Under the pieces are notes generated by a model. That model saw only the letters and a program-made list of their open reading frames with translations. It was not told where the DNA came from and did no database searches. Position numbers and translations under genes: made by a program. From Cellulosilyticum lentocellum DSM 5427 (GTDB lineage: Bacteria; Bacillota; Clostridia; Lachnospirales; Cellulosilyticaceae), in contig NC_015275.1 in NCBI RefSeq assembly GCF_000178835.2, positions 1,571,001 through 1,635,000 on the forward strand: 64,000 nt of DNA, given 5' to 3'. This document shows positions 1 to 64,000 of the stretch, piece after piece. Position 1 is the stretch's first letter. Each line of letters begins with the position of its first letter.

Positions 1-1
1 A

Positions 2-466
2 AAGCAAGGAGAAATACTATTTAAGAAAAATCATAAACAACATAAAAGCACAGTTGTGATGATGTTAGATACAGACTATTTTAAGCAAGTAAATGACCGC
101 TATGGTCATCAATTAGGCGATGAAGTACTAAAGAAAATAGGAAAAATCCTAAAAAAAGTGGTTAGAAAGCAAGATTATGTAGGACGATATGGCGGAGAAG
201 AATTTTTAGTGATATTAGATGATTTATCGGAAAAAGAAGTCGTTAAGGTATGTCAAAGAATTAAAAAAGCCTTAAGTGAAAGTTGTTTTGAAACTAAAAA
301 GGATACCAAGATTAAAGTAACTGTAAGTGGAGGGTTTTATATCTGTAATGAGTATACCTTAAACTTTAGTGATGCTATTCAATTTGCAGATCATGCTTTA
401 TATCGTGCTAAATTATTAGGTAGAAATCGTATGATTAGTTATTGTTTAGGAGAGAATGAATCTTAG
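2..466 (+). CDS. Diguanylate cyclase, C-terminal GGDEF domain (partial)
   Basis: The reading frame is open through the left edge of the window, so this is the 3' end of a longer gene. It contains a nearly complete GGDEF domain. The metal/substrate-binding stretch MLDTDYFKQVND is followed by YGHQLGDE and the active-site loop RYGGEEF, which has the GGEEF signature expected of an active cyclase making c-di-GMP from two GTP. The domain ends in the usual FADHALYRAKLLGRN helix. No RxxD inhibitory site is visible just upstream of GGEEF. Sensor or membrane domains would lie outside the window. A second GGDEF protein is encoded at 53357-54442. Confidence 0.85.
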   Translation, partial: KQGEILFKKNHKQHKSTVVMMLDTDYFKQVNDRYGHQLGDEVLKKIGKILKKVVRKQDYVGRYGGEEFLVILDDLSEKEVVKVCQRIKKALSESCFETKKDTKIKVTVSGGFYICNEYTLNFSDAIQFADHALYRAKLLGRNRMISYCLGENES

Positions 467-541
467 AAGAAAGTTGCTAAATTAAAATAAAATGTTATAC
501 TAACTGTAAGTGTATTTTTATAAAGAAAGGAAGGTATGCGT

Positions 542-964
542 ATGTCTTTTGAAAAAATGAAAACAGTTAGTGATCAAGAAGTGATTCACGAAAGAAGCTG
601 TATGATGCTGTATTATTTTACCCAAGCAGAGCTTAAACAGATTCAAATGGTGGCTAGAATGGCAGGCGTAGGAGATCAAATTATACTTGGAATGGAGCAT
701 GGTGAATGCACTTTACAAGCTATTTTAGATAATCAGTTAACTTCTAGTACAGACGCATGTTTAAAACAAAAAGCCATTATTTTTAATAATATCTCTAGTA
801 CAAGAATAAGTGCTTTTATAGAAGGATTAAAGAAGTTTCGCATGAATAGGCCATTAATAGCAGTTGTAACTGAAACTTCTATTAAATGGACTTTAAAGGA
901 GCTTTTGCTACATTTAAATGAAGAGCATCATGCAGTAAAGAATAATCAATTTAATGAGCATTAA
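542..964 (+). CDS. DUF3783 domain-containing protein
   Basis: A 140-residue soluble protein of unknown function. Its N-terminal part (LYYFTQAELKQI) and C-terminal part (IIFNNISSTRISAFIEGLKKF, then VVTETSIKWTLKELL) match my recollection of the DUF3783 family, found mostly in Clostridia. I chose the ATG at 542 because the AAGGAAGG ribosome site ends 7 bases before it. The in-frame ATG at 536 is too close to that site. No signal peptide or membrane segment is visible. The gene is monocistronic and is followed by a hairpin shared with the convergent gene. No function should be assigned. Confidence 0.7.
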   Translation: MSFEKMKTVSDQEVIHERSCMMLYYFTQAELKQIQMVARMAGVGDQIILGMEHGECTLQAILDNQLTSSTDACLKQKAIIFNNISSTRISAFIEGLKKFRMNRPLIAVVTETSIKWTLKELLLHLNEEHHAVKNNQFNEH

Positions 965-1054
965 AAGAAGAGACTTCTCCGTTTATTTTGGTACATTGTG
1001 CATAGGCGTGTACTACTTAGTAAAGTAGCTGAACGGTAAGAGCTTTATAGGCAT

Positions 1055-1099
1055 AAAAACCATGTATAGCTAGGATGTTTTTAGTTATACATGGTTTTT
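1055..1099. terminator. Bidirectional intrinsic terminator
   Basis: A perfect 14-bp stem (AAAAACCATGTATA paired with its complement at 1086-1099) has an A-run on one side and a T-run on the other. It can therefore terminate both the rightward DUF3783 gene and the leftward gene ending at 1150. Confidence 0.8.
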
Positions 1100-1149
1100 A
1101 TTTATAAAAGTTATTAGCTGTTTATTTTATTACAGCTATTTCTCATTTC

Positions 1150-1413
1150 CTATTCCAATAAATCTTTTAAGAGGATATCTAGGGGAATTGGTTCATTTTG
1201 TAAGCTATTAGCAGCTTCTAAAGCAGAGGTAGCAAGTAGGTCATCTAAGTTTCGGTAACCACTTCCACCATATTTTGCAATAAAATCCTCTATGGCTGCA
1301 TCGAATACAGCGTTTTCTTGGGAATGCGGCTCACAAATTTCTTGTAAGGTTTCCTTAAATTCATTTTCTAGAGGTGCTAGGGTGTGAGATAAATCCAGTT
1401 GTTTTTTAGCCAT
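1150..1413 (-). CDS. Hypothetical protein, acidic, 87 aa
   Basis: A small soluble protein that I do not recognise. It begins MAKKQLDLSHTL, is rich in Glu, Asp and Leu, and is predicted mostly helical, with a short GGSGYRNLDDLL segment in the middle. The ATG at 1413 is chosen because an AAGGGA ribosome site lies 7 bases upstream. A TTG six codons further upstream would overlap that site. It starts about 26 bases after the stop of the DEAD-box helicase gene, so the two are probably co-transcribed. Confidence 0.6.
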   Translation of the reverse strand: MAKKQLDLSHTLAPLENEFKETLQEICEPHSQENAVFDAAIEDFIAKYGGSGYRNLDDLLATSALEAANSLQNEPIPLDILLKDLLE

Positions 1414-1439
1414 GTTGAGTTCCCTTGTCAATGATATGA

Positions 1440-2852
1440 TTATTCGTAGTTTTTACCAAATTTATCTTGTGCAATAAGAGATAGTGCATCAGCTAGCGTA
1501 CTTGTATGAGAAGCATGTGATGCATCCTCCTTAAAAGAGGTATTCTTTTTGTGCGATTTAAGTTTAGCTTCAGGTACTGGTGTAGAAGCAGTAGAGTTTT
1601 TCTTTTTTTCGCTATTAAAGCCTTTAGGATATTTATTACGTTTCTTTGATTCGGATTTTTCTAAAGATGGTTTTTGATGGCTAGGGTCACAAGAAGCAAC
1701 AATCTCACCTGTTTTTAAATCTCTAACTTGTCCTTTAATCAGTTTAATAGGTATAATTGTAATATTGAAGTCACGTTCAAAAATACGTATGGCACCTAAG
1801 TCTTTAGGTGTAGCTAAGCAAATAGAATGACCTTCTTTAAAGCCTCTTGCACTACGACCTGCACGATGTAAATACTCATGAGCGGTTAGTGGAAAATCAA
1901 AATGAATGACATGAGTAATATCTGGTACATCTAAGCCTCTGGCAGATAAATCAGAGGAAATAAGAAGTTTTACTTTACCTGACCTGAAGGCTGTTAAAGC
2001 AGCTTTACGAGCTTCTTTAGTAAGCTTACCAGAAATAGTGGCTACAGAATGTCCATGATGTTTTAGCTTTTCTACTAAGGTGGTTGTATCTGTATTTTGA
2101 CTAACAAAAATAAGAGCACGCTGCGTATGAGTAGCGACTAAAAGCTTACGAAGCATATCGAATTTCTCTCGTTGTTCACTTACTAAACAAAAATGCTTAA
2201 TGCGTGGGTTAAGAACAGTTTGCTCTGCAGTACGTACTATAACAGGATGAGTCATAAAAGTTTTAACAGCCTCTATAGCAGTAGGGCTCATACTAGCTGA
2301 ACATAAACAGATTTGACGGTCTTTAGGTAAAAGATAAAGCATTTTTTTAATAGTATTAGCTTGGTTTTGATCAAGTAAATGGTCTGCTTCATCTAAAATC
2401 ACGGTTTGGATAGTAGAGGCAGTGATTTTTTTCTTAGTCATTAAATCTAGAATACGACCAGCAGTTCCGACAATAATTTGAGGCTTATCACGAAGTTTTT
2501 TGATTTGGTGGTCTATATTGACCTCCCCTATGATTGGACAAGATTGAATATTTAAGCTACTATTTTTGGCAAGTACAGTGATTTGTTCATGAATCTGCAT
2601 AACAAGCTCATGGGTAGGAGCTAAAATAATGGCTTGCATTTCGCGTTTTGTCAGATCAATTTTTTCAAAAAGAGGGAGGACAAATGCTAAAGTTTTACCG
2701 CTTCCGGTATGTGACTCGATGATGACATCGTGGCCTTCTAGAAAAGCTGGTAAAGTAAGCTCTTGAATAGGCATAGGTGAAGTAATACCTTGGTGTTTTA
2801 GCCCTTCAATGAGAGAATGATTTATTTTCAATGCACTAAAAGTATGTGTCAT
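1440..2852 (-). CDS. DEAD-box ATP-dependent RNA helicase
   Basis: A 470-residue RNA helicase that unwinds RNA duplexes using ATP. The motifs appear in order: Q motif (SPMPIQ, about 25-30), motif I HTGSGKT (48-54), Ia PTHEL (79-83), Ib TAGR, motif II DEAD (154-157), motif III SAS (185-187, where SAT is usual), then the second RecA domain with SARGLDV and motif VI HRAGRSARG (329-337). A basic tail rich in Lys and Ser follows from about residue 385, as in RNA-binding tails of cold-shock helicases. The start has an AAAGGAG site 8 bases upstream. The subtype (CshA, DbpA or other) cannot be settled by reading. Confidence 0.9.
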   Translation of the reverse strand: MTHTFSALKINHSLIEGLKHQGITSPMPIQELTLPAFLEGHDVIIESHTGSGKTLAFVLPLFEKIDLTKREMQAIILAPTHELVMQIHEQITVLAKNSSLNIQSCPIIGEVNIDHQIKKLRDKPQIIVGTAGRILDLMTKKKITASTIQTVILDEADHLLDQNQANTIKKMLYLLPKDRQICLCSASMSPTAIEAVKTFMTHPVIVRTAEQTVLNPRIKHFCLVSEQREKFDMLRKLLVATHTQRALIFVSQNTDTTTLVEKLKHHGHSVATISGKLTKEARKAALTAFRSGKVKLLISSDLSARGLDVPDITHVIHFDFPLTAHEYLHRAGRSARGFKEGHSICLATPKDLGAIRIFERDFNITIIPIKLIKGQVRDLKTGEIVASCDPSHQKPSLEKSESKKRNKYPKGFNSEKKKNSTASTPVPEAKLKSHKKNTSFKEDASHASHTSTLADALSLIAQDKFGKNYE

Positions 2853-2915
2853 AGTAATCTCCTTTGCATACGGTATTTAGGTCTATAATAGTATACACCA
2901 TATGTAAATACTAGG

Positions 2916-3254
2916 CTAGTGAGGTGATTTGAGATTTTCAAGTTCAGTATAAATTTTATACCAACGTTCAAGGCCGTTTTCAAGGCGATAGTAATGACGA
3001 ATGTAAAACAGGAGAGTAATAAGTAAAATGAGGTCAAGTAAAAACAACAGCGGCATAGGTGCGCAAAAAGTGGCAATACAACTACATAAAAATAAGAAAG
3101 CAAAAAATAAGGTAATAAGCAGGTGAATAAGACGTTCATGTTGTATAAATAAGATTTGAGTTTGATGATAAGTAGAGAGCCAGTTTAAGTTTGCAGAAGG
3201 GTCTTTTAAAGCTTCAATCATAAAAGCCTCATGTTTTTTTAAATAAGTATACAT
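2916..3254 (-). CDS. Small membrane protein, unknown function
   Basis: A 112-residue protein. A hydrophilic N-terminus (MYTYLKKHEAF) is followed by two close hydrophobic helices around residues 46-90 (LLITLFFAFLFLCSC and LLFLLDLILLITLLF) and a charged C-terminal tail. The ATG at 3254 is preceded by AGGAGGT at good spacing. An upstream in-frame TTG overlaps that site and is rejected. It probably sits in the cytoplasmic membrane. No family is recognised. Confidence 0.6.
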   Translation of the reverse strand: MYTYLKKHEAFMIEALKDPSANLNWLSTYHQTQILFIQHERLIHLLITLFFAFLFLCSCIATFCAPMPLLFLLDLILLITLLFYIRHYYRLENGLERWYKIYTELENLKSPH

Positions 3255-3443
3255 GGTTTTACCTCCTATCAATGGACATCAATTTATTCTATAAGATTAA
3301 TTATAGACCTTTTAGAATCAGTATGGAATAGCATCTAAGTGTTAAGGATGCTATGACTGATGATATTTTTCGAACAAATTCATTGCATTATGCTAAAATA
3401 GTATTAAAAACATAAAGCAGCCTTGTTGAGGGGGAGAAGAGAC

Positions 3444-4139
3444 ATGCATCAAGTAATGGAATATTTAAGAGAAGTAAATACAGTATCGATTATTTTTAGA
3501 TTACTACTAGCTACTTTATTTTCTGGAATCATTGGAATCGAAAGAGGTACAAAGAAAAGGCCAGCAGGTTTTAGAACACATATATTAGTGTGTATAGGCG
3601 CCACATTAGTGATGCTTACTAGTCAATACATGGTAGATGTGTTAAAAATACAAACAGATGCTACAAGATTAGGTGCTCAGGTTATTAGTGGGATTGGTTT
3701 CTTGGGAGCAGGGACTATTATTGTAATAGGGCGTAATCAGGTAAAGGGACTTACAACTGCAGCAGGTCTGTGGGCCTGCGCATGTATGGGGCTTGCTATT
3801 GGCATAGGTTTTTATGAAGGTGCAATTATTAGTTGTATTTTCTTATATGGTGTTATGATTGGACTTCATCGTTTAGATGAATATGTTCAAATGCATTCAA
3901 AAGTGATGGAGATCTATTTAGAGTTAGATAATATGAGTGCATTAAGTCATTTTATAGAATATGTAAAAGCTCAAGGAACTAAGGTTTCTGATTTGGAAAT
4001 ACAGCGCATTAAGCAAGATGGAGATCAGATTGTAGGTGCTATGATGACTTTGGTATTATGTGATAATTGTGATCATACTCAATATATTTTTGAACTTCAT
4101 CATTTAGATGGCATTCGTGCGATTCAAGAAATTAGTTAG
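3444..4139 (+). CDS. MgtC/SapB family membrane protein
   Basis: A 231-residue protein with four to five hydrophobic helices in its first ~145 residues and a soluble C-terminal domain. The MgtC signature is clear: GIIGIERG near the first helix, KRPAGFRTHILVCIGATLVML, then GAQVISGIGFLGAG, and LTTAAGLWACA. Family members are linked to Mg2+ limitation, membrane ATPase control and, in pathogens, survival in macrophages. The Gram-positive YhiD-like branch has no firm role. The C-terminal region is ACT-like in length. The ATG follows GAGGGGGAG. Confidence 0.85.
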   Translation: MHQVMEYLREVNTVSIIFRLLLATLFSGIIGIERGTKKRPAGFRTHILVCIGATLVMLTSQYMVDVLKIQTDATRLGAQVISGIGFLGAGTIIVIGRNQVKGLTTAAGLWACACMGLAIGIGFYEGAIISCIFLYGVMIGLHRLDEYVQMHSKVMEIYLELDNMSALSHFIEYVKAQGTKVSDLEIQRIKQDGDQIVGAMMTLVLCDNCDHTQYIFELHHLDGIRAIQEIS

Positions 4140-4226
4140 TAGAAAAAGATGAATAATTTACTAAAGAATTTGCCATACTAGGCTCTAAAAGAAACATTAT
4201 TTTAATGCAACAAAAGGAGCCTTACT

Positions 4227-5117
4227 ATGGAACAAAAACCTAAGAATCTCATTGCATTATTCGTTATATGCTTGATTTTGATTCCAACTTTAATTTATGG
4301 TGGAACGACAAAGGTAAGTAAGGGGCAGGTAGCTACAGTGAATGCACCAATACTTAAGCGTATAGTAGTTTCACCAAAAGCGATTCAAGTGCCTGTAGGT
4401 ACTAGCGAGAAGGGCTTTAAAGATATGCTTGAAGTTAAGGCGTACTATAAGGATATAGCTGAGCCTAAATTGATCAAAGATTTTATGACTAACTTTGCTA
4501 CTATTAAGCCGCAAAAGGGAAGTAAAACCGTAGTCATCAAGTATACTGAAAATGGATGTACCAAAAGTAGTAAAATCTGTGTGACCTTCTGTAAGCCACC
4601 AATAGATGAAAGTACGCAAACTGCCATTAATTTTCCTTATATCAGTGGTTATCCAGATGAGACGTTTAGACCAGATCAAGCCGTGACAAGAGCAGAGCTT
4701 GCCACAATGATTGCTAGACTATTAACTAAAAATGATATTCCAGTTCAGCAAAACCAGTTTAAAGATGTGCCTGAACTTAAATTTAGTACAGATGGGATTA
4801 ATTATGTAACTAAACTAGGCTTGATGAAGCCATATGCAGATGGAACCTTTAGACCAACAGAACCTGTAACCTTAACAGAAGCAAGGGAGATTATGCCACG
4901 TTTAGCTTCGTATTTGAAAACAACCAACGTAGATGTACCAGCAGGAACAGGAGACTTAACACGGACACAAGCAGTTGTGCTTCTTAATAAACTATTTGAT
5001 ATTGAGTGTGATACCAAAAATAAAACGAGTGGCTTTTCAGACGTAACACCATCAACACCGTACTATAAAGATATTATCTGTGCTACACAACAGAGAGCAA
5101 TACCTAGAAGTCATTAA
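4227..5117 (+). CDS. Secreted SLH-domain protein
   Basis: A 296-residue exported protein. It has an N-terminal hydrophobic segment (residues 9-25), then about 100 residues of a probable beta-sandwich (Ig-like) domain. From about residue 130, SLH repeats carry the hallmarks GYPDETFRPDQAVTRAELA and YADGTFRPTEPVT. SLH repeats bind secondary cell-wall polymers, so the protein is probably attached to the cell surface. A last repeat starts at SGFSDVTPS but breaks off at the C-terminus (AIPRSH). The end is therefore shorter than a full SLH unit, and the stop could be a late truncation. Confidence 0.8.
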   Translation: MEQKPKNLIALFVICLILIPTLIYGGTTKVSKGQVATVNAPILKRIVVSPKAIQVPVGTSEKGFKDMLEVKAYYKDIAEPKLIKDFMTNFATIKPQKGSKTVVIKYTENGCTKSSKICVTFCKPPIDESTQTAINFPYISGYPDETFRPDQAVTRAELATMIARLLTKNDIPVQQNQFKDVPELKFSTDGINYVTKLGLMKPYADGTFRPTEPVTLTEAREIMPRLASYLKTTNVDVPAGTGDLTRTQAVVLLNKLFDIECDTKNKTSGFSDVTPSTPYYKDIICATQQRAIPRSH

Positions 5118-5180
5118 TAGTTAGTCATATTTAATAGGCTTATAATGAGTACTATAGGGATATCTCTATAGATTTAAAAA

Positions 5181-5230
5181 TATAAAAATAATAAACAGGA
5201 TGTGTTGACATCCTGTTTATTATTTTTATA
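5181..5230. terminator. Bidirectional intrinsic terminator
   Basis: A perfect 23-bp inverted repeat (arms 5181-5203 and 5208-5230) with a GTTG loop. Its core is AACAGGATGT, flanked by A- and T-rich arms. It lies between the convergent SLH gene and speB and can serve both. Confidence 0.85.
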
Positions 5231-5240
5231 TTCAAATTGA

Positions 5241-6098
5241 TTAACAGTTAGCTAAAAGTAAAGCAATTTCTCTAATTACTTTGCAAGCTACAGCAGTAGA
5301 AACACCACTTGCATCATAATGAGGTGCTAATTCTACTACATCGGCACCAATAAGATGCGCTTCTTTAAGGATAATAAAGACTTCTAAAAGTTCTTTCATA
5401 GTGATTCCACCTGGTTCTGGTGTACCTGTTCCAGAAAAAATAGAAGGGTCTAATACATCTAAGTCTAGGGTAAAGTAGATAGGCTTTCCTTTTAAGCTTT
5501 GCATCGTTTCTTTTAAAGTGACAGTATCAAAAGGATGCAAATAAGTATGTGTTTTAGCCCATTCGAATTCTTGTTTCATACCAGAACGAATACCGAACTG
5601 AAAAATACGATGATCCCCTAAAATATCCCACGCACGTCTTAAAACAGTAGCATGGGAAAGTTTTTCTCCTAAATAATCATCTCTTAAATCTGTATGTGCA
5701 TCTAAATGAATAATATGTAAATCAGGATAATGATGTGCAAGAGTTTCAATAACAGGTAAGCTGACTAAATGTTCACCACCAATCATAAGGGGTTTTTTAC
5801 CATGTGAAACGATTTCTGCTGCCACAGCTTTGATAGCTGCTAGAGCTTTAGGGGGATTACCAAAAGGTACATCCACATCTCCTATATCACTAATTAAGAA
5901 GTCTTCTAAATCTAAATCTAAATAGGGAGAGTAGGTTTCAAGGCCGTAAGAATCTGGTCTAATAGCGGTAGGTGCAAAGCGTGTACCAGGTCTATAGCTA
6001 GTAGTACCATCAAAAGGTGCACCAAATAAAACCACCTTTCCTTCTTCAAAAGGCTTATCACAGCCAATAAATTGTTGATTTGTATAAGTATTAAACAT
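5241..6098 (-). CDS. speB: Agmatinase (arginase/ureohydrolase family)
   Basis: Hydrolyses agmatine to putrescine and urea. The protein (285 aa from the ATG at 6098) carries the binuclear Mn-binding motifs of ureohydrolases: GGEH near residue 108, LDAHTDLRDDY near 132-142, and LDLDVLDPS followed by GTGTPEPGG in the C-terminal third. The ATG is preferred over a TTG two codons upstream because the GGAAGG site fits it. It overlaps the end of speE by 8 bases and is the last gene of speD-speE-speB. That operon setting supports agmatinase over arginase or formiminoglutamase. Confidence 0.9.
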   Translation of the reverse strand: MFNTYTNQQFIGCDKPFEEGKVVLFGAPFDGTTSYRPGTRFAPTAIRPDSYGLETYSPYLDLDLEDFLISDIGDVDVPFGNPPKALAAIKAVAAEIVSHGKKPLMIGGEHLVSLPVIETLAHHYPDLHIIHLDAHTDLRDDYLGEKLSHATVLRRAWDILGDHRIFQFGIRSGMKQEFEWAKTHTYLHPFDTVTLKETMQSLKGKPIYFTLDLDVLDPSIFSGTGTPEPGGITMKELLEVFIILKEAHLIGADVVELAPHYDASGVSTAVACKVIREIALLLANC

Positions 6099-6948
6099 TT
6101 TCAAGTCCTTCCTTTACATAGGTAGGGAGCATAAAAGCTCCTTGATGCAATTTTGTATTATAGTATTTGGTATAAAGCCCAAGAGATTCCCATTTATCAC
6201 TTTTTAAATCTTTTATAGGATCATATTTCTTAGAAGCAAAGCCAAAGAGCCAATGACCTGAAGGATAGGTAGGCATATGAAATTGATAGACTTTTGCGAT
6301 AGGGAAGCTAGCTTTGATCTTAGCGTGAGAACGCTTCATTTCATAGGCATCACTTTCATAATAAGGGCTTTCATGTTGATTAATTAAAATACCTACATTA
6401 CTTAATAGACGTTCACAATGATGATAAAAATCATAAGTAAATAGTCCTTCACCAGGACCAATAGGATCTGTAGAATCTACTAAGATTAAGTCATAGCTAT
6501 TATTTTTAGCAGTTTGAACAAAATCTAATCCATCTTGAAAGTGAAGAACAAGCCTATTATCATGATCAAAAGGTGCAGCTGTTAGAGGTAAGTATTGTTG
6601 ACAAAGCCTTACCACACGTTCATCAATTTCAACCAAATCCACTTTTTTAATGGTTTTATATCGTAAAATTTCTCTAGCTGTACCACCATCGCCTCCACCA
6701 ATAATAAGCACACGCTTCACTTCTGGATTAACAGCCATAGCTACGTGTGTAATCATTTCGTGATAAATAAACTCATCTTTTTCTGTAACCATCATAAAGC
6801 CATCTAAGGTGAAAAAGCGTCCAAAGGTTTTACTATCAAAGAAGTCAATTTGTTGAAAAGGGGTTTTTTCAGAATAGAGGTGCTGGGTGACCTTCACTGA
6901 GAATTTCACATCTTCCTCATATTTTTCGCTATACCATAAATCCCGCAT
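6091..6948 (-). CDS. speE: Spermidine synthase (polyamine aminopropyltransferase)
   Basis: Transfers the aminopropyl group of decarboxylated S-adenosylmethionine to putrescine. It is 285 aa, the usual bacterial length. Visible motifs are the N-terminal beta domain ending in LDGFMMVTEKDEFIYHEM, the nucleotide-binding loop GGGDGG (84-89), VEIDERVV, and the active-site stretch LVDSTDPIGP (about 156-165) with the catalytic Asp. The ATG is preceded by AGGAGG. It sits 9 bases after speD and overlaps speB, so the three steps from agmatine to spermidine are co-expressed. Confidence 0.93.
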   Translation of the reverse strand: MRDLWYSEKYEEDVKFSVKVTQHLYSEKTPFQQIDFFDSKTFGRFFTLDGFMMVTEKDEFIYHEMITHVAMAVNPEVKRVLIIGGGDGGTAREILRYKTIKKVDLVEIDERVVRLCQQYLPLTAAPFDHDNRLVLHFQDGLDFVQTAKNNSYDLILVDSTDPIGPGEGLFTYDFYHHCERLLSNVGILINQHESPYYESDAYEMKRSHAKIKASFPIAKVYQFHMPTYPSGHWLFGFASKKYDPIKDLKSDKWESLGLYTKYYNTKLHQGAFMLPTYVKEGLENV

Positions 6949-6957
6949 AAGAGCCTC

Positions 6958-7791
6958 CTAATCTTCTAAATTAAACATAGCTTCACGTACAACAGTACCA
7001 TAGAAAATTTCATCCATTTCTTTTTTTACTTTTTTAGCAATTATTTTTGCTTCCCCTTTATGTAGTTCTTCTTGAGTATACCCAAATAAATAGTTGTCTA
7101 GGTCAAACTGTTTTAAGCGGCATTTAGTATGAAAAATATTTTCTTGATAAACATTAACATCAATCATGTTATACATCATGCGAATATGTTCAGGAATAAA
7201 GTTTTGAATAGAATCAATAGGATGATCTATAAAAAGTTTATTACCAGCAATATCTCTAGCAAACCCACGTACTTTATAATCTAAGGTCATGACATCAGCA
7301 TCAAAGCAGTGAATAAGATAATTAAGCGCTTTAAGAGGAGAAATTTCTCCACAAGTAGCAACATCTATGTCTGCTCGAAAGGTACTAATTCCTTCATAAG
7401 GATGATATTCAGGATAAGTATGTACGGTAATATGACTTTTATCTAGGTGGCCTAAGATAATTTCAGGAATGGGTCCTGGAGAAGCTGACTTAGCTTCATC
7501 ATGGCGAATTTCAGGAACGGCACCTTCAGAAATAAGAATAGTCACACTAGCTCCTTGAGGATCATAATCTTGTTTGGCAATGTTTAGTATATTAGCACCA
7601 ATCATTTCTGTAACTGTAGTTAGAATTTGAGTTAATCGCTCTGCATTATATTGCTCATCAATATACTCAATATAGGCCTTACGATCTTCAGCAGTTTTAG
7701 TATAACAAATATCATACATATTAAAGCTAAGAGTCTTGGTTAAATTATTAAAGCCATGTAGCTTTAATGCGTTAGAGTCTGTATTATTCAT
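6958..7791 (-). CDS. speD: S-adenosylmethionine decarboxylase proenzyme, long (E. coli) type
   Basis: Pyruvoyl enzyme supplying decarboxylated AdoMet to SpeE. At 277 aa it is the long SpeD class, not the ~125-residue class common in Bacillus. The self-cleavage site is the [13 protein letters not shown] stretch, where Ser119 should become the pyruvoyl group. ATCGEISP with Cys147 supplies the second catalytic residue. First gene of speD-speE-speB. The ATG is the only reasonable start, although the AAAGGAG element lies rather far upstream (about 15 bases), so initiation may be weak. Confidence 0.93.
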
Positions 7792-8036
7792 CTTATTCCA
7801 AATCGGCTCCTTTACATAGTAAATAGTAAGGTAATTATAAGATAAAAAATTAATAAATTCAACAAAAAATAGTGTAATACAAAATTTAAAGTTTAGTAAT
7901 AGTGTGCTTTTTGGTATGAAAAAGATATAATTATCTATAATCTTGGAAAAATATAGCTGTGGGTATTTTTTAATAGGTTTTCTACAAAACTTATGTTAAT
8001 ATAATAGTTATCTATAAAATCAAGTAAAGGAATATA

Positions 8037-8996
8037 ATGACCATGGAAAATAATAAACCTTATGCACTTGTATTTGGTATTGCCATATACGATATTTTTG
8101 GTTTTTCTTATGCAACCTATAGACCCTATGATTCTAATCCAGGAAAAGTAAAAGTGTCTTGCGGTGGTGTTTGTAGAAACATTGCAGAAAATATGTCTTT
8201 AGTAGGAACAAATACACAGTTTATTTCTATTTTAGGTGATGATGAAAAAGGCAAAGATATTTTAAGACAAGCTGAAAAAGTAGGCTTAGATATGAGTAAC
8301 ACTTTAATCGTACACGGTGGCTCCACACCTACTTATATGGCCATATTAGATGAAAATGGAGAAATGGTATCAGCCGTGGTTGATACAAAATTAGCTAATG
8401 AGTTTTCAAAGGAAGCTTTAAGTGAGCGTGCTTCTATTATTGAAAATGCAGAATATATGTTTTTAGGTGCAGATAACCCCCCTTTTATTGAGCATATTGT
8501 AACGACTTATCAAGGTAAAACAAAATTTGTTTTAGATCCAGTATCAGCTGCTAAAGCAGCTAGGATTAAACATTTACTTCACTATTTTCATACAGTAAAA
8601 CCTAATAGACATGAAGCAGAAGTGTTATGTGGCTTTGAGGTAAAAACACATGAAGATGCTAGAAAAGCAGGTGCTTACCTAAGAGGTTTAGGTGTACAAA
8701 ATGTATTTATTAGTCTTGATGTAGATGGTGTTTATTATAATGATGGTAAGGAAGAAGGTATTATTAAAGCAAATGCTTTAGAAGTGATTAATGTTACAGG
8801 GGCTGGTGATGCTTTTGTAGCAGGCATTGGAGCAGGGTATATGGCAAATAAAAGTACAGTAGAGATTGTTAAATATGCTATTGCTATGTCTAACATCACG
8901 ATTGCTCATGAAGAAACGATTAATCCTAATATGGCAGCTGATTTAGTAGAAGCTTATGTTAGAGAAGCACAATGGCAATGTACGACATTTGAATAA
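8037..8996 (+). CDS. PfkB-family carbohydrate kinase, probably pseudouridine kinase-like
   Basis: A 319-residue ribokinase-fold sugar/nucleoside kinase. The PfkB signatures are GGVCRNIAENMSLVG (about 42-56) and, near residue 250, NVTGAGDAFVAG, whose Asp is the catalytic base. The N-terminal SNPGKVKVSCGG pattern resembles pseudouridine kinases (PsuK), which phosphorylate pseudouridine to its 5'-monophosphate. No psuG glycosidase gene lies next to it, so the substrate is unproven. It is transcribed divergently from the polyamine operon and alone, with its own terminator downstream. Confidence 0.75.
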   Translation: MTMENNKPYALVFGIAIYDIFGFSYATYRPYDSNPGKVKVSCGGVCRNIAENMSLVGTNTQFISILGDDEKGKDILRQAEKVGLDMSNTLIVHGGSTPTYMAILDENGEMVSAVVDTKLANEFSKEALSERASIIENAEYMFLGADNPPFIEHIVTTYQGKTKFVLDPVSAAKAARIKHLLHYFHTVKPNRHEAEVLCGFEVKTHEDARKAGAYLRGLGVQNVFISLDVDGVYYNDGKEEGIIKANALEVINVTGAGDAFVAGIGAGYMANKSTVEIVKYAIAMSNITIAHEETINPNMAADLVEAYVREAQWQCTTFE

Positions 8997-9013
8997 GCAC
9001 AATGATGAAAAAG

Positions 9014-9057
9014 AAAAAGCAGGTATAAGGTGATAGGCCTTATAGCTGCTTTTTTTG
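9014..9057 (+). terminator. Intrinsic terminator after the PfkB-family gene
   Basis: A stem of AAAGCAG, one mismatch, TATAAGG paired with CCTTATA and CTGCTTT, followed by a run of Ts. It lies directly downstream of the kinase stop codon. Confidence 0.8.
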
Positions 9058-9061
9058 TAGT

Positions 9062-9187
9062 CTAGGGAAGTATTTCCTGCCGTATTCAGGAGGGTACTCA
9101 GCTGACATGTTTTTTTGTCAGCGCCGAAGGAAAGCTAGGGTTCCCTAGCGGAAGAAATGTGGACACTAGTCCACTTTCTTGCTAACA
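9062..9187 (+). ncRNA. Structured intergenic element of unknown class
   Basis: Between the kinase terminator and the next gene lie several stable hairpins: GCTGACA/TGTCAGC (9101-9122), GCTAGGG/CCCTAGC (9134-9149) and AAGAAA-GTGGAC/GTCCAC-TTTCTT (9152-9180). A CTAGGGAA at 9062-9069 can also pair with TTCCCTAG at 9141-9148 and would close the whole element. That competes with the second hairpin, as a switch would. I could not match it to a riboswitch family. The last hairpin has no T-run. The rest of the gap to 9363 is AT-rich and shows nothing else. Strand and function are inferred from the downstream gene. Confidence 0.4.
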
Positions 9188-9363
9188 ACCTAACAACCTT
9201 TTAGTTACTTGTAAAAGTTAAAGTGTTTGCCTAATAAAAAAGAATATAATAACTGATAAACAAAATAGATTGTATAATAATAAAATTTTATAAAAATTTA
9301 AATAATAGGGAACTTATTTATCTTTACTACGTCTAATGAAATAAGATGAAAGGGGGTTATAAA

Positions 9364-11367
9364 ATGAGAAAAAAATTTTTATTGTTAACGGTGATAGCTA
9401 TGTTAGTGCCACAAGTCAGTTTTGCTAATGGAGAGACGCAAGTTTTAGAAGCATTACTAGGAAAAGTTAAGGCTAAAATAGAAGTGCCAGAAGCTTTTAC
9501 AGAGTTTAATTATAATCAATCAGGTGAAGATTATCGTTTCATATGGCAAGATCAAGAGGGTAAGCAGGGAAGTCTATACGTAGAGTGTGAGAGTGATGGG
9601 GACATTCTAAGTTATCGCTTAAATCTATATCATACAAGTGATAGCACTTTAGCAAAGATTGATTGGGAAACAGGAAAGGCTAAAGCAGAATCTTTTTTAA
9701 ATCAAGTAGTACCTGAATATGCCAAAGCTTTAGTATTAAGAGAAAGAACGGCACCAAGTAGTGATTATGACTATACTTATGTATATGATTTATATCATGA
9801 GGGAGTTAAAGTATTTAATCAGGTTATTTATGTTAACGTTAGCAAAGAGACAGGTGAAATAAGGAGTTTTTCAGGAATAGATTTCTCTGAGCGTACGTAT
9901 AATACCAGTCAGCCAAAGATTACTCTAGAACAAGCAGAAGTAAGTTATCTAAAACAAATGGACTTACCAGCACTTTATAAAACCTATTATGATTGGAAAA
10001 CCGAAGAGAAAAGTAGCTTTTTAGTTTACAAACTCCATAATGGAGAGAGGAAGGGGATAGATGCAGCTACAGGTGCATTAGTAGTCCATTATAAAGATGA
10101 AGACAATGAGTTATATAAAGAAGCAGCTACGGAGGAAAGTCAGTCCATTACAGCTAAAAATGATAGTGGTGCTTCAGGTTTAACACCTTCTGAGAGAAAA
10201 GCAGTAGAGGAAACAAAAGGATTATTGGGCGTAGAAGTGATTCTTGACAAGGTAGCTAAGCATTTTCCACGTGTGAAATCAGCTACAGTCAGCAGAAATA
10301 ATCTTTATAAGCAGCAGGAAACTTATGTAAGGCAAATAGTTCTAAAGGATGAGGTTAATAAGACAAATGTTAGTTTAACGGTGGATGCTAAAACAGCAGA
10401 GATAGAAAATTATTACTTTTGGAGTAGTACGTCACCAGAAACGGCTCAGTATCACTGGAGTGAAAAAGAAGCAGCCTCATTTTTAAGTCAAGTGGCACCA
10501 CAGCAATTTAAAGAAACGAAGTTAATAGAAGATGATTATACAAATGAAGACATGACTACAACAAACTATTATTATGGACGCTTAGTAAATCATTTATTGG
10601 TAGACGGAGAGGGATTAAGTATTACCTATGACCAACGTTTAGGGGAGGTCACGTCTTACTCTAAGAACTGGAGTCAAATGAGTTTTAAATCACCAGAGGG
10701 AATGATGAGTAAGGAAAGCGCGGTTAAAAATATAGGCTTAGAGTTAGTTTATATGGAAACAGATCAAGGGGTCTATCGTTTAGCATATACCACCAGAGAG
10801 AGCTATATGCTTTTAGATGCTTTTACCGGCAAGGAAGTAGATTATTCAGGAAAAGTAATTGAGGAAGAAGCACAAAAGTTTTATACTGACTTAAAGGGAC
10901 ACCCAAAAGAAGTATTGATTAAGAAGTTATTTGATAGTGGTATTTATTTAAAAGGAGAAAAGCTAAAACCAGATATGCCTGTTTCTGAAGAAGATTTTTT
11001 AAATCTTTTATGCCAAGTAACACAAGGCTATGAGCTTGATGAAAATGAAAATGTGAGTGAGTGGTATAAAGAAATTACGGGTAAAGCAACTATTGAAAAG
11101 AAACAAACTTTAACAAGAGAAAATGCTGTTTATTATATGATTAATGCAACTACCTATAAAAAAATAGCAGGAGTTTCTGAGTTATATGTGTATCCTTTTG
11201 ATGATAAGCAATATGATGAAGCATTGAAAGGCTATATAAGTTTAGCTTATGGTCTGAAGTTGATTCAAAAAGATGAAGAAGGTTTATTTAGACCAGAAGA
11301 TAGACTAACTAGAGCCGAAGCTTTAGAAATGATGTATTATTTGCTATTGAGTACAGAAACTGAATAA
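9364..11367 (+). CDS. Secreted protein with YcdB/YcdC-type (PepSY-like) repeats and C-terminal SLH domain
   Basis: A 667-residue exported protein. The signal peptide MRKKFLLLTVIAMLVPQVSFA is followed by two long related segments (about 25-260 and 285-500). Each has the pattern of a beta-rich YcdB/YcdC or PepSY-like unit: a YxWxxEKA-like start, then YDLYHEGVKVFNQ or YYGRLVNHLLVDGEG, then IDAATG or LDAFTGKEV. The C-terminal 170 residues hold an SLH domain ending in GLFRPEDRLTRAEALEMMYYLL. The start at 9364 follows AAAGGGGG at 7-base spacing. Likely a surface protein bound to cell-wall polymer. Its role is not known. Confidence 0.75.
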   Translation: MRKKFLLLTVIAMLVPQVSFANGETQVLEALLGKVKAKIEVPEAFTEFNYNQSGEDYRFIWQDQEGKQGSLYVECESDGDILSYRLNLYHTSDSTLAKIDWETGKAKAESFLNQVVPEYAKALVLRERTAPSSDYDYTYVYDLYHEGVKVFNQVIYVNVSKETGEIRSFSGIDFSERTYNTSQPKITLEQAEVSYLKQMDLPALYKTYYDWKTEEKSSFLVYKLHNGERKGIDAATGALVVHYKDEDNELYKEAATEESQSITAKNDSGASGLTPSERKAVEETKGLLGVEVILDKVAKHFPRVKSATVSRNNLYKQQETYVRQIVLKDEVNKTNVSLTVDAKTAEIENYYFWSSTSPETAQYHWSEKEAASFLSQVAPQQFKETKLIEDDYTNEDMTTTNYYYGRLVNHLLVDGEGLSITYDQRLGEVTSYSKNWSQMSFKSPEGMMSKESAVKNIGLELVYMETDQGVYRLAYTTRESYMLLDAFTGKEVDYSGKVIEEEAQKFYTDLKGHPKEVLIKKLFDSGIYLKGEKLKPDMPVSEEDFLNLLCQVTQGYELDENENVSEWYKEITGKATIEKKQTLTRENAVYYMINATTYKKIAGVSELYVYPFDDKQYDEALKGYISLAYGLKLIQKDEEGLFRPEDRLTRAEALEMMYYLLLSTETE

Positions 11368-11374
11368 TAGCATG

Positions 11375-11416
11375 AAAAAGGAATTAGAAGAGTAGAAGCC
11401 TTCTAGTTCCTTTTAT
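11375..11416 (+). terminator. Intrinsic terminator after the YcdB/SLH gene
   Basis: AAAAGGAA and TAGAAG, separated by a mismatch, pair with CTTCTA and TTCCTTTT, giving a long stem followed by a T-rich tail. It starts just after the stop codon. Confidence 0.75.
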
Positions 11417-11477
11417 ATTTCTGAAATTTATCTCCCGATTAATAATATGCTATAATGGAGTCAAGGAGAGTAGAAAA

Positions 11478-12113
11478 ATGAAAACAATTACAAAAATTAG
11501 CAGACAACAAAATGGAGAACGTTACAATATCTTTTTAGATGAAGTATTCTTTTGCGGCGTTACAGAAGACACGCTGATTCGTATGAATTTGAAAAAAGGT
11601 GCAAAAATAGATGAAGAAGCTTTAAAAGCTTTAGAGGAAGAAGAAAGTAAAAACAGGTGTTTTTCCTACGCTATTTATCTTTTGGGTAGACAGAACTATT
11701 TTGAAAAGGTTTTAGTAGAGAAACTCAAAAGGAAAGAGTATAGTGAAGAAGATATTCAGTATACATTAGAAAAACTAAGATACTATAATTATTTAGATGA
11801 TAGTAGATTAACAGAAGCCTTTGTAAGGGATAAAAAAAGATTTTCTAAAAAGGGCCCCAGATATATTGCAGAGGCCTTAAGAAATAAGGGTGTTTCCCAG
11901 GAACAAATTACAAAAGCTTTAGAAGAGAATTATAGCACTGAAGAAGCTTATGAGAATTGTATTGGCATAGCGGAGAAAAAACTTGAATATTATAAAAAGA
12001 AAACAGACGACTTGTATCAGCTAAAGAGCAAGCTGTATGCTTTTTTAGCACAAAGAGGTTTTTCTTCTGAGGTGATTAAGCGTACCATAGAAGAGTTAAC
12101 AAAAGATGAATAA
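11478..12113 (+). CDS. recX: Regulatory protein RecX
   Basis: A 211-residue, highly charged, all-helical protein of the RecX family, which modulates RecA filament growth. The family pattern of three-helix repeats is visible: YAIYLLGRQNYFEKVLVEKLKRKEYSEEDI, then LRYYNYLDDSRLTEAFVRDKKRFSKKGPRYI, and RGFSSEVIKRTIEEL at the end. The KxYSxxxI and YLDDxRxAxxxV elements are typical. It is followed with overlap by ogt, forming a small DNA-repair operon. There is no recA next to it. Confidence 0.85.
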   Translation: MKTITKISRQQNGERYNIFLDEVFFCGVTEDTLIRMNLKKGAKIDEEALKALEEEESKNRCFSYAIYLLGRQNYFEKVLVEKLKRKEYSEEDIQYTLEKLRYYNYLDDSRLTEAFVRDKKRFSKKGPRYIAEALRNKGVSQEQITKALEENYSTEEAYENCIGIAEKKLEYYKKKTDDLYQLKSKLYAFLAQRGFSSEVIKRTIEELTKDE

Positions 12114-12624
12114 AGTAGAGGTGGATAAGGTGAGAAGAGGTTATACAATTTATGAATCTTCTTTATTAGGACCTATTGGCATAGTGGTTTGCGAGAAAGG
12201 TGTAGAAGCTATTTTCTTAAAGGAAGATGGCTTTAAAGCCTATCAAAAAACAAATCCTGATTTAGAAAGAGATGAAATGTTGTGTGGTGAAGCAAAAAAG
12301 CAAATAGAGGAATATTTTAAGGGAGAACGTCAAGTATTTCAGTTAGATTTGGTAGTAGAAGGAACGACTTTTCAAAAAAAAGTATGGGAAGGCTTAAAAC
12401 AAATTTCTTATGGAGAGACTATTAGTTATAAGGAATTAGCTGAAAGAATTGGGAATCCTAAAGCGCAAAGAGCAGTAGGAGGAGCTAATGGCGCTAATCC
12501 TATACCACTTATTGTGCCCTGCCACCGTGTTATTGGTAAGAATGGCAAAATGGTAGGTTTTATGGGGGATCAAATAGATATTAAAGAGAAGCTATTGGCT
12601 CATGAACTGAAGTATAAGTCATAA
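12106..12624 (+). CDS. ogt: Methylated-DNA--protein-cysteine S-methyltransferase
   Basis: Removes methyl groups from O6-methylguanine (and O4-methylthymine) by transfer to its own cysteine. The suicide site is PCHRVIG, with Cys139. The preceding GxxSYxELAxRIGNPKAxRAVGGAN stretch is the DNA-binding helix-turn-helix with the arginine finger. It overlaps the recX stop by 8 bases. The ATG at 12106 has little ribosome-site support. The in-frame GTG at 12130 follows GAGGTGG at 5-base spacing and may be the true start, giving 164 residues. Either way the domain is complete. Confidence 0.9.
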   Translation: MNKVEVDKVRRGYTIYESSLLGPIGIVVCEKGVEAIFLKEDGFKAYQKTNPDLERDEMLCGEAKKQIEEYFKGERQVFQLDLVVEGTTFQKKVWEGLKQISYGETISYKELAERIGNPKAQRAVGGANGANPIPLIVPCHRVIGKNGKMVGFMGDQIDIKEKLLAHELKYKS

Positions 12625-12632
12625 ATGAGAGT

Positions 12633-13520
12633 GTGAGGAAAAAGATATTGTTAAAGTTAATAAAGGCGGTCATTAGATTTGTGCGGTGGGTAATTAGTAT
12701 TAGTGTTACCTTAGTACTCATTGCGGCAGGTATCTATATTTATGCAAGATACATAGAGCCGGAACTTCTTATTATAAAAGAAGAAAAGCTAGTTACACAA
12801 AGTATAAGCATACCAAAGGACACTTTGAAAATTGTACAATTTAGCGATGTTCACTTAGGGGAAGACTTTACCATTACCGATTTGAAACGTGTAGTAGAAC
12901 GAATCAATGGACTTAAGCCAGATTTGATTATTTTTACGGGTGATTTAATAGACGATAATAAGGGTTTTACAGAAGTAGAAGAAGCCAGTGTACTTTTAGG
13001 GCAGCTTCAAGCAACTTATGGGAAGTTTGCAGTTTATGGTAATCATGACCATGGAGGAAATGGCACTAAAAGATATGCTAAAATATTAGCCGCAGCTGAG
13101 TTTAAGCTTTTGGTCAATGACAATCAATATGTTACTTTAGAAAATGGGGAACGTATTCATTTAATAGGTATTGATGATAAACTTTTAGGAACGGTAAATA
13201 TCGAAAAAGCTATGGAAGGAATCCAAAAGTCTAACTATAATTTATTTATTTCACATGCACCTGACGTGGCAGATGAAGTGACAGGTTATCCTATTGACTT
13301 GCAGCTTTCAGGACATAGTCATGGTGGGCAAGTGCGAATTCCTTTTGTAGGAGCTCCTTTTACACCACCTTATGCCAATAAATATATTAAAGGTAAATAT
13401 ACATTTGAAGAGAATGAACGTATGGTGTTATACGTAAATTCTGGAATAGGAACCAGTCAAGTACGATATCGTCTTGGCAATATTCCGGAAATCACCTGTT
13501 TTTTAATAAGTAACTCTTAA
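12633..13520 (+). CDS. Membrane-anchored metallophosphoesterase (YkuE/YaeI type)
   Basis: A 295-residue calcineurin-like phosphoesterase. One N-terminal membrane helix (about 17-40) is followed by the metal-binding motifs SDVHLG (71-76), GDLIDD (103-108), GNHDH (136-140), SHAPD (207-211) and GHSHGGQ (227-233). This order is that of YkuE-like enzymes, thought to act on phospholipid or cell-envelope phosphoesters. The start is probably GTG at 12633, although a TTG five codons later has a better placed GAGG. It is 9 bases after ogt and probably co-transcribed with it. Confidence 0.85.
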   Translation: MRKKILLKLIKAVIRFVRWVISISVTLVLIAAGIYIYARYIEPELLIIKEEKLVTQSISIPKDTLKIVQFSDVHLGEDFTITDLKRVVERINGLKPDLIIFTGDLIDDNKGFTEVEEASVLLGQLQATYGKFAVYGNHDHGGNGTKRYAKILAAAEFKLLVNDNQYVTLENGERIHLIGIDDKLLGTVNIEKAMEGIQKSNYNLFISHAPDVADEVTGYPIDLQLSGHSHGGQVRIPFVGAPFTPPYANKYIKGKYTFEENERMVLYVNSGIGTSQVRYRLGNIPEITCFLISNS

Positions 13521-13577
13521 ACAAGAATGAGATGCAAATAAATAACTAACTAATAGTAAAATAGCTTGTAAGCGCTT

Positions 13578-13614
13578 AAAAGAGTTGTTGAATTGATATA
13601 ACAGCTCTTTTTTT
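13578..13614 (+). terminator. Intrinsic terminator
   Basis: AAAAGAG-TTGTT pairs with AACAG-CTCTTTT, allowing one G-U pair, and is followed by seven Ts. It ends the recX-ogt-phosphoesterase unit. Confidence 0.7.
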
Positions 13615-13644
13615 ATGTGAAAAAATGATTAAAATAAGCGTTGA

Positions 13645-13664
13645 TTATGAATAAAAATACAATT
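13645..13664 (+). promoter_or_regulatory. Putative ArgR/AhrC operator (ARG box)
   Basis: The sequence ATGAATAAAAATACA at about 13647 differs by one base from the ARG-box core TGAATAAAAATTCA used by ArgR/AhrC repressors. A second, weaker TTCATAAAAAT follows at 13668. It lies about 110 bases upstream of argJ, in the AT-rich promoter region. It fits arginine repression of argJBD but rests on the motif alone. Confidence 0.5.
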
Positions 13665-13775
13665 TTGTTCATAAAAATAGAAAAAAGGTATTGAAATAAA
13701 ATAAAAAATATTTATAATTATAAACATAATAAAAGTTTTTTCGTTAAGTGTATAAATAGATATGGAGGGATTCGG

Positions 13776-14996
13776 ATGAGATTAATACAAGGAAGCATTA
13801 CAGCACCAAAAGGGTTTAAAGCAAATGGAGAGCATATTGGTATTAAGAACAAAAAGAAAGATTTAGCGATTATTTATAGTGAAACACCTTGTACGTATGC
13901 AGGTGCATTCACACAAAATGTAGTAAAAGCAGCACCAGTACTTTGGGATCAAATGGTTTTAAATGAAGGAGAAAAGGTGCATGCCATTGTGGTTAATAGT
14001 GGTAATGCTAATGCTGCAACAGGAGTACAAGGGGAAAAAGATACAGAGGAGATGGCAAGTCTAGTTGCAGAGGCCTTTAATATTGATAAAAAGCAAGTCT
14101 TAGTATGTTCTACGGGTGTTATTGGTGTAGATTTACCAATGGAGGTTTTAAGAAAAGGTATTGGTCCAGTAGCAGTTAAAGTAAGTGCAACTCATGAAGG
14201 AGGAGAAGCTGCTTCAGATGCCATCTTAACAACGGACTTAGTTAAGAAAACCATTGCTTTAGAAGAAAACATTAATGGTACGACGATTACTGTAGGCGGT
14301 ATGGGTAAAGGTTCAGGTATGATTCATCCTAATATGGCAACTATGCTAGGGTTTATTACAACTGATGTTAATATCACTAAAGAGATGCTTCAAAAAGCAC
14401 TGAAGAAAGCAATCGATACCTCCTTTAACATGATTACAGTTGATGGGGATACAAGTACTAATGACTCGGTGCTTGTTTTAGCCAATGGGATGGCAGGCAA
14501 CCCAGTTATTGATCAAGAAGGAGAAGCTTTTGATAAGTTTTATGCAGCGTTATATGAAGTATGTAAATATATTGCTATTTCAATCGTTAAAGATGGCGAA
14601 GGTGCTACTAAGTTATTAGAAGTTAATTTAGAAGGTGTTAAGAGCTTTGAAGATGGTAAATGCATTGCTAAAAGTATTTTAACTTCTAATTTAGTTAAAA
14701 CAGCATTCTTTGGAGAAGATGCTAACTGGGGAAGAATCTTTTGTGCTATGGGATACTCAGGTATTAGCTTTGACCCTGCAAAAGTAGATATTAGCATAGA
14801 AAGTATTGCTGGCAATGTAGCAATGCTCAAACAAGGCTTACCTGTTAAATTTAGTGAAGAAAAAGCTAAAGAAGTACTAGAAGAAAATGAAATAAAAATT
14901 CTCGTGACCATGGGTGAAGGAAAAGAAAGTGTAACAGCTTGGGGCTGTGATTTAAGCTATGATTACGTAAAAATTAATGGGGATTATAGAAGCTAA
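13776..14996 (+). CDS. argJ: Bifunctional glutamate N-acetyltransferase / ornithine acetyltransferase
   Basis: Recycles the acetyl group from N-acetylornithine to glutamate, and in bifunctional forms also uses acetyl-CoA, in arginine synthesis. It is 406 aa, the family length. The self-cleavage site is in KGSGMIHPNMATMLGF, between Ala188 and Thr189, and Thr189 becomes the nucleophile of the beta chain. VNSGNANAATG near residue 73 forms the oxyanion-hole region. The chain ends in the characteristic YDYVKINGDYRS. First gene of argJ-argB-argD. argC, argF and carbamoyl-phosphate synthase genes are not in the window. Confidence 0.95.
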   Translation: MRLIQGSITAPKGFKANGEHIGIKNKKKDLAIIYSETPCTYAGAFTQNVVKAAPVLWDQMVLNEGEKVHAIVVNSGNANAATGVQGEKDTEEMASLVAEAFNIDKKQVLVCSTGVIGVDLPMEVLRKGIGPVAVKVSATHEGGEAASDAILTTDLVKKTIALEENINGTTITVGGMGKGSGMIHPNMATMLGFITTDVNITKEMLQKALKKAIDTSFNMITVDGDTSTNDSVLVLANGMAGNPVIDQEGEAFDKFYAALYEVCKYIAISIVKDGEGATKLLEVNLEGVKSFEDGKCIAKSILTSNLVKTAFFGEDANWGRIFCAMGYSGISFDPAKVDISIESIAGNVAMLKQGLPVKFSEEKAKEVLEENEIKILVTMGEGKESVTAWGCDLSYDYVKINGDYRS

Positions 14997-15035
14997 ATAT
15001 TGGGAAAATAGAATTGACCTTAGGGGGATTTAATA

Positions 15036-15905
15036 ATGAATGATGGTTTAGAAAAAGCAAAAGTTTTAATAGATGCATTACCTTATATTAGAGAGTTTAA
15101 TGGCAATACAGTTGTCATTAAATATGGTGGCAGTGCCATGTTAGATCCAGAAATTAATAAGACGATTGTACAGGATATCGTACTTCTCAAATTAGTAGGT
15201 TTAAAACCAGTCATTGTTCATGGTGGGGGACCTGAAATTAATAATATGCTTAAACGTTTAGATATCCAGTCTGAGTTTATTAATGGACTTCGTGTGACAA
15301 CCAAAGAAACCATGGAAGTTGTGGAAATGGTATTAGCAGGTAAGGTGAATAAACAAATCGTAGAAATGATTTCAGGGCAAGGGGGCTGCCCTGTTGGGTT
15401 AACAGGTAAAGATGGTAAGATTTTAAGAGCTAAAAAGCTCAATAAAGATGGTGTAGATTTAGGTTTTGTAGGGGAAATTGAAAAAGTGAATACAAGGCTC
15501 ATAAAATCTTTAATTGATAATGATTTTATTCCTATTATTGCACCTATTGGATCAGATGAAGAAGGGAATACGTATAACATTAATGCAGATTATGCTGCAG
15601 TTGCTATTGCAGGCGCACTTAATGCACAAAAATTAGTATTTCTTACAGACGTCGAGGGAGTATTAAAGGATAAAGATGATCCAAAGTCACTGATCTCTTT
15701 CTTAAGTGATAGTGAGGCTAAAAAGTATATTGAATCAGGTATTATTGCAGGTGGTATGATTCCAAAAGTTGAATGTTGTATGGAAGCAATAGAAGAAGGT
15801 GTTTCTATGGTGCATATTCTAGATGGTCGAAAAAAACATGCACTCATTCTAGAAATTTATACACCTAACGGTATTGGTACTATGATGTATAAAAAGGAGG
15901 CATAG
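15036..15905 (+). CDS. argB: Acetylglutamate kinase
   Basis: Phosphorylates N-acetylglutamate, the second step of arginine synthesis. It is 289 aa. The amino-acid kinase fold is marked by VIKYGGSAM near residue 27, the substrate loop HGGGPEINNML near 69, GLTGKDG, NINADYAA and GGMIPKVECC near the end. The ribosome site AGGGGG precedes the ATG. The start lies 39 bases after argJ and the stop 2 bases before argD. Whether the enzyme is feedback-inhibited by arginine cannot be told by eye. Confidence 0.95.
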   Translation: MNDGLEKAKVLIDALPYIREFNGNTVVIKYGGSAMLDPEINKTIVQDIVLLKLVGLKPVIVHGGGPEINNMLKRLDIQSEFINGLRVTTKETMEVVEMVLAGKVNKQIVEMISGQGGCPVGLTGKDGKILRAKKLNKDGVDLGFVGEIEKVNTRLIKSLIDNDFIPIIAPIGSDEEGNTYNINADYAAVAIAGALNAQKLVFLTDVEGVLKDKDDPKSLISFLSDSEAKKYIESGIIAGGMIPKVECCMEAIEEGVSMVHILDGRKKHALILEIYTPNGIGTMMYKKEA

Positions 15906-15907
15906 GA

Positions 15908-17086
15908 ATGGAGCAACTGGTTAATGAAGGCGAAAAATATATCATGCATACTTATGGACGTTTTCCATTAGTACTTGAACATGGAGAAGGCGTTTATTTA
16001 TATGATGAAAAGGGTAAAAAGTATTTGGATATGTACGCAGGAATAGCTGTTAATGCATTAGGATATGCACATCCTACGCTTACTGCAGCATTACAGGAGC
16101 AAGTAGAGAAAATGATGCATGTCTCTAATTATTACTATACAAAGAATTTAATAGAAGCTTCTAAGCTTTTAGTAGAAAATTCACCTTTTGATAAGGTTTT
16201 CTTCTGTAATAGTGGTGCTGAGGCCAATGAAGGAGCTTTAAAACTAGCGAAAAAATATGGTAAATTAAAAAGTGAAGATAAAGTACAGATTATTGCTATG
16301 AAGAAATCTTTTCATGGTAGAACCCATGGTGCTTTAGCAGTGACAGGCCAAGAAAAGTATCAAAAGAGTTTTATGCCACTTATACCTAATGTAAGCTACG
16401 CAGATTATAATGATATTGATAGCTTAAAAGCCATTATGAGTGATAAAACTTGTGCAGTAATTTTAGAGGTCATTCAAGGAGAAGGCGGTATTATTCCCGG
16501 AGATCCTGCTTACTTACAAGCAGTAGAAGCGCTTTGTAAAGCTAATGACGCACTTCTAATTGTAGATGAAGTACAAACAGGCATTGGACGAACAGGCACC
16601 TTATTTGCTTTTGAACAATTTGGCATTAATCCAGATATAGTAACCATGGCAAAAGGACTTGGCGCTGGTGTTCCTATTGGTGCTATGGCATGTACCAGTA
16701 AAGCAGATGTACTGGTTCCAGGAGATCATGCTTCTACCTTTGGAGGGAACCCACTGGTGACAGCAGCTGCTAAGGTGGTTTTAAAAGAACTTACAGTTAA
16801 TCATTTACTGGACCATGTGAAAGAAGTGGGGGCATACCTTAAAGGAGAACTCCTTAAACTCCAAAAAGAGTTTGACTGTATAAAAGAAGTAAGAGGACTC
16901 GGTATGATGTTAGGTATGGAATTGACTCTGCTAGCTTTAGAGGTAGAGAAGAAATGTATGGATAAAGGCATGTTAGTAGTTGGTGCTGGGGAAAAGGTTG
17001 TTCGTTTTGTACCACCACTTATTATAGAAAAAGCACATGTAGATGAAGCTATAGCTATTTTAAAAAGTGTTTTGTCTGAAATGTAA
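15908..17086 (+). CDS. argD: Acetylornithine aminotransferase
   Basis: PLP enzyme converting N-acetylglutamate semialdehyde to N-acetylornithine. It is 392 aa. Landmarks are NSGAEANEGALKLAKKY (101-117, phosphate-binding), SFHGRTHGAL, IVDEVQTGIGRTG (PLP-ring Asp220) and the PLP lysine in MAKGLGAG (Lys249), followed by STFGGNPL. Class-III aminotransferases resemble one another, but the position 2 bases after argB makes ArgD the natural reading. A hairpin terminator follows the stop. Confidence 0.95.
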   Translation: MEQLVNEGEKYIMHTYGRFPLVLEHGEGVYLYDEKGKKYLDMYAGIAVNALGYAHPTLTAALQEQVEKMMHVSNYYYTKNLIEASKLLVENSPFDKVFFCNSGAEANEGALKLAKKYGKLKSEDKVQIIAMKKSFHGRTHGALAVTGQEKYQKSFMPLIPNVSYADYNDIDSLKAIMSDKTCAVILEVIQGEGGIIPGDPAYLQAVEALCKANDALLIVDEVQTGIGRTGTLFAFEQFGINPDIVTMAKGLGAGVPIGAMACTSKADVLVPGDHASTFGGNPLVTAAAKVVLKELTVNHLLDHVKEVGAYLKGELLKLQKEFDCIKEVRGLGMMLGMELTLLALEVEKKCMDKGMLVVGAGEKVVRFVPPLIIEKAHVDEAIAILKSVLSEM

Positions 17087-17091
17087 GAAAC

Positions 17092-17141
17092 AATAGATGT
17101 ATTTGCCTCTCATAAGTGGTACAATACATCTATTATTTTTA
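17092..17141 (+). terminator. Intrinsic terminator of the arg operon
   Basis: AATAGATGTATT (17092-17103) pairs perfectly with AATACATCTATT (17123-17134), followed by ATTTTTATT. The 12-bp stem encloses a 19-base loop. Confidence 0.75.
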
Positions 17142-17160
17142 TTGAAGAAAGGGAGTTAAC

Positions 17161-17850
17161 ATGTTAGGGACTATTGTTAATACAGTTGCTATTTTAGCAG
17201 GAAGTATAGTCGGTTTATTTTTGAAAGGTGGCATTTCGAAACGTTTTGATGATGCCATTATGAAAGCTTTAGGTTTAAGTGTTTTATACATAGGCATATC
17301 AGGAAGCTTAAAAAGTACAGATACATTGCTACTGATTATATCTTTAATTATTGGTGTCATTATAGGTGAGGCTATTAATTTAGAAAAAGCTCTTAATAGA
17401 CTAGGAGAAAAAATAGAGGCACGTTTTAAAAAGCTCAATAAGGGCGGTAGTATAGCAGAAGGCTTTGTTTCAGCTAGCTTACTATTTTGCATTGGTTCCA
17501 TGGCGATTGTAGGTGCCATTCAAAGTGGGTTAGAGGGCAACCACGAAATGCTTTTTGTAAAGTCCATGCTAGATGGTATTACTTCTATTATTTATGCTTC
17601 TTCCATGGGAATAGGTGTAACTTTTTCAGCAATAGCAGTTTTATTTTATCAAGGGGCAATTACTATTGCAGCAAGTTTTTTAGGTAATGTTTTAACAGAA
17701 GTACAAATTACCAATATTGGGGCTATAGGAAGTGTAGTTATTGTGGCATTAGGATTAAATCTTTTGCAAATTACAAAGATTAAAGTAGCTAACTTCTTGC
17801 CAGCATTATTTATTCCTATGATTTATTACATAGTGCAAAGCTTATTTTAA
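17161..17850 (+). CDS. DUF554 family membrane protein (YdfK/YqgA-like)
   Basis: A 229-residue integral membrane protein with about six hydrophobic helices. It opens MLGTIVNTVAILAGSIVGL and has a conserved IGVIIGEAINLEKALNRLG loop, CIGSMAIVGAIQSGLEGNHEML and IYASSMGIGVTFSA, which together are the DUF554 pattern. The family has a transporter-like fold but no proven substrate. It has its own ribosome site (AAAGGGAG) after the arg-operon terminator and its own terminator, so it is probably monocistronic. Confidence 0.85.
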   Translation: MLGTIVNTVAILAGSIVGLFLKGGISKRFDDAIMKALGLSVLYIGISGSLKSTDTLLLIISLIIGVIIGEAINLEKALNRLGEKIEARFKKLNKGGSIAEGFVSASLLFCIGSMAIVGAIQSGLEGNHEMLFVKSMLDGITSIIYASSMGIGVTFSAIAVLFYQGAITIAASFLGNVLTEVQITNIGAIGSVVIVALGLNLLQITKIKVANFLPALFIPMIYYIVQSLF

Positions 17851-17878
17851 AAAGGATAAAATCTAGATTATAGAAGAT

Positions 17879-17908
17879 AAAAGGTTACTTAATAAGTGGC
17901 CTTTTTTA
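17879..17908 (+). terminator. Intrinsic terminator after the DUF554 gene
   Basis: AAAAGG, TT and ACTT pair with AAGT, GG and CCTTTT (two G-U pairs), followed by further Ts. Confidence 0.7.
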
Positions 17909-17982
17909 CGTTATAAGAGTAAAAATCCAAAAATAAACATATAACTAAGATGAAAAAAGACATCTAGGAGGTTTATTATAGC

Positions 17983-18735
17983 ATGAGAAAATCAGTTTCA
18001 AAGCGTTTTACTCAAGGCATATGCTTAGTACTAGCAGTTATCATGCTTTTAGCACAAGTAAGGGTAGTATTTGCAAAGGAGCCCTTTGTAGTGTGCATTG
18101 ACCCAGGACATCAAGCAAGGGGTGATTCTAAAAGTGAACCTATTGCTCCAGGTTCAGGTAGTAGAAAAGCAAGGGTTTCCTCTGGAACAAGTGGTGTTGC
18201 CACTAAGAAATCAGAGTATGCTGTTAATTTAGAAGCAGGACTTATATTAAAAGGTTTACTAGAGGAGAAGGGTTATGCCGTAGTGATGACAAGAGAAACC
18301 AATGAAGTCAATATTAGTAACGCTGAAAGAGCTCAGGTTGCTAATAATGCTAAGGCTAACATGACAATTCGGCTTCACTGTGATAGTATTGGAAACAGTG
18401 GAAAGTCAGGTGCTGTTTTGTTAGTACCTTCTAAAACAGGTAAGTATACAGCAGGTATTCATCCGGCTAGTAAGGCATATGCGGAGCATTTAAAAACAGC
18501 CTTACAAGATGCTGGTGTCAAAGTGAATGGTATTTTTGAAAGAAGTGATATGACAGGTTTCAACTGGTCTAGAGTACCTGTTGTGATATTTGAAATGGGT
18601 TTTATGAGTAACTGGAATGAAGATCGTATGTTAGCAGATAAAGCTTATCAGACGAAGCTTATGAAGGCCGTTGTTACTGCTATTGAAGCTTATGAGAAAA
18701 CAACTTCTTCTGATACAGGAGTAACAACGCAGTAA
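17983..18735 (+). CDS. N-acetylmuramoyl-L-alanine amidase (Amidase_3), secreted
   Basis: Zn-dependent amidase that cleaves the bond between N-acetylmuramic acid and the stem peptide. It is 250 aa. A signal peptide covers about residues 1-31, then the catalytic domain follows directly. The Zn/catalytic residues stand out: His43 in CIDPGHQ, Glu84 in AVNLEAG, His132 in IRLHCDS and Glu204 in VIFEMGFMSN. There is no cell-wall binding domain. It probably acts in wall turnover, cell separation or sporulation. Confidence 0.9.
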   Translation: MRKSVSKRFTQGICLVLAVIMLLAQVRVVFAKEPFVVCIDPGHQARGDSKSEPIAPGSGSRKARVSSGTSGVATKKSEYAVNLEAGLILKGLLEEKGYAVVMTRETNEVNISNAERAQVANNAKANMTIRLHCDSIGNSGKSGAVLLVPSKTGKYTAGIHPASKAYAEHLKTALQDAGVKVNGIFERSDMTGFNWSRVPVVIFEMGFMSNWNEDRMLADKAYQTKLMKAVVTAIEAYEKTTSSDTGVTTQ

Positions 18736-18777
18736 ATTCAGTATGTTAGATAACATATGGAGAAAGGTATTTATAAA

Positions 18778-18812
18778 ATAGGGAGAAGCAATCTAAGTGG
18801 TTGCTCCTCCCT
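18778..18812. terminator. Hairpin between convergent genes
   Basis: AGGGAG-AGCAA pairs with TTGCT-CTCCCT (one mismatch on each arm) around a 9-base loop. The T-run is weak on both sides, but the position between two converging genes supports a terminator. Confidence 0.55.
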
Positions 18813-18853
18813 AAAATATTGAGTGAAAAAGGAAAGGAAATGATTAAAGCAAG

Positions 18854-20014
18854 TTAATAATAAACATTAATTAAATGAAAGCGAATGCCCTTGTTACTCC
18901 AACCTAAGTCATAAGGCACCAAGAGTCTATCTGTATTATGGCAGGTTACAAGAGGATAACCCTTAGAGTCAAGCCCGGTAATAGTAGAAATATGGGTGAT
19001 TTTCCCCTTCTTTTCGTAAGCGACAAAATCACCAGGTCGAAGCTTATAGGCTTCTTTATAAATCTCTTGATAAGTGCCTCTAGCTAAATAGCCGCCACGC
19101 CCACTACATATAATATAATTTTTAAAGCCTTGTGCATTCACCCAAGCTTTTGTACCATTGCGGTTATCATAATTCCAGGTGCCATTTTTTCTAAAGCCTC
19201 CACCTTCATATAAGATTTGAGAAGCAAAGTTAGCACAATCACCACCATCAGGATTGAAGTTCTTATAAGCTTTATTGTATTTAAATAAATACTCTGGATG
19301 AGGTCCTACACCACAATATTTATGAGCATAATCAATAGCTTTTTGCGTACGTTCATCAGGTGAGTAATCAGGAGCTGTATGATTTAAAATATAATTTCTT
19401 ATCTCATCTGTTTTAAGGGTGTTAAGATTTAAGGAATCGGCAAATGGATCAGTGTACCATTCCTTGGTAATGATATAATGATCACCATCCTTTTTTAAAT
19501 TAATATAGTGGGATGTTCCTAGATAAAAGGTATTAGGGACATCAGGCGTATCTAAATAGCTATAGGTAAAAGCTGTAGAATTAAAGCAAAGAATACCATA
19601 AAGGTCTTTTTCCTTTTCTTTAACCTTACGTACTTTTACTACAGATTCAATATGATCAAATTTAACAGCTTGTTTATCACACCAGTTTTTAAAATATTTA
19701 ATTTTTTGTGCTTCACTTTCGTAAGCCCAAAGGCTTACCTTGATTTTTAGGTTATAGGAAGCTTTTAAGCTTTCTGCATCTAGATTTTGGATGCATTGAT
19801 TACGGTTTTTTACAATATCACTGACAATGGCTTGAAAAGTAGCTTTGAGTTCTTCTTCGGAAAGTTCGGTTTTACTTTGTGATTCTTCTCCAGTAGACTT
19901 AGTAACTTCATGGTCAATTACATATTGAGAAATGGAATGTGAAGCCATGGTAGGTACCGAAAAAAGTTGAATCACGCATAGACCTATTATTAGGAAAAAA
20001 TTTAACTTTTTCAA
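18854..20014 (-). CDS. Secreted Amidase_6-domain protein
   Basis: A 386-residue exported protein. It has a signal peptide (MKKLNFFLIIGLCVIQLFSV...), an N-terminal half of about 200 residues that I do not recognise (beta-rich, ending near YTDPFADS), and a C-terminal Amidase_6 domain. That domain has the expected NPDGGDCANFASQ motif with catalytic Cys260, the RPGDFVAY turn, and His residues in THISTITG and CHNTD. Amidase_6 is a papain-like fold, proposed to act on peptide or amide bonds in the envelope. A shorter cytoplasmic relative is encoded at 25655-26152. Confidence 0.8.
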   Translation of the reverse strand: MKKLNFFLIIGLCVIQLFSVPTMASHSISQYVIDHEVTKSTGEESQSKTELSEEELKATFQAIVSDIVKNRNQCIQNLDAESLKASYNLKIKVSLWAYESEAQKIKYFKNWCDKQAVKFDHIESVVKVRKVKEKEKDLYGILCFNSTAFTYSYLDTPDVPNTFYLGTSHYINLKKDGDHYIITKEWYTDPFADSLNLNTLKTDEIRNYILNHTAPDYSPDERTQKAIDYAHKYCGVGPHPEYLFKYNKAYKNFNPDGGDCANFASQILYEGGGFRKNGTWNYDNRNGTKAWVNAQGFKNYIICSGRGGYLARGTYQEIYKEAYKLRPGDFVAYEKKGKITHISTITGLDSKGYPLVTCHNTDRLLVPYDLGWSNKGIRFHLINVYY

Positions 20015-20131
20015 TTTTTTCTCCCCTTTTAAATGAAATTTTCGCTATAATATAGTTTGTACTAATTACAAAAAAATATAAATGGAAAAATTATTTGTTT
20101 GATGTATAAAGCTTCCAAAGGAGGATTCAGA

Positions 20132-21091
20132 TTGAAAATGAAAAAGATAATCAGCAGTTTAATCGTAGGTGTTATGACTTTGGCCTTAGGCGTTGGCTGT
20201 AATCAGTCTGCAGAGCAAACAAAAGTACTTAAGGTAGCAGCCTTAAATGGACCAACAGGTATGGGGATGGTACAACTTTTAGAGGATAAGGAACAATATG
20301 AAGTAACACTTTATCAAAGTCCAGATGAAATTGTAGGAAAAGTTGTAAGTGGAGAAGTAGATTTAGCTTGTGTCCCTTCTAATATGGGAGCAGTACTTTA
20401 TAATAAAACGCAAAAAACAGTGAGTTTAGTAGGCATTAATACACAAGGTGTACTTTACATAGTAGAGAACGGCAATAGTATTAATAATTTAGAAGATTTA
20501 AAAGGAAAAACGATCATAGCTAGTGGAAAAGGTGGCACACCTGAATATGTCCTTACACAGCTACTTAAGTCAGCGGGTTTAGATCCAGACCAGGATGTGA
20601 CTATTGACTATTTAACGAATCATACAGATGTTGTTACAAAGCTAGTAGCGGAAGAAGGAACAATTGCAATTTTACCAGAGCCTCATGTAACGATTGCTAC
20701 AACTAAACAAGCTTCGTTGCAGGTAGCAGTAGATTTGAATGAAGCATGGCAAGAGAAAGAAGGAAGCACTTTACCAATGGGTGTTATCTTAGCACAAAAT
20801 ACGTTGGTGAAAGAAGATGAAGAAGCATTATCAAGCTTTTTAAAAGACTATGAGGCTTCTGTTAACTTCGTTAACGAAAAAAGTGAAGAAGCAGCTGCGC
20901 TTATGGAAAAGTACGGTATTATTGCTAAGAAAGAAATAGCAATTAAAGCTATTCCGAATTGCCATATTGTTTTAGAGCAAGGAGAAACCGCAAAGATACA
21001 TCTAGAGACATTTTATAAAGTGTTAGAAGCGCTTAATCCAAAGGCTATAGGAGGAACTTTACCAGATGAAGCCTTCTATTATAATAAATAA
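20132..21091 (+). CDS. ABC transporter substrate-binding lipoprotein (SsuA/NMT1/THI5-like)
   Basis: A 319-residue extracytoplasmic solute-binding protein. Its lipoprotein signal ends in the lipobox LGVGC (about residue 25, acylated Cys). The body has the NMT1/SsuA pattern, with ALNGPTGMGMVQLLED, GEVDLACVPSNMGAVLYNK, LEDLKGKTIIASGKGGTPEYVLTQLL and ILPEPHVTIA. I chose TTG at 20132, 7 bases after AAAGGAGG. An ATG two codons later is the alternative. First gene of a three-gene importer. Candidate substrates are sulfonates, nitrate-like anions or the thiamine precursor HMP. Confidence 0.85.
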   Translation: MKMKKIISSLIVGVMTLALGVGCNQSAEQTKVLKVAALNGPTGMGMVQLLEDKEQYEVTLYQSPDEIVGKVVSGEVDLACVPSNMGAVLYNKTQKTVSLVGINTQGVLYIVENGNSINNLEDLKGKTIIASGKGGTPEYVLTQLLKSAGLDPDQDVTIDYLTNHTDVVTKLVAEEGTIAILPEPHVTIATTKQASLQVAVDLNEAWQEKEGSTLPMGVILAQNTLVKEDEEALSSFLKDYEASVNFVNEKSEEAAALMEKYGIIAKKEIAIKAIPNCHIVLEQGETAKIHLETFYKVLEALNPKAIGGTLPDEAFYYNK

Positions 21092-21815
21092 GCTAAAAAA
21101 AACATTGATTTATAGCATTTGGTTAGTGCTTTGGCAAATAGCTTATTTATGTATTGATAAAGAGGTATTGATTCCTTCACCAATGCATACTTTTACCAAG
21201 CTATTAGAAATGTTAACTACAACCGTGTTTTATTTACAAATAGCGGGTACTTTTTATAGAGTATTTATGGGGATTGGTAGTTCACTTATTTTAGGAATAG
21301 TAAGTGCCTATCTGGCGTATAAAAGTTTGTTTTTTAGAACTTTTATTAAACCCATGATAAACTTTATGAAGTCTACACCTGTAATGGCTATTATTATCTT
21401 AGCATTGCTTTGGTTTAAGTCAGAAGAGGTACCTATTTTTGTATGCTTTTTAATGTGTTATCCTTTGGTTTATACCAATATTTTAAATGGGCTTTTAGAA
21501 TTAAGTCAGGAACTTAAGGAGCTGAGTAAGGTTTATGAAGTAAAAGCTTTTTATTATATAAAAGAATGTGTTTTACCTCAGCTAAGACCTTATTTAAGGA
21601 CGGCCATGCAACTGGTAGTAGGTATGGCTTTTAAGGTAGTGATTGCAGCAGAAGTTTTAGCAATTCCTAAATATGCAATGGGATACGAGCTTTTAGATGC
21701 CAAAATTTACTTAGAGACCACAGAAGTATTTGCATGGATTATTGTTATTATTTTACTTAGTCAGTTTTGTGAATACATAGTTGACCTTCTATTTAAAGAA
21801 AGGAGGAAAGTATGA
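21066..21815 (+). CDS. ABC transporter permease (SsuC/TauC/ThiX type)
   Basis: A 249-residue permease with about six membrane helices. It has the BPD_transp_1 pattern PMHTFTKL, GTFYRVFMGIGSSLILGI and MNFMKSTPVMAIIILALLWFKS, then the EAA loop around ELSKVYEVKAFYYIKECVLPQLRPYL, which contacts the ATPase. It overlaps the lipoprotein gene by 26 bases and the ATPase gene by 4, so the three products are made together. Confidence 0.85.
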   Translation: MKPSIIINKLKKTLIYSIWLVLWQIAYLCIDKEVLIPSPMHTFTKLLEMLTTTVFYLQIAGTFYRVFMGIGSSLILGIVSAYLAYKSLFFRTFIKPMINFMKSTPVMAIIILALLWFKSEEVPIFVCFLMCYPLVYTNILNGLLELSQELKELSKVYEVKAFYYIKECVLPQLRPYLRTAMQLVVGMAFKVVIAAEVLAIPKYAMGYELLDAKIYLETTEVFAWIIVIILLSQFCEYIVDLLFKERRKV

Positions 21816-22444
21816 TTGAAATTATTGGACTTTGTAAAAGTTATAAGGAACAAAGTGTGTACAATCATCTTAATCTTTCCATTAAAGAAGCTCAAGTTAC
21901 CAGTATACTAGGGCCATCTGGATGTGGCAAGACAACACTATTAAGAATATTAGCAGGGCTTGAACCGTATGATAGTGGTGAGATAATAGGATTAGAAAAC
22001 AAGCGAATAGCTTATATGTTTCAAGAAGACCGGCTGATGCCTTGGTTAAATGTATGGCAGAACATTGCATATGTTCTAAAAACAAAGTATAATAAGCAAC
22101 AGATTGAAGAAAAGATAGAACGTTTATTAAATATTTTACAATTAGAACCCTATAGAGATTATTCTATTGACAAGCTTAGCGGGGGAATGAGAAGGCGAAT
22201 TGCTTTAGGAAGAGCCTTAGTTTATGAGAGTGAAATCCTTTTACTAGATGAACCTTTTAAAGGTTTAGATGAGGCATTAAAGGAAAAATTATATGAAGCT
22301 ATTTTAAAAGAAGTAGAAATAGATAGGCGTACAGTTATTTGTGTAACACATGATGTTAACGAAGCTAGAAGCCTAGGTGATAGTATTTATTTATCTTCCT
22401 CGGAAGTAATAAATGAAATAAGCTTGAAAAATTCAATGAAATAA
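21812..22444 (+). CDS. ABC transporter ATP-binding protein (SsuB/TauB type)
   Basis: A 210-residue ATPase, slightly short for the family. The Walker A motif is GPSGCGKTT (34-42). The Q-loop is FQEDRLMPWLNVWQNI, where the RLMPW pattern is typical of SsuB/TauB. The signature is LSGGMRRR, Walker B is ILLLDEPF and the switch His is in VTHDVNEA. It completes the importer with the upstream permease and lipoprotein. Confidence 0.88.
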   Translation: MIEIIGLCKSYKEQSVYNHLNLSIKEAQVTSILGPSGCGKTTLLRILAGLEPYDSGEIIGLENKRIAYMFQEDRLMPWLNVWQNIAYVLKTKYNKQQIEEKIERLLNILQLEPYRDYSIDKLSGGMRRRIALGRALVYESEILLLDEPFKGLDEALKEKLYEAILKEVEIDRRTVICVTHDVNEARSLGDSIYLSSSEVINEISLKNSMK

Positions 22445-22483
22445 TGGATATACTAAGAATAAAAAAAGAATAAAAAGTGAGGT

Positions 22484-23665
22484 ATGACAGTAGTGGAAGT
22501 CATTAGTATTATCGTACCTATATATAATATAGAGAAGTATTTATCTAGAAGTATAGAGAGCCTTATTAATCAAACCTATCCCCATCTAGAGATTATATTA
22601 GTTAATGATGGGTCAAAAGACAATAGTTTAGCCATTTGTGAGGCATATGCTAAAAAAGATAGGCGTATTGTTGTGATTGATAAAGTTAATGAAGGTGTAT
22701 CTATTGCTAGAAATACAGGATTAGAAGCAGCTACAGGTACTTATGTTGGTTTTATTGATCCAGATGATTGGGTAGAACCTACAATGTACGAAAAGCTATA
22801 CAAGCAGATTAAAAAGTGGGATAGTCCTGTATGCCTATGTAATTATTTCAAAGATACTAAAAAGAAAAGTTCACCTAAAGTATTTTCTTTTAAGGATGAA
22901 GTATTAGAAGATAAAGTCATTATTGAAAAATTGGTAAATAATATGGTGGGTATGCCAGATTTAATGCCTACTTATGTTTGTGTGATGGGGTGTGTATGGC
23001 GTGGTTTATTTAAAAAGGAATTTTTAGATACCAACCAATTAAGGTTTGCACCAGGTGTTAGTATTATGGAAGACTTAGTATTTATGGTACAAACACTTTT
23101 AAAATGTCAGAGTGTAGCTATTGAACAAGGTGTTTACTATCACTATGTACAAAATCCAAGTTCTACACTTCATACCTATAATAAAAAGTTGTGGGAAGAC
23201 CAGATAAAGGTTTATGAGCTATTAGAAAAAAGCTTTATCGAATCACATCTTGAAGAAGAAATGCGTAATCGTCTAGATTTTAGATACATTGGTATGGTAT
23301 TATCTGCTATTAAAAACGAAACCTATATGAAAAAAGATAAAGATAGTGATTTAAAAGATACGGTAGCTCATATTAAACAAATTTGCCAAGATGAGAAGCT
23401 TAAATTTGTATTAGAACGTGTAAAGCCTATTCAAGTATCAGAGAAGAAACCAGCAGCTAAAGAAGGTGGTAAACGATTAAGGGCTATTTATAGTGATAGA
23501 GTCGTTATGCCTAAGAAGCCAAAGGAAAAGAAAAAAGGAACTTATATCACTAAAAAGGCATCTCAGGCAAAAAAGCTTGAAAAGCAAGCTAAGCTATCAG
23601 AAGCAAAAAGAAAACCTAGAGCCAAAAAGTCACTTAGTAAAGCAAAGCATTATGAAGTTGAATAA
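22484..23665 (+). CDS. Family 2 glycosyltransferase with lysine-rich C-terminal tail
   Basis: A 393-residue GT2 enzyme (GT-A fold) that transfers a sugar from a nucleotide donor, probably to a surface glycan. Landmarks are VSIIVPIYNIEKYLSRSIESL at the N-terminus, LVNDGSKDNS, NEGVSIARNTGLE and the metal-binding FIDPDDW. The last ~75 residues are an unusual Lys/Ala/Arg-rich tail (KKPKEKKKGTYITKKASQ), strongly basic and probably disordered. Such tails can bind membranes or polyanions. The ATG at 22484 lies very close to its GAGG; a GTG three codons on is possible. It is 39 bases after the ABC ATPase gene. Confidence 0.85.
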   Translation: MTVVEVISIIVPIYNIEKYLSRSIESLINQTYPHLEIILVNDGSKDNSLAICEAYAKKDRRIVVIDKVNEGVSIARNTGLEAATGTYVGFIDPDDWVEPTMYEKLYKQIKKWDSPVCLCNYFKDTKKKSSPKVFSFKDEVLEDKVIIEKLVNNMVGMPDLMPTYVCVMGCVWRGLFKKEFLDTNQLRFAPGVSIMEDLVFMVQTLLKCQSVAIEQGVYYHYVQNPSSTLHTYNKKLWEDQIKVYELLEKSFIESHLEEEMRNRLDFRYIGMVLSAIKNETYMKKDKDSDLKDTVAHIKQICQDEKLKFVLERVKPIQVSEKKPAAKEGGKRLRAIYSDRVVMPKKPKEKKKGTYITKKASQAKKLEKQAKLSEAKRKPRAKKSLSKAKHYEVE

Positions 23666-23822
23666 TGAAGAGAAAAGCTAAAAACTCTTATTATAAAATA
23701 AGAGTTTATTATTTTAAAAAGAAAAAGGCGCTATTCTAGTGCTAGGGCAGAATACTAGGAATGCTTTACAAGGTTCCTAGAGATAGGTATAATTGAAGAA
23801 AGAATAAATAACGAAAGCAAGG

Positions 23823-23849
23823 GAAAGTGGGTATAAGTCCACTTTCTTG
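23823..23849 (+). other. Intergenic hairpin related to the one at 9152-9181
   Basis: GAAAGTGG pairs with CCACTTTC (23839-23846) upstream of gltX. Its right arm shares the 14-mer AGTCCACTTTCTTG with 9168-9181. The preceding 23700-23820 also has a CTAGGAA/TTCCTAG hairpin. There is no T-box GGTGG-type motif and no T-run. The role is unknown. Confidence 0.35.
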
Positions 23850-23948
23850 TCATGTTAAAATAGGTGATGAACACTTATAACCCAATGAGCTTCATCCAAT
23901 GAAAAGACTCCTTGCAATATAAAAATGACAAAAAGGTAAGGTGAAATC

Positions 23949-25601
23949 ATGAGTTTACAACAATTAGCTGAATTAATTTTCCCTGATGTAACTAAAACAC
24001 CAGAAGATTATTTAAAAGCTTATCCAAAAAGAATACTTAAAGAAGGTGCAAAGGTAACACGTTATGCACCTAGTCCAACAGGATTTCAGCACATTGGTGG
24101 TGTATTTGCTGCCCTTGTTAGTGAAAGAATTGCAGTGCAAAGTGGTGGGGTTTTCTATTTAAGAGTAGAAGATACAGATCAAAAAAGGGAAGTAGAAGGG
24201 GCTATTGAAGGTACTATTGCAACCATGCATAACTTCGGTATGGACTTTGACGAAGGAATGACTGGTGAAACAACTTCAAAAGGTAACTATGGTCCTTATC
24301 GCCAAAGTGAAAGAGCAGAGATTTATAAAACTTTTGCAAAAGACTTAATCATAAAAGGCTTAGCTTATCCATGTTTTATGACTTCAGAAGAGTTAGAAGC
24401 TATGCGTGACAAACAAGTAGCTGCTAAATTAACCCCAGGTTGCTATGGTGAATATGCAATCTATAGAGACTTATCACCAGAAGCAGCTATGGAAAAAATC
24501 AAAGCTGGTGAGCAGTATATTATTCGTCTTAAATCACCTGGTAATGCAGAAAACCGTGTGAACTTTGTAGACCTTATTAAAGGGGAAACCTCTTTTCCAG
24601 AAAATATACAAGATATCGTTATTATTAAAGCGGATGGTCTTCCAACCTATCACTTTGCTCATGCGATTGATGATCATTTAATGGGAACAACGAGCGTTAT
24701 TCGTGGAGAAGAATGGTTATCATCACTTCCAATTCACGTTCAATTATTTGACGTACTTGGATTTGAAAGACCAGAGTATGCACATATTCCAAATGTTATG
24801 AAATTAGATGGCGATTCTAAACGTAAACTTTCAAAACGTAAAGATCCAGAAAGTGCTGTAAGCTATTATAAAGAAGAAGGTTATCCAAAAGCTTCAGTTG
24901 TAGAATATTTATTAAATATTATTAACTCTGCCTTTGAAGAATGGAGAATGGAAAATCCAACGGCTGATTATCATGACTATCCAGTAGCTCTTGATAAAAT
25001 GAGTAAAAGTGGAGCACTTTTCGACCTTGTTAAATTAAATGATGTGAGCAAAGACGTGATTTCTAAGATGCCTGCTGAAGAAGTGTATAACCTCTATACA
25101 GAGTGGGCAAAAGAATATGACAAGGTAATGTATGACTTAGTGACAAAACATGAAGCCATGTCAAAAGAAATCTTTAACATCGATAAAGAAGGACCAAAAC
25201 CACGTAAAGACTTTGGTAAATGGTCAGAAGTTAAAGAAAAGATTTGTTACTTCTACGATGAGCTATTTAATGCTGAAACTGAAGTAGAATTACCAAAAAA
25301 CATGACTTTAGAAACAGCTAAAGAAATCATATCTTCTTATAAGGAAGTTTATAACTTTAATACAGACCAAGAGACTTGGTTCAATGAATTAAAAGAACAT
25401 GCTATTAGTCTTGGATATACAGCAGATCGTAAAGCTTTCAAAAAAGATCCAACAGCCTTCAAAGGAATGGTATCAGATGTAGCAGGTGCTGTAAGAAGTG
25501 CTATTAGCCATAGAACAAATACACCAGATTTATATACTATTATGCAAATCATTGGAGAAGAAGCTGTAAGAGCGAGATTTGAGGCTTTTTTAAACAACTA
25601 A
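23949..25601 (+). CDS. gltX: Glutamyl-tRNA synthetase
   Basis: Charges tRNA-Glu (and possibly tRNA-Gln) with glutamate. It is 550 aa, a long clostridial form. The class I signatures are [13 protein letters not shown], the HIGH-type motif near residue 47, and [10 protein letters not shown], the KMSKS-type motif near residue 300. [12 protein letters not shown] and [15 protein letters not shown] are also typical of GluRS. The C-terminal ~150 residues are the anticodon-binding helical region. A good ribosome site (AAGGTAAGGTG) precedes the ATG. It stands alone and ends in a strong terminator. Confidence 0.92.
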
Positions 25602-25611
25602 TAAAACAATA

Positions 25612-25650
25612 ATAAGATGCCTACTCATATTATAAAGTATGGGTAGGCAT
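25612..25650. terminator. Bidirectional terminator between gltX and the Amidase_6 gene
   Basis: The stem ATGCCTAC-CATA with TATG-GTAGGCAT (one mismatch) is flanked by AATAA and TTATT. It serves convergent genes. Confidence 0.75.
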
Positions 25651-25654
25651 TTTA

Positions 25655-26152
25655 TTAGGCTCTAACGCCTTCAATATGGATGAAGCGTATCTTAGTGAAC
25701 TCATAAGAAGAAAGAGGTCTATTAATAGCATCATAACTATGAGTAGCAATTAAAATTTGATCATAGGTAGGATCAGGGGTTGTTTCTAATACTAATAAGG
25801 AATGGTGATAGCCATTGATATCATTACCAAATTGAATGACATCACCAGGAACAATTTCATTTAGCGTAACATCTCTACCAAAAGGACCAGATCCTTTATT
25901 AGTGGTTAAGAATTTATGTAGGAAATTTACTCCAGTCCAAGAAGCTGAACGATCATTAGCGTTTCTGTAATACCATCCTGTAATAGGGGTATAGTTCATA
26001 ATATGACTTCCTGCGTATAGACATTGAGAAATAAAATTAGTGCAATCTCCTCCTAGCTGGGTAAAGTCTAAATACATAGGATTACGAAGTAAGCTCCATC
26101 TTTTAGCATAAGCAATAGCAGCAGTAGCATTATAGGGTAGGACTTTATCCAT
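25655..26152 (-). CDS. Amidase_6-domain protein without signal peptide
   Basis: A 165-residue single-domain protein. It opens with PYNATAAIAYAKRW, has the catalytic motif QLGGDCTNFISQC with Cys37, the VPGDVIQFG turn, and HHSLLVLE and ATHSYDA for the His residues. These match Amidase_6, as in the larger secreted protein at 18854-20014. It has no signal peptide, so it may act inside the cell or spore. It lies next to the tRNA-Thr integration site but outside the element. Confidence 0.8.
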   Translation of the reverse strand: MDKVLPYNATAAIAYAKRWSLLRNPMYLDFTQLGGDCTNFISQCLYAGSHIMNYTPITGWYYRNANDRSASWTGVNFLHKFLTTNKGSGPFGRDVTLNEIVPGDVIQFGNDINGYHHSLLVLETTPDPTYDQILIATHSYDAINRPLSSYEFTKIRFIHIEGVRA

Positions 26153-26291
26153 TTGCTCACATCCTTTCTTATTACTAGGTATATGAGATAAGAAGAGAAA
26201 ATATAATAATGCAAATGATTTTATATTACATAAAATAAGCTATAAAATATTGATTATTTGTCTGAAATATGGTAAAGTAAACAAGTGTCAA

Positions 26292-26364
26292 GCTGGCATA
26301 ACTCAGTTGGTAGAGTAACTCATTCGTAATGAGTAAGTCGCGGGTTCGAGTCCCGCTTCCAGCT
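26292..26364 (+). tRNA. tRNA-Thr, anticodon CGU
   Basis: A cloverleaf can be drawn. The acceptor GCTGGCA faces TTCCAGC with one C-T mismatch, the D arm includes CTCAGTTGGTAGAG, and the anticodon stem ACTCA/TGAGT encloses TTCGTAA (anticodon CGT). The T arm is GCGGG-TTCGAGT-CCCGC. CCA is not encoded. The 3' part from 26313 repeats at 40991-41046, which marks this gene as the integration site of the element. The 3' half now in place was probably supplied by the element. Confidence 0.93.
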
Positions 26365-26368
26365 TTAT
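26313..26368 (+). repeat. attL: tRNA-Thr 3' half, left copy of 56-bp direct repeat
   Basis: Runs from GAGTAACTCATTCG in the anticodon arm to CTTTAT just past the tRNA. It matches 40991-41046 at 54 of 56 positions. The two differences are the outer bases of one T-stem pair (C and G here, G and C there). Confidence 0.9.
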
Positions 26369-26406
26369 CAAAGGTTTAGGTGAACAAAAAATGACTTGAT
26401 AATGGA

Positions 26407-26440
26407 TTTACAGTACAATTTACAGTGAAATATTTACAAT
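26407..26440 (+). promoter_or_regulatory. Putative integrase arm-binding sites, left end
   Basis: TTTACAGT occurs at 26407 and 26419 and TTTACAAT at 26433, all in one orientation, 39-72 bases inside attL. A matching cluster lies inside attR at 40857-40888. Tyrosine integrases of this type bind such short arm repeats. Confidence 0.6.
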
Positions 26441-26450
26441 GATAAGGAAG

Positions 26451-26488
26451 AGACCTAAGTATTTAGAGAAAATGTTTAGGTCTTTTTT
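26451..26488 (+). terminator. Intrinsic terminator downstream of tRNA-Thr
   Basis: AGACCTAA (26451-26458) pairs with TTAGGTCT (26476-26483), followed by Ts. It lies inside the element, so the element brings both a new tRNA 3' end and a terminator for it. Confidence 0.7.
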
Positions 26489-26562
26489 ATGTATAAGTAA
26501 GCGATTTTTGATTAGCGAAATGAATATTTAGATAAGTGTAATATGAAAGAGAGGAAAAAGTT

Positions 26563-29298
26563 ATGACACAAATGCCAGGGGAACGTCTAGAGGTATTTAT
26601 TAGTTCTGCTATGAATGATGAAAAGGGTACATCTTGGCTAACGATAAGACGTAAGATAAAACAGAAATTGCAAGCAAACGAATACATTAATCCATTTATT
26701 ATTGAAGACCGTAATAGTACTTTACCATCAGTGCAATTTTTTCAATTTATGGTTGCTAAAAGTGATATAGTCATCCTTATTATTAAAGAAGAATTTAGGC
26801 AGGGTACGCAAACTGAATTTTCGGTGGTTAAGGAAAAAAAGAAACCGTGTTTAGTATATATTTATAATGGAAAAAATGCATCGACAGAAGTGGAGGTATT
26901 GAAAGAGGAACTTATTTCAAATGATTACTGTTGTTTTAAGACTTTCTATAGTTTTGATAACCTTGAGGAGGAGATATATGAAGATGTAATGAACGAAGTA
27001 ATTACTAGGTATAAGTTCATGCAATGTTCGAGTATTTCAACGGTTCAAGATAATAGCAAAGGAAATGATTATATAGAAGCACAAATTATTGATTACAATA
27101 AAGATGTTACTATAGAAATAGATGAACTTGAGAATTTTAGTACATGTAAAGGAACAATCTTACAAGTTGATGGACTGAGCCAAAAAAAATTACAAGAAGT
27201 TAATAAAGAACCTAAATCTATACTTGGAAATGTAGGAGAAAAAGTACTTAAGTGGATTTGTTGTGGAGATAATTATTTAGATGACAATGATATTGAAAAA
27301 ATAGTAGAGTTAAAAAATCAAGATAGTAAATATAACTGGTATAAATATCGGTGTCAAGCTATGAAATGCTATATGAATAATATGATTGAAGAAGCACTTG
27401 AGTTTGAAGACAGGGCATTAAGGATAGCAAAAGATGAAAAAGCTGCTGATTGGATTGTCAATGATATATTAATTGATTGTCGAAATCTCAAAAATGAGTT
27501 AAATAGTAAATACCATACATATGATAATCAATATCAAGAAGAGATACAACATTGCAAGGAAATTATACATTTACCTGTAGTGGATAGATTCATGGAGAAT
27601 GCATACAGTTTATTGTTGAAAGAAGAACAGAAATATAGATATAAAAGTGATAAATCAACACTTTTTAGTAATGATATATATCGAATATTTGACAATATTG
27701 AAAATAGCATTTTTGTTGCAATTCTATATGGTTCTAGCACTCCATTAATATTAAGTAGAGGGACAATTTCTGATATATATTTAAAGCTTGGAGATATACA
27801 TGAAGCTCCAGCAATTAGCGTTATAGCTATAAAATACCTTATTTTAGGTGGTGATAGTAAAAGGCTTGAACAAGTTATAAGGAAAGAGTGGGGTAATATA
27901 CAGGAATATCTCATTGCAGATGTAGAAAAGATATATCAATATGTAAAAAAGACTAATATTAATTCATATCAGAGTACAAAAATAAAGGTATTTAAGTTGT
28001 TTGGTTTATATATGCCTGATAAGATATATCAGGATATTCTACAGGATATTATTACTCTAGGTGAAAATATTGATCTTCTCGAAATACCTAACTACATGGA
28101 AGCAATATGTGCTAATAGATGTAGGATTATAGATGATATTTTAATTAAGATAGTAAATATGGCATTAAGAAAATGTCGTGTAAATAATGAGAAAGCAATA
28201 CCTAGAATATTATCAGAGATAGATATTTCTAATGTAGAAGATATGGAATTAGTTAATCTAAAGGACAATCTACAAAATCAGTTGATCAATATGATAAGTT
28301 ATGGAAATGAAATTCAATTTGTTGTAAATTTAGTTAATCAAAGACCTGATATTTTTGGAGCAACAAAGGATATTTTATTAGATAATGCCTCTGAAGTAGA
28401 AAGAACTCTATATAATATTAATTGTAATATTGATATTAAGAAAAATTGGAGAGAATTTTTTATATCAAGTATAGAAAATGCGGAAGAGCAATTTATTGTG
28501 AATAATAAACCTGGGGTAGATATAGGTTTTGGAAGTAGACCATTAATAGATATAGAGAATATATTGGTGAAAAGTCCTACTAACTATATAGCTGATTTAG
28601 TTACCGGTAGGCTTATTCCTTTAGGTAAGAAGATTATTTTAGGTAATGCACCAATTAAAATGAAAGCAGAAAGTATTAGATGTTTGACACAAGCAGTTAT
28701 TGGATTTAGTAAGTATCATATAGAATTTGATTGGAAGAAGGAGTTTGCATGTATTGATAAGAGTGATTGCGAAAAAAATGCTTCCTTGTCTCTATTTGCA
28801 TATAATTCAATAAAATCATATATATTACAGATCATCATGTTCAAAACATTAATAGGACTAGATACAGAAACGGAAATTATGAATTGCTATTTAGAACTGT
28901 TAAGATTAAGTAATTATGAAAGATTAACTATGATACAGAATACATATAATTATATACAATATATGCAGCAGGAAGAAAAGGAAGTCGATAGGATATTTGA
29001 ATATATTAGTATAGCATTATGCAATGATTCAGAGGAGCAAGTGAGAAAGTTTGCATATCAGTGTATTGTTTTGTTAAGTCGTAATAGTGTCAGTCAGGCA
29101 ATTAGAGATAAATATAAGGAACTATTATTAGATCCTTCAGCTGAAATAAAGAATATGGTTTTAAATTTAATAAGAGATAATAAAATAATGAGCAAGGATA
29201 CAATTATGTGTATAAAAGATGTATATGGAAAAGATGCAAATTACTTTATTAAAAAGAAAACTGAAATGATACTTAATGAACTAAGCATGAGAGAATAA
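26563..29298 (+). CDS. TIR/DUF4062-like N-terminal domain fused to long helical-repeat region; candidate defence protein
   Basis: A 911-residue soluble protein, first gene inside attL. Residues ~8-150 form a Rossmann-like domain: LEVFISSAMND at the first strand, SDIVILIIKEEF, and QTEFSVVKEKKKPCLVYIY. This layout is that of TIR and DUF4062 domains, and Glu85 or Glu91 would sit where such domains place their active Glu. The remaining ~750 residues are helical. A TPR-like stretch lies around 265-310, and HEAT-like repeats near the C-terminus (SEEQVRKFAYQCIVLLSR, SAEIKNMVLNLIRDN). A sensor of repeats plus an N-terminal effector is common in anti-phage proteins. No membrane segment. The family is not recognised. 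Very AT-rich, unlike the core genes. Confidence 0.65.
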   Translation: MTQMPGERLEVFISSAMNDEKGTSWLTIRRKIKQKLQANEYINPFIIEDRNSTLPSVQFFQFMVAKSDIVILIIKEEFRQGTQTEFSVVKEKKKPCLVYIYNGKNASTEVEVLKEELISNDYCCFKTFYSFDNLEEEIYEDVMNEVITRYKFMQCSSISTVQDNSKGNDYIEAQIIDYNKDVTIEIDELENFSTCKGTILQVDGLSQKKLQEVNKEPKSILGNVGEKVLKWICCGDNYLDDNDIEKIVELKNQDSKYNWYKYRCQAMKCYMNNMIEEALEFEDRALRIAKDEKAADWIVNDILIDCRNLKNELNSKYHTYDNQYQEEIQHCKEIIHLPVVDRFMENAYSLLLKEEQKYRYKSDKSTLFSNDIYRIFDNIENSIFVAILYGSSTPLILSRGTISDIYLKLGDIHEAPAISVIAIKYLILGGDSKRLEQVIRKEWGNIQEYLIADVEKIYQYVKKTNINSYQSTKIKVFKLFGLYMPDKIYQDILQDIITLGENIDLLEIPNYMEAICANRCRIIDDILIKIVNMALRKCRVNNEKAIPRILSEIDISNVEDMELVNLKDNLQNQLINMISYGNEIQFVVNLVNQRPDIFGATKDILLDNASEVERTLYNINCNIDIKKNWREFFISSIENAEEQFIVNNKPGVDIGFGSRPLIDIENILVKSPTNYIADLVTGRLIPLGKKIILGNAPIKMKAESIRCLTQAVIGFSKYHIEFDWKKEFACIDKSDCEKNASLSLFAYNSIKSYILQIIMFKTLIGLDTETEIMNCYLELLRLSNYERLTMIQNTYNYIQYMQQEEKEVDRIFEYISIALCNDSEEQVRKFAYQCIVLLSRNSVSQAIRDKYKELLLDPSAEIKNMVLNLIRDNKIMSKDTIMCIKDVYGKDANYFIKKKTEMILNELSMRE

Positions 29299-29462
29299 AT
29301 CTTTTTATATGACTAAAATATTATGTGATTTTGAAGAAAGTATTGCCATGATACTGGAGTTTATTATTAACTAGATTATAATAGACCACTAGCAACTTAA
29401 GGCTATTATATGTGGCACGAAAATCATTTGTTTTAATAGAGTAAATATATGACCCTAGGTGT

Positions 29463-30641
29463 TTATAGCGCGCTTAGGGCCTTTTGCAATTTATGAATTG
29501 CATCTTTCTTAGTATCATCAGTAGAGTGTACATAACGATTTAAAGTAATCTTAACATCTGTATGCCCTAATAACTGTGAAACAGTCTTAACATCCACACC
29601 TTGCTCAATAAGCCTTGTAGCAAAGCTATGACGAATACCGTGAAAAGTAATGCCTTTATACTTGATGATAGATTCTCCATTGGAGCCTATTTCAGTATAA
29701 GGGCGTATTTTTGCCTTTTCGCAAAGTAATTTATGGGCTTTGGCAATACTATCATATTTAATCTGGTTGCCTTTGCTATTTTTAAAAACGTAGTCATCAT
29801 CCTGACCATTATGTTCAGCTTTATAGGCTGTAAGTTCTTCTGATAAAGAGGGATGTATCGGTATATCACGTATACCTGCTTTGGTCTTAGGACTCTTAGT
29901 AATAACTTTATCTTCTCCGTTGCCTTCTGAGTCATATTCCTTAACGAGTCTAGAGGATTCTTTTACATGAATCATATGGTCTATTAAATCCACATTATGC
30001 CATTTTAAGGCCATGATCTCACCGACACGCATACCAGTATGGAGTGCTACTGTAAAGAGCATCTTATAGAAACTTTCATTAACCACACCCATAAAAGCTT
30101 TTTGTTCCTCATGAGTTAAGACTTCGATTTCCTTTTCTACATAAGTTGATTTAGGGAGCGTAATCTTTTTCATTGGGTTAATACGAATAAATTGATTGGC
30201 AATGCCGTGATCAAAGGATTGATTCAGTAAATATTTGAGCATAGAAAGACTTTTACTTGATAGTTCAGTTTTACTATTAAAGAATTGCTGCACATCACGT
30301 TGCAATATCTTTTGAATATCACGCTTACCAAGAGCAGAGTCTTTGATATGGGTATTATATAGGCTCATATAGCGTTCAAAGGTGCCAAGGCTAACACTTG
30401 CCTTAGTATTTGTAAATAAGTGGTCATACATCAAATCTGAAAGCGTTATTCGCTTCTTAACGAGTCTAGTGCCATATTTAATAAAATCACTTTCATAATC
30501 ACGAATCTTATCTTCACATTCTTTCTTACTTTTGCCATAAACTGTTTTAGGTTTATAGGAATCTAAGTTGGACTCACCTACCCAACGAACATACGTTGTT
30601 CCGTCTTTTCTCTTATAAGTTCTTTTAAAATAGGTTGCCAT
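29463..30641 (-). CDS. int: Tyrosine-type integrase of the element
   Basis: A 392-residue site-specific recombinase. The N-terminus (TYKRKDGTTYVRWVGES) is an AP2-like arm-binding domain. A core-binding SAM-like domain follows at ~60-165, then the catalytic domain with Arg in TGMRVGEIMALKW, HGIRHSFATRL, LLGHTDVKITLNRY and the Tyr nucleophile in that last motif. It integrates into and excises from the tRNA-Thr repeat described here. It starts 6 bases after the repressor gene and runs toward attL, as in phage satellites. Confidence 0.92.
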   Translation of the reverse strand: MATYFKRTYKRKDGTTYVRWVGESNLDSYKPKTVYGKSKKECEDKIRDYESDFIKYGTRLVKKRITLSDLMYDHLFTNTKASVSLGTFERYMSLYNTHIKDSALGKRDIQKILQRDVQQFFNSKTELSSKSLSMLKYLLNQSFDHGIANQFIRINPMKKITLPKSTYVEKEIEVLTHEEQKAFMGVVNESFYKMLFTVALHTGMRVGEIMALKWHNVDLIDHMIHVKESSRLVKEYDSEGNGEDKVITKSPKTKAGIRDIPIHPSLSEELTAYKAEHNGQDDDYVFKNSKGNQIKYDSIAKAHKLLCEKAKIRPYTEIGSNGESIIKYKGITFHGIRHSFATRLIEQGVDVKTVSQLLGHTDVKITLNRYVHSTDDTKKDAIHKLQKALSAL

Positions 30642-30647
30642 AGTAGA

Positions 30648-31127
30648 TTATTCCTCCTCTTTTGAATCTGTTGGAGGAACAATACCTACCCCTGTAGCAG
30701 GATCAAAGCCATAGCGATAAGAGAGATATTGAAGGAAGTTCACTACATCATAATAGTATTCTTCGCGGATATTTGGGTTGTTATAAGCGTGCTCAAGTGT
30801 TTCTAAGATAGTAAGTGTGTAGCCGTAAATTCTCTGAGCTTCTTCACTGGCATATTCAGGTTCATCTATTAATATAGGTCTAAGCCAATCAATACATTGC
30901 TTAAAGTAAAATTCATCCTTATATTCCTTCATGGATTCATCTAATAAGTGATACATAGGCGTATCTAATACCTTAGCAATTGCAGTTAACGCTTCTAATG
31001 AAGGGTTATTTTTTTTGCCTGATTCAATTTGTTGAATATATGAAATAGATAAGCCAGAAAGCTCAGCTAGTTCTTTTTGAGATATTTTCTTTTCTTTACG
31101 AAGTTGTTTTAATTTTTCACCATACAT
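30648..31127 (-). CDS. Xre-family repressor (Stl/CI-like)
   Basis: 159 aa. The N-terminal helix-turn-helix MYGEKLKQLRKEKKISQKELAELSGLSISYIQQIESGKKNNPSLEAL is a textbook HTH_3 domain. The C-terminal ~95 residues are acidic and helical and may carry dimerisation or anti-repressor contacts. The ATG at 31127 follows TGGAGG. It is co-transcribed with int and faces the rightward genes across a region holding four palindromes. It is thus the likely master repressor of the element. Confidence 0.88.
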   Translation of the reverse strand: MYGEKLKQLRKEKKISQKELAELSGLSISYIQQIESGKKNNPSLEALTAIAKVLDTPMYHLLDESMKEYKDEFYFKQCIDWLRPILIDEPEYASEEAQRIYGYTLTILETLEHAYNNPNIREEYYYDVVNFLQYLSYRYGFDPATGVGIVPPTDSKEEE

Positions 31128-31164
31128 AAGTTGGCCTCCATTTTTGACATATAGATAGTATAAC

Positions 31165-31335
31165 ACATTATAGTGTATGTATGCATATGTTAATTTTTAA
31201 CAATACACATTATAGTGTTGACTGGTTCCTTTGTTTATGATAGGATACATCTACAAACACGTACTATAGTGTATAAAAAATGGTTGAAAATATTTCAATA
31301 TAGTTGGATTTAGTTCAAAATAGTTCACTATAGTG
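31165..31335. promoter_or_regulatory. Operator cluster: four copies of an ACACTATAGTGT-like palindrome
   Basis: Between the divergent repressor genes lie ACATTATAGTGT at 31165 and 31207, GTACTATAGTGT at 31261 and TCACTATAGTGC at 31325. All share the core TATAGTG and are near-palindromes of ACACTATAGTGT. The copy at 31207 overlaps a possible rightward -35 (TTGACT at 31217, with TAGGAT 17 bases on). These are probable binding sites for the Xre repressor at 30648-31127. Confidence 0.65.
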
Positions 31336-31383
31336 CATGATTGTTCATAACATTATTGATGGCTAGAAAGGAGTTTGCTGAAA

Positions 31384-31569
31384 ATGAATGTAAAAATTGC
31401 ACGATTAAAAAAGCATATGACACAAAATGAGTTATGTGAAAAAGTAGGCATCTGTAGAAGTTTTTTATCACGTATTGAGAATGGAAAAGATGGTAATGTC
31501 ACAAAAGAAGTGATGTTGAAATTAGCAAGTATTTTAGAAACAGATGTAGTAGCGTTATTTTTTGAGTAG
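31384..31569 (+). CDS. Small Xre-family regulator (Cro-like)
   Basis: A 61-residue protein that is almost only a helix-turn-helix: MNVKIARLKKHMTQNELCEKVGICRSFLSRIENGKDGNVTKEVMLKLASIL. It is the first rightward gene opposite the repressor, the place of a Cro-type or StlR-type regulator. The ATG at 31384 follows AAAGGAG at about 10 bases. Confidence 0.82.
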   Translation: MNVKIARLKKHMTQNELCEKVGICRSFLSRIENGKDGNVTKEVMLKLASILETDVVALFFE

Positions 31570-31594
31570 AGAGAAAGGACATCAGGGATTAGCA

Positions 31595-31765
31595 ATGAAA
31601 AAATTATTAAGAGCAAAAGATATTGTAGAAATGTATGGTTTTAAGCAAACAACAGCTTATAAGATCTTAAACACAAAGGGCGTACCTATTATGCGTATTG
31701 GAGGCATAATTGTGGTTAAGCAGGAAGACTTTGAAGAATGGTTAGAAAAACAGAAGGTATGCTAG
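31595..31765 (+). CDS. Helix-turn-helix protein, excisionase/AlpA-like
   Basis: A 56-residue winged-helix protein of the HTH_17 type: LLRAKDIVEMYGFKQTTAYKILNTKGVPIMRIGGIIVVKQEDFEEWLEKQ. Proteins of this form act as excisionases or AlpA-like activators in satellites and integrative elements. The ATG at 31595 is preferred because AGGG precedes it. It sits between the Cro-like gene and the primase gene, where satellites carry xis/alpA. Confidence 0.75.
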   Translation: MKKLLRAKDIVEMYGFKQTTAYKILNTKGVPIMRIGGIIVVKQEDFEEWLEKQKVC

Positions 31766-31780
31766 TAAGGAGATTAATGT

Positions 31781-33970
31781 TTGAGATTAGAGGAATTACT
31801 ATATAGATTTGAAAAAGTAAAATCGAATGGGGAAAGATCATATATTTGTTGTTGCCCTGCACATCGTGATAAAGAACCGAGTCTATCTATAAAAGAAACA
31901 GATGAACGTATTTTATTACATTGTCATACAGGATGTAGTACTGAAATGGTAATGACAGCAATAGGACTGGAACTTAAAGATTTGTTTAAACAAAATAACA
32001 CCCATACTCTGACCTGGCGGGAGAAAGTAAGGGTGTGGCACGATCCAAAAAAGGGAGAACTTAAATTAGAAGCTCTTTATCCTTATTATGATGATGAATC
32101 GCAACATGTATTGTACTATAAAGCACGATATGAGAACAAGGAAATTCGTCATTTTCGTATAAAAGAAAATGAAGTGATATGGAAAAACGTGTTTAGTTCG
32201 GTTGATAAGACACTTTATAATAAATCAGTTTTTGATAAGGCCATTAAATTACAACAGCCTATTTACTATGTAGAAGGTGAAAAAGATGTTCATACTATGC
32301 AAAACTTAGGTCTTTTAGCGACTACAGCAGGTGGTGCTACTGCATGGAATAAGGTATTTAGCAAGTACTTTGAAAATCTAGATGTCGTTATTCTTCAAGA
32401 TAATGATGAAGCAGGAGAGCAGTTAACGAGGCAGATATGTGCTGATATAGCATCAGTAGCAAAAACGATTAAAGTTGTGATACCAAGTAAAAAACCTCAT
32501 GGCGATGTCACTGATTATTTAGAAGAAGGGCATACAAAATATGAGTTATTACAGTTAGTGGAACAAGTAGAGAAGCAAAAGTTATTAAGCGAGCCCTATA
32601 AAAATTATCGTTTAGATGATACAGATAATGCACAGACCATGGCAGATATGTTTAGAAGTAAACTTTGTTTTGCTTATGATGTGAATAAATGGTATCTCTA
32701 CAATGGTGTGAAGTGGGAAGAAGATCGGGTTGATGGTGTAAGGCTTTTAGCTAATGAAATGATTGATCGTATGAGTAATGACTTTGCTTTGATACTTGGA
32801 AACATGGAAGAGGGCAAAGAAAGGAAAAAACAAGCGGTCTTATATCAAAATCATTTAAAGAGCTGTAGAAGTCATAGAGGAAAAACATCCATTCTTAATG
32901 AAACCAAGCATTTGCTTCCTATTGTATCAACAACCTTTAATAGTAGACGTGATGTGATCAATACGCCAACTGGTACGTACTTGATCCATGATAAAGAGGT
33001 AAGACCACATTGCTATAAAGACTATCTTTCACAAGCAACACAAGTTTCTGTGGTAGAAGATGCAAAAGCACCAACTTGGGAAAGGTTTATTAATGAGATT
33101 TTCTTAGGAGATCAAGAGCTTATTCGTTATGTGCAGAAGGCAATAGGTTATAGTTTGACAGGCTTTACAAGAGAGCAGTGTATGTTTATAGGCTATGGGG
33201 ATGGTGCCAATGGGAAAGGGGTATTTAAGGATATTCTGAGTTATATTTTTGATGACTATGTTAAATGCCCACAAGCAGAGACAATCTCACAAATTAGACA
33301 AGGTTCAGAAGCTAGTCCCGATATTATTAATCTCATGGATGCACGACTTGTAGTATGTGTTGAAAGTAATAAAGGGGTTCGTTTCAATGAAGGACTTATT
33401 AAACAGTTAACAGGAGAGGACAAGGTTACAGCAAGGAGATTGTATTGTGAGCCAATGTCTTTTATGCCACAGTTTAAGCTATGGCTCTTTACAAATCATA
33501 TGCCGGAGGTTGTGGGAACAGATAAAGGGATTTGGAGACGATTAAAAGTCATACCTTTTAAATTAGATTTACCTGAGCATAAAAAGGATAGACAGCTAAA
33601 AGATAAGCTGATGAAAGAAGTAGAAGGTATTTTATGGTGGTGTATTGAAGGGATTCATCTTTATTTAGAAGAAGGACTAAAAGAGCCAGAGGCTATTATT
33701 GAGTTAGTGCATGAATTTAAAGAAGAAAGCGACACGTTAGGGCTTTTTCTTAGAGAATGTACGATTAATAAGGTGGGTTCTAAAGTACAGGCTAAAGACC
33801 TTTATACAAGATATGTGGAATGGTGTAGAGCCAATAATGAAGTGCCAGACAATAAGACAAGGTTTGGCTTAGATATGAAGAAGCGAATCACTAAAGAAAA
33901 CGATGGCAGGCATGTTTTTTATAAAGACATTGCTTTGCTCTTATCAGTCAGTCAATTTGTAAGTGTTTAA
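31781..33970 (+). CDS. P4-type primase-helicase (replication protein of the element)
   Basis: 729 aa. Residues ~20-55 form a zinc-binding primase start (CCCPAH and HCHTGC). A TOPRIM-like region follows with YYVEGEKDVHTM and LQDNDEAG. A D5_N-type region lies in the middle, and the C-terminal superfamily 3 helicase has Walker A GYGDGANGKGVF and ARLVVCVESN as Walker B region. Such proteins start replication of phage satellites and P4-like elements. TTG at 31781 is chosen because AAGGAG lies 8 bases upstream and the frame has no earlier start. Confidence 0.88.
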   Translation: MRLEELLYRFEKVKSNGERSYICCCPAHRDKEPSLSIKETDERILLHCHTGCSTEMVMTAIGLELKDLFKQNNTHTLTWREKVRVWHDPKKGELKLEALYPYYDDESQHVLYYKARYENKEIRHFRIKENEVIWKNVFSSVDKTLYNKSVFDKAIKLQQPIYYVEGEKDVHTMQNLGLLATTAGGATAWNKVFSKYFENLDVVILQDNDEAGEQLTRQICADIASVAKTIKVVIPSKKPHGDVTDYLEEGHTKYELLQLVEQVEKQKLLSEPYKNYRLDDTDNAQTMADMFRSKLCFAYDVNKWYLYNGVKWEEDRVDGVRLLANEMIDRMSNDFALILGNMEEGKERKKQAVLYQNHLKSCRSHRGKTSILNETKHLLPIVSTTFNSRRDVINTPTGTYLIHDKEVRPHCYKDYLSQATQVSVVEDAKAPTWERFINEIFLGDQELIRYVQKAIGYSLTGFTREQCMFIGYGDGANGKGVFKDILSYIFDDYVKCPQAETISQIRQGSEASPDIINLMDARLVVCVESNKGVRFNEGLIKQLTGEDKVTARRLYCEPMSFMPQFKLWLFTNHMPEVVGTDKGIWRRLKVIPFKLDLPEHKKDRQLKDKLMKEVEGILWWCIEGIHLYLEEGLKEPEAIIELVHEFKEESDTLGLFLRECTINKVGSKVQAKDLYTRYVEWCRANNEVPDNKTRFGLDMKKRITKENDGRHVFYKDIALLLSVSQFVSV

Positions 33971-34252
33971 ACAGGAGTATGAGTGAGGTATTGCAGTAGC
34001 TAATAGAAACTTAAAGATAAGAATATCAAGGGATTGAGATAGTATAGAGAGTTTTATAGATAAGTAATATAGAAATGATATTAAGAATATAAAGGCTATA
34101 AAAGCCTTATAGTAAAAGGAAAGTTGTAAGCTAACTGATGAAACTACCGTAGGTTATGAGTATCAAAGGGATTTTGCATTGGTACTGTAGCTAGAAGTCC
34201 TGCAAGAGGCAGGAAAATTATAACGAAAAAAGAAATTCAAAAGGAGAAACGC
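33971..34252. other. Non-coding gap downstream of the primase-helicase; possible replication origin region
   Basis: No ORF with a ribosome site is seen. There is a small hairpin (AAGGCT/AGCCTT near 34101) and two copies of TATCAA(A)GGGATT (near 34026 and 34158). In related satellites the origin lies next to the rep gene, but there is no clear iteron array here, so the origin role is only a possibility. Confidence 0.25.
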
Positions 34253-34555
34253 ATGTTTATAGATTTAGATCAAGATAAATATATTAATAGTTATTATGTG
34301 AAAAGGATGGAAAGAGAAGGCACAGACGTTTATTTTAGAGATAAAGATGAGAAGCTTTTAGGCATTAAGTCATTTCAAACTGTAAGTGAAGCTGAGAGGT
34401 ACTGCGAAGAAGAGTTTTGCAGAAAGATAAATATTTTAGCTGAAATAGCTTACCAAATTGAAAATATGTGTGATCATATGAGCGAAAATACAGAGCATTT
34501 ATATAAAGAAATAAGGCAAATAAGAGAAGTTTTATACTTTGTATTAGCACCATAA
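34253..34555 (+). CDS. Hypothetical element protein, 100 aa
   Basis: A small charged protein with the start AAAGGAGAAACGC-ATG. It has a short beta-like N-terminal half (YYVKRMEREGTDVYFRDKDEKLLGI) and a helical C-terminal half (ILAEIAYQIENMCDHMSENTEHLYKEIRQIREVLYF). No family is recognised and no membrane segment seen. It lies downstream of the primase-helicase. Confidence 0.55.
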   Translation: MFIDLDQDKYINSYYVKRMEREGTDVYFRDKDEKLLGIKSFQTVSEAERYCEEEFCRKINILAEIAYQIENMCDHMSENTEHLYKEIRQIREVLYFVLAP

Positions 34556-34581
34556 AAAGGATTTATTAGGGACAGAGATTA

Positions 34582-34704
34582 ATGACAAAATGCCATCCCC
34601 CCCTAGTTTCAAGGGAAAAAGGTGAATATAAAGGTCGACCACGAGAGGCTATATGCTCGCACAAAATTCCTGAAATGAAATTTTTTGAGGGGGATAATTT
34701 TTAA
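34582..34704 (+). other. C7-containing segment with a 40-codon frame; possible packaging (cos-like) region
   Basis: This stretch differs in composition from the AT-rich surroundings. It has a run of seven Cs (near 34597), TCGACCACGAG near 34635, and GAGGGGGAT near 34687 that can pair with the C-run. A 40-codon frame (MTKCHPPLV...) spans it, with a poorly spaced ribosome site. G/C-tract segments of this kind occur at cos sites near terminase genes of Gram-positive phages. The assignment is speculative. Confidence 0.25.
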
Positions 34705-34737
34705 AAGTGAAAAACATGAGTGAGGATATAAAACAAG

Positions 34738-35223
34738 ATGACTAAAAGAGAGAAAATAAAGATTGCAAATTGCCTTGTTAGGGCGATTAAAACAAAAGAA
34801 GCAGTTAATAAAGAAACGCATAGCTTTCTAGCAAACTGGATCTATAGTGGAGAAGATGGAAGGCGAGCAGAATGGCTAGAGGTGTGGGAAATGGTTTTAG
34901 AGAAATATATACCAGAAGAAACACCTGCACTATTTAGAGCAACCGATTACATTAATGATGGTAAGATAGAAAGTTATACAGGGAGAATGTATGCAGCAGA
35001 GCGATTTTTAAAAAACTGCGGGGAGGAAGGAAAGCTTCTTATTTGTGATACAGAGAATTATTATGGGGTGAGATTTTATCCATTAACACAGTTGTTGAGA
35101 AATGAATTGGAAATAGAAGACTCACTCTTTAATAAAGGATTTATGGTGCAATATATAGGGGAAGATGAATATATAATGCGAACGGATGTAGAGTGCTGTT
35201 CAGTTTATAAGAGAATAGGATAA
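34738..35223 (+). CDS. Hypothetical element protein, 161 aa
   Basis: A soluble protein, not recognised. The N-terminal third is basic and helical (TKREKIKIANCLVRAIKTKEAVNKE), and the rest is acidic with many aromatic residues (AERFLKNCGEEGKLLICDTENYYGVRFYPL). The start ATG has only a modest site (GAGTGAGG, 15 bases upstream). It lies between the primase-helicase module and the resolvase. Confidence 0.5.
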   Translation: MTKREKIKIANCLVRAIKTKEAVNKETHSFLANWIYSGEDGRRAEWLEVWEMVLEKYIPEETPALFRATDYINDGKIESYTGRMYAAERFLKNCGEEGKLLICDTENYYGVRFYPLTQLLRNELEIEDSLFNKGFMVQYIGEDEYIMRTDVECCSVYKRIG

Positions 35224-35439
35224 GAGATAAAAATTGATTATAGGGTAGTTGATTGTGGCTGCCCTTTTTCTATGGAATGATGTGTAAAGGAAAACAGATG
35301 TTTTCGTTAACATATTTATAGATGAAAAAAAGTATTAGAAATGAAGTGAAAATGTAGCGAATGTGTAAAAGAAAAAGAAATGACCTTTTGGTTTACATAT
35401 TGAAGAATGACATTAAAAAAGAAGAGGATGGAAATAACA

Positions 35440-36048
35440 ATGGCGATATATGGATACGCGAGATGCTCAACTAATGAAAATAAGCAAGATATTAATAGAC
35501 AGAAGAGAGAATTAAAAGCATTGGGTGGTGTGGTTGAAAAGAATATTTATTGGGAGTATGAGAGTGGCACAAAAGTAGATCGCATTGAGCTTAATAAGTT
35601 ATTAGAGAGAGTAGCTGAAGGAGATACAATAGTGGCAACAGAAGTATCACGTATTACTAGGAGCACAAAGCAATTATGTGAAATTGTTGAAACTGTGAAA
35701 AGGAAGCATTTAAAGTTAATTATTGGTGGATTTATAGTTGATTGTAGTAAAGGTGAACTTGATGCAATGACAGATGGTATGCTTAAAATGATGGGCGTAT
35801 TCGCTGAGATGGAAAGAAATATGATAAGTGAACGTGTAAGAAGTGGTATGGCAAATGCTGTTATAAATGGGAGACAAATAGGCAGGCCTAAATTATCGGA
35901 AGAAAATCTACCTAGTATTTTTATTAAACATTATCCAAAATATAGATACAATCAGATTAATAAGACAGAATTAGCTAAGATATGTGGAGTAAGTAGGCAG
36001 TCTATATATAAGTATATAGGTATTTATGAGAAATTAAGTAGGCAATAG
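35440..36048 (+). CDS. Serine recombinase (resolvase/invertase family)
   Basis: 202 aa. The catalytic domain begins IYGYARCSTNENKQDINRQKREL, with nucleophile Ser9 of the YARCST motif. It contains TEVSRITRSTKQL and the long helix MLKMMGVFAEMERNMISERVRSGM. A C-terminal helix-turn-helix ends KTELAKICGVSRQSIYKYI. Members resolve dimers or invert DNA. Here it may be an orphan helper of the element or belong to a separate insertion. Start at 35440; the upstream TTG/ATG-rich leader is ignored. Confidence 0.85.
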   Translation: MAIYGYARCSTNENKQDINRQKRELKALGGVVEKNIYWEYESGTKVDRIELNKLLERVAEGDTIVATEVSRITRSTKQLCEIVETVKRKHLKLIIGGFIVDCSKGELDAMTDGMLKMMGVFAEMERNMISERVRSGMANAVINGRQIGRPKLSEENLPSIFIKHYPKYRYNQINKTELAKICGVSRQSIYKYIGIYEKLSRQ

Positions 36049-36120
36049 ATGCTTTAATATTGGAGTATAGTCAATAGTTTGGACACGATTTGTAACGAAA
36101 AAATTTGTTGAGATCAATAA

Positions 36121-37020
36121 TTATGCGTGCTGATCCCAGTATTCTGCTTCTAACTCATTTGGCGTTTTATATCCAATCGCACCGTGGGGAAGACGATTGT
36201 TATATAGATTTTCAATGTACTCGAAAATATCTAGTCGAAGTTCCTCTAGGGTATGATAGCTTCTGCGATTGGTGCGATTCTTTTTGAGATATTTGAAAAA
36301 ACTTTCACAACAAGCATTATCGAAAGGGTATCCTTTTTTAGAAAATGACTGCACAACATTATAGGAATCTAAGAGATTTCTAAATGCAAAAGCAGTATAC
36401 TCAGCTCCCTGGTCAGAGTGAAATATGAGTCCATACTGAACATGACGGCTTTTATAAGCCTTATTAAAAGCTGACATTGTTAAGGTGACATCGTGGTTGC
36501 TAGCTATGTGCCAACCAATGATTTTTCTAGAAAACAAGTCCATGACAATGCAAAGATAATACCATTTACCATTAACTTTTATGTAAGTGAAATCACTAGC
36601 CCAGACAAGATTTGGAGCCTTTTGGTTAAATTCCTGATGGAGGTGATTATCGCATTCTCCCTGATTGTGATGTTTTACTCTACAAGGTTTATCTGTAGAC
36701 ATTTTAGGAAGAGACATTGATTGCATCAGTCGGTACACTCGTCCCACGCTGATGTTTATACCATAATCACGACTGAGGATATATGTAATTTTATAAGCAC
36801 CAAGACATTTATCATAGTCAGAATAAATCTGAAGAATGACACGTTTGATATTTAGATTCTCTTTTACTCTTGGAGCAGGTTCGGAGTTGAAGTGCTTATA
36901 GTAAGTGCTGCGATTTACGTTAAGTACGCGGCAAAGGGTTTTAATATCATGCTGAAAACGTAGTTTATAAACAGCATCTAGTCGCTCAGAGAGTGTGGCG
37001 TGAATATGGCAATCGCTTTT
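36121..37020 (-). CDS. IS3-family transposase OrfB (DDE integrase core)
   Basis: The frame is open for 299 codons from just after the poly-A run shared with orfA. It starts with an HTH_21-like part (HATLSERLDAVYKLRFQHDI, LCRVLNVNRSTYYKHF) and continues with the rve core: VWASDFTYIKV with the first Asp, LIFHSDQGAEYTA with the second, and NACCESFFKYLK with the Glu. It ends NELEAEYWDQHA. There is no ATG near its start, so it depends on ribosomal frameshifting from orfA. A GTG at 36747 would give only a truncated protein. Confidence 0.8.
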   Translation of the reverse strand, partial: KSDCHIHATLSERLDAVYKLRFQHDIKTLCRVLNVNRSTYYKHFNSEPAPRVKENLNIKRVILQIYSDYDKCLGAYKITYILSRDYGINISVGRVYRLMQSMSLPKMSTDKPCRVKHHNQGECDNHLHQEFNQKAPNLVWASDFTYIKVNGKWYYLCIVMDLFSRKIIGWHIASNHDVTLTMSAFNKAYKSRHVQYGLIFHSDQGAEYTAFAFRNLLDSYNVVQSFSKKGYPFDNACCESFFKYLKKNRTNRRSYHTLEELRLDIFEYIENLYNNRLPHGAIGYKTPNELEAEYWDQHA

Positions 37021-37261
37021 TTAATATGAGGTTCTCTTCCTCAAGTTGAGCCATTCTTTTTTGCATTTCTTTAATTTGTTTAGCAGTTAGGACTTTGCCA
37101 TCATCGGTTTCAACAGTAGAATATTGTTTAATCCATTTAGCGAGAGAAGTCTGTGAAATATCATATTCTTGGCAGAGAGAAGTCTGAGTTTTGCCATTAT
37201 GATAAAGTGCAACGATTGATTTTTTAAAATCTTCATCATAACGAGTTTGTTTAGTTGCCAT
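36986..37261 (-). CDS. IS3-family transposase OrfA
   Basis: 91 aa. An HTH (DEDFKKSIVALYHNGKTQTSLCQEYDISQTSLAKWIKQY) is followed by a leucine-zipper-like helix (IKEMQKRMAQLEEENLILKK). The family usually continues LKKAIAIF after this helix. Here the frame turns into RLPYSRHTL and stops. The family sequence is found in the next frame, right after a run of six As (37017-37022). This suggests loss of one A in the slippery run, so this copy may be poorly active. Confidence 0.8.
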   Translation of the reverse strand: MATKQTRYDEDFKKSIVALYHNGKTQTSLCQEYDISQTSLAKWIKQYSTVETDDGKVLTAKQIKEMQKRMAQLEEENLILKKRLPYSRHTL

Positions 37262-37559
37262 GTGGGCACCTCCTTTTGTGTCTACTTTAATATAATCACT
37301 AATATCAAATCGTGTCTACTTATTTAATATAGATCCATATAGAGCTAATGGCTATATATGATATAGCATAACATTATAAGAATACTATTTGATTTTGATT
37401 TTGATTTTGTAAAATATACTTAAATATTAGAATTTACATTTGCGAAAATTGAATATAAATGACAAAAAGCGACAATAATTTGAAACACTAATATGCTATA
37501 TTAATGGTATAAAGAAATGATAACTTTGATATATAAAGTATGGAAAAAGGAGTGTTAAA

Positions 37560-39581
37560 ATGAATGCTAAAATGAATGAGTCAGATATTGAAGTTTTGAT
37601 AGATGAAATAAACACTGTAATGGAAATTAAAAAGGAAAATAAAGGATATAAGATGATTGAAAATATTTTGATGGCATATAAGAGAAGACTAAAAGATATA
37701 AAAAGGATACTTACTAAAAAAGAGTATAAATTAGTTTTTATTGGTTCACCTGGAGATGGAAAGACTACTGCGATTTGTAACTTATTGAATCTTTTAGAAA
37801 AGGAAAAAGGAGGGAAAAAATTAGATGAGATTTCTTTACTCTCCGTAGGTGGAGGAAGAACTACTATAGCTGATGTTAAGATAAGAAAGACATCTGGTAA
37901 AACAAGTATTATTATTGAACCTAGATCGGAACAGGTACAAAATAATTTGATAAGTGATTTTTGTAGATATTATTTATCTAAGAAAAGAAAGCAAGATATT
38001 TATAATCAAGAGGATAAATATATTAACAAAAATGTAGATTTAGATGAGGTAGAACATTCATCTGAAATTTTAAGATGCATAAGAAATATGGCAGGATTCT
38101 CCAGCGAAAATCAAGTTATAGAATATATTAAAAATGAAGATATTAAAACTAATGATGAATTTGAAAAATGTATTTTAAAGAGAATTGGTTTAGAAAAAAG
38201 AAAAGATAATAAGATTGAATTTAACGAAGAAGATTTTTGTGTATGGTTAAAGCGAGAGTTTAATAGAATAAATTTTGGATACAATGAAAAAATAAGTATT
38301 CCAGAAAAGATTAATATTTTAATTAATGAAAAAGATTATAATTTAAAACTTGCATCTTATATTAAAGAAATAATTGATACTAGGGGAATTGATTCTAGTA
38401 GTAGGGATGGTTTATACAATTATTTATTTCAAGAAGATACTATTTGTATTTTGACTGATCGATATGAACATGCTCCTAAAGCAGAGAATAAAGAAATCCT
38501 TTCAAAATGGATATTAAAAGAAAATAAAGATGTCATTGGAAAAACAGCGTTAACAGTACTATATAGAAAAGGTGAGTTATCAACAGTAAATGAATGCAAC
38601 AATGATGAAAATGAAGGTGAACGTATAAAAAGAGAAGAAATGGAGCAAATGATAGATAATCCACATACTCCATTAAATTATAATAGTGAAAATACTATTT
38701 TTATTAACCCATGTTCTTGTTATAAAATTAATAAAACTGAAGAAGAAAAAAGGATTGATGGTAAAATAAGGCTTGTCGAAAAATCAATAGTTGATAAATA
38801 TTATTCTGAAATTGCAGAACAAAATAATAGAGATTTTTTTGAATGTATAAATAATATTATTATAAGAAATAGAAATAGATTACTCAAAGAATGTGACAAG
38901 ATCAAAGAGAATATAGATAGTTTAGTGAGTAAGAATACATTAGAATTAAATACAAAAGAACAACAAGAATTAGACATAATTGCACAAGCGATTACGGATG
39001 CGACTAAAATAGCACTAGATGCAGATTATGGTTTTGAGGGAAAGTTTTATAATATTTTACAGCAATACTACTATAGTACTTTAAGAGCATTATCCATAAG
39101 ATATGGTGGAATTAATCCATATACGTGCTCTAGAGATGATAAGGGTAAAGATTATTATCATTATCGAAACAATATTTATGATGAGACAGAAATTAGTGTA
39201 AAAAATCAATTGCTTGAAAATATTAAGCAAGCAAAGTCTTTAATAGATTTAAAGTTGGCTGCTACTACAGACGATTTTGTAAAAACATTAACGGATGGTT
39301 TTACCTTAATTATTAATGAAAAATATTTACAAATGTTAAATGAAATTTCATTAAATAGATATAATGATATGTTGAAGATATTTACTCCTCTTGATGATAC
39401 AAATCACTTTTGGAAAAGAGTAGATGAAAGAGTAAGAGAAGGGGGCAGAGGAGTTAAAAATGACGTTATTGATATTTATAAACAACATATAAGATTACAA
39501 CAAATGGATGAGGTTTTCAAAAAAGGGACATTGGAGGAACTAAAGATATTTTTTAAATATATTAGTGATCTTTTTGTTTAG
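37560..39581 (+). CDS. P-loop NTPase, candidate defence protein paired with DUF4062 protein
   Basis: A 673-residue soluble protein. After a helical start it has Walker A GSPGDGKTT (62-70), then SLLSVGGGRTTIADVKI (about 90-110), like a switch region, and IIIEPRSEQ. TICILTDRYEHAP near residue 300 may hold Walker B. The C-terminal half is helical, with many charged residues. It does not look like AbiEii, SMC or a restriction NTPase, and I do not recognise the family. It has an AAAGGAG site and its own promoter region. The next gene (DUF4062) starts 71 bases downstream, so the two form an operon beside attR. AT content and codon use match the 26563 gene. Confidence 0.6.
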   Translation: MNAKMNESDIEVLIDEINTVMEIKKENKGYKMIENILMAYKRRLKDIKRILTKKEYKLVFIGSPGDGKTTAICNLLNLLEKEKGGKKLDEISLLSVGGGRTTIADVKIRKTSGKTSIIIEPRSEQVQNNLISDFCRYYLSKKRKQDIYNQEDKYINKNVDLDEVEHSSEILRCIRNMAGFSSENQVIEYIKNEDIKTNDEFEKCILKRIGLEKRKDNKIEFNEEDFCVWLKREFNRINFGYNEKISIPEKINILINEKDYNLKLASYIKEIIDTRGIDSSSRDGLYNYLFQEDTICILTDRYEHAPKAENKEILSKWILKENKDVIGKTALTVLYRKGELSTVNECNNDENEGERIKREEMEQMIDNPHTPLNYNSENTIFINPCSCYKINKTEEEKRIDGKIRLVEKSIVDKYYSEIAEQNNRDFFECINNIIIRNRNRLLKECDKIKENIDSLVSKNTLELNTKEQQELDIIAQAITDATKIALDADYGFEGKFYNILQQYYYSTLRALSIRYGGINPYTCSRDDKGKDYYHYRNNIYDETEISVKNQLLENIKQAKSLIDLKLAATTDDFVKTLTDGFTLIINEKYLQMLNEISLNRYNDMLKIFTPLDDTNHFWKRVDERVREGGRGVKNDVIDIYKQHIRLQQMDEVFKKGTLEELKIFFKYISDLFV

Positions 39582-39652
39582 TGAGGTATTTTTTTAATAC
39601 ATTAGATTGAAAATACAATATATGTGGATATATTAAATAAGTTAAGGAAGAG

Positions 39653-40633
39653 ATGGAAAGTAAAATGGCTATTCCAAGAGTGTTTGTGAGTTCAACTTGT
39701 TATGATTTAAAGTATATAAGGGAAAATATAAAATATTTTATAAGGACAATTGGGTATGAACCTATATTAAGTGAAGAAGGAGATGTTTTCTATAATCCTT
39801 TGATACATACACATGATTCATGTATAGAAGAAGTAAAAAATTGCCAAATTTTTGTACTAATAATAGGAGGGAGATATGGGGGGAAATATAACCAAACAGA
39901 GATATCAATCACTAATATGGAATATAATAAAGCTGTAGAAATTGGTTTGCCTATATTTGCATTAGTAGAACAATCTGTTTATTCAGAACATCATCTGTAT
40001 ACGATAAATTGTAAAAAAAACGAAAGTATATGTCAAAAGATAGAATATCCATCGGTTGACAATATAGCTATATTTAAATTTCTTGATAAAGTCCGTAAGA
40101 ACTCAGTTAATAATGCAATTTTTGCATTTAAGGATTTTTCTGATATTGAGGCATATTTAAAGAAGCAATGGGCGGGCATGATGTATAGTTTCTTATCTAA
40201 CAATAAGCAAGTAAAAACTGTTACTGGATTGTTTGAAAGTATTTCTGATGCTACAAAAAGGATTGAGCTGTTTACTAAAGAAATCGCTAAGCATGCTGGA
40301 AATGAGACAACTCAGGCAAATATTGAAATATATGATGCAATCTTTAAATGTGATGTTATAAGAACTATGACATTGTGGAAAATAGTCCCCACTCCTGAAA
40401 GAATATTAAAGAATGAGACATTTGATGAGTTTTGTAATAATGAGTTACAAATATTTGATGAGGATAATGAAGAGATGTTAAACACAATTATTGAGGGAGG
40501 CCCACCATATCAGATAGGTGCTTCACGTTGTTATGAGAATAGGAAACAATATGATGAGTTAAGAAGTAAGATATTAAGTATTCTTGAGAATAGAAAAATA
40601 GATAAAGATGAATACATAAAAACGAATATTTAG
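39653..40633 (+). CDS. DUF4062 domain protein, candidate defence effector
   Basis: A 326-residue protein. The N-terminal ~105 residues are a clear DUF4062 domain: PRVFVSSTCYDLKYIRENI, then SCIEEVKNCQIFVLIIGGRYG (residues ~56-76), YNQTEISITNMEYNKAVEIG with Glu83 and Glu90, and FALVEQ. DUF4062 is TIR-like in fold and often found in bacterial immune genes. The C-terminal region is helical, with an ending (GGPPYQIGASRCYENRKQYDEL) that I do not recognise. Downstream of the NTPase gene by 71 bases. ATG at 39653 or 39665 are both possible. It is the last gene before attR. Confidence 0.75.
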   Translation: MESKMAIPRVFVSSTCYDLKYIRENIKYFIRTIGYEPILSEEGDVFYNPLIHTHDSCIEEVKNCQIFVLIIGGRYGGKYNQTEISITNMEYNKAVEIGLPIFALVEQSVYSEHHLYTINCKKNESICQKIEYPSVDNIAIFKFLDKVRKNSVNNAIFAFKDFSDIEAYLKKQWAGMMYSFLSNNKQVKTVTGLFESISDATKRIELFTKEIAKHAGNETTQANIEIYDAIFKCDVIRTMTLWKIVPTPERILKNETFDEFCNNELQIFDEDNEEMLNTIIEGGPPYQIGASRCYENRKQYDELRSKILSILENRKIDKDEYIKTNI

Positions 40634-40990
40634 GAATAAAGATTATACTATTATTTGCATTTAGTGGTTCACCTATTAGGGGTGAACTGCAAATATTATT
40701 GTAAATAAATATCCATGATTTAAAGTGAGTAATGAAAGAGAAAAAATAAGAAAGTAGGTATTTTAAATACTTGAAAGATATAGTGTTCTATTGAATATTA
40801 AGGACTTTATTAGAATACATTTTCCGTTCTCTCAAAGTAAAATCATTAGCTGAATTTTTACAGTATATTTACAGTAAAAGGGTTACAAATAATATTAATA
40901 GTAGAAGATAAGTATAGAAAAAGTAGCCTTCAAGTATTGAAATTAAGGGATTTGAAGAGATATCAATACTTTTGTGCTAATATCTGTTTT
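40634..40990. other. Right-end non-coding region of the element with putative integrase arm sites
   Basis: No gene is visible in this AT-rich stretch. It holds TTTACAGT at 40857 and 40868 and GTTACAA at 40882, in the same orientation as the TTTACAGT cluster at 26407-26440. An inverted TATTTGCA... TGCAAATATT pair near 40651-40698 around GGTGAAC repeats may act as a terminator for the DUF4062 gene. Confidence 0.5.
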
Positions 40991-41046
40991 GAGTAACTCA
41001 TTCGTAATGAGTAAGTCGGGGGTTCGAGTCCCCCTTCCAGCTTTAT
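40991..41046 (+). repeat. attR: displaced tRNA-Thr 3' half, right copy of 56-bp repeat
   Basis: Matches attL at 54 of 56 positions. The acceptor 5' strand and D arm are missing, so it is not a tRNA gene. The T stem reads GGGGG/CCCCC here against GCGGG/CCCGC in attL. It is probably the original chromosomal 3' end pushed away by the insertion. Confidence 0.9.
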
Positions 41047-41125
41047 TGAAGCTTCCAAGGTGATTGATGAAAGTAAAATTGAAGCTTATACGTAAGAATA
41101 TACGTAACAGAAAGCTTAATACATA

Positions 41126-41170
41126 AAAATAACGAGCATACGTAAGTTAGATACGTATGCTCGTTATTTT
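41126..41170 (+). terminator. Perfect 19-bp terminator hairpin, probably the original tRNA-Thr terminator
   Basis: AAAATAACGAGCATACGTA and its exact complement flank a 7-base loop. No gene just upstream needs it. It sits 80 bases after attR, where the tRNA-Thr transcript would have ended before the element entered. Confidence 0.75.
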
Positions 41171-41215
41171 ATTTAGCGACTCTATAACATCTTTTTTGTT
41201 TTTTTGGTTGTTTTT

Positions 41216-41569
41216 GATGATGGCCAAAGTTACGAATATGTAGAAACAGAAATGGAAAGCGAAGAAGAAGAGGGAAGAAGCTGGAGCAGTTTTAAATATG
41301 CCAAGCTATTCATGGAGTGCAAGAGCAAGATGAAGAATAAGAAGATCTAAATGTAGAAGTTAGCCTATCAAGATGGAATAAAAACGAAGAGAATGTATGG
41401 TCAATATCATTTAGCAGGCAACTTGATTTAACATCATTAAGACATATGGATGACTTCACAATTTATTTAATGAAGCTTGCACAAAATGGAACGCAAAGTG
41501 ATTGTAGATACATGGAGTGAAAGTGATGAAGTTACACCAAGTAAAGAACCAGAAGCTGATTGGAATTAA
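41216..41569 (+). pseudogene. Frameshifted remnant of an unidentified gene
   Basis: Three coding-like pieces in different frames: DDGQSYEYVETEMESEEEE... (from 41216), EVSLSRWNKNEENVWSISF...YLMKLAQNGTQ (about 41355-41500), and KVIVDTWSESDEVTPSKEP ending at 41569. Together they read as one acidic protein broken by frameshifts. No complete frame or start is left. The 41570-41788 stretch has nothing else visible. Confidence 0.5.
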
Positions 41570-41788
41570 AACAAAGTGTTTTTGATATATGCTAGATGCT
41601 CATAAGAGTGTCAACTTTATATCGCTGGACAGAAGAAAAGCACTAGTTGTAGGACCAGTGCTTAACATATGGGAGTTACGAAAATTTTTATGTACTGTTG
41701 TATATTTAATATATCACAAAAGAAAATGAAAATCAATATCAAAATTTAAATTATAAAAAGTATTTTTTGTTGATAAGGAGGAATATGA

Positions 41789-41944
41789 ATGACAGATAGT
41801 GAACAAAGATATGTTGATACACTTAAAATAGAAAATCAAAGACTTAAGGATGAGATAGCTGCAAAGGTACAGGAAAAGAACCAAGAGAGGGACATAAATA
41901 GAAGGCTTAAGAATGTGATTAAAACCATAGCAGATATGCTATAG
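41789..41944 (+). CDS. Small coiled-coil protein, 51 aa
   Basis: A short ORF with the strong site AAGGAGG 6 bases before its ATG. It begins MTDSEQRYVDTLKIENQRL and is almost all charged helix with heptad-like spacing. It looks like a small phage or element protein. It is followed at once by the ASCH-like gene and is probably co-transcribed with it. Function unknown. Confidence 0.5.
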   Translation: MTDSEQRYVDTLKIENQRLKDEIAAKVQEKNQERDINRRLKNVIKTIADML

Positions 41945-41958
41945 GGGAGGAAAACAAA

Positions 41959-42321
41959 GTAAAAACAGTATTAATTAGTGTTCATGAGAAGTACTGGCAC
42001 ATGATCAAGAACGGAGAAAAGACACTAGAAATCAGAAAAACTAAGCCAGCAGGCATTGAATATCCTTTTAAAGTACTTTGCTATGTAACAGGTGGCAAAG
42101 GTATACAAGGAGAGTTTATTTGTAAAGGTACATTAGTAACTAATGTTTTTCAGCAGCTATGCAATAGAAGTTATCTGAGTCTATATGAGTTATTTGCATA
42201 TGCAAATGGCAAGGACTTGGTTGCATGGGATGTAAGTAGCGTTAAGTCTTATGATATACCAATACAGATTGAAGAAGTAGGTATTAACAGGGCACCACAA
42301 AGTTGGGGCTATATAAAATAA
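41959..42321 (+). CDS. ASCH-like domain protein with damaged start codon
   Basis: Reads VKTVLISVHEKYWHMIKNGEKTLEIRKTKP and later GKGIQGEFICKGTLVTN and INRAPQSWGYIK, the pattern of small phage-borne ASCH-like (RNA-binding, PUA-related) proteins. A strong GGGGAGG ends 8 bases before codon GTA at 41959, the place where a start codon is expected. GTA is not a start codon, and the next in-frame ATG (42001) would remove the conserved first strand. So translation is probably reduced, or the gene is recently inactivated by GTG to GTA. Confidence 0.55.
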   Translation, partial: VKTVLISVHEKYWHMIKNGEKTLEIRKTKPAGIEYPFKVLCYVTGGKGIQGEFICKGTLVTNVFQQLCNRSYLSLYELFAYANGKDLVAWDVSSVKSYDIPIQIEEVGINRAPQSWGYIK

Positions 42322-42399
42322 CTTTTTTAATCAGTAATAGTGGAAGAATTAAAAAAACGCTATGGTTTATAAATAGCGGTTGAAGAACTATATGTAGAA

Positions 42400-42657
42400 C
42401 TAATTTGAGTCTTCTCTATCAATATGATTCGTATCTTTACTTTTCATATTATAAGAGACTACTAAGAAAATTATACCAGGGAGCAAGAAACATATTACAG
42501 CCATAATCACAGAGGCTCCAAAACCTAATACTGGTGGACGATTTGTTATTTTCATAAAATAATAATCTAGGTAAATTGATACAAAGAATACAAGAGTAAA
42601 TAATATTCCAAGGACACACAAAATAACTCTTGCTATTTTTTTTAGTGTTTTTTTCAA
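42400..42657 (-). CDS. Small membrane protein, two helices
   Basis: About 85 residues. A basic start (LKKTLKKIARV) is followed by two hydrophobic helices (ILCVLGILFTLVFFVSIYL and GFGASVIMAVICFLLPGIIFL) and an acidic tail (HIDREDSN). TTG at 42657 fits the AAAGG site better than the ATG three codons upstream, which touches it. It forms a minus-strand pair with the next small membrane gene. Unknown function. Confidence 0.5.
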   Translation of the reverse strand: MKKTLKKIARVILCVLGILFTLVFFVSIYLDYYFMKITNRPPVLGFGASVIMAVICFLLPGIIFLVVSYNMKSKDTNHIDREDSN

Positions 42658-42723
42658 TGCAATCATCCTTTCTTTAAGGTGATTGTATAATATTTAGAAA
42701 ATTTATTCAATATAGGTTTAAAA

Positions 42724-42897
42724 TTAATCTTTGTTCTTTTTAAACAGGTTTATAGCAGCAGTATATAAAGTTCCTACGATAAACATAAGAGGAATTATGA
42801 GTAGGTAGTCCATTGAGAACGAAAATATGTTTTTGGTTATAAGGTCATAAAGCAATATTGTAATAAAACATGGGATAAAGATATTCAAAAATTTCAA
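42724..42897 (-). CDS. Small membrane protein, 57 aa
   Basis: Hydrophobic protein with two helices, starting LKFLNIFIPCFITILLYDL, ending in a basic LFKKNKD tail. TTG at 42897 is 8 bases after AAAGGAG, so I prefer it over longer starts. It is upstream of, and probably co-transcribed with, the gene at 42400-42657. No family recognised. Confidence 0.45.
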   Translation of the reverse strand: MKFLNIFIPCFITILLYDLITKNIFSFSMDYLLIIPLMFIVGTLYTAAINLFKKNKD

Positions 42898-42988
42898 ACA
42901 AATCACTCCTTTAAAAAGAAGTATAAGGGAGAAAATAGATAATAGCAATTTAAATTTGACTTTTGTTTAGGTTGGAAGGAGAGAAATT

Positions 42989-43129
42989 ATGGATATTTAC
43001 AAGAATGAAGAGAAGAAATGTGAGTGTTGGAAGTGTGAGCTTCAAGATACTTGCCCTTATAAGGACAAATATCAGAGACTTACAAGAACATCAAAAGGGG
43101 CATTAGGTCTTTGTAAAAAATTGAAATAA
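42989..43129 (+). CDS. Cys-rich mini-protein, 46 aa
   Basis: A short ORF with GGAAGGAGAG just before its ATG. It reads KKCECWKCELQDTCPYKDKY, with Cys in CxCxxC and C plus a later LCKK. Spacing suggests a metal-binding knuckle. It begins a run of three small tandem genes (42989, 43139, 43417) on the plus strand. Function unknown. Confidence 0.5.
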   Translation: MDIYKNEEKKCECWKCELQDTCPYKDKYQRLTRTSKGALGLCKKLK

Positions 43130-43138
43130 GGTGATCAT

Positions 43139-43405
43139 TTGAAAATATATGAGGGAATGGAACTAAAGTTCAAAATACCTGGACATATATGCGAAGGTAA
43201 AATTGAAAAGTTCTGGTTTAGGGAATCTCTTTACCCAGGCGAAAATGAAAAAGAAAGATGGCTAATAATTAAAGGTAAAAGAGAAGATGGACGTGGATGT
43301 GGATTACTAATACAGGATAAGAATTTAAAAGAGTACATAGCTAAACAAGATACAACAAATGTATTAGTAGATAGAGTTAAATTTGAACAGTTAAGCATTT
43401 TTTAG
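43139..43405 (+). CDS. Hypothetical protein, 88 aa
   Basis: A beta-rich small protein (IYEGMELKFKIPGHICEGKIEKFWF ... ERWLIIKGKREDGRGCGLLIQD). TTG start with AAGGTGAT upstream, 9 bases after the preceding mini-gene. Probably in one transcript with it. No family recognised; it looks like a small phage-type accessory protein. Confidence 0.55.
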   Translation: MKIYEGMELKFKIPGHICEGKIEKFWFRESLYPGENEKERWLIIKGKREDGRGCGLLIQDKNLKEYIAKQDTTNVLVDRVKFEQLSIF

Positions 43406-43416
43406 AAGGTGTATCA

Positions 43417-43617
43417 ATGAAGGGAAAGATAGAAGGACAAGTAAGCTTAAATACCTTATATAGGACACAATGTTTACTAGATAAGATTAAACCATGCAAC
43501 ATCTATAACGCTGGTAAAGTGGCTATAAACTGTGGAGAAGATTGTAAGTTTGGATGTTGCAATAATTGTGAACAAAAAGGAATGTGTGGAGCAGCATGTA
43601 ATAACCGAATAAGGTAA
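43417..43617 (+). CDS. Cys-rich small protein, 66 aa
   Basis: The ATG follows AGAAGGTG. The C-terminal half is dense in Cys: NCGEDCKFGCCNNCEQKGMCGAACN. Such clusters bind metal or form disulfides. The protein has no signal peptide, so metal binding is more likely. It ends the three-gene run of small proteins. Similar Cys-rich ORFs occur in clostridial phages. The role is unknown. Confidence 0.55.
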   Translation: MKGKIEGQVSLNTLYRTQCLLDKIKPCNIYNAGKVAINCGEDCKFGCCNNCEQKGMCGAACNNRIR

Positions 43618-43670
43618 AACAAAATGAATTTTTAAATTATGATTATGGCTGTAAAAGGACCGGATTAAAA

Positions 43671-43701
43671 AATACCCCATAAATAGACTATGGAGTATTA
43701 A
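43671..43701. terminator. Hairpin between convergent genes
   Basis: AATAC-CCATA pairs with TATGG-GTATT with one mismatch. It separates the Cys-rich gene from the convergent lipoprotein gene. T-runs are weak. Confidence 0.5.
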
Positions 43702-43717
43702 CACCTGTAATAAACCT

Positions 43718-44266
43718 TTAATTAAAAGTGATATTTTCAGCTACAAATAGCGCTTCATCACAAATATCAGATACTTCACCGCCTACTGCTGTTGCTGAGA
43801 TTATATACACATACTTATCCTTTATAAATCTAATAGCAACAGTACTTTCAAATGAAATTTTCTGGTTTTCTTGAGTTGGTTCAGTTGTTGATTCATCATA
43901 AACAACTGAACCATATGGCATTGTTATTACTTCAATCTTATTAAGAGTTGATTCTCCTAGGACGTTAAAATTTTCTTTAATACTCCTCTCAAGATCTTTA
44001 GCTGAAAGGCCTTCATATTCTGGGGCTTCCACTTTATAGATATTTATAACTTTACGCGGTTTACCAACTTTATAAAGAGTATAATCTTCTCTAATTTCAG
44101 AACCACCAATTACGTTCCAACTATCAGGTGCGACAAAAGTAAAGCCTTCACCTTGGATAGTATCACCTGCTCTTATAGCTGAGGTATTTGTAGAATTTCT
44201 ATCACAGCCTACAAATACGGATGTTACTGCTAGTAAAAGTACTAATAATTTTCTTAATTTATTCAT
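43718..44266 (-). CDS. Putative lipoprotein, 182 aa
   Basis: Signal peptide MNKLRKLLVLLLAVTS with lipobox VFVGC (Cys21). The mature part is a single globular domain (GEGFTFVAPDSWNVIGGS, ESTVAIRFIKDKYVYIISATAVGG) like the PsbP/MOG1-type fold seen in many Gram-positive lipoproteins. The domain name is a guess from the pattern of a strand with FxxxPxxW. Sits alone on the minus strand. Function unknown. Confidence 0.65.
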   Translation of the reverse strand: MNKLRKLLVLLLAVTSVFVGCDRNSTNTSAIRAGDTIQGEGFTFVAPDSWNVIGGSEIREDYTLYKVGKPRKVINIYKVEAPEYEGLSAKDLERSIKENFNVLGESTLNKIEVITMPYGSVVYDESTTEPTQENQKISFESTVAIRFIKDKYVYIISATAVGGEVSDICDEALFVAENITFN

Positions 44267-44361
44267 AAAATTTCTACTTATTTTGAATCATCATAATAGT
44301 TTTTAACTGCAGTATAAAATATCAAAATATTTAATAAAATAAGAATTTGGTGAGGTGGATT

Positions 44362-44520
44362 ATGCAAGAGTTTTTTAAAAATTATGTCGATTAAGAAAAT
44401 AAAATATATGATTACTTAGAAGAATTAATCACAGAAGGTTTTCATATAGATTCTTTTTCTTATCAGCTTATACCAAGTGAGAAAATCAGATATTCGTGTG
44501 TAGTGGTGGCAAGTGATTAA
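44362..44520 (+). pseudogene. Small ORF interrupted by an in-frame stop
   Basis: With a ribosome site GGTGAGGTGG, the frame reads MQEFFKNYVD, then TAA, then continues ENKIYDYLEELITEGFHIDSF up to VVVASD and a second TAA. The second part reads like real protein, so a single stop has probably split a 52-residue gene. Confidence 0.4.
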
Positions 44521-44546
44521 ATTCCAAAGTTGTTGAGATAGAAATA

Positions 44547-44801
44547 TTAAGTTTGAGCAGCACAGACTGAAAATCCTATAAAAAATATAGCAAAGCATAT
44601 ATGGAAAATGGATTTACCTTTTTCATCAAGCTTATAAAAATTAAAAGAAATTAAAGCTTGTTGTATGCCCGAACAACAATAAACAGGCCAAAATAAGCGA
44701 GTGGAGCTGAATGGTTTGAAGAAGTAAGTTATAAGATAAATAATTAGTAGTGCACTGACAATGAAGTAAAACACTTTATATTTAGGACTATAGAAATTCA
44801 T
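44547..44801 (-). CDS. Small membrane protein, 84 aa
   Basis: Two to three hydrophobic helices (VFYFIVSALLIIYLITYFF, then a short middle one, then IFHICFAIFFIGFSVCA). The ATG is 6 bases after AAAGGAG, so it is likely to be translated. No family recognised. Confidence 0.5.
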   Translation of the reverse strand: MNFYSPKYKVFYFIVSALLIIYLITYFFKPFSSTRLFWPVYCCSGIQQALISFNFYKLDEKGKSIFHICFAIFFIGFSVCAAQT

Positions 44802-44892
44802 AGTGTTCTCCTTTGGCGAGGATATTTGGATAATTGTATCACGTTGTCAATAGAAAAAATAGAGTTTCATGAAGTGGGGCTATTAAATAGAA

Positions 44893-45066
44893 TCAGAGTT
44901 TGGGAGGTTCATTATTATTGGTAGAGGTTATATGTTTTCCACAATGGGGGCAATAAAATCCATGAGATGATATTGAACGATGATCTATATGTTTTTTACA
45001 AAAAGGACATTTATGATATGCCACATCAAAGTATACGAATAAAATAAAACCTACAATAAAAAACAA
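44893..45066 (-). CDS. Small membrane-anchored zinc-ribbon protein
   Basis: Two CxxC pairs (CPFCKKHIDHR and YCPHCGKHIT) follow a hydrophobic helix (FFIVGFILFVYF). The chain ends NEPPKL. The start is uncertain: no ATG or ribosome site is found in the open frame, and TTG at 45066 is the only usual start codon, so the N-terminus may be lost. The zinc-ribbon protein at 50394-50759 has the same parts. Confidence 0.45.
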   Translation of the reverse strand: MFFIVGFILFVYFDVAYHKCPFCKKHIDHRSISSHGFYCPHCGKHITSTNNNEPPKL

Positions 45067-45271
45067 AAAGTTATCTAATAATTCATTTAAAATCTAACCC
45101 AAAAGTAGAGAGCTGAACATGAAATAATTTGAAAGTAGGATTTTATTAGTTGGACTGAGTTTCTTCAAAATATCACCGCCTTTATATGGTTGATAATATT
45201 TTAGAATATTTAATCAAATAAGTAAATGATAGAACAAATATAAGTTTGGTGGAGTGGGAATAGACGCAAAT

Positions 45272-45304
45272 AAAAAACCTCACCGATGAAATAGTAAGGT
45301 TTTT
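45272..45304 (-). terminator. Intrinsic terminator of the hydrolase gene
   Basis: AAAAACCT pairs with AGGTTTTT around a 15-base loop, with Ts on the minus strand. It lies 12 bases after the stop codon at 45317. Confidence 0.65.
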
Positions 45305-45316
45305 AATTTACAACAG

Positions 45317-46294
45317 CTATTTGCTAAGTATATTTGATTTTATAAGTAGTTCTATAAAGCGTTCGCATTCTTCCAGGTGAGGTAGATGTGCAGAGTTTTC
45401 TAGCACGATTAAATCTTTCATAGGTGCTTCTAATTCATCATAAAATTGTTTAACCAAAATGGTTGGTGTAATATAATCATACTGGCCAGCAACAAAGAGT
45501 GTTGGAACGTCTAAATTTTTAATTTCATTAAAGAAGTTTATTTTTGCAATTTGAGGATACATGGTGTTGGCCGAATCTAGGCAGCTCTTTTGATAATTTA
45601 GTTTATGAATCAAGTTATATTCTCTTGATAATAGCAGTGATAGTCCCATACTTCTAGGTGGACTTGTCTTTACTACACCACCAATTTCCTCCTGACAAAC
45701 TGCTCGTATCATAACCTCTTTATGAGAGTACGGTGGTTCACCTATTTGTTCAAGCTGCTTAAGTACTTTTTTATTGTTTTGTTTGATAGCCTGTGATTTT
45801 GTGTAATGATACGCTATTTTTTCACTTTCTTCTGAATTGACGACTTGACCAATTCCAATGTAAGCACTATATTTCTCGGGATAATACTTTACTGCGTAAG
45901 TAGCAATAACTGTTCCCCATGAATGACCTGCTATTATAATCTTTTGCTGATTAAACCGCTGAATTAAATAATCGGTTACTTCATTCAAATCTTCTACAAA
46001 TGTCTCGATAGTAAAAGTGTCTTTAGGTATGGTTTTGGAGTAAGATAGCCCTGCACCTTTTTGATCCCATCGTACAACAACAAAGTGTTCTTCTAATGCT
46101 TTTTGATATTCTCTAATATAGCCAATTTCTGCTTGTCCTGGTCCTCCATGAACAAACAGAACTATGGGCTTTTTAGTATCTTTGGCTCGTATCATCAAAT
46201 ACTGATCTATTCCGCCAATTGTTATCTTTTTAATTTCAGCAACACTACTTGGGTATATATTACCTTCATCATCTTTAATTTTAGGTGTTTTCAT
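45317..46294 (-). CDS. Alpha/beta hydrolase, proline iminopeptidase-like (S33)
   Basis: 325 aa. It has the oxyanion motif HGGPGQAE near residue 49, RWDQKGAGLS, the nucleophile elbow GHSWG near residue 124, AGQYDYITP with the catalytic Asp, and the catalytic His in NSAHLPHLEECERF. HGGPG and DQRG/DQKG motifs are typical of S33 aminopeptidases that cut N-terminal prolines, although many such proteins act on other substrates. The ATG follows GGGAGG. It stands alone with its own terminator. Confidence 0.85.
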   Translation of the reverse strand: MKTPKIKDDEGNIYPSSVAEIKKITIGGIDQYLMIRAKDTKKPIVLFVHGGPGQAEIGYIREYQKALEEHFVVVRWDQKGAGLSYSKTIPKDTFTIETFVEDLNEVTDYLIQRFNQQKIIIAGHSWGTVIATYAVKYYPEKYSAYIGIGQVVNSEESEKIAYHYTKSQAIKQNNKKVLKQLEQIGEPPYSHKEVMIRAVCQEEIGGVVKTSPPRSMGLSLLLSREYNLIHKLNYQKSCLDSANTMYPQIAKINFFNEIKNLDVPTLFVAGQYDYITPTILVKQFYDELEAPMKDLIVLENSAHLPHLEECERFIELLIKSNILSK

Positions 46295-46434
46295 CCACAG
46301 CCTCCCATTATATTACTAATCTTTGCAACAATTATCTGATTATTTACTCAAGTATAACAAATATAGATACCAGGTTCAACAATTAAACAATTTATTATTA
46401 GAGCAAACAAATCTGATTTTGAATAAATAAAAAA

Positions 46435-46459
46435 CATATCGGCATAATGCCGATATGTA
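46435..46459 (-). terminator. Intrinsic terminator after the exported protein gene
   Basis: Perfect stem ACATATCGGCAT/ATGCCGATATGT with a one-base loop (effectively 4-base), followed by Ts on the minus strand. Lies directly after the stop at 46464. Confidence 0.7.
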
Positions 46460-46463
46460 AAAA

Positions 46464-46937
46464 TTAGAAGTATGAAAAATCTTTCTCTACTAAATTACTA
46501 GCATATAGGATAGCTCGAAATAAATTATATTGTTCTTTAGCATCTAAAGATGTTAGTAATCTTTTTAGAGTACCGCTAATATAAGTTAAATCATCAGTAG
46601 CATCCCTCAGTATTCTTAATTTAGTTTTTTGTTCTGGTGTGACTTTTGATTGGTCTACGGCTTTTATTTTATCACTTATAGCATTTAACTGAGAAATATA
46701 TATATCTAAATAGCCTGGATCAGGTTTACTAGTAGTAGTGCTTATATTACTAATAAAATAGTTCTCTATTATATTTAACATTTGCTTGTGAATATTATTA
46801 AGCGAGCCATATGATTCCTCTATTACTGTATTTGTATCAACAGTAGTAATGTTTTGTGCAAAAAAATGTGATGAATGAAAAGTGAAACATATTAAACATA
46901 TAAGAATTAAATAACGTTTAAAGTGATGTTTAGTCAT
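46464..46937 (-). CDS. Exported hypothetical protein, 157 aa
   Basis: A hydrophobic N-terminal segment (RYLILICLICFTFHSSHFFA) forms a signal peptide. The rest is helical and rich in Ile, Leu and Thr (YIS QLNAISDKIKAVDQSKVTPEQKTKLRIL after a break). No family is recognised. A GAGGT site precedes the ATG. Codon use is AT-rich like the accessory genes around. Confidence 0.5.
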   Translation of the reverse strand: MTKHHFKRYLILICLICFTFHSSHFFAQNITTVDTNTVIEESYGSLNNIHKQMLNIIENYFISNISTTTSKPDPGYLDIYISQLNAISDKIKAVDQSKVTPEQKTKLRILRDATDDLTYISGTLKRLLTSLDAKEQYNLFRAILYASNLVEKDFSYF

Positions 46938-47092
46938 TTTATACCTCGATATAAGTAATAATTACCTAGATATTATAAGTAATATTTTAATTTTTATTCT
47001 ATAAACAAATTCGACTTTTGAATCGGCTACAATAAACTGGACAGTTATTTTAGGGTTATGTGCAATCAACTTATATTAAAGAAGAGATGAGC

Positions 47093-47581
47093 ATGCCCAA
47101 TTCTAACCCAACCAGACCACGACGTACATTTACAACTGAGTTTAAAGCACAAATCGTAGCACGCTATCATAATGGCAAAAGAAAATGTGATAAAAAATAA
47201 CCTTTACAAATACTCTGTATCAGCAATGTGTAAAGTCCTACAGCTATCTAGAAGTACCTATTATTATGAAGCAAAACAAAAAGAAAGTGAAAATATTCTT
47301 GAGGCGCCTATAATGAAGATTTTTAAAGATAGTCGTTCTAATTATGGTGCACGCAAAATTAAGATTGAACTAGAAAAAGAAGGCTATCAAGTATCTGGAC
47401 GAAAAATTAGTCGTATCATGAGAGCTAGTGGACTTATCTCAAAATACCTATTGCACAGTTTAAACCTCATGTTGATAAATGTAATGAATCTAAAGTTTCT
47501 AATCTAGTGAAACGTGAATTTAAAAATCAAAGCCACTTAATCATAGTGGTTAGTGATTTGACTTATGTCCTGTTGATATGA
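47093..47581 (+). pseudogene. IS3-family transposase remnant
   Basis: The OrfA start MPNSNPTRPRRTFTTEFKAQ runs for about 25 codons. It is then joined to OrfB (VIKNNLYKYSVSAMCKVLQLSRSTYYYEA...NYGARKIKIELEKEGY), which shifts frame after GLISK and continues as AQFKPHVDKCNESKVSNLV...VVSDLTYV before stopping. Most of OrfA and the DDE core are deleted. It is unlike the intact IS at 36080-37318, so it belongs to another IS3 subgroup. Confidence 0.8.
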
Positions 47582-47929
47582 GCTAGCACTATATTTGTAT
47601 ACTTACACCATATCAATACAAACTGAATAGCCTTAAAAAGGTTGTCTAGTTAAATGTTGACAATCCAATACAATTTTTAATCACCAAAACATTATTTTGA
47701 TATTTAAAATATCATTTTATATAAAAGAATAACTTTTTATAGGACTAGGTGAAAGAATTAGTCTTATTTTTGTTGCACAAAATGACAAAATACAATACAT
47801 TTAAAGTGGTACATTATATAATACCTGCATATACTTAAGCAAGCAATATGGATAGATATTTTTGTAAGTTTATAAATTAGTATTTAATACTAAGATTAAT
47901 TATATCTTGAGAAGGTGGTTGTATAGTTT
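47582..47929. other. Gap without visible gene
   Basis: AT-rich DNA between the transposase remnant and the CPBP gene. I see no ORF with a ribosome site, no hairpin with a T-run, and no repeats. It may hold the promoter of the CPBP gene near its right end. Confidence 0.5.
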
Positions 47930-48640
47930 ATGAATAAAAGTAAAATTATATTTTTTTGTGCGGTATCTGAGATTTTAATCATTATATTTATTTCCATTGC
48001 GAATATGTTTGAGGGAGTAGTGTTCGGTATCTTCTATAATGTGTTATATGGTCTTGTGATAAGTACAATACTACCAATATTCCTTCTTCTTATAGACAAA
48101 GAGGACTTCTCTTCTGTCGGCATAAAGAAAATAGGTGCCCGTCAGAGTGTTGTTTTAGTTGCTTTTGTTGTTTTTTCAATTGGCGGGCAGTTAATTCCAA
48201 AAATAATAGCTAGAGAATACATAGCGTGGACTAGGCTTCCACTTGCTATTGCACCTCTTATCATGACAACGTTTTTTGAAGAGTTCTTGTTCAGGGGATT
48301 TGTTCAAACCAGAGTAGAAAAGAATTTTGGAGCTATCATTGCTATTCTTATTTCTGCAGTTATGTTTTCTGTCTATCATTTAGGTTATCCAGGTTTTAGA
48401 ACTGTCGGAGATATATTGCTATTGTTTGCCGTTGGCCTTGGTTTTGCAATTGCCTATAAGCTTTCTGACAACAGCTTGATTGTTTCTTATTTTGTAAATC
48501 TACCAAATGCATTTGTTACATATGTGTTTAAATCGGAACAGTTCCCGAAGTTTACTGTTGAAAGTAATACTTATGCTATGCTCACGATAGTAGCTGTTTT
48601 CATTATACTTATTGTGTCAAAAGAAAGAATGAAAAGATAG
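47930..48640 (+). CDS. CPBP-family intramembrane metalloprotease
   Basis: 236 aa with about seven hydrophobic helices. The CAAX/CPBP motifs are TTFFEEFLFRGFVQTR (EExxxR, about 115-130), FSVYHLGYPG with the first metal His near 148, and NLPNAFVTYVF, where the second His/Asn position falls. Family members include CAAX-type endopeptidases and bacteriocin-immunity proteins. The usual second His is replaced by an Asn-rich segment here, so activity is uncertain. The ATG lies behind GAGAAGGTGG. Confidence 0.8.
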   Translation: MNKSKIIFFCAVSEILIIIFISIANMFEGVVFGIFYNVLYGLVISTILPIFLLLIDKEDFSSVGIKKIGARQSVVLVAFVVFSIGGQLIPKIIAREYIAWTRLPLAIAPLIMTTFFEEFLFRGFVQTRVEKNFGAIIAILISAVMFSVYHLGYPGFRTVGDILLLFAVGLGFAIAYKLSDNSLIVSYFVNLPNAFVTYVFKSEQFPKFTVESNTYAMLTIVAVFIILIVSKERMKR

Positions 48641-48937
48641 TTTTAGTTAACTGATGGCCTAGTGGCTATCAAGCATACATTTTGGTGAGTAGCCAATAAA
48701 AACAGTGGAAATGTTTTCAAGCAAATCACAAGAAACAACAAAACTGCTTAACTATAACTATCCTATGAGGGTAGAACAGTATGCTTTTAAACAAGTTAAT
48801 AGATTAATACACAGTTAAATTTTGTTTTATCGTAATAAATAGTTATTTAAACCAGCAATTAAAAGAATATTTTTGTATAATAGATAAAAGTGATATTTTG
48901 TAAATTAGTTAAAGTATAAATATTAAGGAGGATAAGA

Positions 48938-49312
48938 ATGATACAAATTTTAGGAGCGATATTATTTGGAATTGTAGCGATATTGACCATGCTAATAGGT
49001 CTTGGATTGCCTTTGGGGGAGTTTTCAATGGGAGGAAAATATAAGGTGATTCCATCAAAATTAAGAATACTTTGTTGGATTTCTTTAGTAATTCAATTGT
49101 TCGCAATTATAGTGATCTTGCAAGCTGGGAATATAGTACCTCTCTGGTTCTCTATTAAAACAACAAAATACATAGTATTATTTTTTGCTATCTATCTATC
49201 CCTAAATACCATTATGAATTTACTATCAACAAGTAAGAAAGAAAAATATTGTGCGACCCCATTATCTGTGATAGCTGCCATTTGTTTTTGGATTACGGGA
49301 TTAAATATGTAA
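48938..49312 (+). CDS. Membrane protein, 124 aa, four helices
   Basis: Hydrophobic segments at about 3-30, 45-65, 72-95 and 105-122 (ILGAILFGIVAILTMLIGLG, LCWISLVIQLFAIIVIL, IVLFFAIYLSLNTIMNLL, LSVIAAICFWITG). The strong AAGGAGG site precedes the ATG. The layout is that of small DoxX- or DUF-type membrane proteins, but no family can be named. Solitary gene. Confidence 0.6.
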   Translation: MIQILGAILFGIVAILTMLIGLGLPLGEFSMGGKYKVIPSKLRILCWISLVIQLFAIIVILQAGNIVPLWFSIKTTKYIVLFFAIYLSLNTIMNLLSTSKKEKYCATPLSVIAAICFWITGLNM

Positions 49313-49408
49313 AATGAATAATAGGGTTGGTTTTAAGTATTTAACGAAACAAATCAAATAGATATTTTATAGAATTATGACTTTCAATTTAAAAGGAGAA
49401 GACTTTTG

Positions 49409-49477
49409 ATGATAGAGATAAGGCGAGCCTCTGTAACATCTAAAGAAGCAGTATGCTTTTATAAAAGTATTGTTTAA
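49409..49477 (+). pseudogene. Stub resembling a GNAT acetyltransferase
   Basis: Behind AAAAGGAGAAG the frame reads MIEIRRASVTSKEAVCFYKSIV and stops. MIEIRRA is a common acetyltransferase start and AVCFYKS a common acetyltransferase end, so the middle may have been deleted. Only 22 codons long; very tentative. Confidence 0.3.
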
Positions 49478-49558
49478 ATTTCGATTACATAAATTTAAAA
49501 GAGCAATAGACTCATATATTTGAATTTATTTATTTGGTAGAGCTTAGGGGGATTATAT

Positions 49559-50155
49559 ATGAAAGCAATAATATTAGATATGTATGGTGTGATTTTAAAA
49601 GACTCAGGAGACGGATTCTATTCATTTGTAAATCGCACATTCCCTGATTTAACTCCAGCTGATATATATCCGATTTGGGATAAAGCAGATGTAGGAGAAA
49701 TATCTTCTTTAGAAGTTTTTAAAAGATTAGGCTTTAAAGGTGATTTATGCAAAATTGAAAAAGAATATTTAGATACAGTAGAAATTGATGAATCATTTTC
49801 CGAATTTGCATCAAGCATAAAGAAATATTATAAATTAGCTTTGATATCAAATGATTCAAGTGAATGGAGCAGATATTTCCGTGATAAATATAAAATTAAT
49901 GATTATTTTGATGTCATAACAGTAAGCGGAGACATAAAAATCAAAAAGCCTGATAAACAAATATTTAAGCATACACTTGAAAAACTGGGGTGTTTAGCGT
50001 CTGATTGTACCTATATAGATGACAGAAGATATAACTTAGCCGCAGCACAAGCGCTTGGTATGGATACCATATTATTTAATAGTAGAAATGTTGAATATGA
50101 TGGGAAAGCTGTTACGAATTTCAAAGAACTTGCAAATAGGCTAATAGTTAAGTGA
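49559..50155 (+). CDS. HAD-family hydrolase
   Basis: 198 aa. Motif I is ILDMYGVI (nucleophile Asp7, with Tyr in place of the second Asp of DxD, as in haloacid dehalogenase-type members). Motif II is LISNDSSEW, motif III the Lys in KIKKPDKQIF, and motif IV YIDDRRYNL. A small helical cap lies at ~18-80. The D-x-Y form suggests dehalogenase- or epoxide-hydrolase-like subfamily IA, with phosphatase activity less sure. Starts behind AGGGGG. Confidence 0.82.
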   Translation: MKAIILDMYGVILKDSGDGFYSFVNRTFPDLTPADIYPIWDKADVGEISSLEVFKRLGFKGDLCKIEKEYLDTVEIDESFSEFASSIKKYYKLALISNDSSEWSRYFRDKYKINDYFDVITVSGDIKIKKPDKQIFKHTLEKLGCLASDCTYIDDRRYNLAAAQALGMDTILFNSRNVEYDGKAVTNFKELANRLIVK

Positions 50156-50325
50156 AAGTGACAAATTATAATTTATCAAAATAAATATTCCTGTTTTGCT
50201 GTATATTAAATGGAATTATGAGTTGAGGAAAAATAAGTGTATGACTTGGTTCTATTAAATAGAATTTCAAATTTAGAGATAAGTGCTAGTGTCTAGCTTG
50301 TTGATAGTAGTTATATGTATTATTT

Positions 50326-50394
50326 TTACATTAACTGTGGAATAAGTAAAGTTTGAGAAACCGCTTCTAATTGTACAGTTTTCTTTGTTTCCAT
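50326..50394 (-). pseudogene. Truncated start of a methyltransferase-like gene
   Basis: Its ATG overlaps the stop of the zinc-ribbon gene (ATGA). It reads METKKTVQLEAVSQTLLIPQLM and stops. VxQTLLIP is the opening of TcmP/leucine carboxyl methyltransferase-like proteins, whose remaining ~250 residues are missing. Tentative. Confidence 0.3.
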
Positions 50395-50759
50395 CAGTAT
50401 TCTCCCTTGTTTGTAAAATGAATGCCGCATATAGGGCAGCTGGTATCTGAGGCTTGAATCTTTCGATTTCCACAGGATTGACATTCAAAAATATCATTTC
50501 CTAGTTTCAGTTTTTTGTTTTTTTGACTGTCATAATAGAGATTCAGTTTTCTATCTTGTCTTAATTCGATTGTCAAAAGTAGAATAAGAAATAGCAAAGT
50601 AAGTAGGCCTATAAGAAGTGATATTTTGCCGATATATTTATAAACGACATGCCTACAGATAGGGGATATAATATAGGTGATCATAGGGATGAGTAGGAGA
50701 AAAACCATGCCAGTCGCAAGGATTTTACCACCATATCCAATTGAATTAATTTTTTTCAT
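50394..50759 (-). CDS. Membrane protein with C-terminal zinc ribbon
   Basis: About 121 aa from the ATG at 50759. Two hydrophobic helices (ILATGMVFLLLIPMITYIIS and ISLLIGLLTLLFLILLLTI) are followed by a basic stretch and a zinc ribbon (FECQSCGNRKI and CPICGIHF). GGGAGG lies 14 bases before this ATG; longer frames up to 50870 are possible. It has the same architecture as the protein at 44893-45066. Possibly a sensor or a scaffold; role unknown. Confidence 0.55.
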   Translation of the reverse strand: MKKINSIGYGGKILATGMVFLLLIPMITYIISPICRHVVYKYIGKISLLIGLLTLLFLILLLTIELRQDRKLNLYYDSQKNKKLKLGNDIFECQSCGNRKIQASDTSCPICGIHFTNKGEY

Positions 50760-51284
50760 AGCGGCATTGCTAGCCTCCCTACAATTTGATTTATAATTGT
50801 ACTTGGCAAAATAGTTCATAGGCATGAATGAGCATGCTTTTCTTTTCTTCCCAAGACTGATTGAGTGCATGAAATGTAGACATCATAATCATACCATTGG
50901 CATAGATAATCATATCCATATTAAAGTTTATTTGACGAGAAGTAGCAAGAGAGTGAATAAGTCTATAAATTTATAGTTGAGAAGATAAAATGATTTTTTC
51001 TAGGCTATTGGTTATAGGTGGACGTTCTCACTACGGAAATGAAGGAATAGATATTTTATCAAGTAGTATTGTTGTATTGGGAATTAAAACAAGAATAATA
51101 ATACTTATTTGAAAGATAATGTAAATTGAAAAAATATCCCATAAATGATATAATAAAATAGAAATAAAGTAAAAGAAGAATAGCTGAAGGAGTGGTGAAA
51201 ATGACAAGTATAAGCAATGTAGAAACAACTTCAGGTTCAGGATTAGAGGGATATGGCTTAAATCTGATATAAGGGGGGACAAGT
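50760..51284. other. Gap of 525 bases with one tiny ORF
   Basis: The only coding-like item is a 23-residue ORF at 51201-51272 (MTSISNVETTSG...) behind AAGGAGTGG. It ends 12 bases before the next gene and may be a leader peptide or a spurious frame. The rest is AT-rich, without repeats or clear hairpins. This gap ends the decayed accessory zone. Confidence 0.35.
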
Positions 51285-52139
51285 ATGCGCGCATTTCATT
51301 CAACATGGACAGGTCCTTTTTTTAAGTCACAAAAAGGTGATTTTTATGTGGAAGATTTTGAGCTACTTACGACCGTTTTATCTGCCCTTAAATGGCAGGA
51401 GTTAAATGGAGATATAAAAATGATAACAGATCCAATAGGTGCAGCTTATTATCGAGATTTAGGACTAGAGCATCTATGGAATTTAGGAATAGAGGAAAGA
51501 TTGGCGGATATAGATCCACATTTAAATCCAAAGGTGTTTTGGGCAGCAGGAAAGATTTATGCCCTAGCTGAAGAAGAAGCACCTTGTGTTATGATGGATA
51601 CAGACTTTATTGTTTGGAATAAAGTTGAAGAAGAATTAAGGAAGCATTCAATTGCAGTTATTCATAAAGAAGAGCTTCAGACGAATGTTTATCCAGCCAA
51701 AGAATCTTTACATATGGCTTCAGGCTATGAGGCTTTTTCAAGATGGAACTGGGAAGTTAGGCCGTGTAATACAGCCTTTATGTACATAGGTGACGAAGAT
51801 TTTAAACAGTTTTATGTAAATGAATCTAAAGCGTTTATGAGAGCAGCGCAAGGGGACGACCCTCTTACATATATGGTATTTGCTGAGCAACGATTACTAG
51901 CGATGTGTGCAGAAGAAAAGCATATAGAACTATTTGCTTTTGCAGAAGTAGGGGAGCTTTTTAATGAGCATCAGCAATGTTTTACCCATATTTGGGGACA
52001 TAAAAGATACTTACGTAGCCATCCGGAAAGAAGAATAGCTTTTTGCAAGCGTTGTATGAAAAGAATAAAAAAAGATTATCCAGATTTTTATCCGGTATTG
52101 CAGCAGATAGAAGTTTTAAAAGTATATGATGAATCGTAA
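51285..52139 (+). CDS. DUF6734-like protein (glycosyltransferase-like fold)
   Basis: 284 aa, soluble. It opens MRAFHSTWTGPFF and has CVMMDTDFIVWNKVEEEL near residue 105, where DTD looks like the DxD metal motif of GT-A transferases. Later come RPCNTAFMYIGDEDF and FTHIWGHKRYLRSHPERR. This matches my memory of DUF6734, whose function is not known. The start follows AGGGGGG. Monocistronic as far as can be seen. Confidence 0.55.
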   Translation: MRAFHSTWTGPFFKSQKGDFYVEDFELLTTVLSALKWQELNGDIKMITDPIGAAYYRDLGLEHLWNLGIEERLADIDPHLNPKVFWAAGKIYALAEEEAPCVMMDTDFIVWNKVEEELRKHSIAVIHKEELQTNVYPAKESLHMASGYEAFSRWNWEVRPCNTAFMYIGDEDFKQFYVNESKAFMRAAQGDDPLTYMVFAEQRLLAMCAEEKHIELFAFAEVGELFNEHQQCFTHIWGHKRYLRSHPERRIAFCKRCMKRIKKDYPDFYPVLQQIEVLKVYDES

Positions 52140-52263
52140 ACCAATATAAAAAATAACAGAATACTAATAAGCTATGTATAAAGAAATTTAAAATTAGTCA
52201 TAAAGTGGACAACTCCTGAGTACATTTATAAAGAGTATTAAATGTTAAAAGGGGGATAAACTT

Positions 52264-52428
52264 ATGGCAAAATCTAAAAGAGGCAAAGTAATTAAAGCAG
52301 AAGGAAACTGGAGAGGAACCTGCCCAGTTTGTGGGAGAACAAGAGTAAAGATAGTATGGCCTGAAAGTGGCGTGCGAGGGGCAAGAAAAATATGTAAGGC
52401 CTGTTATGCAAGGGCCCATAGACCATAA
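52264..52428 (+). CDS. Small zinc-ribbon protein, 54 aa
   Basis: The basic N-terminus (MAKSKRGKVIKAEGNWRG) leads into TCPVCGRTRVKIVWP and later ICKACYARAHRP, giving two CxxC pairs at typical zinc-ribbon spacing. A strong AAAAGGGGG site precedes the ATG. It resembles small ribosomal or RNA-binding zinc proteins, but no family is certain. Confidence 0.65.
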   Translation: MAKSKRGKVIKAEGNWRGTCPVCGRTRVKIVWPESGVRGARKICKACYARAHRP

Positions 52429-52582
52429 AACTAGCGTGTTCAACTCCTAAGAAATATGATATACTAGAAAAAAGGTTTGTTTAAATAGTGATATCTTAAA
52501 AGAAATAGGATAAGCTATCTAAAGAAGCAAAGCTTCATGGCTAAAAATAATAGCCAAACATACAATTAGGAGGACGAGAACA

Positions 52583-53284
52583 ATGTCAACACCACATAAC
52601 GCAGCAAAACCAGGGGATATTGCAGAAACTGTCTTATTACCTGGAGATCCATTAAGAGCAAAATATATTGCTGACAACTTCTTAGAAAATGTTGTTCAGT
52701 ACAATACAGTAAGAAATATGTTTGGTTATACAGGAACATATAAAGGTAAAAAAATCTCTGTACAAGGAAGTGGAATGGGGATGCCATCTATTGGTATTTA
52801 TTCTCATGAGCTTATTCATGTATACGGATGTAAAAATCTTATTAGAATTGGTTCAGCAGGAAGTATGAGTGCTGATCTACCATTACGCCACATTGTATTT
52901 GGTATGGGAGCTTGTACGAACTCTAATTATGCAATTCAATACAATTTGCCAGGTACTTTTGCACCAGTTGCTAGCTATAGCTTGTTAGAAAAAGCAGTTG
53001 AAAAAGCAAAGGAAAACAATGTACCTTATCATGTAGGTAATATCCTTTCTTCTGATATTTTTTATAATGCAGATACAACAACTACTGAAAGATGGTCAAA
53101 AATGGGCGTTTTAGCAGTAGAAATGGAAGCAGCAGCACTTTATATGGAAGCAGCAGCAGCAGGTGTTAATGCCCTTGCTATGGTTACTATTTCAGATAAC
53201 CTTATTACAGGAGAAGAAACAACAGCTGAAGAAAGACAAAATACATTTACCCAAATGATGGAAATTGCTTTAGAATTAGCTTAA
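52583..53284 (+). CDS. deoD: Purine nucleoside phosphorylase, DeoD type
   Basis: Phosphorolysis of purine (deoxy)nucleosides for salvage; hexameric family I. It is 233 aa. Landmarks are TVLLPGDPLRAKYIA, MGMPSIGIYSHEL, LIRIGSAGSM (phosphate binding), AVEMEAAALY (substrate-binding Glu) and ISDN with the catalytic Asp. The start is 6 bases after AGGAGG. It has its own terminator. Confidence 0.95.
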   Translation: MSTPHNAAKPGDIAETVLLPGDPLRAKYIADNFLENVVQYNTVRNMFGYTGTYKGKKISVQGSGMGMPSIGIYSHELIHVYGCKNLIRIGSAGSMSADLPLRHIVFGMGACTNSNYAIQYNLPGTFAPVASYSLLEKAVEKAKENNVPYHVGNILSSDIFYNADTTTTERWSKMGVLAVEMEAAALYMEAAAAGVNALAMVTISDNLITGEETTAEERQNTFTQMMEIALELA

Positions 53285-53310
53285 TCAAATAAGAATATTT
53301 AAATGCAAAT

Positions 53311-53340
53311 AAGGAGCTATGAGATGAATCATAGCTCCTT
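53311..53340. terminator. Bidirectional terminator between deoD and the GGDEF gene
   Basis: Perfect 12-bp stem AAGGAGCTATGA/TCATAGCTCCTT with a GATGAA loop. Flanking A/T runs are moderate. Confidence 0.8.
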
Positions 53341-53356
53341 TATTATGTATTAAGGT

Positions 53357-54442
53357 TTATTCATTAATAAGAAATTTGTTTTTTCCGGAACGTTTACAAA
53401 TATAAAGATTGCTATCAGCTAGTTTAATGACTTCGTCTAAAGAAAGAGCTTCATCAGTTTTAACATACACACCAAAGCTTGCAGTTACAGAAGATTCGAA
53501 ACCATCACCAGGTATAGAGGTGGTTTCAATCTGATAACGCATTTGCTCTACACGTTTAGCAACTAAAGACTTATCAATGAAGTTATTAAAGTAAATTATG
53601 ATTTCTTCCCCACCATATCTAGCCACAATATCATTAGGGCGTGTATTATTTTTAATAATGGAACAAATGGTTTTAAGCACAATATCTCCATAAGGATGAC
53701 CATAGGTATCATTAACCTTTTTAAAGTTATCAATATCTATCATGACAATCGTATAGTATTGCTGAGACAAATTGGGGATAGATAGAATCGTATCAAAAAA
53801 GTATTTTTTATTAAAGATATTAGTTAGACCATCTTTACATGCACTTTCTTTGATTTGATTATAAAGCAAGTTATTTTCAATAGCGACACCTACATGGTTA
53901 GCGAGCGAAGACAGAAAGGTGGCATGATCTTTAGAAAAATAATTTTTTTCACGATGCTGAATTAAGATAAAGCCTAGAGGTCCACTATTAATTTTGATAG
54001 GTACACCTAAGCAAGAGTATATAGCTGTTGAGGCATCTTTTGCAGGATAAATAGGCTCTGTACTATTAATAATGAACTCTTCTTCATGGTGCTCAAATAT
54101 AAGTTGCTTTTCCATTTCAATACAATCATAGGAAAAATTCCTAGAGGTCACTTGCACATAGTCATCATCTGATTTAATATAAATGGTAGAATATTTAGCT
54201 CCAAATACACCAATGAGCATATCATTAATTAATGGAAATAAGTTTTGGCTTTTAATATATTGATTAATATAATTACTAATTTCCAAAAGGTTAGTAAAAA
54301 CATTAAGCTTTTGCTCTAGTTCAGTAATTTGCTGAGAAAGATCAAAAATAGTTTGTTCTGTAAAACGTTGATACTTTTCGAATTTCTCAGAATCCATACT
54401 ATTTAGGTCTAAGTAGGTATTATTTGCAGTTTTATTATCCAT
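53357..54442 (-). CDS. GAF-GGDEF diguanylate cyclase
   Basis: 361 aa, soluble. An N-terminal coiled coil (about 20-50, TIFDLSQQITELEQKL) is followed by a GAF domain at ~50-195 and a GGDEF domain at ~200-360. The active loop is ARYGGEEIII, where GGEEI replaces the usual GGEEF, still compatible with activity. DIDNFKKVNDTYGHPYGD is present. The substrate is GTP and the product c-di-GMP. It is 37 bases downstream of the TPR gene and probably in one transcript with it. Confidence 0.9.
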   Translation of the reverse strand: MDNKTANNTYLDLNSMDSEKFEKYQRFTEQTIFDLSQQITELEQKLNVFTNLLEISNYINQYIKSQNLFPLINDMLIGVFGAKYSTIYIKSDDDYVQVTSRNFSYDCIEMEKQLIFEHHEEEFIINSTEPIYPAKDASTAIYSCLGVPIKINSGPLGFILIQHREKNYFSKDHATFLSSLANHVGVAIENNLLYNQIKESACKDGLTNIFNKKYFFDTILSIPNLSQQYYTIVMIDIDNFKKVNDTYGHPYGDIVLKTICSIIKNNTRPNDIVARYGGEEIIIYFNNFIDKSLVAKRVEQMRYQIETTSIPGDGFESSVTASFGVYVKTDEALSLDEVIKLADSNLYICKRSGKNKFLINE

Positions 54443-54479
54443 ACCATCGTACCCCTTTGTTATACAATAATTAGTTAAA

Positions 54480-55382
54480 TCAGTACTTTGTTTTGAGTTG
54501 TTGTCTGACTTTTTTTAAGTAACGTTTAGAGAGATGTTTTTTATTGATTTTCCTATAAACATAGGATAAGTTAAAGTAATTTTGTATATCAGTGCTATAA
54601 TATTTTTCTATCGTTTGATAAGTAGCAATAGCAGAATCATATTTCTTAGAAGCAATATGGCATTCTGCTATATAAGATAAATATTCTTTATTAGTAGGCT
54701 CCATATAGGATGCTTTTTCAAAGTATTCTAAGGCTTCACTTACTTGCCCCATTTCTAATAAAATGGCTCCTAATTCAATGTAAGCTTTTGGGTCTTTCAG
54801 ATTAAGCTTTAAGTATTCTCTGTAATAGGGAAGCGCTTGTTGCAATTGACCCAACATATGATACGAATAAGCTTTCATGTAGACCAAGTCTTTTGTAACT
54901 GGATTAAGCTTTAGATATAAATCACTATAAGCAATACATAATGGATAATGATCCTGAACCATGGCTTTACGTGCTTTTGCTAAAAAAGGTTTTTGCTTTT
55001 GCAACATAAGTTCTTTGTAAATACTGGCTAAGCAGTAAGGAACGTGAACATTTTTTAACAGATTTTCTAACTCCTCAAGATTACAAGCATTGATTTTTTG
55101 GTAATAATCTATACTACGACATAAAATATATAATGAACCATATTTATATAAATACTCTAATTGTGATACAATAAGCTGACTGCAACTTTGAAGAGCACCT
55201 AAATTAAATAGTATACGTATTTTTTGATAAATGTAAAAAGGAGAATTACCACTAAAAATAACGGCTGCATCTATAGATTGTAAAGCATCTTGCAGTTGCT
55301 CTTGGCGAAGCAAGCTTAAAGCATTTTTTAAGTAATTTTGAGGAGAAAGATGCAAGGCTTGTTGTGCATTCAGAGTCTCCAT
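54480..55382 (-). CDS. Tetratricopeptide-repeat protein
   Basis: 300 aa, all helical. At least four TPR units are readable: SLLRQEQLQDALQSIDAAV, AYSYHMLGQLQQALPYYREYL, AYIELGAILLEMGQVSEALEYFEKA and YIAECHIASKKYDSAIATYQTI. These are protein-binding scaffolds. The ATG at 55382 follows AGGAGG; an open frame continues upstream but lacks a site. With the GGDEF gene behind it, it may help place or control the cyclase; this is an inference from linkage. Confidence 0.85.
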   Translation of the reverse strand: METLNAQQALHLSPQNYLKNALSLLRQEQLQDALQSIDAAVIFSGNSPFYIYQKIRILFNLGALQSCSQLIVSQLEYLYKYGSLYILCRSIDYYQKINACNLEELENLLKNVHVPYCLASIYKELMLQKQKPFLAKARKAMVQDHYPLCIAYSDLYLKLNPVTKDLVYMKAYSYHMLGQLQQALPYYREYLKLNLKDPKAYIELGAILLEMGQVSEALEYFEKASYMEPTNKEYLSYIAECHIASKKYDSAIATYQTIEKYYSTDIQNYFNLSYVYRKINKKHLSKRYLKKVRQQLKTKY

Positions 55383-55498
55383 AGAAAACCTCCTTGTCGT
55401 AAAGATACTTATTATATATATTGTAATGCAAAAACAAGATATATACAATATAATGTGATTATTTTGAATGTACTAAATTAGATTAAAGGAGATTATGA

Positions 55499-56335
55499 AT
55501 GGAAATACAGATAAAGATACTTCAGTTTTTTGAACAAATAAGAACAGAAACACTAACTTTGCTAATGACAACAATTACCATAATGGCTGAGAGCTTATTT
55601 ATTGTAGCTATTTTAGCAGGATTATATTGGTGCGTTGATAAAATAAAAAGTAAACGTCTTGCATGGTTTGTGTTATTTAACTTTGTAGGTAATGGAATGA
55701 TTAAAAATTTAATCCAAATGCCTAGGCCATTTGATTTAGGTGTTGTAAAACCCATAAGAGCAGAAACAGCTACAAGTTTTTCATTTCCTAGTGGACATAC
55801 GCAAACAGCTACAAGCTTTTGGAGTGGTGCCATGCTAGTGTTACGCACAAAAGGAATGTATGTTATGGGAAGCTGTATCATTTTATTAACAGCACTTTCT
55901 AGGGTATATTTAGGGGTACATTGGCCAATGGATGTATTAGGCGGTATTTTCTTTGGAGTCATTTTTACTTTATTAGCCAACAAACTCTTAGGTGATAAGG
56001 GTGAAATTAGACCAGCCCATGTTATAGGTGTTAGTATTGTAGTATTATTGGTAATGATTTTTAAAGTAGATGCTGATTTATATAAGGGCGCAGCAGCTTT
56101 ATGGGGTATGACTTGTGGTGCTTACATTGAACAGAAGTATATACAATTTGAAGCAGTTCAAAATTGGCGTATTCAGCTGAAGAAAATACTTATTGGTTTC
56201 GGCGGTCTTGTGCTGATATACCTGATTTTAAGTAAGGTACTACCAGCTGTTAAGATTGTAAAGATGATTAAATATGCACTTCTATTGCTATGGATTACAG
56301 CTGGTGCACCTTTTATTTTTAAAAAGTTAAAATAA
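55499..56335 (+). CDS. PAP2-family membrane phosphatase
   Basis: 278 aa with six to eight helices. The three-part phosphatase signature is KNLIQMPRPF (motif 1), FPSGHTQTATSFW (motif 2, catalytic His) and SRVYLGVHWPMDVLGG (motif 3, nucleophilic His). Members remove phosphate from phosphatidate, undecaprenyl diphosphate or related lipids at the outer face. The extra C-terminal helices (~175-278) are a feature of a Gram-positive subgroup. Starts behind AAAGGAG. Substrate unproven. Confidence 0.88.
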   Translation: MEIQIKILQFFEQIRTETLTLLMTTITIMAESLFIVAILAGLYWCVDKIKSKRLAWFVLFNFVGNGMIKNLIQMPRPFDLGVVKPIRAETATSFSFPSGHTQTATSFWSGAMLVLRTKGMYVMGSCIILLTALSRVYLGVHWPMDVLGGIFFGVIFTLLANKLLGDKGEIRPAHVIGVSIVVLLVMIFKVDADLYKGAAALWGMTCGAYIEQKYIQFEAVQNWRIQLKKILIGFGGLVLIYLILSKVLPAVKIVKMIKYALLLLWITAGAPFIFKKLK

Positions 56336-56398
56336 TGCCAAGTATATTTATTATAAATCAGCAAAAAATAAACTCATCACCTTAAAGGAGTTGAGATT

Positions 56399-56554
56399 AT
56401 GAGTATGAACATGAGCATTGGGTGTGAGGTAAAGGCTTGTAAGCACCATCATCCACAAGAAAAATATTGCACATTAGAACATATACAAATACAGCAAGCT
56501 ATTAATAATAAGTCTTCCTCTATTACAGATTGCCAGCAGTTTGAAAGAAAATAA
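56399..56554 (+). CDS. DUF1540 domain protein, 51 aa
   Basis: Small Cys-containing protein: SIGCEVKACKHHHPQEKYCTLEHIQI, then TDCQQFERK. The pattern of Cys at VxxCxxxxCxAxxIxV and a late TxCxxF is DUF1540, found in Clostridia and often spore-related. The ATG is preceded by AAGGAGTTG. It is too short for standard gene calls at a 60-codon limit. Confidence 0.65.
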   Translation: MSMNMSIGCEVKACKHHHPQEKYCTLEHIQIQQAINNKSSSITDCQQFERK

Positions 56555-56616
56555 CAATAGTGATAAACTTGTCCCTCCTATCATATATATAAACTATACA
56601 AATAGGAGGGATTATT

Positions 56617-57876
56617 ATGCAAAAGAATCAAGTGAAAAATATATTAATAATCAGTTGTTTAACTGTCATCATGGGTTTTCTACTTTTAAAGAGTGCTGAA
56701 TATATGTGGCATTACTACTCAAGTCCCGTGTATAGCATTGACTGTTATGTGAAAGCTCTTAATGAACAAGCGTATGAAAAAATATATCATCTATTAGATC
56801 CCAATTCTATAAAGGAAATGAACGATAAAACCGTTGTTACCCAGTATTACAATCGGTTTTATGCCAAGGAAAATAAACTCATTCATGTTTCAAAAGTAGG
56901 CTGGCTAAATGGGAAATATATCTTAGCATATGAATTTGCAGATGGTGTCAAGAAAGAGGCATTAACTCTAAATAAGAATAGGGATGGCTGGAAAATTTGT
57001 TTTCCTTTTGACTTTTCAGAGGTGCAAATTATAGCGCCTAACGGCTCGCAGGTTTCTTTGGGTGGTGTAAAACTTGATTATAAAATGGGGATAGGTTACA
57101 AAAAAGAAAAGCTTTTACCAGGTAAATATATGCTCAAGGTGGAGTTACCCCATGAAGCAGATAAAGATTATTATCAAATGATTCAAATCCCTCAGACAAC
57201 TAAAGTTGTATTGCCTTATGCATTAGGGCAGATTCAAATTATTTGTGCCCCTCATTTAGAAGTACACTTAGATCAGTTAAGTGAAGCAAGTAATCAAGGG
57301 ATTATTCAATTGCCGGATATTTTAGTGGGTAATTATCAGTTAGAATTAGTTCACCCAGAAGGTTATTTAAATCCAGTTAAAATACCTATTCGAGTTACTG
57401 AAGGAAATAATATGATAGATATACAAGAGTATAGTCTTTCCAAAGCAGGCAGTGCTAAGTGGCAACAATTCTTAAACGATTTTTACCAAAACTATGAAGA
57501 AGCTATTACTAAACATACAAGTGAAGGGATAGGTCCTTATTTTTTAGAAACACAAAAGGAAAAACAATTAAATTTATTTAATGCGTGGTATATTGCAGAA
57601 AAAAATATTGTAGGAGTAGATGTAGTTTATAAACCAGAGGCTGTAACTATAGATCAAGAGGGACGTTTACATAGTAGTATTACAGAAACTGTAGAACTAA
57701 CGAATCAGGAATATGATGATTTAGAACAAAAGGAAGTAAAGCGAGTTTATAAAGTTATCATTAAATGGCAGACAATAGTGGATATTAGTACAAATGAGTG
57801 GAAAATAGTAAATCGTTCTATTAAGGAAAGTGTGATTGCTGTTAAAGATTTAGAAGGAAAATGGATTCAATATTAG
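56617..57876 (+). CDS. Membrane-anchored TcaA-like protein with NTF2-like domain
   Basis: 419 aa. One N-terminal membrane helix (about 9-27) is followed by an extracellular part. A region at ~40-125 resembles an NTF2-like domain (YVKALNEQAYEKIYHLLDPNSIKEM). Two short beta domains at ~130-280 contain LLPGKYMLKVELPHE and ILVGNYQLELVHPEG, a repeat pattern of TcaA/YvbJ proteins. A second alpha/beta domain follows at the C-terminus. TcaA-like proteins in Gram-positives affect wall antibiotics and stress. The match is by pattern only. Confidence 0.6.
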   Translation: MQKNQVKNILIISCLTVIMGFLLLKSAEYMWHYYSSPVYSIDCYVKALNEQAYEKIYHLLDPNSIKEMNDKTVVTQYYNRFYAKENKLIHVSKVGWLNGKYILAYEFADGVKKEALTLNKNRDGWKICFPFDFSEVQIIAPNGSQVSLGGVKLDYKMGIGYKKEKLLPGKYMLKVELPHEADKDYYQMIQIPQTTKVVLPYALGQIQIICAPHLEVHLDQLSEASNQGIIQLPDILVGNYQLELVHPEGYLNPVKIPIRVTEGNNMIDIQEYSLSKAGSAKWQQFLNDFYQNYEEAITKHTSEGIGPYFLETQKEKQLNLFNAWYIAEKNIVGVDVVYKPEAVTIDQEGRLHSSITETVELTNQEYDDLEQKEVKRVYKVIIKWQTIVDISTNEWKIVNRSIKESVIAVKDLEGKWIQY

Positions 57877-57955
57877 GAATACCATTGTAATTTCTAGAAT
57901 ATTTGGTAATATATTTGTATACAAATATACAAAAGATAAAACGAGGAGGCACGAC

Positions 57956-58627
57956 GTGATATTTGATTCCGGTTCAAATGATAAGGCGTCATTGAGAGAA
58001 AAAGTATTTAAGTCTATTAGAGAATCCATTCTAGAGGGGAAATATAAGCCTGGGGATGCTTTAAGAGAAGCGACGATTGCAAAAGAGTTAAATGTAAGTA
58101 GAACACCTGTAAGAGAAGCTATTAGACAATTAGAATTAGAAGGTCTAGTACAGTCTATTCCTAATAAGGAAACGGTTGTTACTGGTGTATCACAAGAAGA
58201 TGTACAAGATATTTTTATGATTAGAAGTCGTTTAGAAGGTATGGCTGCCAAATTAGCAGCGGAACGCATTACCCTTGAAGAACTAGAGAAACTAAAGGAA
58301 GTACTTGAGCTAACTGAGTTCTATGTAACAAAGAAGGACTTAGTACATATAGGTGAATTAGACCATCGCTTTCATGATATGATTTATAAAGCAACTAAAA
58401 GTAAAATACTCAAGCAGATGTTATCAGATTTTCATACATACGTGCAAAAAACAAGAATGGAATCTCTTGCAACACCAGGTAGAGCAACATGCTTGTTAAA
58501 AGAGCACACAGCTATTTTTAAAGCAATACAAAATCAAGATGGCGAAAAAGCGGAAGAGCTAACCAATAAGCATATTGAACAGGTAAGTAAAAATATGCAT
58601 TTAGATGATGCTCCAAGATATCACTAA
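57956..58627 (+). CDS. GntR-family transcriptional regulator (FadR subgroup)
   Basis: 223 aa. The winged helix is SLREKVFKSIRESILEGKYKPGDALREATIAKELNVSRTPVREAIRQLELEGLVQSIPNKETVV. The C-terminal FCD domain has the metal-binding His and Asp pattern around HIGELDHRFHDMIYKAT and KEHTAIFKAIQNQD. FCD members sense small organic acids and control neighbouring metabolic genes, but no such genes flank it here. GTG start 7 bases after GAGGAGG. Confidence 0.88.
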   Translation: MIFDSGSNDKASLREKVFKSIRESILEGKYKPGDALREATIAKELNVSRTPVREAIRQLELEGLVQSIPNKETVVTGVSQEDVQDIFMIRSRLEGMAAKLAAERITLEELEKLKEVLELTEFYVTKKDLVHIGELDHRFHDMIYKATKSKILKQMLSDFHTYVQKTRMESLATPGRATCLLKEHTAIFKAIQNQDGEKAEELTNKHIEQVSKNMHLDDAPRYH

Positions 58628-58856
58628 TTAGAAAAGCTAAAATCTTTGAAAAACAATAAAAGTGCATAAAAATAAAATAAAGCAAACTAATATTTGGAAA
58701 CTCATTAAGCAGTATGAACAATAATGTGAAAAAAATAGCAATAAAGAAAGTATTAATAACAACAAAAAATAACCCGCATTAAAAATAGATAAAAAATATA
58801 ATAAAATTTAAAAAAGTTAGGGCAATCTTATCGGGAAACACTTGCTATAATGTACT

Positions 58857-58963
58857 TGTAACTTCCCCCAGATGTTACAGCAAATATTTAATTATTTGCT
58901 ACCCCTAGAATAAAATACCTTCTCTCAAGAAGAAAGGCCCGTCGTCTTTCTTCTCTTTTTTTG
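58857..58963 (+). ncRNA. Candidate small RNA with C-rich single-stranded segments
   Basis: A TATAAT box (58846-58851) precedes a ~105-base segment with three hairpins. First is TGTAAC/GTTACA with five Cs in its loop (58865-58869). Second is AGCAAATA/TATTTGCT, followed by an unpaired CCCC. Last is the 9-bp stem AGAAGAAAG/CTTTCTTCT with eight Ts nearby, a classic terminator. No ORF is present. Unpaired C-runs are what antisense small RNAs such as RsaE/RoxS use against ribosome binding sites. It lies alone between the GntR gene and the FtsH paralogue. A separate TATAAT-like box follows at about 59012 for the next gene. The 58628-58840 stretch holds nothing else visible. Confidence 0.5.
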
Positions 58964-59077
58964 CTCGTTTTCCATATACTCACTAATGAAATAGGCCTAG
59001 TACCTAAGTTATAATGCTCTTACAGCAGTGTACTAGCTTTTCTCTTGTGTAAGGGGAGAGGACTTGAAGGGGGAAAT

Positions 59078-60817
59078 ATGAATAAAAAGAGAGTAGGAAT
59101 CATTGTTAGTGTTAGTTTAATAGCTTTACTAATGATTATAGGTATTTATAGTCAGAAGCATAAGAACGATAATAGTGTCAGCTATTATGACTTTATAAAT
59201 CATTTAAATGCTAATAAAATAGAACAAGTCACTTTAAGTAGCGGCCCAAAATTACTATTTAAATTAAAACAAGATGACACGGTTTATATAACAGATAACC
59301 CAAGAAAGGAAGGCTTTAAAGAAGAACTTCTCTTAAAGCAAATTCAAGTAGAAGAAGCAACTCAAGAGGCGGCCTTTACCATTCAATATATAGCAAGTAT
59401 GGCACTTATGGTAGGTTTATTCATTATGATTTTTAGGAGTGTTAAAAAGGTTGGAGCCGGAAGTGGTGGCATGAAAATGAGTCAAAAAGCTATTGAACCT
59501 AAGGATTTAAAAATAGATTTTTCTCATATTGCCGGAAATGTAGAAGCTAAAGAACAAGTGGAAGATGTTATCGATTTTATGAAGAATCCAGAGCAATATG
59601 CCAAAATGGGTGCTAGAATGCCAAAAGGACTTATTTTGTATGGACCACCAGGAACAGGGAAAACTCTTATGGCTAAGGCTATTGCAAAAGAAGCTGGTGT
59701 AGCATTTTTTTCAGCCAGTGGTTCAGACTTTGTTCAAATGTATGTGGGTGTGGGGGCAAGTCGTGTAAGAGATATCTTCAAAGAAGCGAGAAAACATGAA
59801 AAAGCAGTTATTTTCATAGACGAAATAGATGCCATTGGTAAAAAAAGAAGCCAAAATGCAGCCCAAAGCAATGACGAAAAGGATCAAACCTTAAATGCTT
59901 TATTAACAGAAATGTCAGGGTTTAAAGACGATGAAGGGATTATAGTGATTGCAGCTACTAATAGGTTAGATATGTTAGATGATGCTCTTCTTAGACCAGG
60001 TCGTTTTGACAGACATATTGAAATCGGTTATCCAGACTTAGCAGCTAGAGAATCCATTATTAAATTACACCTGAGAAATAAACCGATTTCTAGTGAGATT
60101 AGTGCTAAGGAGCTTGCTAAACAAACGGTATTCTTTACAGGAGCCATGCTAGAAAATTTTTTAAATGAAGCCGCTATTTTAGCAGCAACTAAAGGCCAGG
60201 CTATTATTGATGAGAGTCATATTGAAGCCGCGTTCTATACGGTTATTGCAGGGAAAGAAAAGAAAGACCGTAGCAATATTAGTGAAATAGACCGTAAAAT
60301 CACAGCTTATCATGAAGCTGGTCATGCTTTAATCACTAAACTTGTAGCACCAGAAAACAGTGTGACAAAGGTAACGATTATTCCGAGTACTAAAGGCGCA
60401 GGTGGCTTTAGTATGAATGTACCCAAGGATAAAATGTATCTAACTAAAAAAGAACTTTTGGGACGTATTCAAATTAGTCTTGCTGGGCGTGTGGCGGAGG
60501 AAATTACCTTTGGAGAAGACTATGTTACTACAGGTGCTAGTAATGATATTGAAAAAGCTAGCATTGATATGAAGAATTATATAGTGAAATATGGCATGGA
60601 TGAAGAATTTGGCCTTGTTAATATAGAAGCCATTATGGGTAAACAAACTATTGACTATGATTATCTTCTAACCAAGTGTCAAGAAAAAATGAAAGCTTTG
60701 TATGAAGAAACAAAAGCTTTAATGAAAGCGCATGAGGAAAAGCTAGAAAGCTTAGCTTCAGCTTTATTAGAAAAAGAAACATTGAATGAAAAAGAAATAG
60801 CTAGCTTCTTTAACTAG
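59078..60817 (+). CDS. FtsH-type AAA membrane protease (short paralogue)
   Basis: 579 aa. Two membrane helices (about 7-25 and 100-120) enclose a short outside domain. The AAA domain has Walker A GPPGTGKT near residue 189, [10 protein letters not shown]-like Walker B ([12 protein letters not shown]), the pore stretch FVQMYVG, and the second region of homology RPGRFDR. The protease domain has the zinc motif HEAGH near residue 411, with [11 protein letters not shown] as third ligand region. It lacks the long C-terminal tail of the main FtsH. ATG at 59078 follows AAGGGGG. Likely degrades membrane and short-lived proteins. Confidence 0.9.
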
Positions 60818-60833
60818 AAGCTAGCTTATTTTA
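60799..60833 (+). terminator. Terminator overlapping the end of the FtsH gene
   Basis: AGCTAGCTTCT (60799-60809), inside the last codons, pairs perfectly with AGAAGCTAGCT (60816-60826), followed by TATTTT. Confidence 0.7.
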
Positions 60834-61049
60834 GCTGCTGTGTTTTCTCTGTAATAAACTCACAATATCGTTTTTCCAATACAGTCTAACGCGATTGATC
60901 GTTTTAATGGGGGTAATCTTACCTTTGCTTACAAGTTCATCAAGATATTGTCTGGAACAATTGAGCATCGTTGTTGCTTCGGCTGTGGTAATAATTTCAT
61001 TACATATAAAGTTGATTAAGTGTTCTTTATCATCGAAAGTATATTTCAT
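60831..61049 (-). CDS. Small helix-turn-helix protein (HTH_17/excisionase-like)
   Basis: 72 aa. The C-terminal part (IITTAEATTMLNCSRQYLDELVSKGKITPIKTINRVRLYWKNDIVSLL) is a MerR/excisionase-type winged helix. It lies on the minus strand opposite the flanking genes and close to the FtsH terminator, with the start behind GGGGGAAT. No integrase is nearby, so it is probably a small regulator and not part of a mobile element. Confidence 0.7.
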   Translation of the reverse strand: MKYTFDDKEHLINFICNEIITTAEATTMLNCSRQYLDELVSKGKITPIKTINRVRLYWKNDIVSLLQRKHSS

Positions 61050-61231
61050 TTTTTATTCCCCCTTACCCAATATATTTACTATTGTAAAGTAAAAGCGATA
61101 AATTATCAACAATTATTAATTTTGTAAAATCAATTATTGATAAATTTTATAGGCTTTTCACTTTCTTCATATAGTTGTTTTATAATAATAAAAAACGGTT
61201 ATATTAATCCCATCTAGAAAGGACGATTAAC

Positions 61232-61918
61232 ATGAATATATTAGTAATAGAGGATGAAGAACGCGTAGCTGATATTATGACCAAATATCTTGAAAAAGAA
61301 GGTTATAAGGTATTTACTTGTTATACCGGTAGAAGTGGGCTAGATTGTTTTTATAAAAATAAAATAGATATTGTACTCCTTGACTTGATGCTTCCAGATA
61401 TACAAGGAGAGGAAATTTGCGCAGAAATGAGACAAGTATCTAATGTGCACATTTTTATGATTACGGCTAAAGGTACTTTAGATAGTAAAATTGACGGCTT
61501 TGACAGAGGCGCTGATGAATACCTGGTAAAACCTATTAGCCCAAGAGAAGTAGTAGCTCGTGTTAAAGCACTGGATACGAGAAAACAAAGAGAAGAAAAT
61601 AAAGAAATGCTTGTTTTTGACAAAGGGCACTTTAAAATTTTCTTACAAGAACGTATTGTGCAAATCAACAATGAAGAAATCACCTTAACACCCAATGAAT
61701 TTGACTTGCTTTATGAATTAGCTTCAGCACCAGGTCGTGTATTTAGTAGAGACCAACTTATAGAAGCTGTTATGGGAATTGACTTTGATGGCTTTGACCG
61801 TACTATAGACGTGCATATCAAAAATTTAAGAAAGAAAATCGAGACAGATACTAAAAACCCACGTTATATCAAAACAGTTACAGGAGTGGGGTACAAGTTT
61901 GAAGGGGAACATGCATGA
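61232..61918 (+). CDS. OmpR-family response regulator
   Basis: 228 aa. The receiver domain has the acidic pair in IEDEE, the phospho-acceptor Asp in VLLDLMLPD (about residue 51), the Thr in ITAKG and Lys in YLVKP. The C-terminal winged helix has LTPNEFDLLYELASAPGRVFSRDQLIEAVMG and RTIDVHIKNLRKKI. It overlaps the kinase gene by 4 bases (ATGA). Target genes unknown. Confidence 0.93.
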   Translation: MNILVIEDEERVADIMTKYLEKEGYKVFTCYTGRSGLDCFYKNKIDIVLLDLMLPDIQGEEICAEMRQVSNVHIFMITAKGTLDSKIDGFDRGADEYLVKPISPREVVARVKALDTRKQREENKEMLVFDKGHFKIFLQERIVQINNEEITLTPNEFDLLYELASAPGRVFSRDQLIEAVMGIDFDGFDRTIDVHIKNLRKKIETDTKNPRYIKTVTGVGYKFEGEHA

Positions 61919-63348
61919 TATCCATTCGTAAGCAGCTTTTTTCTATCTTCTTAAGCATTGGTTGTATTATGGTATTTTCGACTTCTTTGATTGTTAATAT
62001 CAGTATTAAAAAGAACTTTGAGATTTATATTGATAATAATATTAGAGAAGCTGGTAATAGTATTGTAGCTATTGTAGAGAAACTTTATGAAAAAGGAGAA
62101 TTAGAGAACAATACAATGCAGCAAGGTTTATTAGAAAATTATATGGGTAATTTTGCTGTAACGCTTCTAGGACCAGATAAGCATTTTATATGGGGAGAGA
62201 CTGAGCAAAGCTTTATAGAAGATCTTAATCAAAAATATCCGAATCAAGTAGATCCTAGTTTATATAGGCAAGAAGAACGTCCGGTTCATAATAAAGCAGG
62301 TGAGATTATTGCTTATGTGAAGATAGGCTATTATCCAAGCGATATACTAACGAAAAACGACTTAAAGTTTCAGAAGAACGTTAATGTTAGTATTGTTTGG
62401 TGCTCTAGTATGATTTTAATGTGGTTTATCTTAGCTGGTCTTTATGTATCTAGGTTATTTACTTATCATATTTATGGTATTAGCAAGACCTCTATTGCTT
62501 TAGCAGATGGTAAGCTTAATGCAAGGTATCCATTTAAAAGTAAGATTAAAGAAATTGAAACCTTGCGCCATAGTATGAACTATTTAGGTGAAAAACTAGA
62601 AAGACAGGATACCATTCGTAAAAAGCTTATTTCAGACGTTTCACATGAAATACGTACGCCACTTCATATTTTACAAAGTAATCTAGAAGCCATGATTGAC
62701 GGTATTTATCCTATCGATGAGGAACAAATGAACGTTCTTTATCAAGAGGTTGTACGTTTTGGAAAACTGCTTAATAATCTAGACCTTCTTAAAAATGTTG
62801 AAGAAAATGAATCACGTATGAATTTTAGGGTTATTAATTTAAATGAAAGCGTACAAGAAGTATTTGATGCTTTTAAAATAGTGGCTAAAGAAAAGAAAAT
62901 AAACTATCATATAAAACATACTGAAACAGAAAATGTTATGGTATCAGCAGATAAAGATGCACTGAAGCAGCTTTGGATGAATCTATTATCTAATGCCTTT
63001 AAATTTAGTGATCATAAAGGAGAAATAAAAGTATATACAGGTATGCAAGGAAAAGAGTGTACCATTACAGTAGAAGACCATGGGATTGGTATTGCAGAAG
63101 AAGATTTACCCTATGTATTTGAACGTATGTATCGCGGTGATAAAAGCAGGGAGCAGTACCAAGGTAGTGGCATAGGCCTTACAATGGTAAAAAATATTGT
63201 AGAGAAGCACAATGGTAAAGTAGCTATAGAAAGTGTGGAAGGAGAATATACTAAGATTATAGTAACACTTCCTATCCATACGAAAATGCTGGAACCTAAT
63301 AATATTAGTGGTAAAATGCGTAACTATATGAAAATGACTAAAAATTAA
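61915..63348 (+). CDS. Sensor histidine kinase
   Basis: 477 aa. Membrane helices at ~8-30 and ~165-185 enclose an outside sensor domain of ~130 residues. A HAMP domain (ISKTSIALADGKLNARYPF) is followed by the H box ISDVSHEIRTPLHIL with the phospho-accepting His, the N box MNLLSNAFKFS, and the G boxes VEDHGIGIAEEDLPYVFERMYRG and GSGIGLTMVKNIV. Partner of the overlapping response regulator. The signal sensed is not readable; the layout is like BaeS/envelope-stress kinases. Confidence 0.93.
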   Translation: MISIRKQLFSIFLSIGCIMVFSTSLIVNISIKKNFEIYIDNNIREAGNSIVAIVEKLYEKGELENNTMQQGLLENYMGNFAVTLLGPDKHFIWGETEQSFIEDLNQKYPNQVDPSLYRQEERPVHNKAGEIIAYVKIGYYPSDILTKNDLKFQKNVNVSIVWCSSMILMWFILAGLYVSRLFTYHIYGISKTSIALADGKLNARYPFKSKIKEIETLRHSMNYLGEKLERQDTIRKKLISDVSHEIRTPLHILQSNLEAMIDGIYPIDEEQMNVLYQEVVRFGKLLNNLDLLKNVEENESRMNFRVINLNESVQEVFDAFKIVAKEKKINYHIKHTETENVMVSADKDALKQLWMNLLSNAFKFSDHKGEIKVYTGMQGKECTITVEDHGIGIAEEDLPYVFERMYRGDKSREQYQGSGIGLTMVKNIVEKHNGKVAIESVEGEYTKIIVTLPIHTKMLEPNNISGKMRNYMKMTKN

Positions 63349-63380
63349 AGGGGTGTTGCTAAGCAACATCCCCTTTTTCA
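63347..63380. terminator. Bidirectional terminator after the two-component system
   Basis: AAAGGGGTGTTGCT pairs with AGCAACATCCCCTTT (one mismatch), flanked by As and Ts. Serves the kinase gene and the convergent folT-like gene. Confidence 0.8.
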
Positions 63381-63421
63381 CTATGGACAGTTGGTAAATT
63401 AAGTATTACTGATGCTTATTA

Positions 63422-63964
63422 TTAGATAATTGTACGAAGCTTTCTTAAATGACCACCTAAATAGTTAAAGATACCACTTAGTACAATCGACTCTACTGGA
63501 ATAAGTAATATATTTTTAAGCATTCTAGGCTTAAGTAAAACCATGAAAGATTTTCCTATAACCATACTAGTCCAAATCGTACCTAAGATTAAATTACAGA
63601 AAATAGCTACAATACTCACGGCCAAAATTAAACGTATATGGAACTTTAAAGAAGATGATGTAGGCCATTTTTTGTAATAAAGGAAATACCCATAAACAAA
63701 ACCGGAAATAGCCGCAGAAAGGGTATAACCAGGGAAATAAGCAAAGGTTTGAGGAAAGCCAAAGTAACCCAAGATATCTCCTATAGCACCCATGCCGGCG
63801 CCTACCCAAGGACCGAATAAGTAGCCTATTAGGGCATTGACTACAAAAGCAAAGGAAATACGTACAATAGTAAAGTCGATAGCTAAGTAGCGCCCTAATA
63901 TAATCTTAAGAGCAAGTAATAGACCTAATAAAGCTAAGTCTTTAGTTGTTATTTTTCTATTCAT
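63422..63964 (-). CDS. folT: ECF transporter S component, folate type
   Basis: 180 aa, six hydrophobic helices. The pattern TKDLALLGLLLALKIILGRYLAI, VVNALIGYLFGPWVGAGMGAIGDILGYF and FPGYTLSAAISGFVYGYFLYYKK is that of FolT-type S components, which bind folate and dock on the shared ECF module (EcfA/A'/T, not in this window). The start follows AAGGAG. Upstream sequence that might hold a folate-sensing riboswitch is cut by the window end. Confidence 0.8.
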   Translation of the reverse strand: MNRKITTKDLALLGLLLALKIILGRYLAIDFTIVRISFAFVVNALIGYLFGPWVGAGMGAIGDILGYFGFPQTFAYFPGYTLSAAISGFVYGYFLYYKKWPTSSSLKFHIRLILAVSIVAIFCNLILGTIWTSMVIGKSFMVLLKPRMLKNILLIPVESIVLSGIFNYLGGHLRKLRTII

Positions 63965-64000
63965 TTTAGCAACTCCTTATAATTAATGACTTTAGCTAAA

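Follow-up and report, generated by a model that had tools for sequence, protein, structure and literature searches.

Proteins with a DUF4062 domain are described in a 2026 preprint as TIR-like NADases (PMC13174449). According to that report, one of them, KpSwz, shields E. coli from phages through NAD+ depletion, with the phage portal as its trigger; oligomerisation is required by the TIR-like domains, and DUF4062 genes are in some cases part of operons whose other members include genes for diverse enzymes. Links between dynamins and phages have also been reported in bacteria, with DynA of B. subtilis delaying phage lysis (PMC8844932) and LeoA, LeoB and LeoC described as dynamins with a phage or island link (PMC4159319). 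Here we describe a DUF4062 gene that lies beside a gene for a predicted dynamin-like protein in Cellulosilyticum lentocellum DSM 5427. The window is the whole stretch of 64,000 nt that was analysed (GCF_000178835.2, NC_015275.1, 1,571,001–1,635,000, forward strand), and all coordinates are positions within it. The features discussed are as follows.

26291–26365, + strand: intact tRNA-Thr (CGT), left end of the element
26313–26368: attL, 56-bp direct repeat inside and just past the tRNA-Thr gene
26563–29298, + strand: left-edge cargo gene, 911 aa, weakly DUF4062-like N terminus
29463–30641, − strand: tyrosine integrase of the element (PF00589, 3.9e-30)
31781–33970: D5-type primase protein inside the element
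36121–37261, − strand: transposase ORFs of an insertion sequence, immediately upstream of the two-gene cargo (rve PF00665, 2.1e-25; HTH_Tnp_1, 3.1e-13)
37560–39581, + strand: predicted dynamin-like NTPase gene, 673 aa (ORF list; conserved motifs, AlphaFold2 model, Foldseek)
39607–39634, + strand: promoter-like site in the gap, TTGAAA-16-TATATT, 10/12 matches
39653–40633, + strand: gene for a putative DUF4062 TIR-like NADase (Swarozyc-type), 326 aa (PF13271, KpSwz match, alignment, model)
40664–40690, + strand: terminator-like hairpin 3' of the DUF4062 gene
40991–41046, + strand: attR, 56-bp direct repeat (3' tRNA-Thr end)

The two repeats are 14,678 bp apart and identical at 54 of 56 positions, delimiting an element of about 14.7 kb and bearing out the first-pass annotation, which had assigned the two genes to the attR end of a mobile element. 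G+C drops to 0.24–0.28 over the cargo. A search with the right flank for an empty integration site in congeneric genomes returned, outside the strain's own genome, matches of just 52 and 39 bases. The cargo protein at the left edge scores 22.4 bits with PF13271 (E 1.4e-4; cut-off 24.7) and matches HEAT at E 0.049, also below cut-off; it has no match at E≤1 to the DUF4062 profile built in this analysis, and a plasmid search for its relatives gave nothing useful.

The two right-edge genes are adjacent and co-oriented, as first annotated, with 71 bases between them in the ORF list. Judging from the alignment, translation of the DUF4062 gene probably begins at the ATG at 39665, because most aligned relatives begin at a methionine equivalent to M5 here, and the gap would therefore be 83 bases. 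Co-transcription is plausible because the genes share a strand, lie 71–83 bases apart and have a terminator-like site solely after the DUF4062 gene; we looked for a terminator-like hairpin between them and found none. The promoter-like site in the gap is the sole one on the + strand with at least 10/12 matches in 37250–41200, and we treat it as suggestive only because promoter-like sites across that region number 28, as against 31.1 in shuffles.

The downstream protein carries a DUF4062 domain, PF13271 matching at 3.6e-25 with 88.4 bits against a 24.7-bit cut-off. When a six-row profile was compared with PDB entries, KpSwz was the best match (1.8e-8) and human TEP1 the next (0.0031), and on sequence grounds the protein belongs to the TIR-like NADases reported as the phage-defence system Swarozyc (PMC13174449). 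Glu83, which the first-pass annotation had proposed to mutate, is not conserved in a 12-row alignment; E90 (in SITNxE, codon 39920–39922) is instead invariant in 6/6 and 12/12 rows and is by alignment the predicted catalytic glutamate. This column holds Glu in TEP1 and Ala in the KpSwz PDB chain, and the Ala appears to fit the E97A construct that the preprint reports for its structures (PMC13174449), with the numbering deduced in this analysis.

An AlphaFold2 model of the DUF4062 protein (pLDDT 75.4, pTM 0.52) has a predicted TIR-like fold. Foldseek matches include TIR-STING (3.4e-4), plant TIR domains (2e-3) and SARM1 (about 1e-2), and the top rows are mostly TIR domains and nucleoside deoxyribosyltransferases, just two of them at E≤0.001; KpSwz structures are absent from the best 50 rows (library through April 2026). 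The protein resembles KpSwz, as the preprint presents it, in its DUF4062 domain, conserved catalytic Glu, size (~326 aa) and arrangement of an N-terminal TIR-like domain and a C-terminal part (PMC13174449). It differs in that the C-terminal part, about 200 aa here, is not recognisable by sequence as the portal-binding domain (HTH/winged) reported for KpSwz, and the sequence match to KpSwz is limited to profile residues 7–108. We infer both NADase activity and a trigger for the protein encoded here. Its closest full-length relative (L088), with 43% identity over residues 5–326, is encoded in a viral contig, where the neighbouring ORFs on both sides sit on the opposite strand and the DUF4062 gene stands alone.

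The upstream protein contains the Walker A (G1) motif GSPGDGKTT noted earlier, at residues 62–70 (37743–37769), and the G3 motif DTRG at residues 273–276 (38376–38387). The GGGRTT stretch (residues 97–102, 37848–37865), which the first-pass annotation could not place in a family, is likely the G2/switch I of a dynamin-like G domain. Residues G62, G65, G67 and K68 of the P-loop, G99 and T102 of G2, and D273, T274 and G276 of G3 are invariant in 18/18 aligned rows. In the AlphaFold2 model (pLDDT 74.4, pTM 0.69) a G domain carries a largely helical insert between G2 and G3, at about residues 124–247, and a helical region begins at residue 408. All 47 of the 47 PDB matches returned by Foldseek at E≤0.001 belong to the dynamin superfamily (CjDLP 7.2e-9, SynDLP 1.8e-8, BDLP 2.4e-8, LeoA 5.1e-5), with low TM-scores (0.18–0.32 by query). 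The predicted fold thus points to a divergent dynamin-like protein. Pfam Dynamin_N has no match in the protein itself; four relatives do match it, all below cut-off (L019, 0.0057; L023, 0.0034; L037, 5.5e-4; L038, 0.003), which points weakly, at the level of sequence, in the same direction as the fold. Counting against this placement, another relative (L025) is narrowly over the AAA_22 cut-off (27.2 versus 27). No canonical G4 motif, [NT]KxD, occurs where one would be expected, past residue 334, a loose form of it being found only at residues 52, 217, 391 and 524, and because this motif is missing we file the protein as a dynamin-like NTPase with GTP preference unproven. It is probably a GTPase; [NT]KxD is not universal in the dynamin superfamily, EHD4 with ADP being in the same Foldseek list.

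Several other assignments for this protein were considered and rejected. A match to a housekeeping family, which the first-pass annotation had named as grounds for refutation, was not found: no Pfam or NCBIfam family is over cut-off, and the best matches in PADLOC (0.016) and PHROGs (0.059) are weak. The NCBIfam recD profile matches residues 13–95 at 3e-4, yet with 19.5 bits against 310. RecD, DNA2 helicase and SRP-type GTPase were rejected as its family: the PDB sequence matches of the protein itself span residues 33–80 and those of the profile mostly the P-loop region, whereas the fold matches at E≤0.001 are uniformly dynamin. The match to the LeoA family of PADLOC (E 0.016) spans residues 14–81 alone, and no second member of the dynamin-like family was found in the 64-kb window with the family's own HMM, neither result pointing to a locus of the LeoABC type.

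Judged by its model, the protein shares with the bacterial dynamin-like proteins CjDLP1/2, SynDLP, BDLP, IniA and LeoA a G domain with G1, G2 and G3 and a long helical region, and differs from them in its long G2–G3 insert and in lacking a Dynamin_N match, a canonical G4 and a strongly hydrophobic segment; its relatives differ further in their HTH fusions and nuclease partners. The nuclease-paired branch of the family is also reminiscent of McrBC in joining a nucleotide-hydrolysing switch to a nuclease, although McrB is an AAA+ protein without a dynamin fold and the window has no nuclease. DO-GTPase/GAP1 conflict systems are similar in being GTPase-centred bacterial systems with variable effectors, but DO-GTPases are reported to be partnered by GAP1 and to conserve a Glu in their Walker B motif (PMC7159879), whereas G3 here is DT[RK]GI without a conserved Glu; by this comparison we rejected a DO-GTPase assignment.

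Relatives of the dynamin-like protein were collected from kin genomes (4/96, own included), plasmids (11 records) and genome contigs (19 loci). By taxonomy, they are present in 2/391 genomes of the class (own included) and 1/348 of the phylum of the window (own alone), in 5/292 genomes of the phylum of the L022 genome and in 3/296 of that of the L024 genome, the named genome being included in each case. Searches of phages (tblastn), E. coli genomes (blastn) and viral contigs with the NTPase gave nothing useful. Besides the window there are 35 distinct loci, 33 of them rows of the tree and two fragments (L018/L040 and L082). In eight of the 35 (L005, L022, L024 and L079–L083) a PD-(D/E)XK nuclease gene of about 245 aa lies directly downstream on the same strand. 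All eight partner nucleases (8/8) share E47, D78, E101 and K103, numbered as in L022. HSDR_N_2 matched five of those tested, L022 and L079 over its cut-off and L005, L024 and L083 under it. In a tree with 34 rows, the full-length members that have a nuclease partner, seven in all, share a single fork (99/98), and 17 members grouped as HTH-fused require one change. This second group was set by length and annotation and checked afterwards against Pfam, with an HTH over cut-off in 16/17 members (L006 included) and below it in L007 (19.1 versus 27). The protein of the window falls outside both groups on its own long branch (1.9), has no HTH match in Pfam, and is at most 27% identical to any tree row.

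Some relatives adjoin known defence genes identified with PADLOC, namely PtuA (L008), GajA/GajB (L010), HamA (L011), Argonaute (L043), an Argonaute-associated REase-TIR (L027), and AbiU with a DrmD-like helicase (L033), corresponding to Septu, Gabija, Hachiman, Argonaute, Argonaute-associated TIR and AbiU systems. Neighbours were picked by eye, with no control set, from seven loci (L008, L010, L011, L027, L033, L037 and L043); the defence matches are strong at six of these and weak at L037. Among the titles and abstract openings listed in a literature search, with many journals outside coverage, none concerned a dynamin-like protein fused to an HTH or partnered by a PD-(D/E)XK nuclease, and the family is undescribed as far as Pfam, NCBIfam, PADLOC, PHROGs and this literature search go. 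The description of the locus as an undescribed defence system therefore holds for the dynamin-like half; the DUF4062 half is already represented in the preprint (PMC13174449). There is partial support for regarding both genes as defence-type cargo, from the antiphage activity reported there for DUF4062 NADases and from the defence genes beside some NTPase relatives.

The proposal that the two genes make up one system fared less well. We ran three profiles, one each for the DUF4062 domain, the partner nuclease and the dynamin-like protein, over the ORFs of the collected loci, counting near-identical or duplicate loci once, and conserved co-occurrence, the test set by the first-pass annotation itself, failed in both directions. 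DUF4062 adjoins none of the other dynamin-like loci (0/35), and a dynamin-like gene adjoins none of the 41 other DUF4062 loci, of which 35 were found with the profile built here and six with PF13271 alone (L050, L058, L059, L060, L066 and L070); most DUF4062 loci from the genome search were seen with flanks of only 1.5 kb, and there is little flank at loci L028 and L030. The DUF4062 relatives in viral contigs (12 loci, 11 distinct) all lack a dynamin-like gene; a single-protein DUF4062 query of the viral contigs gave nothing useful. A DUF4062 protein is encoded somewhere in 6/25 genomes or records with a dynamin-like gene, and never in the dynamin-like locus collected. A rare, lineage-specific pairing could still account for these counts, since the protein of the window is on a long branch with a best identity of 27%. 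We also looked for remains of a nuclease within the window (best E 0.29) and for a region common to the partner nuclease and the DUF4062 protein (0.1 bits), and rejected both.

Domains, motifs, predicted folds and genomic context were all obtained by computation, and the pairing is not conserved in what was searched. We favour, with some confidence, the explanation that two defence cargo genes, neighbouring but separable and independently mobile, sit at the right end of an element integrated at tRNA-Thr, apparently acquired separately. The counts of 0/35 and 0/41, the solitary L088 gene and the possible promoter in the gap all count toward separability, and we infer a defence role for the dynamin-like protein and the independence of the two genes. 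The C-terminal part of the DUF4062 protein would sense a phage component (the portal protein in one studied case), the TIR-like domains would be re-oriented within an oligomer, and E90 would split NAD+, halting the infected cell. The dynamin-like protein would be soluble, would switch states through nucleotide binding and self-assembly, and here most likely works by itself as a sensor or switch inside the cell, because in relatives the switch is joined to a PD-(D/E)XK gene or a fused XRE-type domain.

Rather less probable is a single two-gene system, in which the dynamin-like protein is a sensor and oligomerisation platform whose nucleotide-driven assembly clusters the DUF4062 NADase, the nuclease having been replaced in an effector swap. 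The adjacency and orientation of the genes, the oligomerisation that TIR-like domains reportedly need and the reported operons of DUF4062 genes with diverse enzymes (PMC13174449) fit this arrangement, as do the eight of 35 loci with a nuclease gene directly downstream, which make a downstream effector a recurrent design. Against it, there is no second example in either set of loci, the DUF4062 protein has its own C-terminal part of about 200 aa and relatives that occur without a dynamin-like gene, and the partner nuclease has no detectable homology to it. We still allow the coupled system a modest chance, because a pairing that is rare and young would leave an identical picture, an effector-type gene can be the downstream neighbour in this family, and oligomerisation switches TIR-like enzymes. 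A DynA-type dynamin that guards the membrane and delays lysis, unrelated to the NADase, would agree with the predicted fold and with the reported B. subtilis precedent (PMC8844932), but it is quite unlikely given that no strongly hydrophobic segment occurs in any of 34 family members (19-residue Kyte-Doolittle maxima 0.76–1.57 per protein) and that HTH fusions and nuclease partners suggest DNA rather than membrane. We give little credence also to the gene serving the regulation or maintenance of mobile elements rather than defence: an HTH is over the Pfam cut-off in 16/34 tree members and below it in one more (L007), and the gene is within an element here and on plasmids in 11 records, but the member in the window has no HTH match, and known defence genes adjoin several members.

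Of greater interest is the dynamin-like family with its alternative outputs, and a soluble family of this kind with HTH fusions and nuclease partners would widen the known roles of dynamins. It is conceivable, though we think it doubtful, that the family is a modular immune switch in which nucleotide-driven self-assembly of a soluble dynamin-like NTPase fires whichever output is attached. On this speculative and rather improbable scheme the outputs would be a PD-(D/E)XK nuclease (cyanobacteria, Bacteroidota), an HTH (mainly proteobacteria) and, here, a TIR-like NADase clustered into activity; if true, a dynamin would act as a prokaryotic immune sensor and not as a membrane remodeller. Since NADase activity has just been reported for DUF4062 proteins of bacteria and of the human RNA vault, a member beside an oligomerising NTPase would offer a natural test of gating by a partner.

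By eye, some dynamin-like loci (for example L079, L081 and L084) have housekeeping-like surroundings, and several of the nuclease-paired loci lie amid ordinary-looking chromosomal genes; in two viral contigs (L096 and L099) DUF4062 genes have close same-strand neighbours of other kinds.

Among the loci carrying relatives of the dynamin-like NTPase, a dynamin-like gene paired with a PD-(D/E)XK nuclease gene is recurrent in cyanobacteria and Bacteroidota (L022, L024, L005 and L079–L083), and the two genes of the pair either overlap or are separated by 0–102 bases. As a conserved two-gene system, this pair is a better candidate than the window pair, in which the dynamin-like NTPase gene is followed by a gene for a DUF4062 TIR-like NADase. 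In a Calothrix contig (L025), an ORF at 7923–8459 starts 36 bases after the dynamin-like gene and gives a partial match to the CHAT (caspase-like) domain; this CHAT-like ORF is possibly another alternative output of the dynamin-like protein.

Two of the DUF4062 loci, L014 (CAKLQH020000040) and L015 (CAKLQF020000019), come from records named 'Acinetobacter phage MD-2021a'. The DUF4062 gene in each is flanked by ordinary chromosomal genes (oxidoreductase, glycerate kinase, EntF), and the records look like host contigs labelled as phage.

The mobile element has a further cargo gene at the edge opposite the window pair:

26563–29298, + strand, gene for a 911-aa protein

The N terminus of this protein is weakly DUF4062-like, scoring 22.4 bits with PF13271, just under the curated cut-off of 24.7, and it gave no match with the DUF4062 profile built here. 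Its C-terminal part is long and possibly HEAT-like, and no relatives were found in plasmids or the PDB. Perhaps this is a second TIR-like defence gene of the element.

The att repeats bounding the element have two mismatches (26341 and 26355 on the left versus 41019 and 41033 on the right), and a T-arm stem pair that is C-G in the intact tRNA is G-C in attR. Together the two mismatches have the appearance of a compensatory exchange within a single T-arm stem base pair, so the ends of the element appear to come from tRNA genes that differ slightly from each other.
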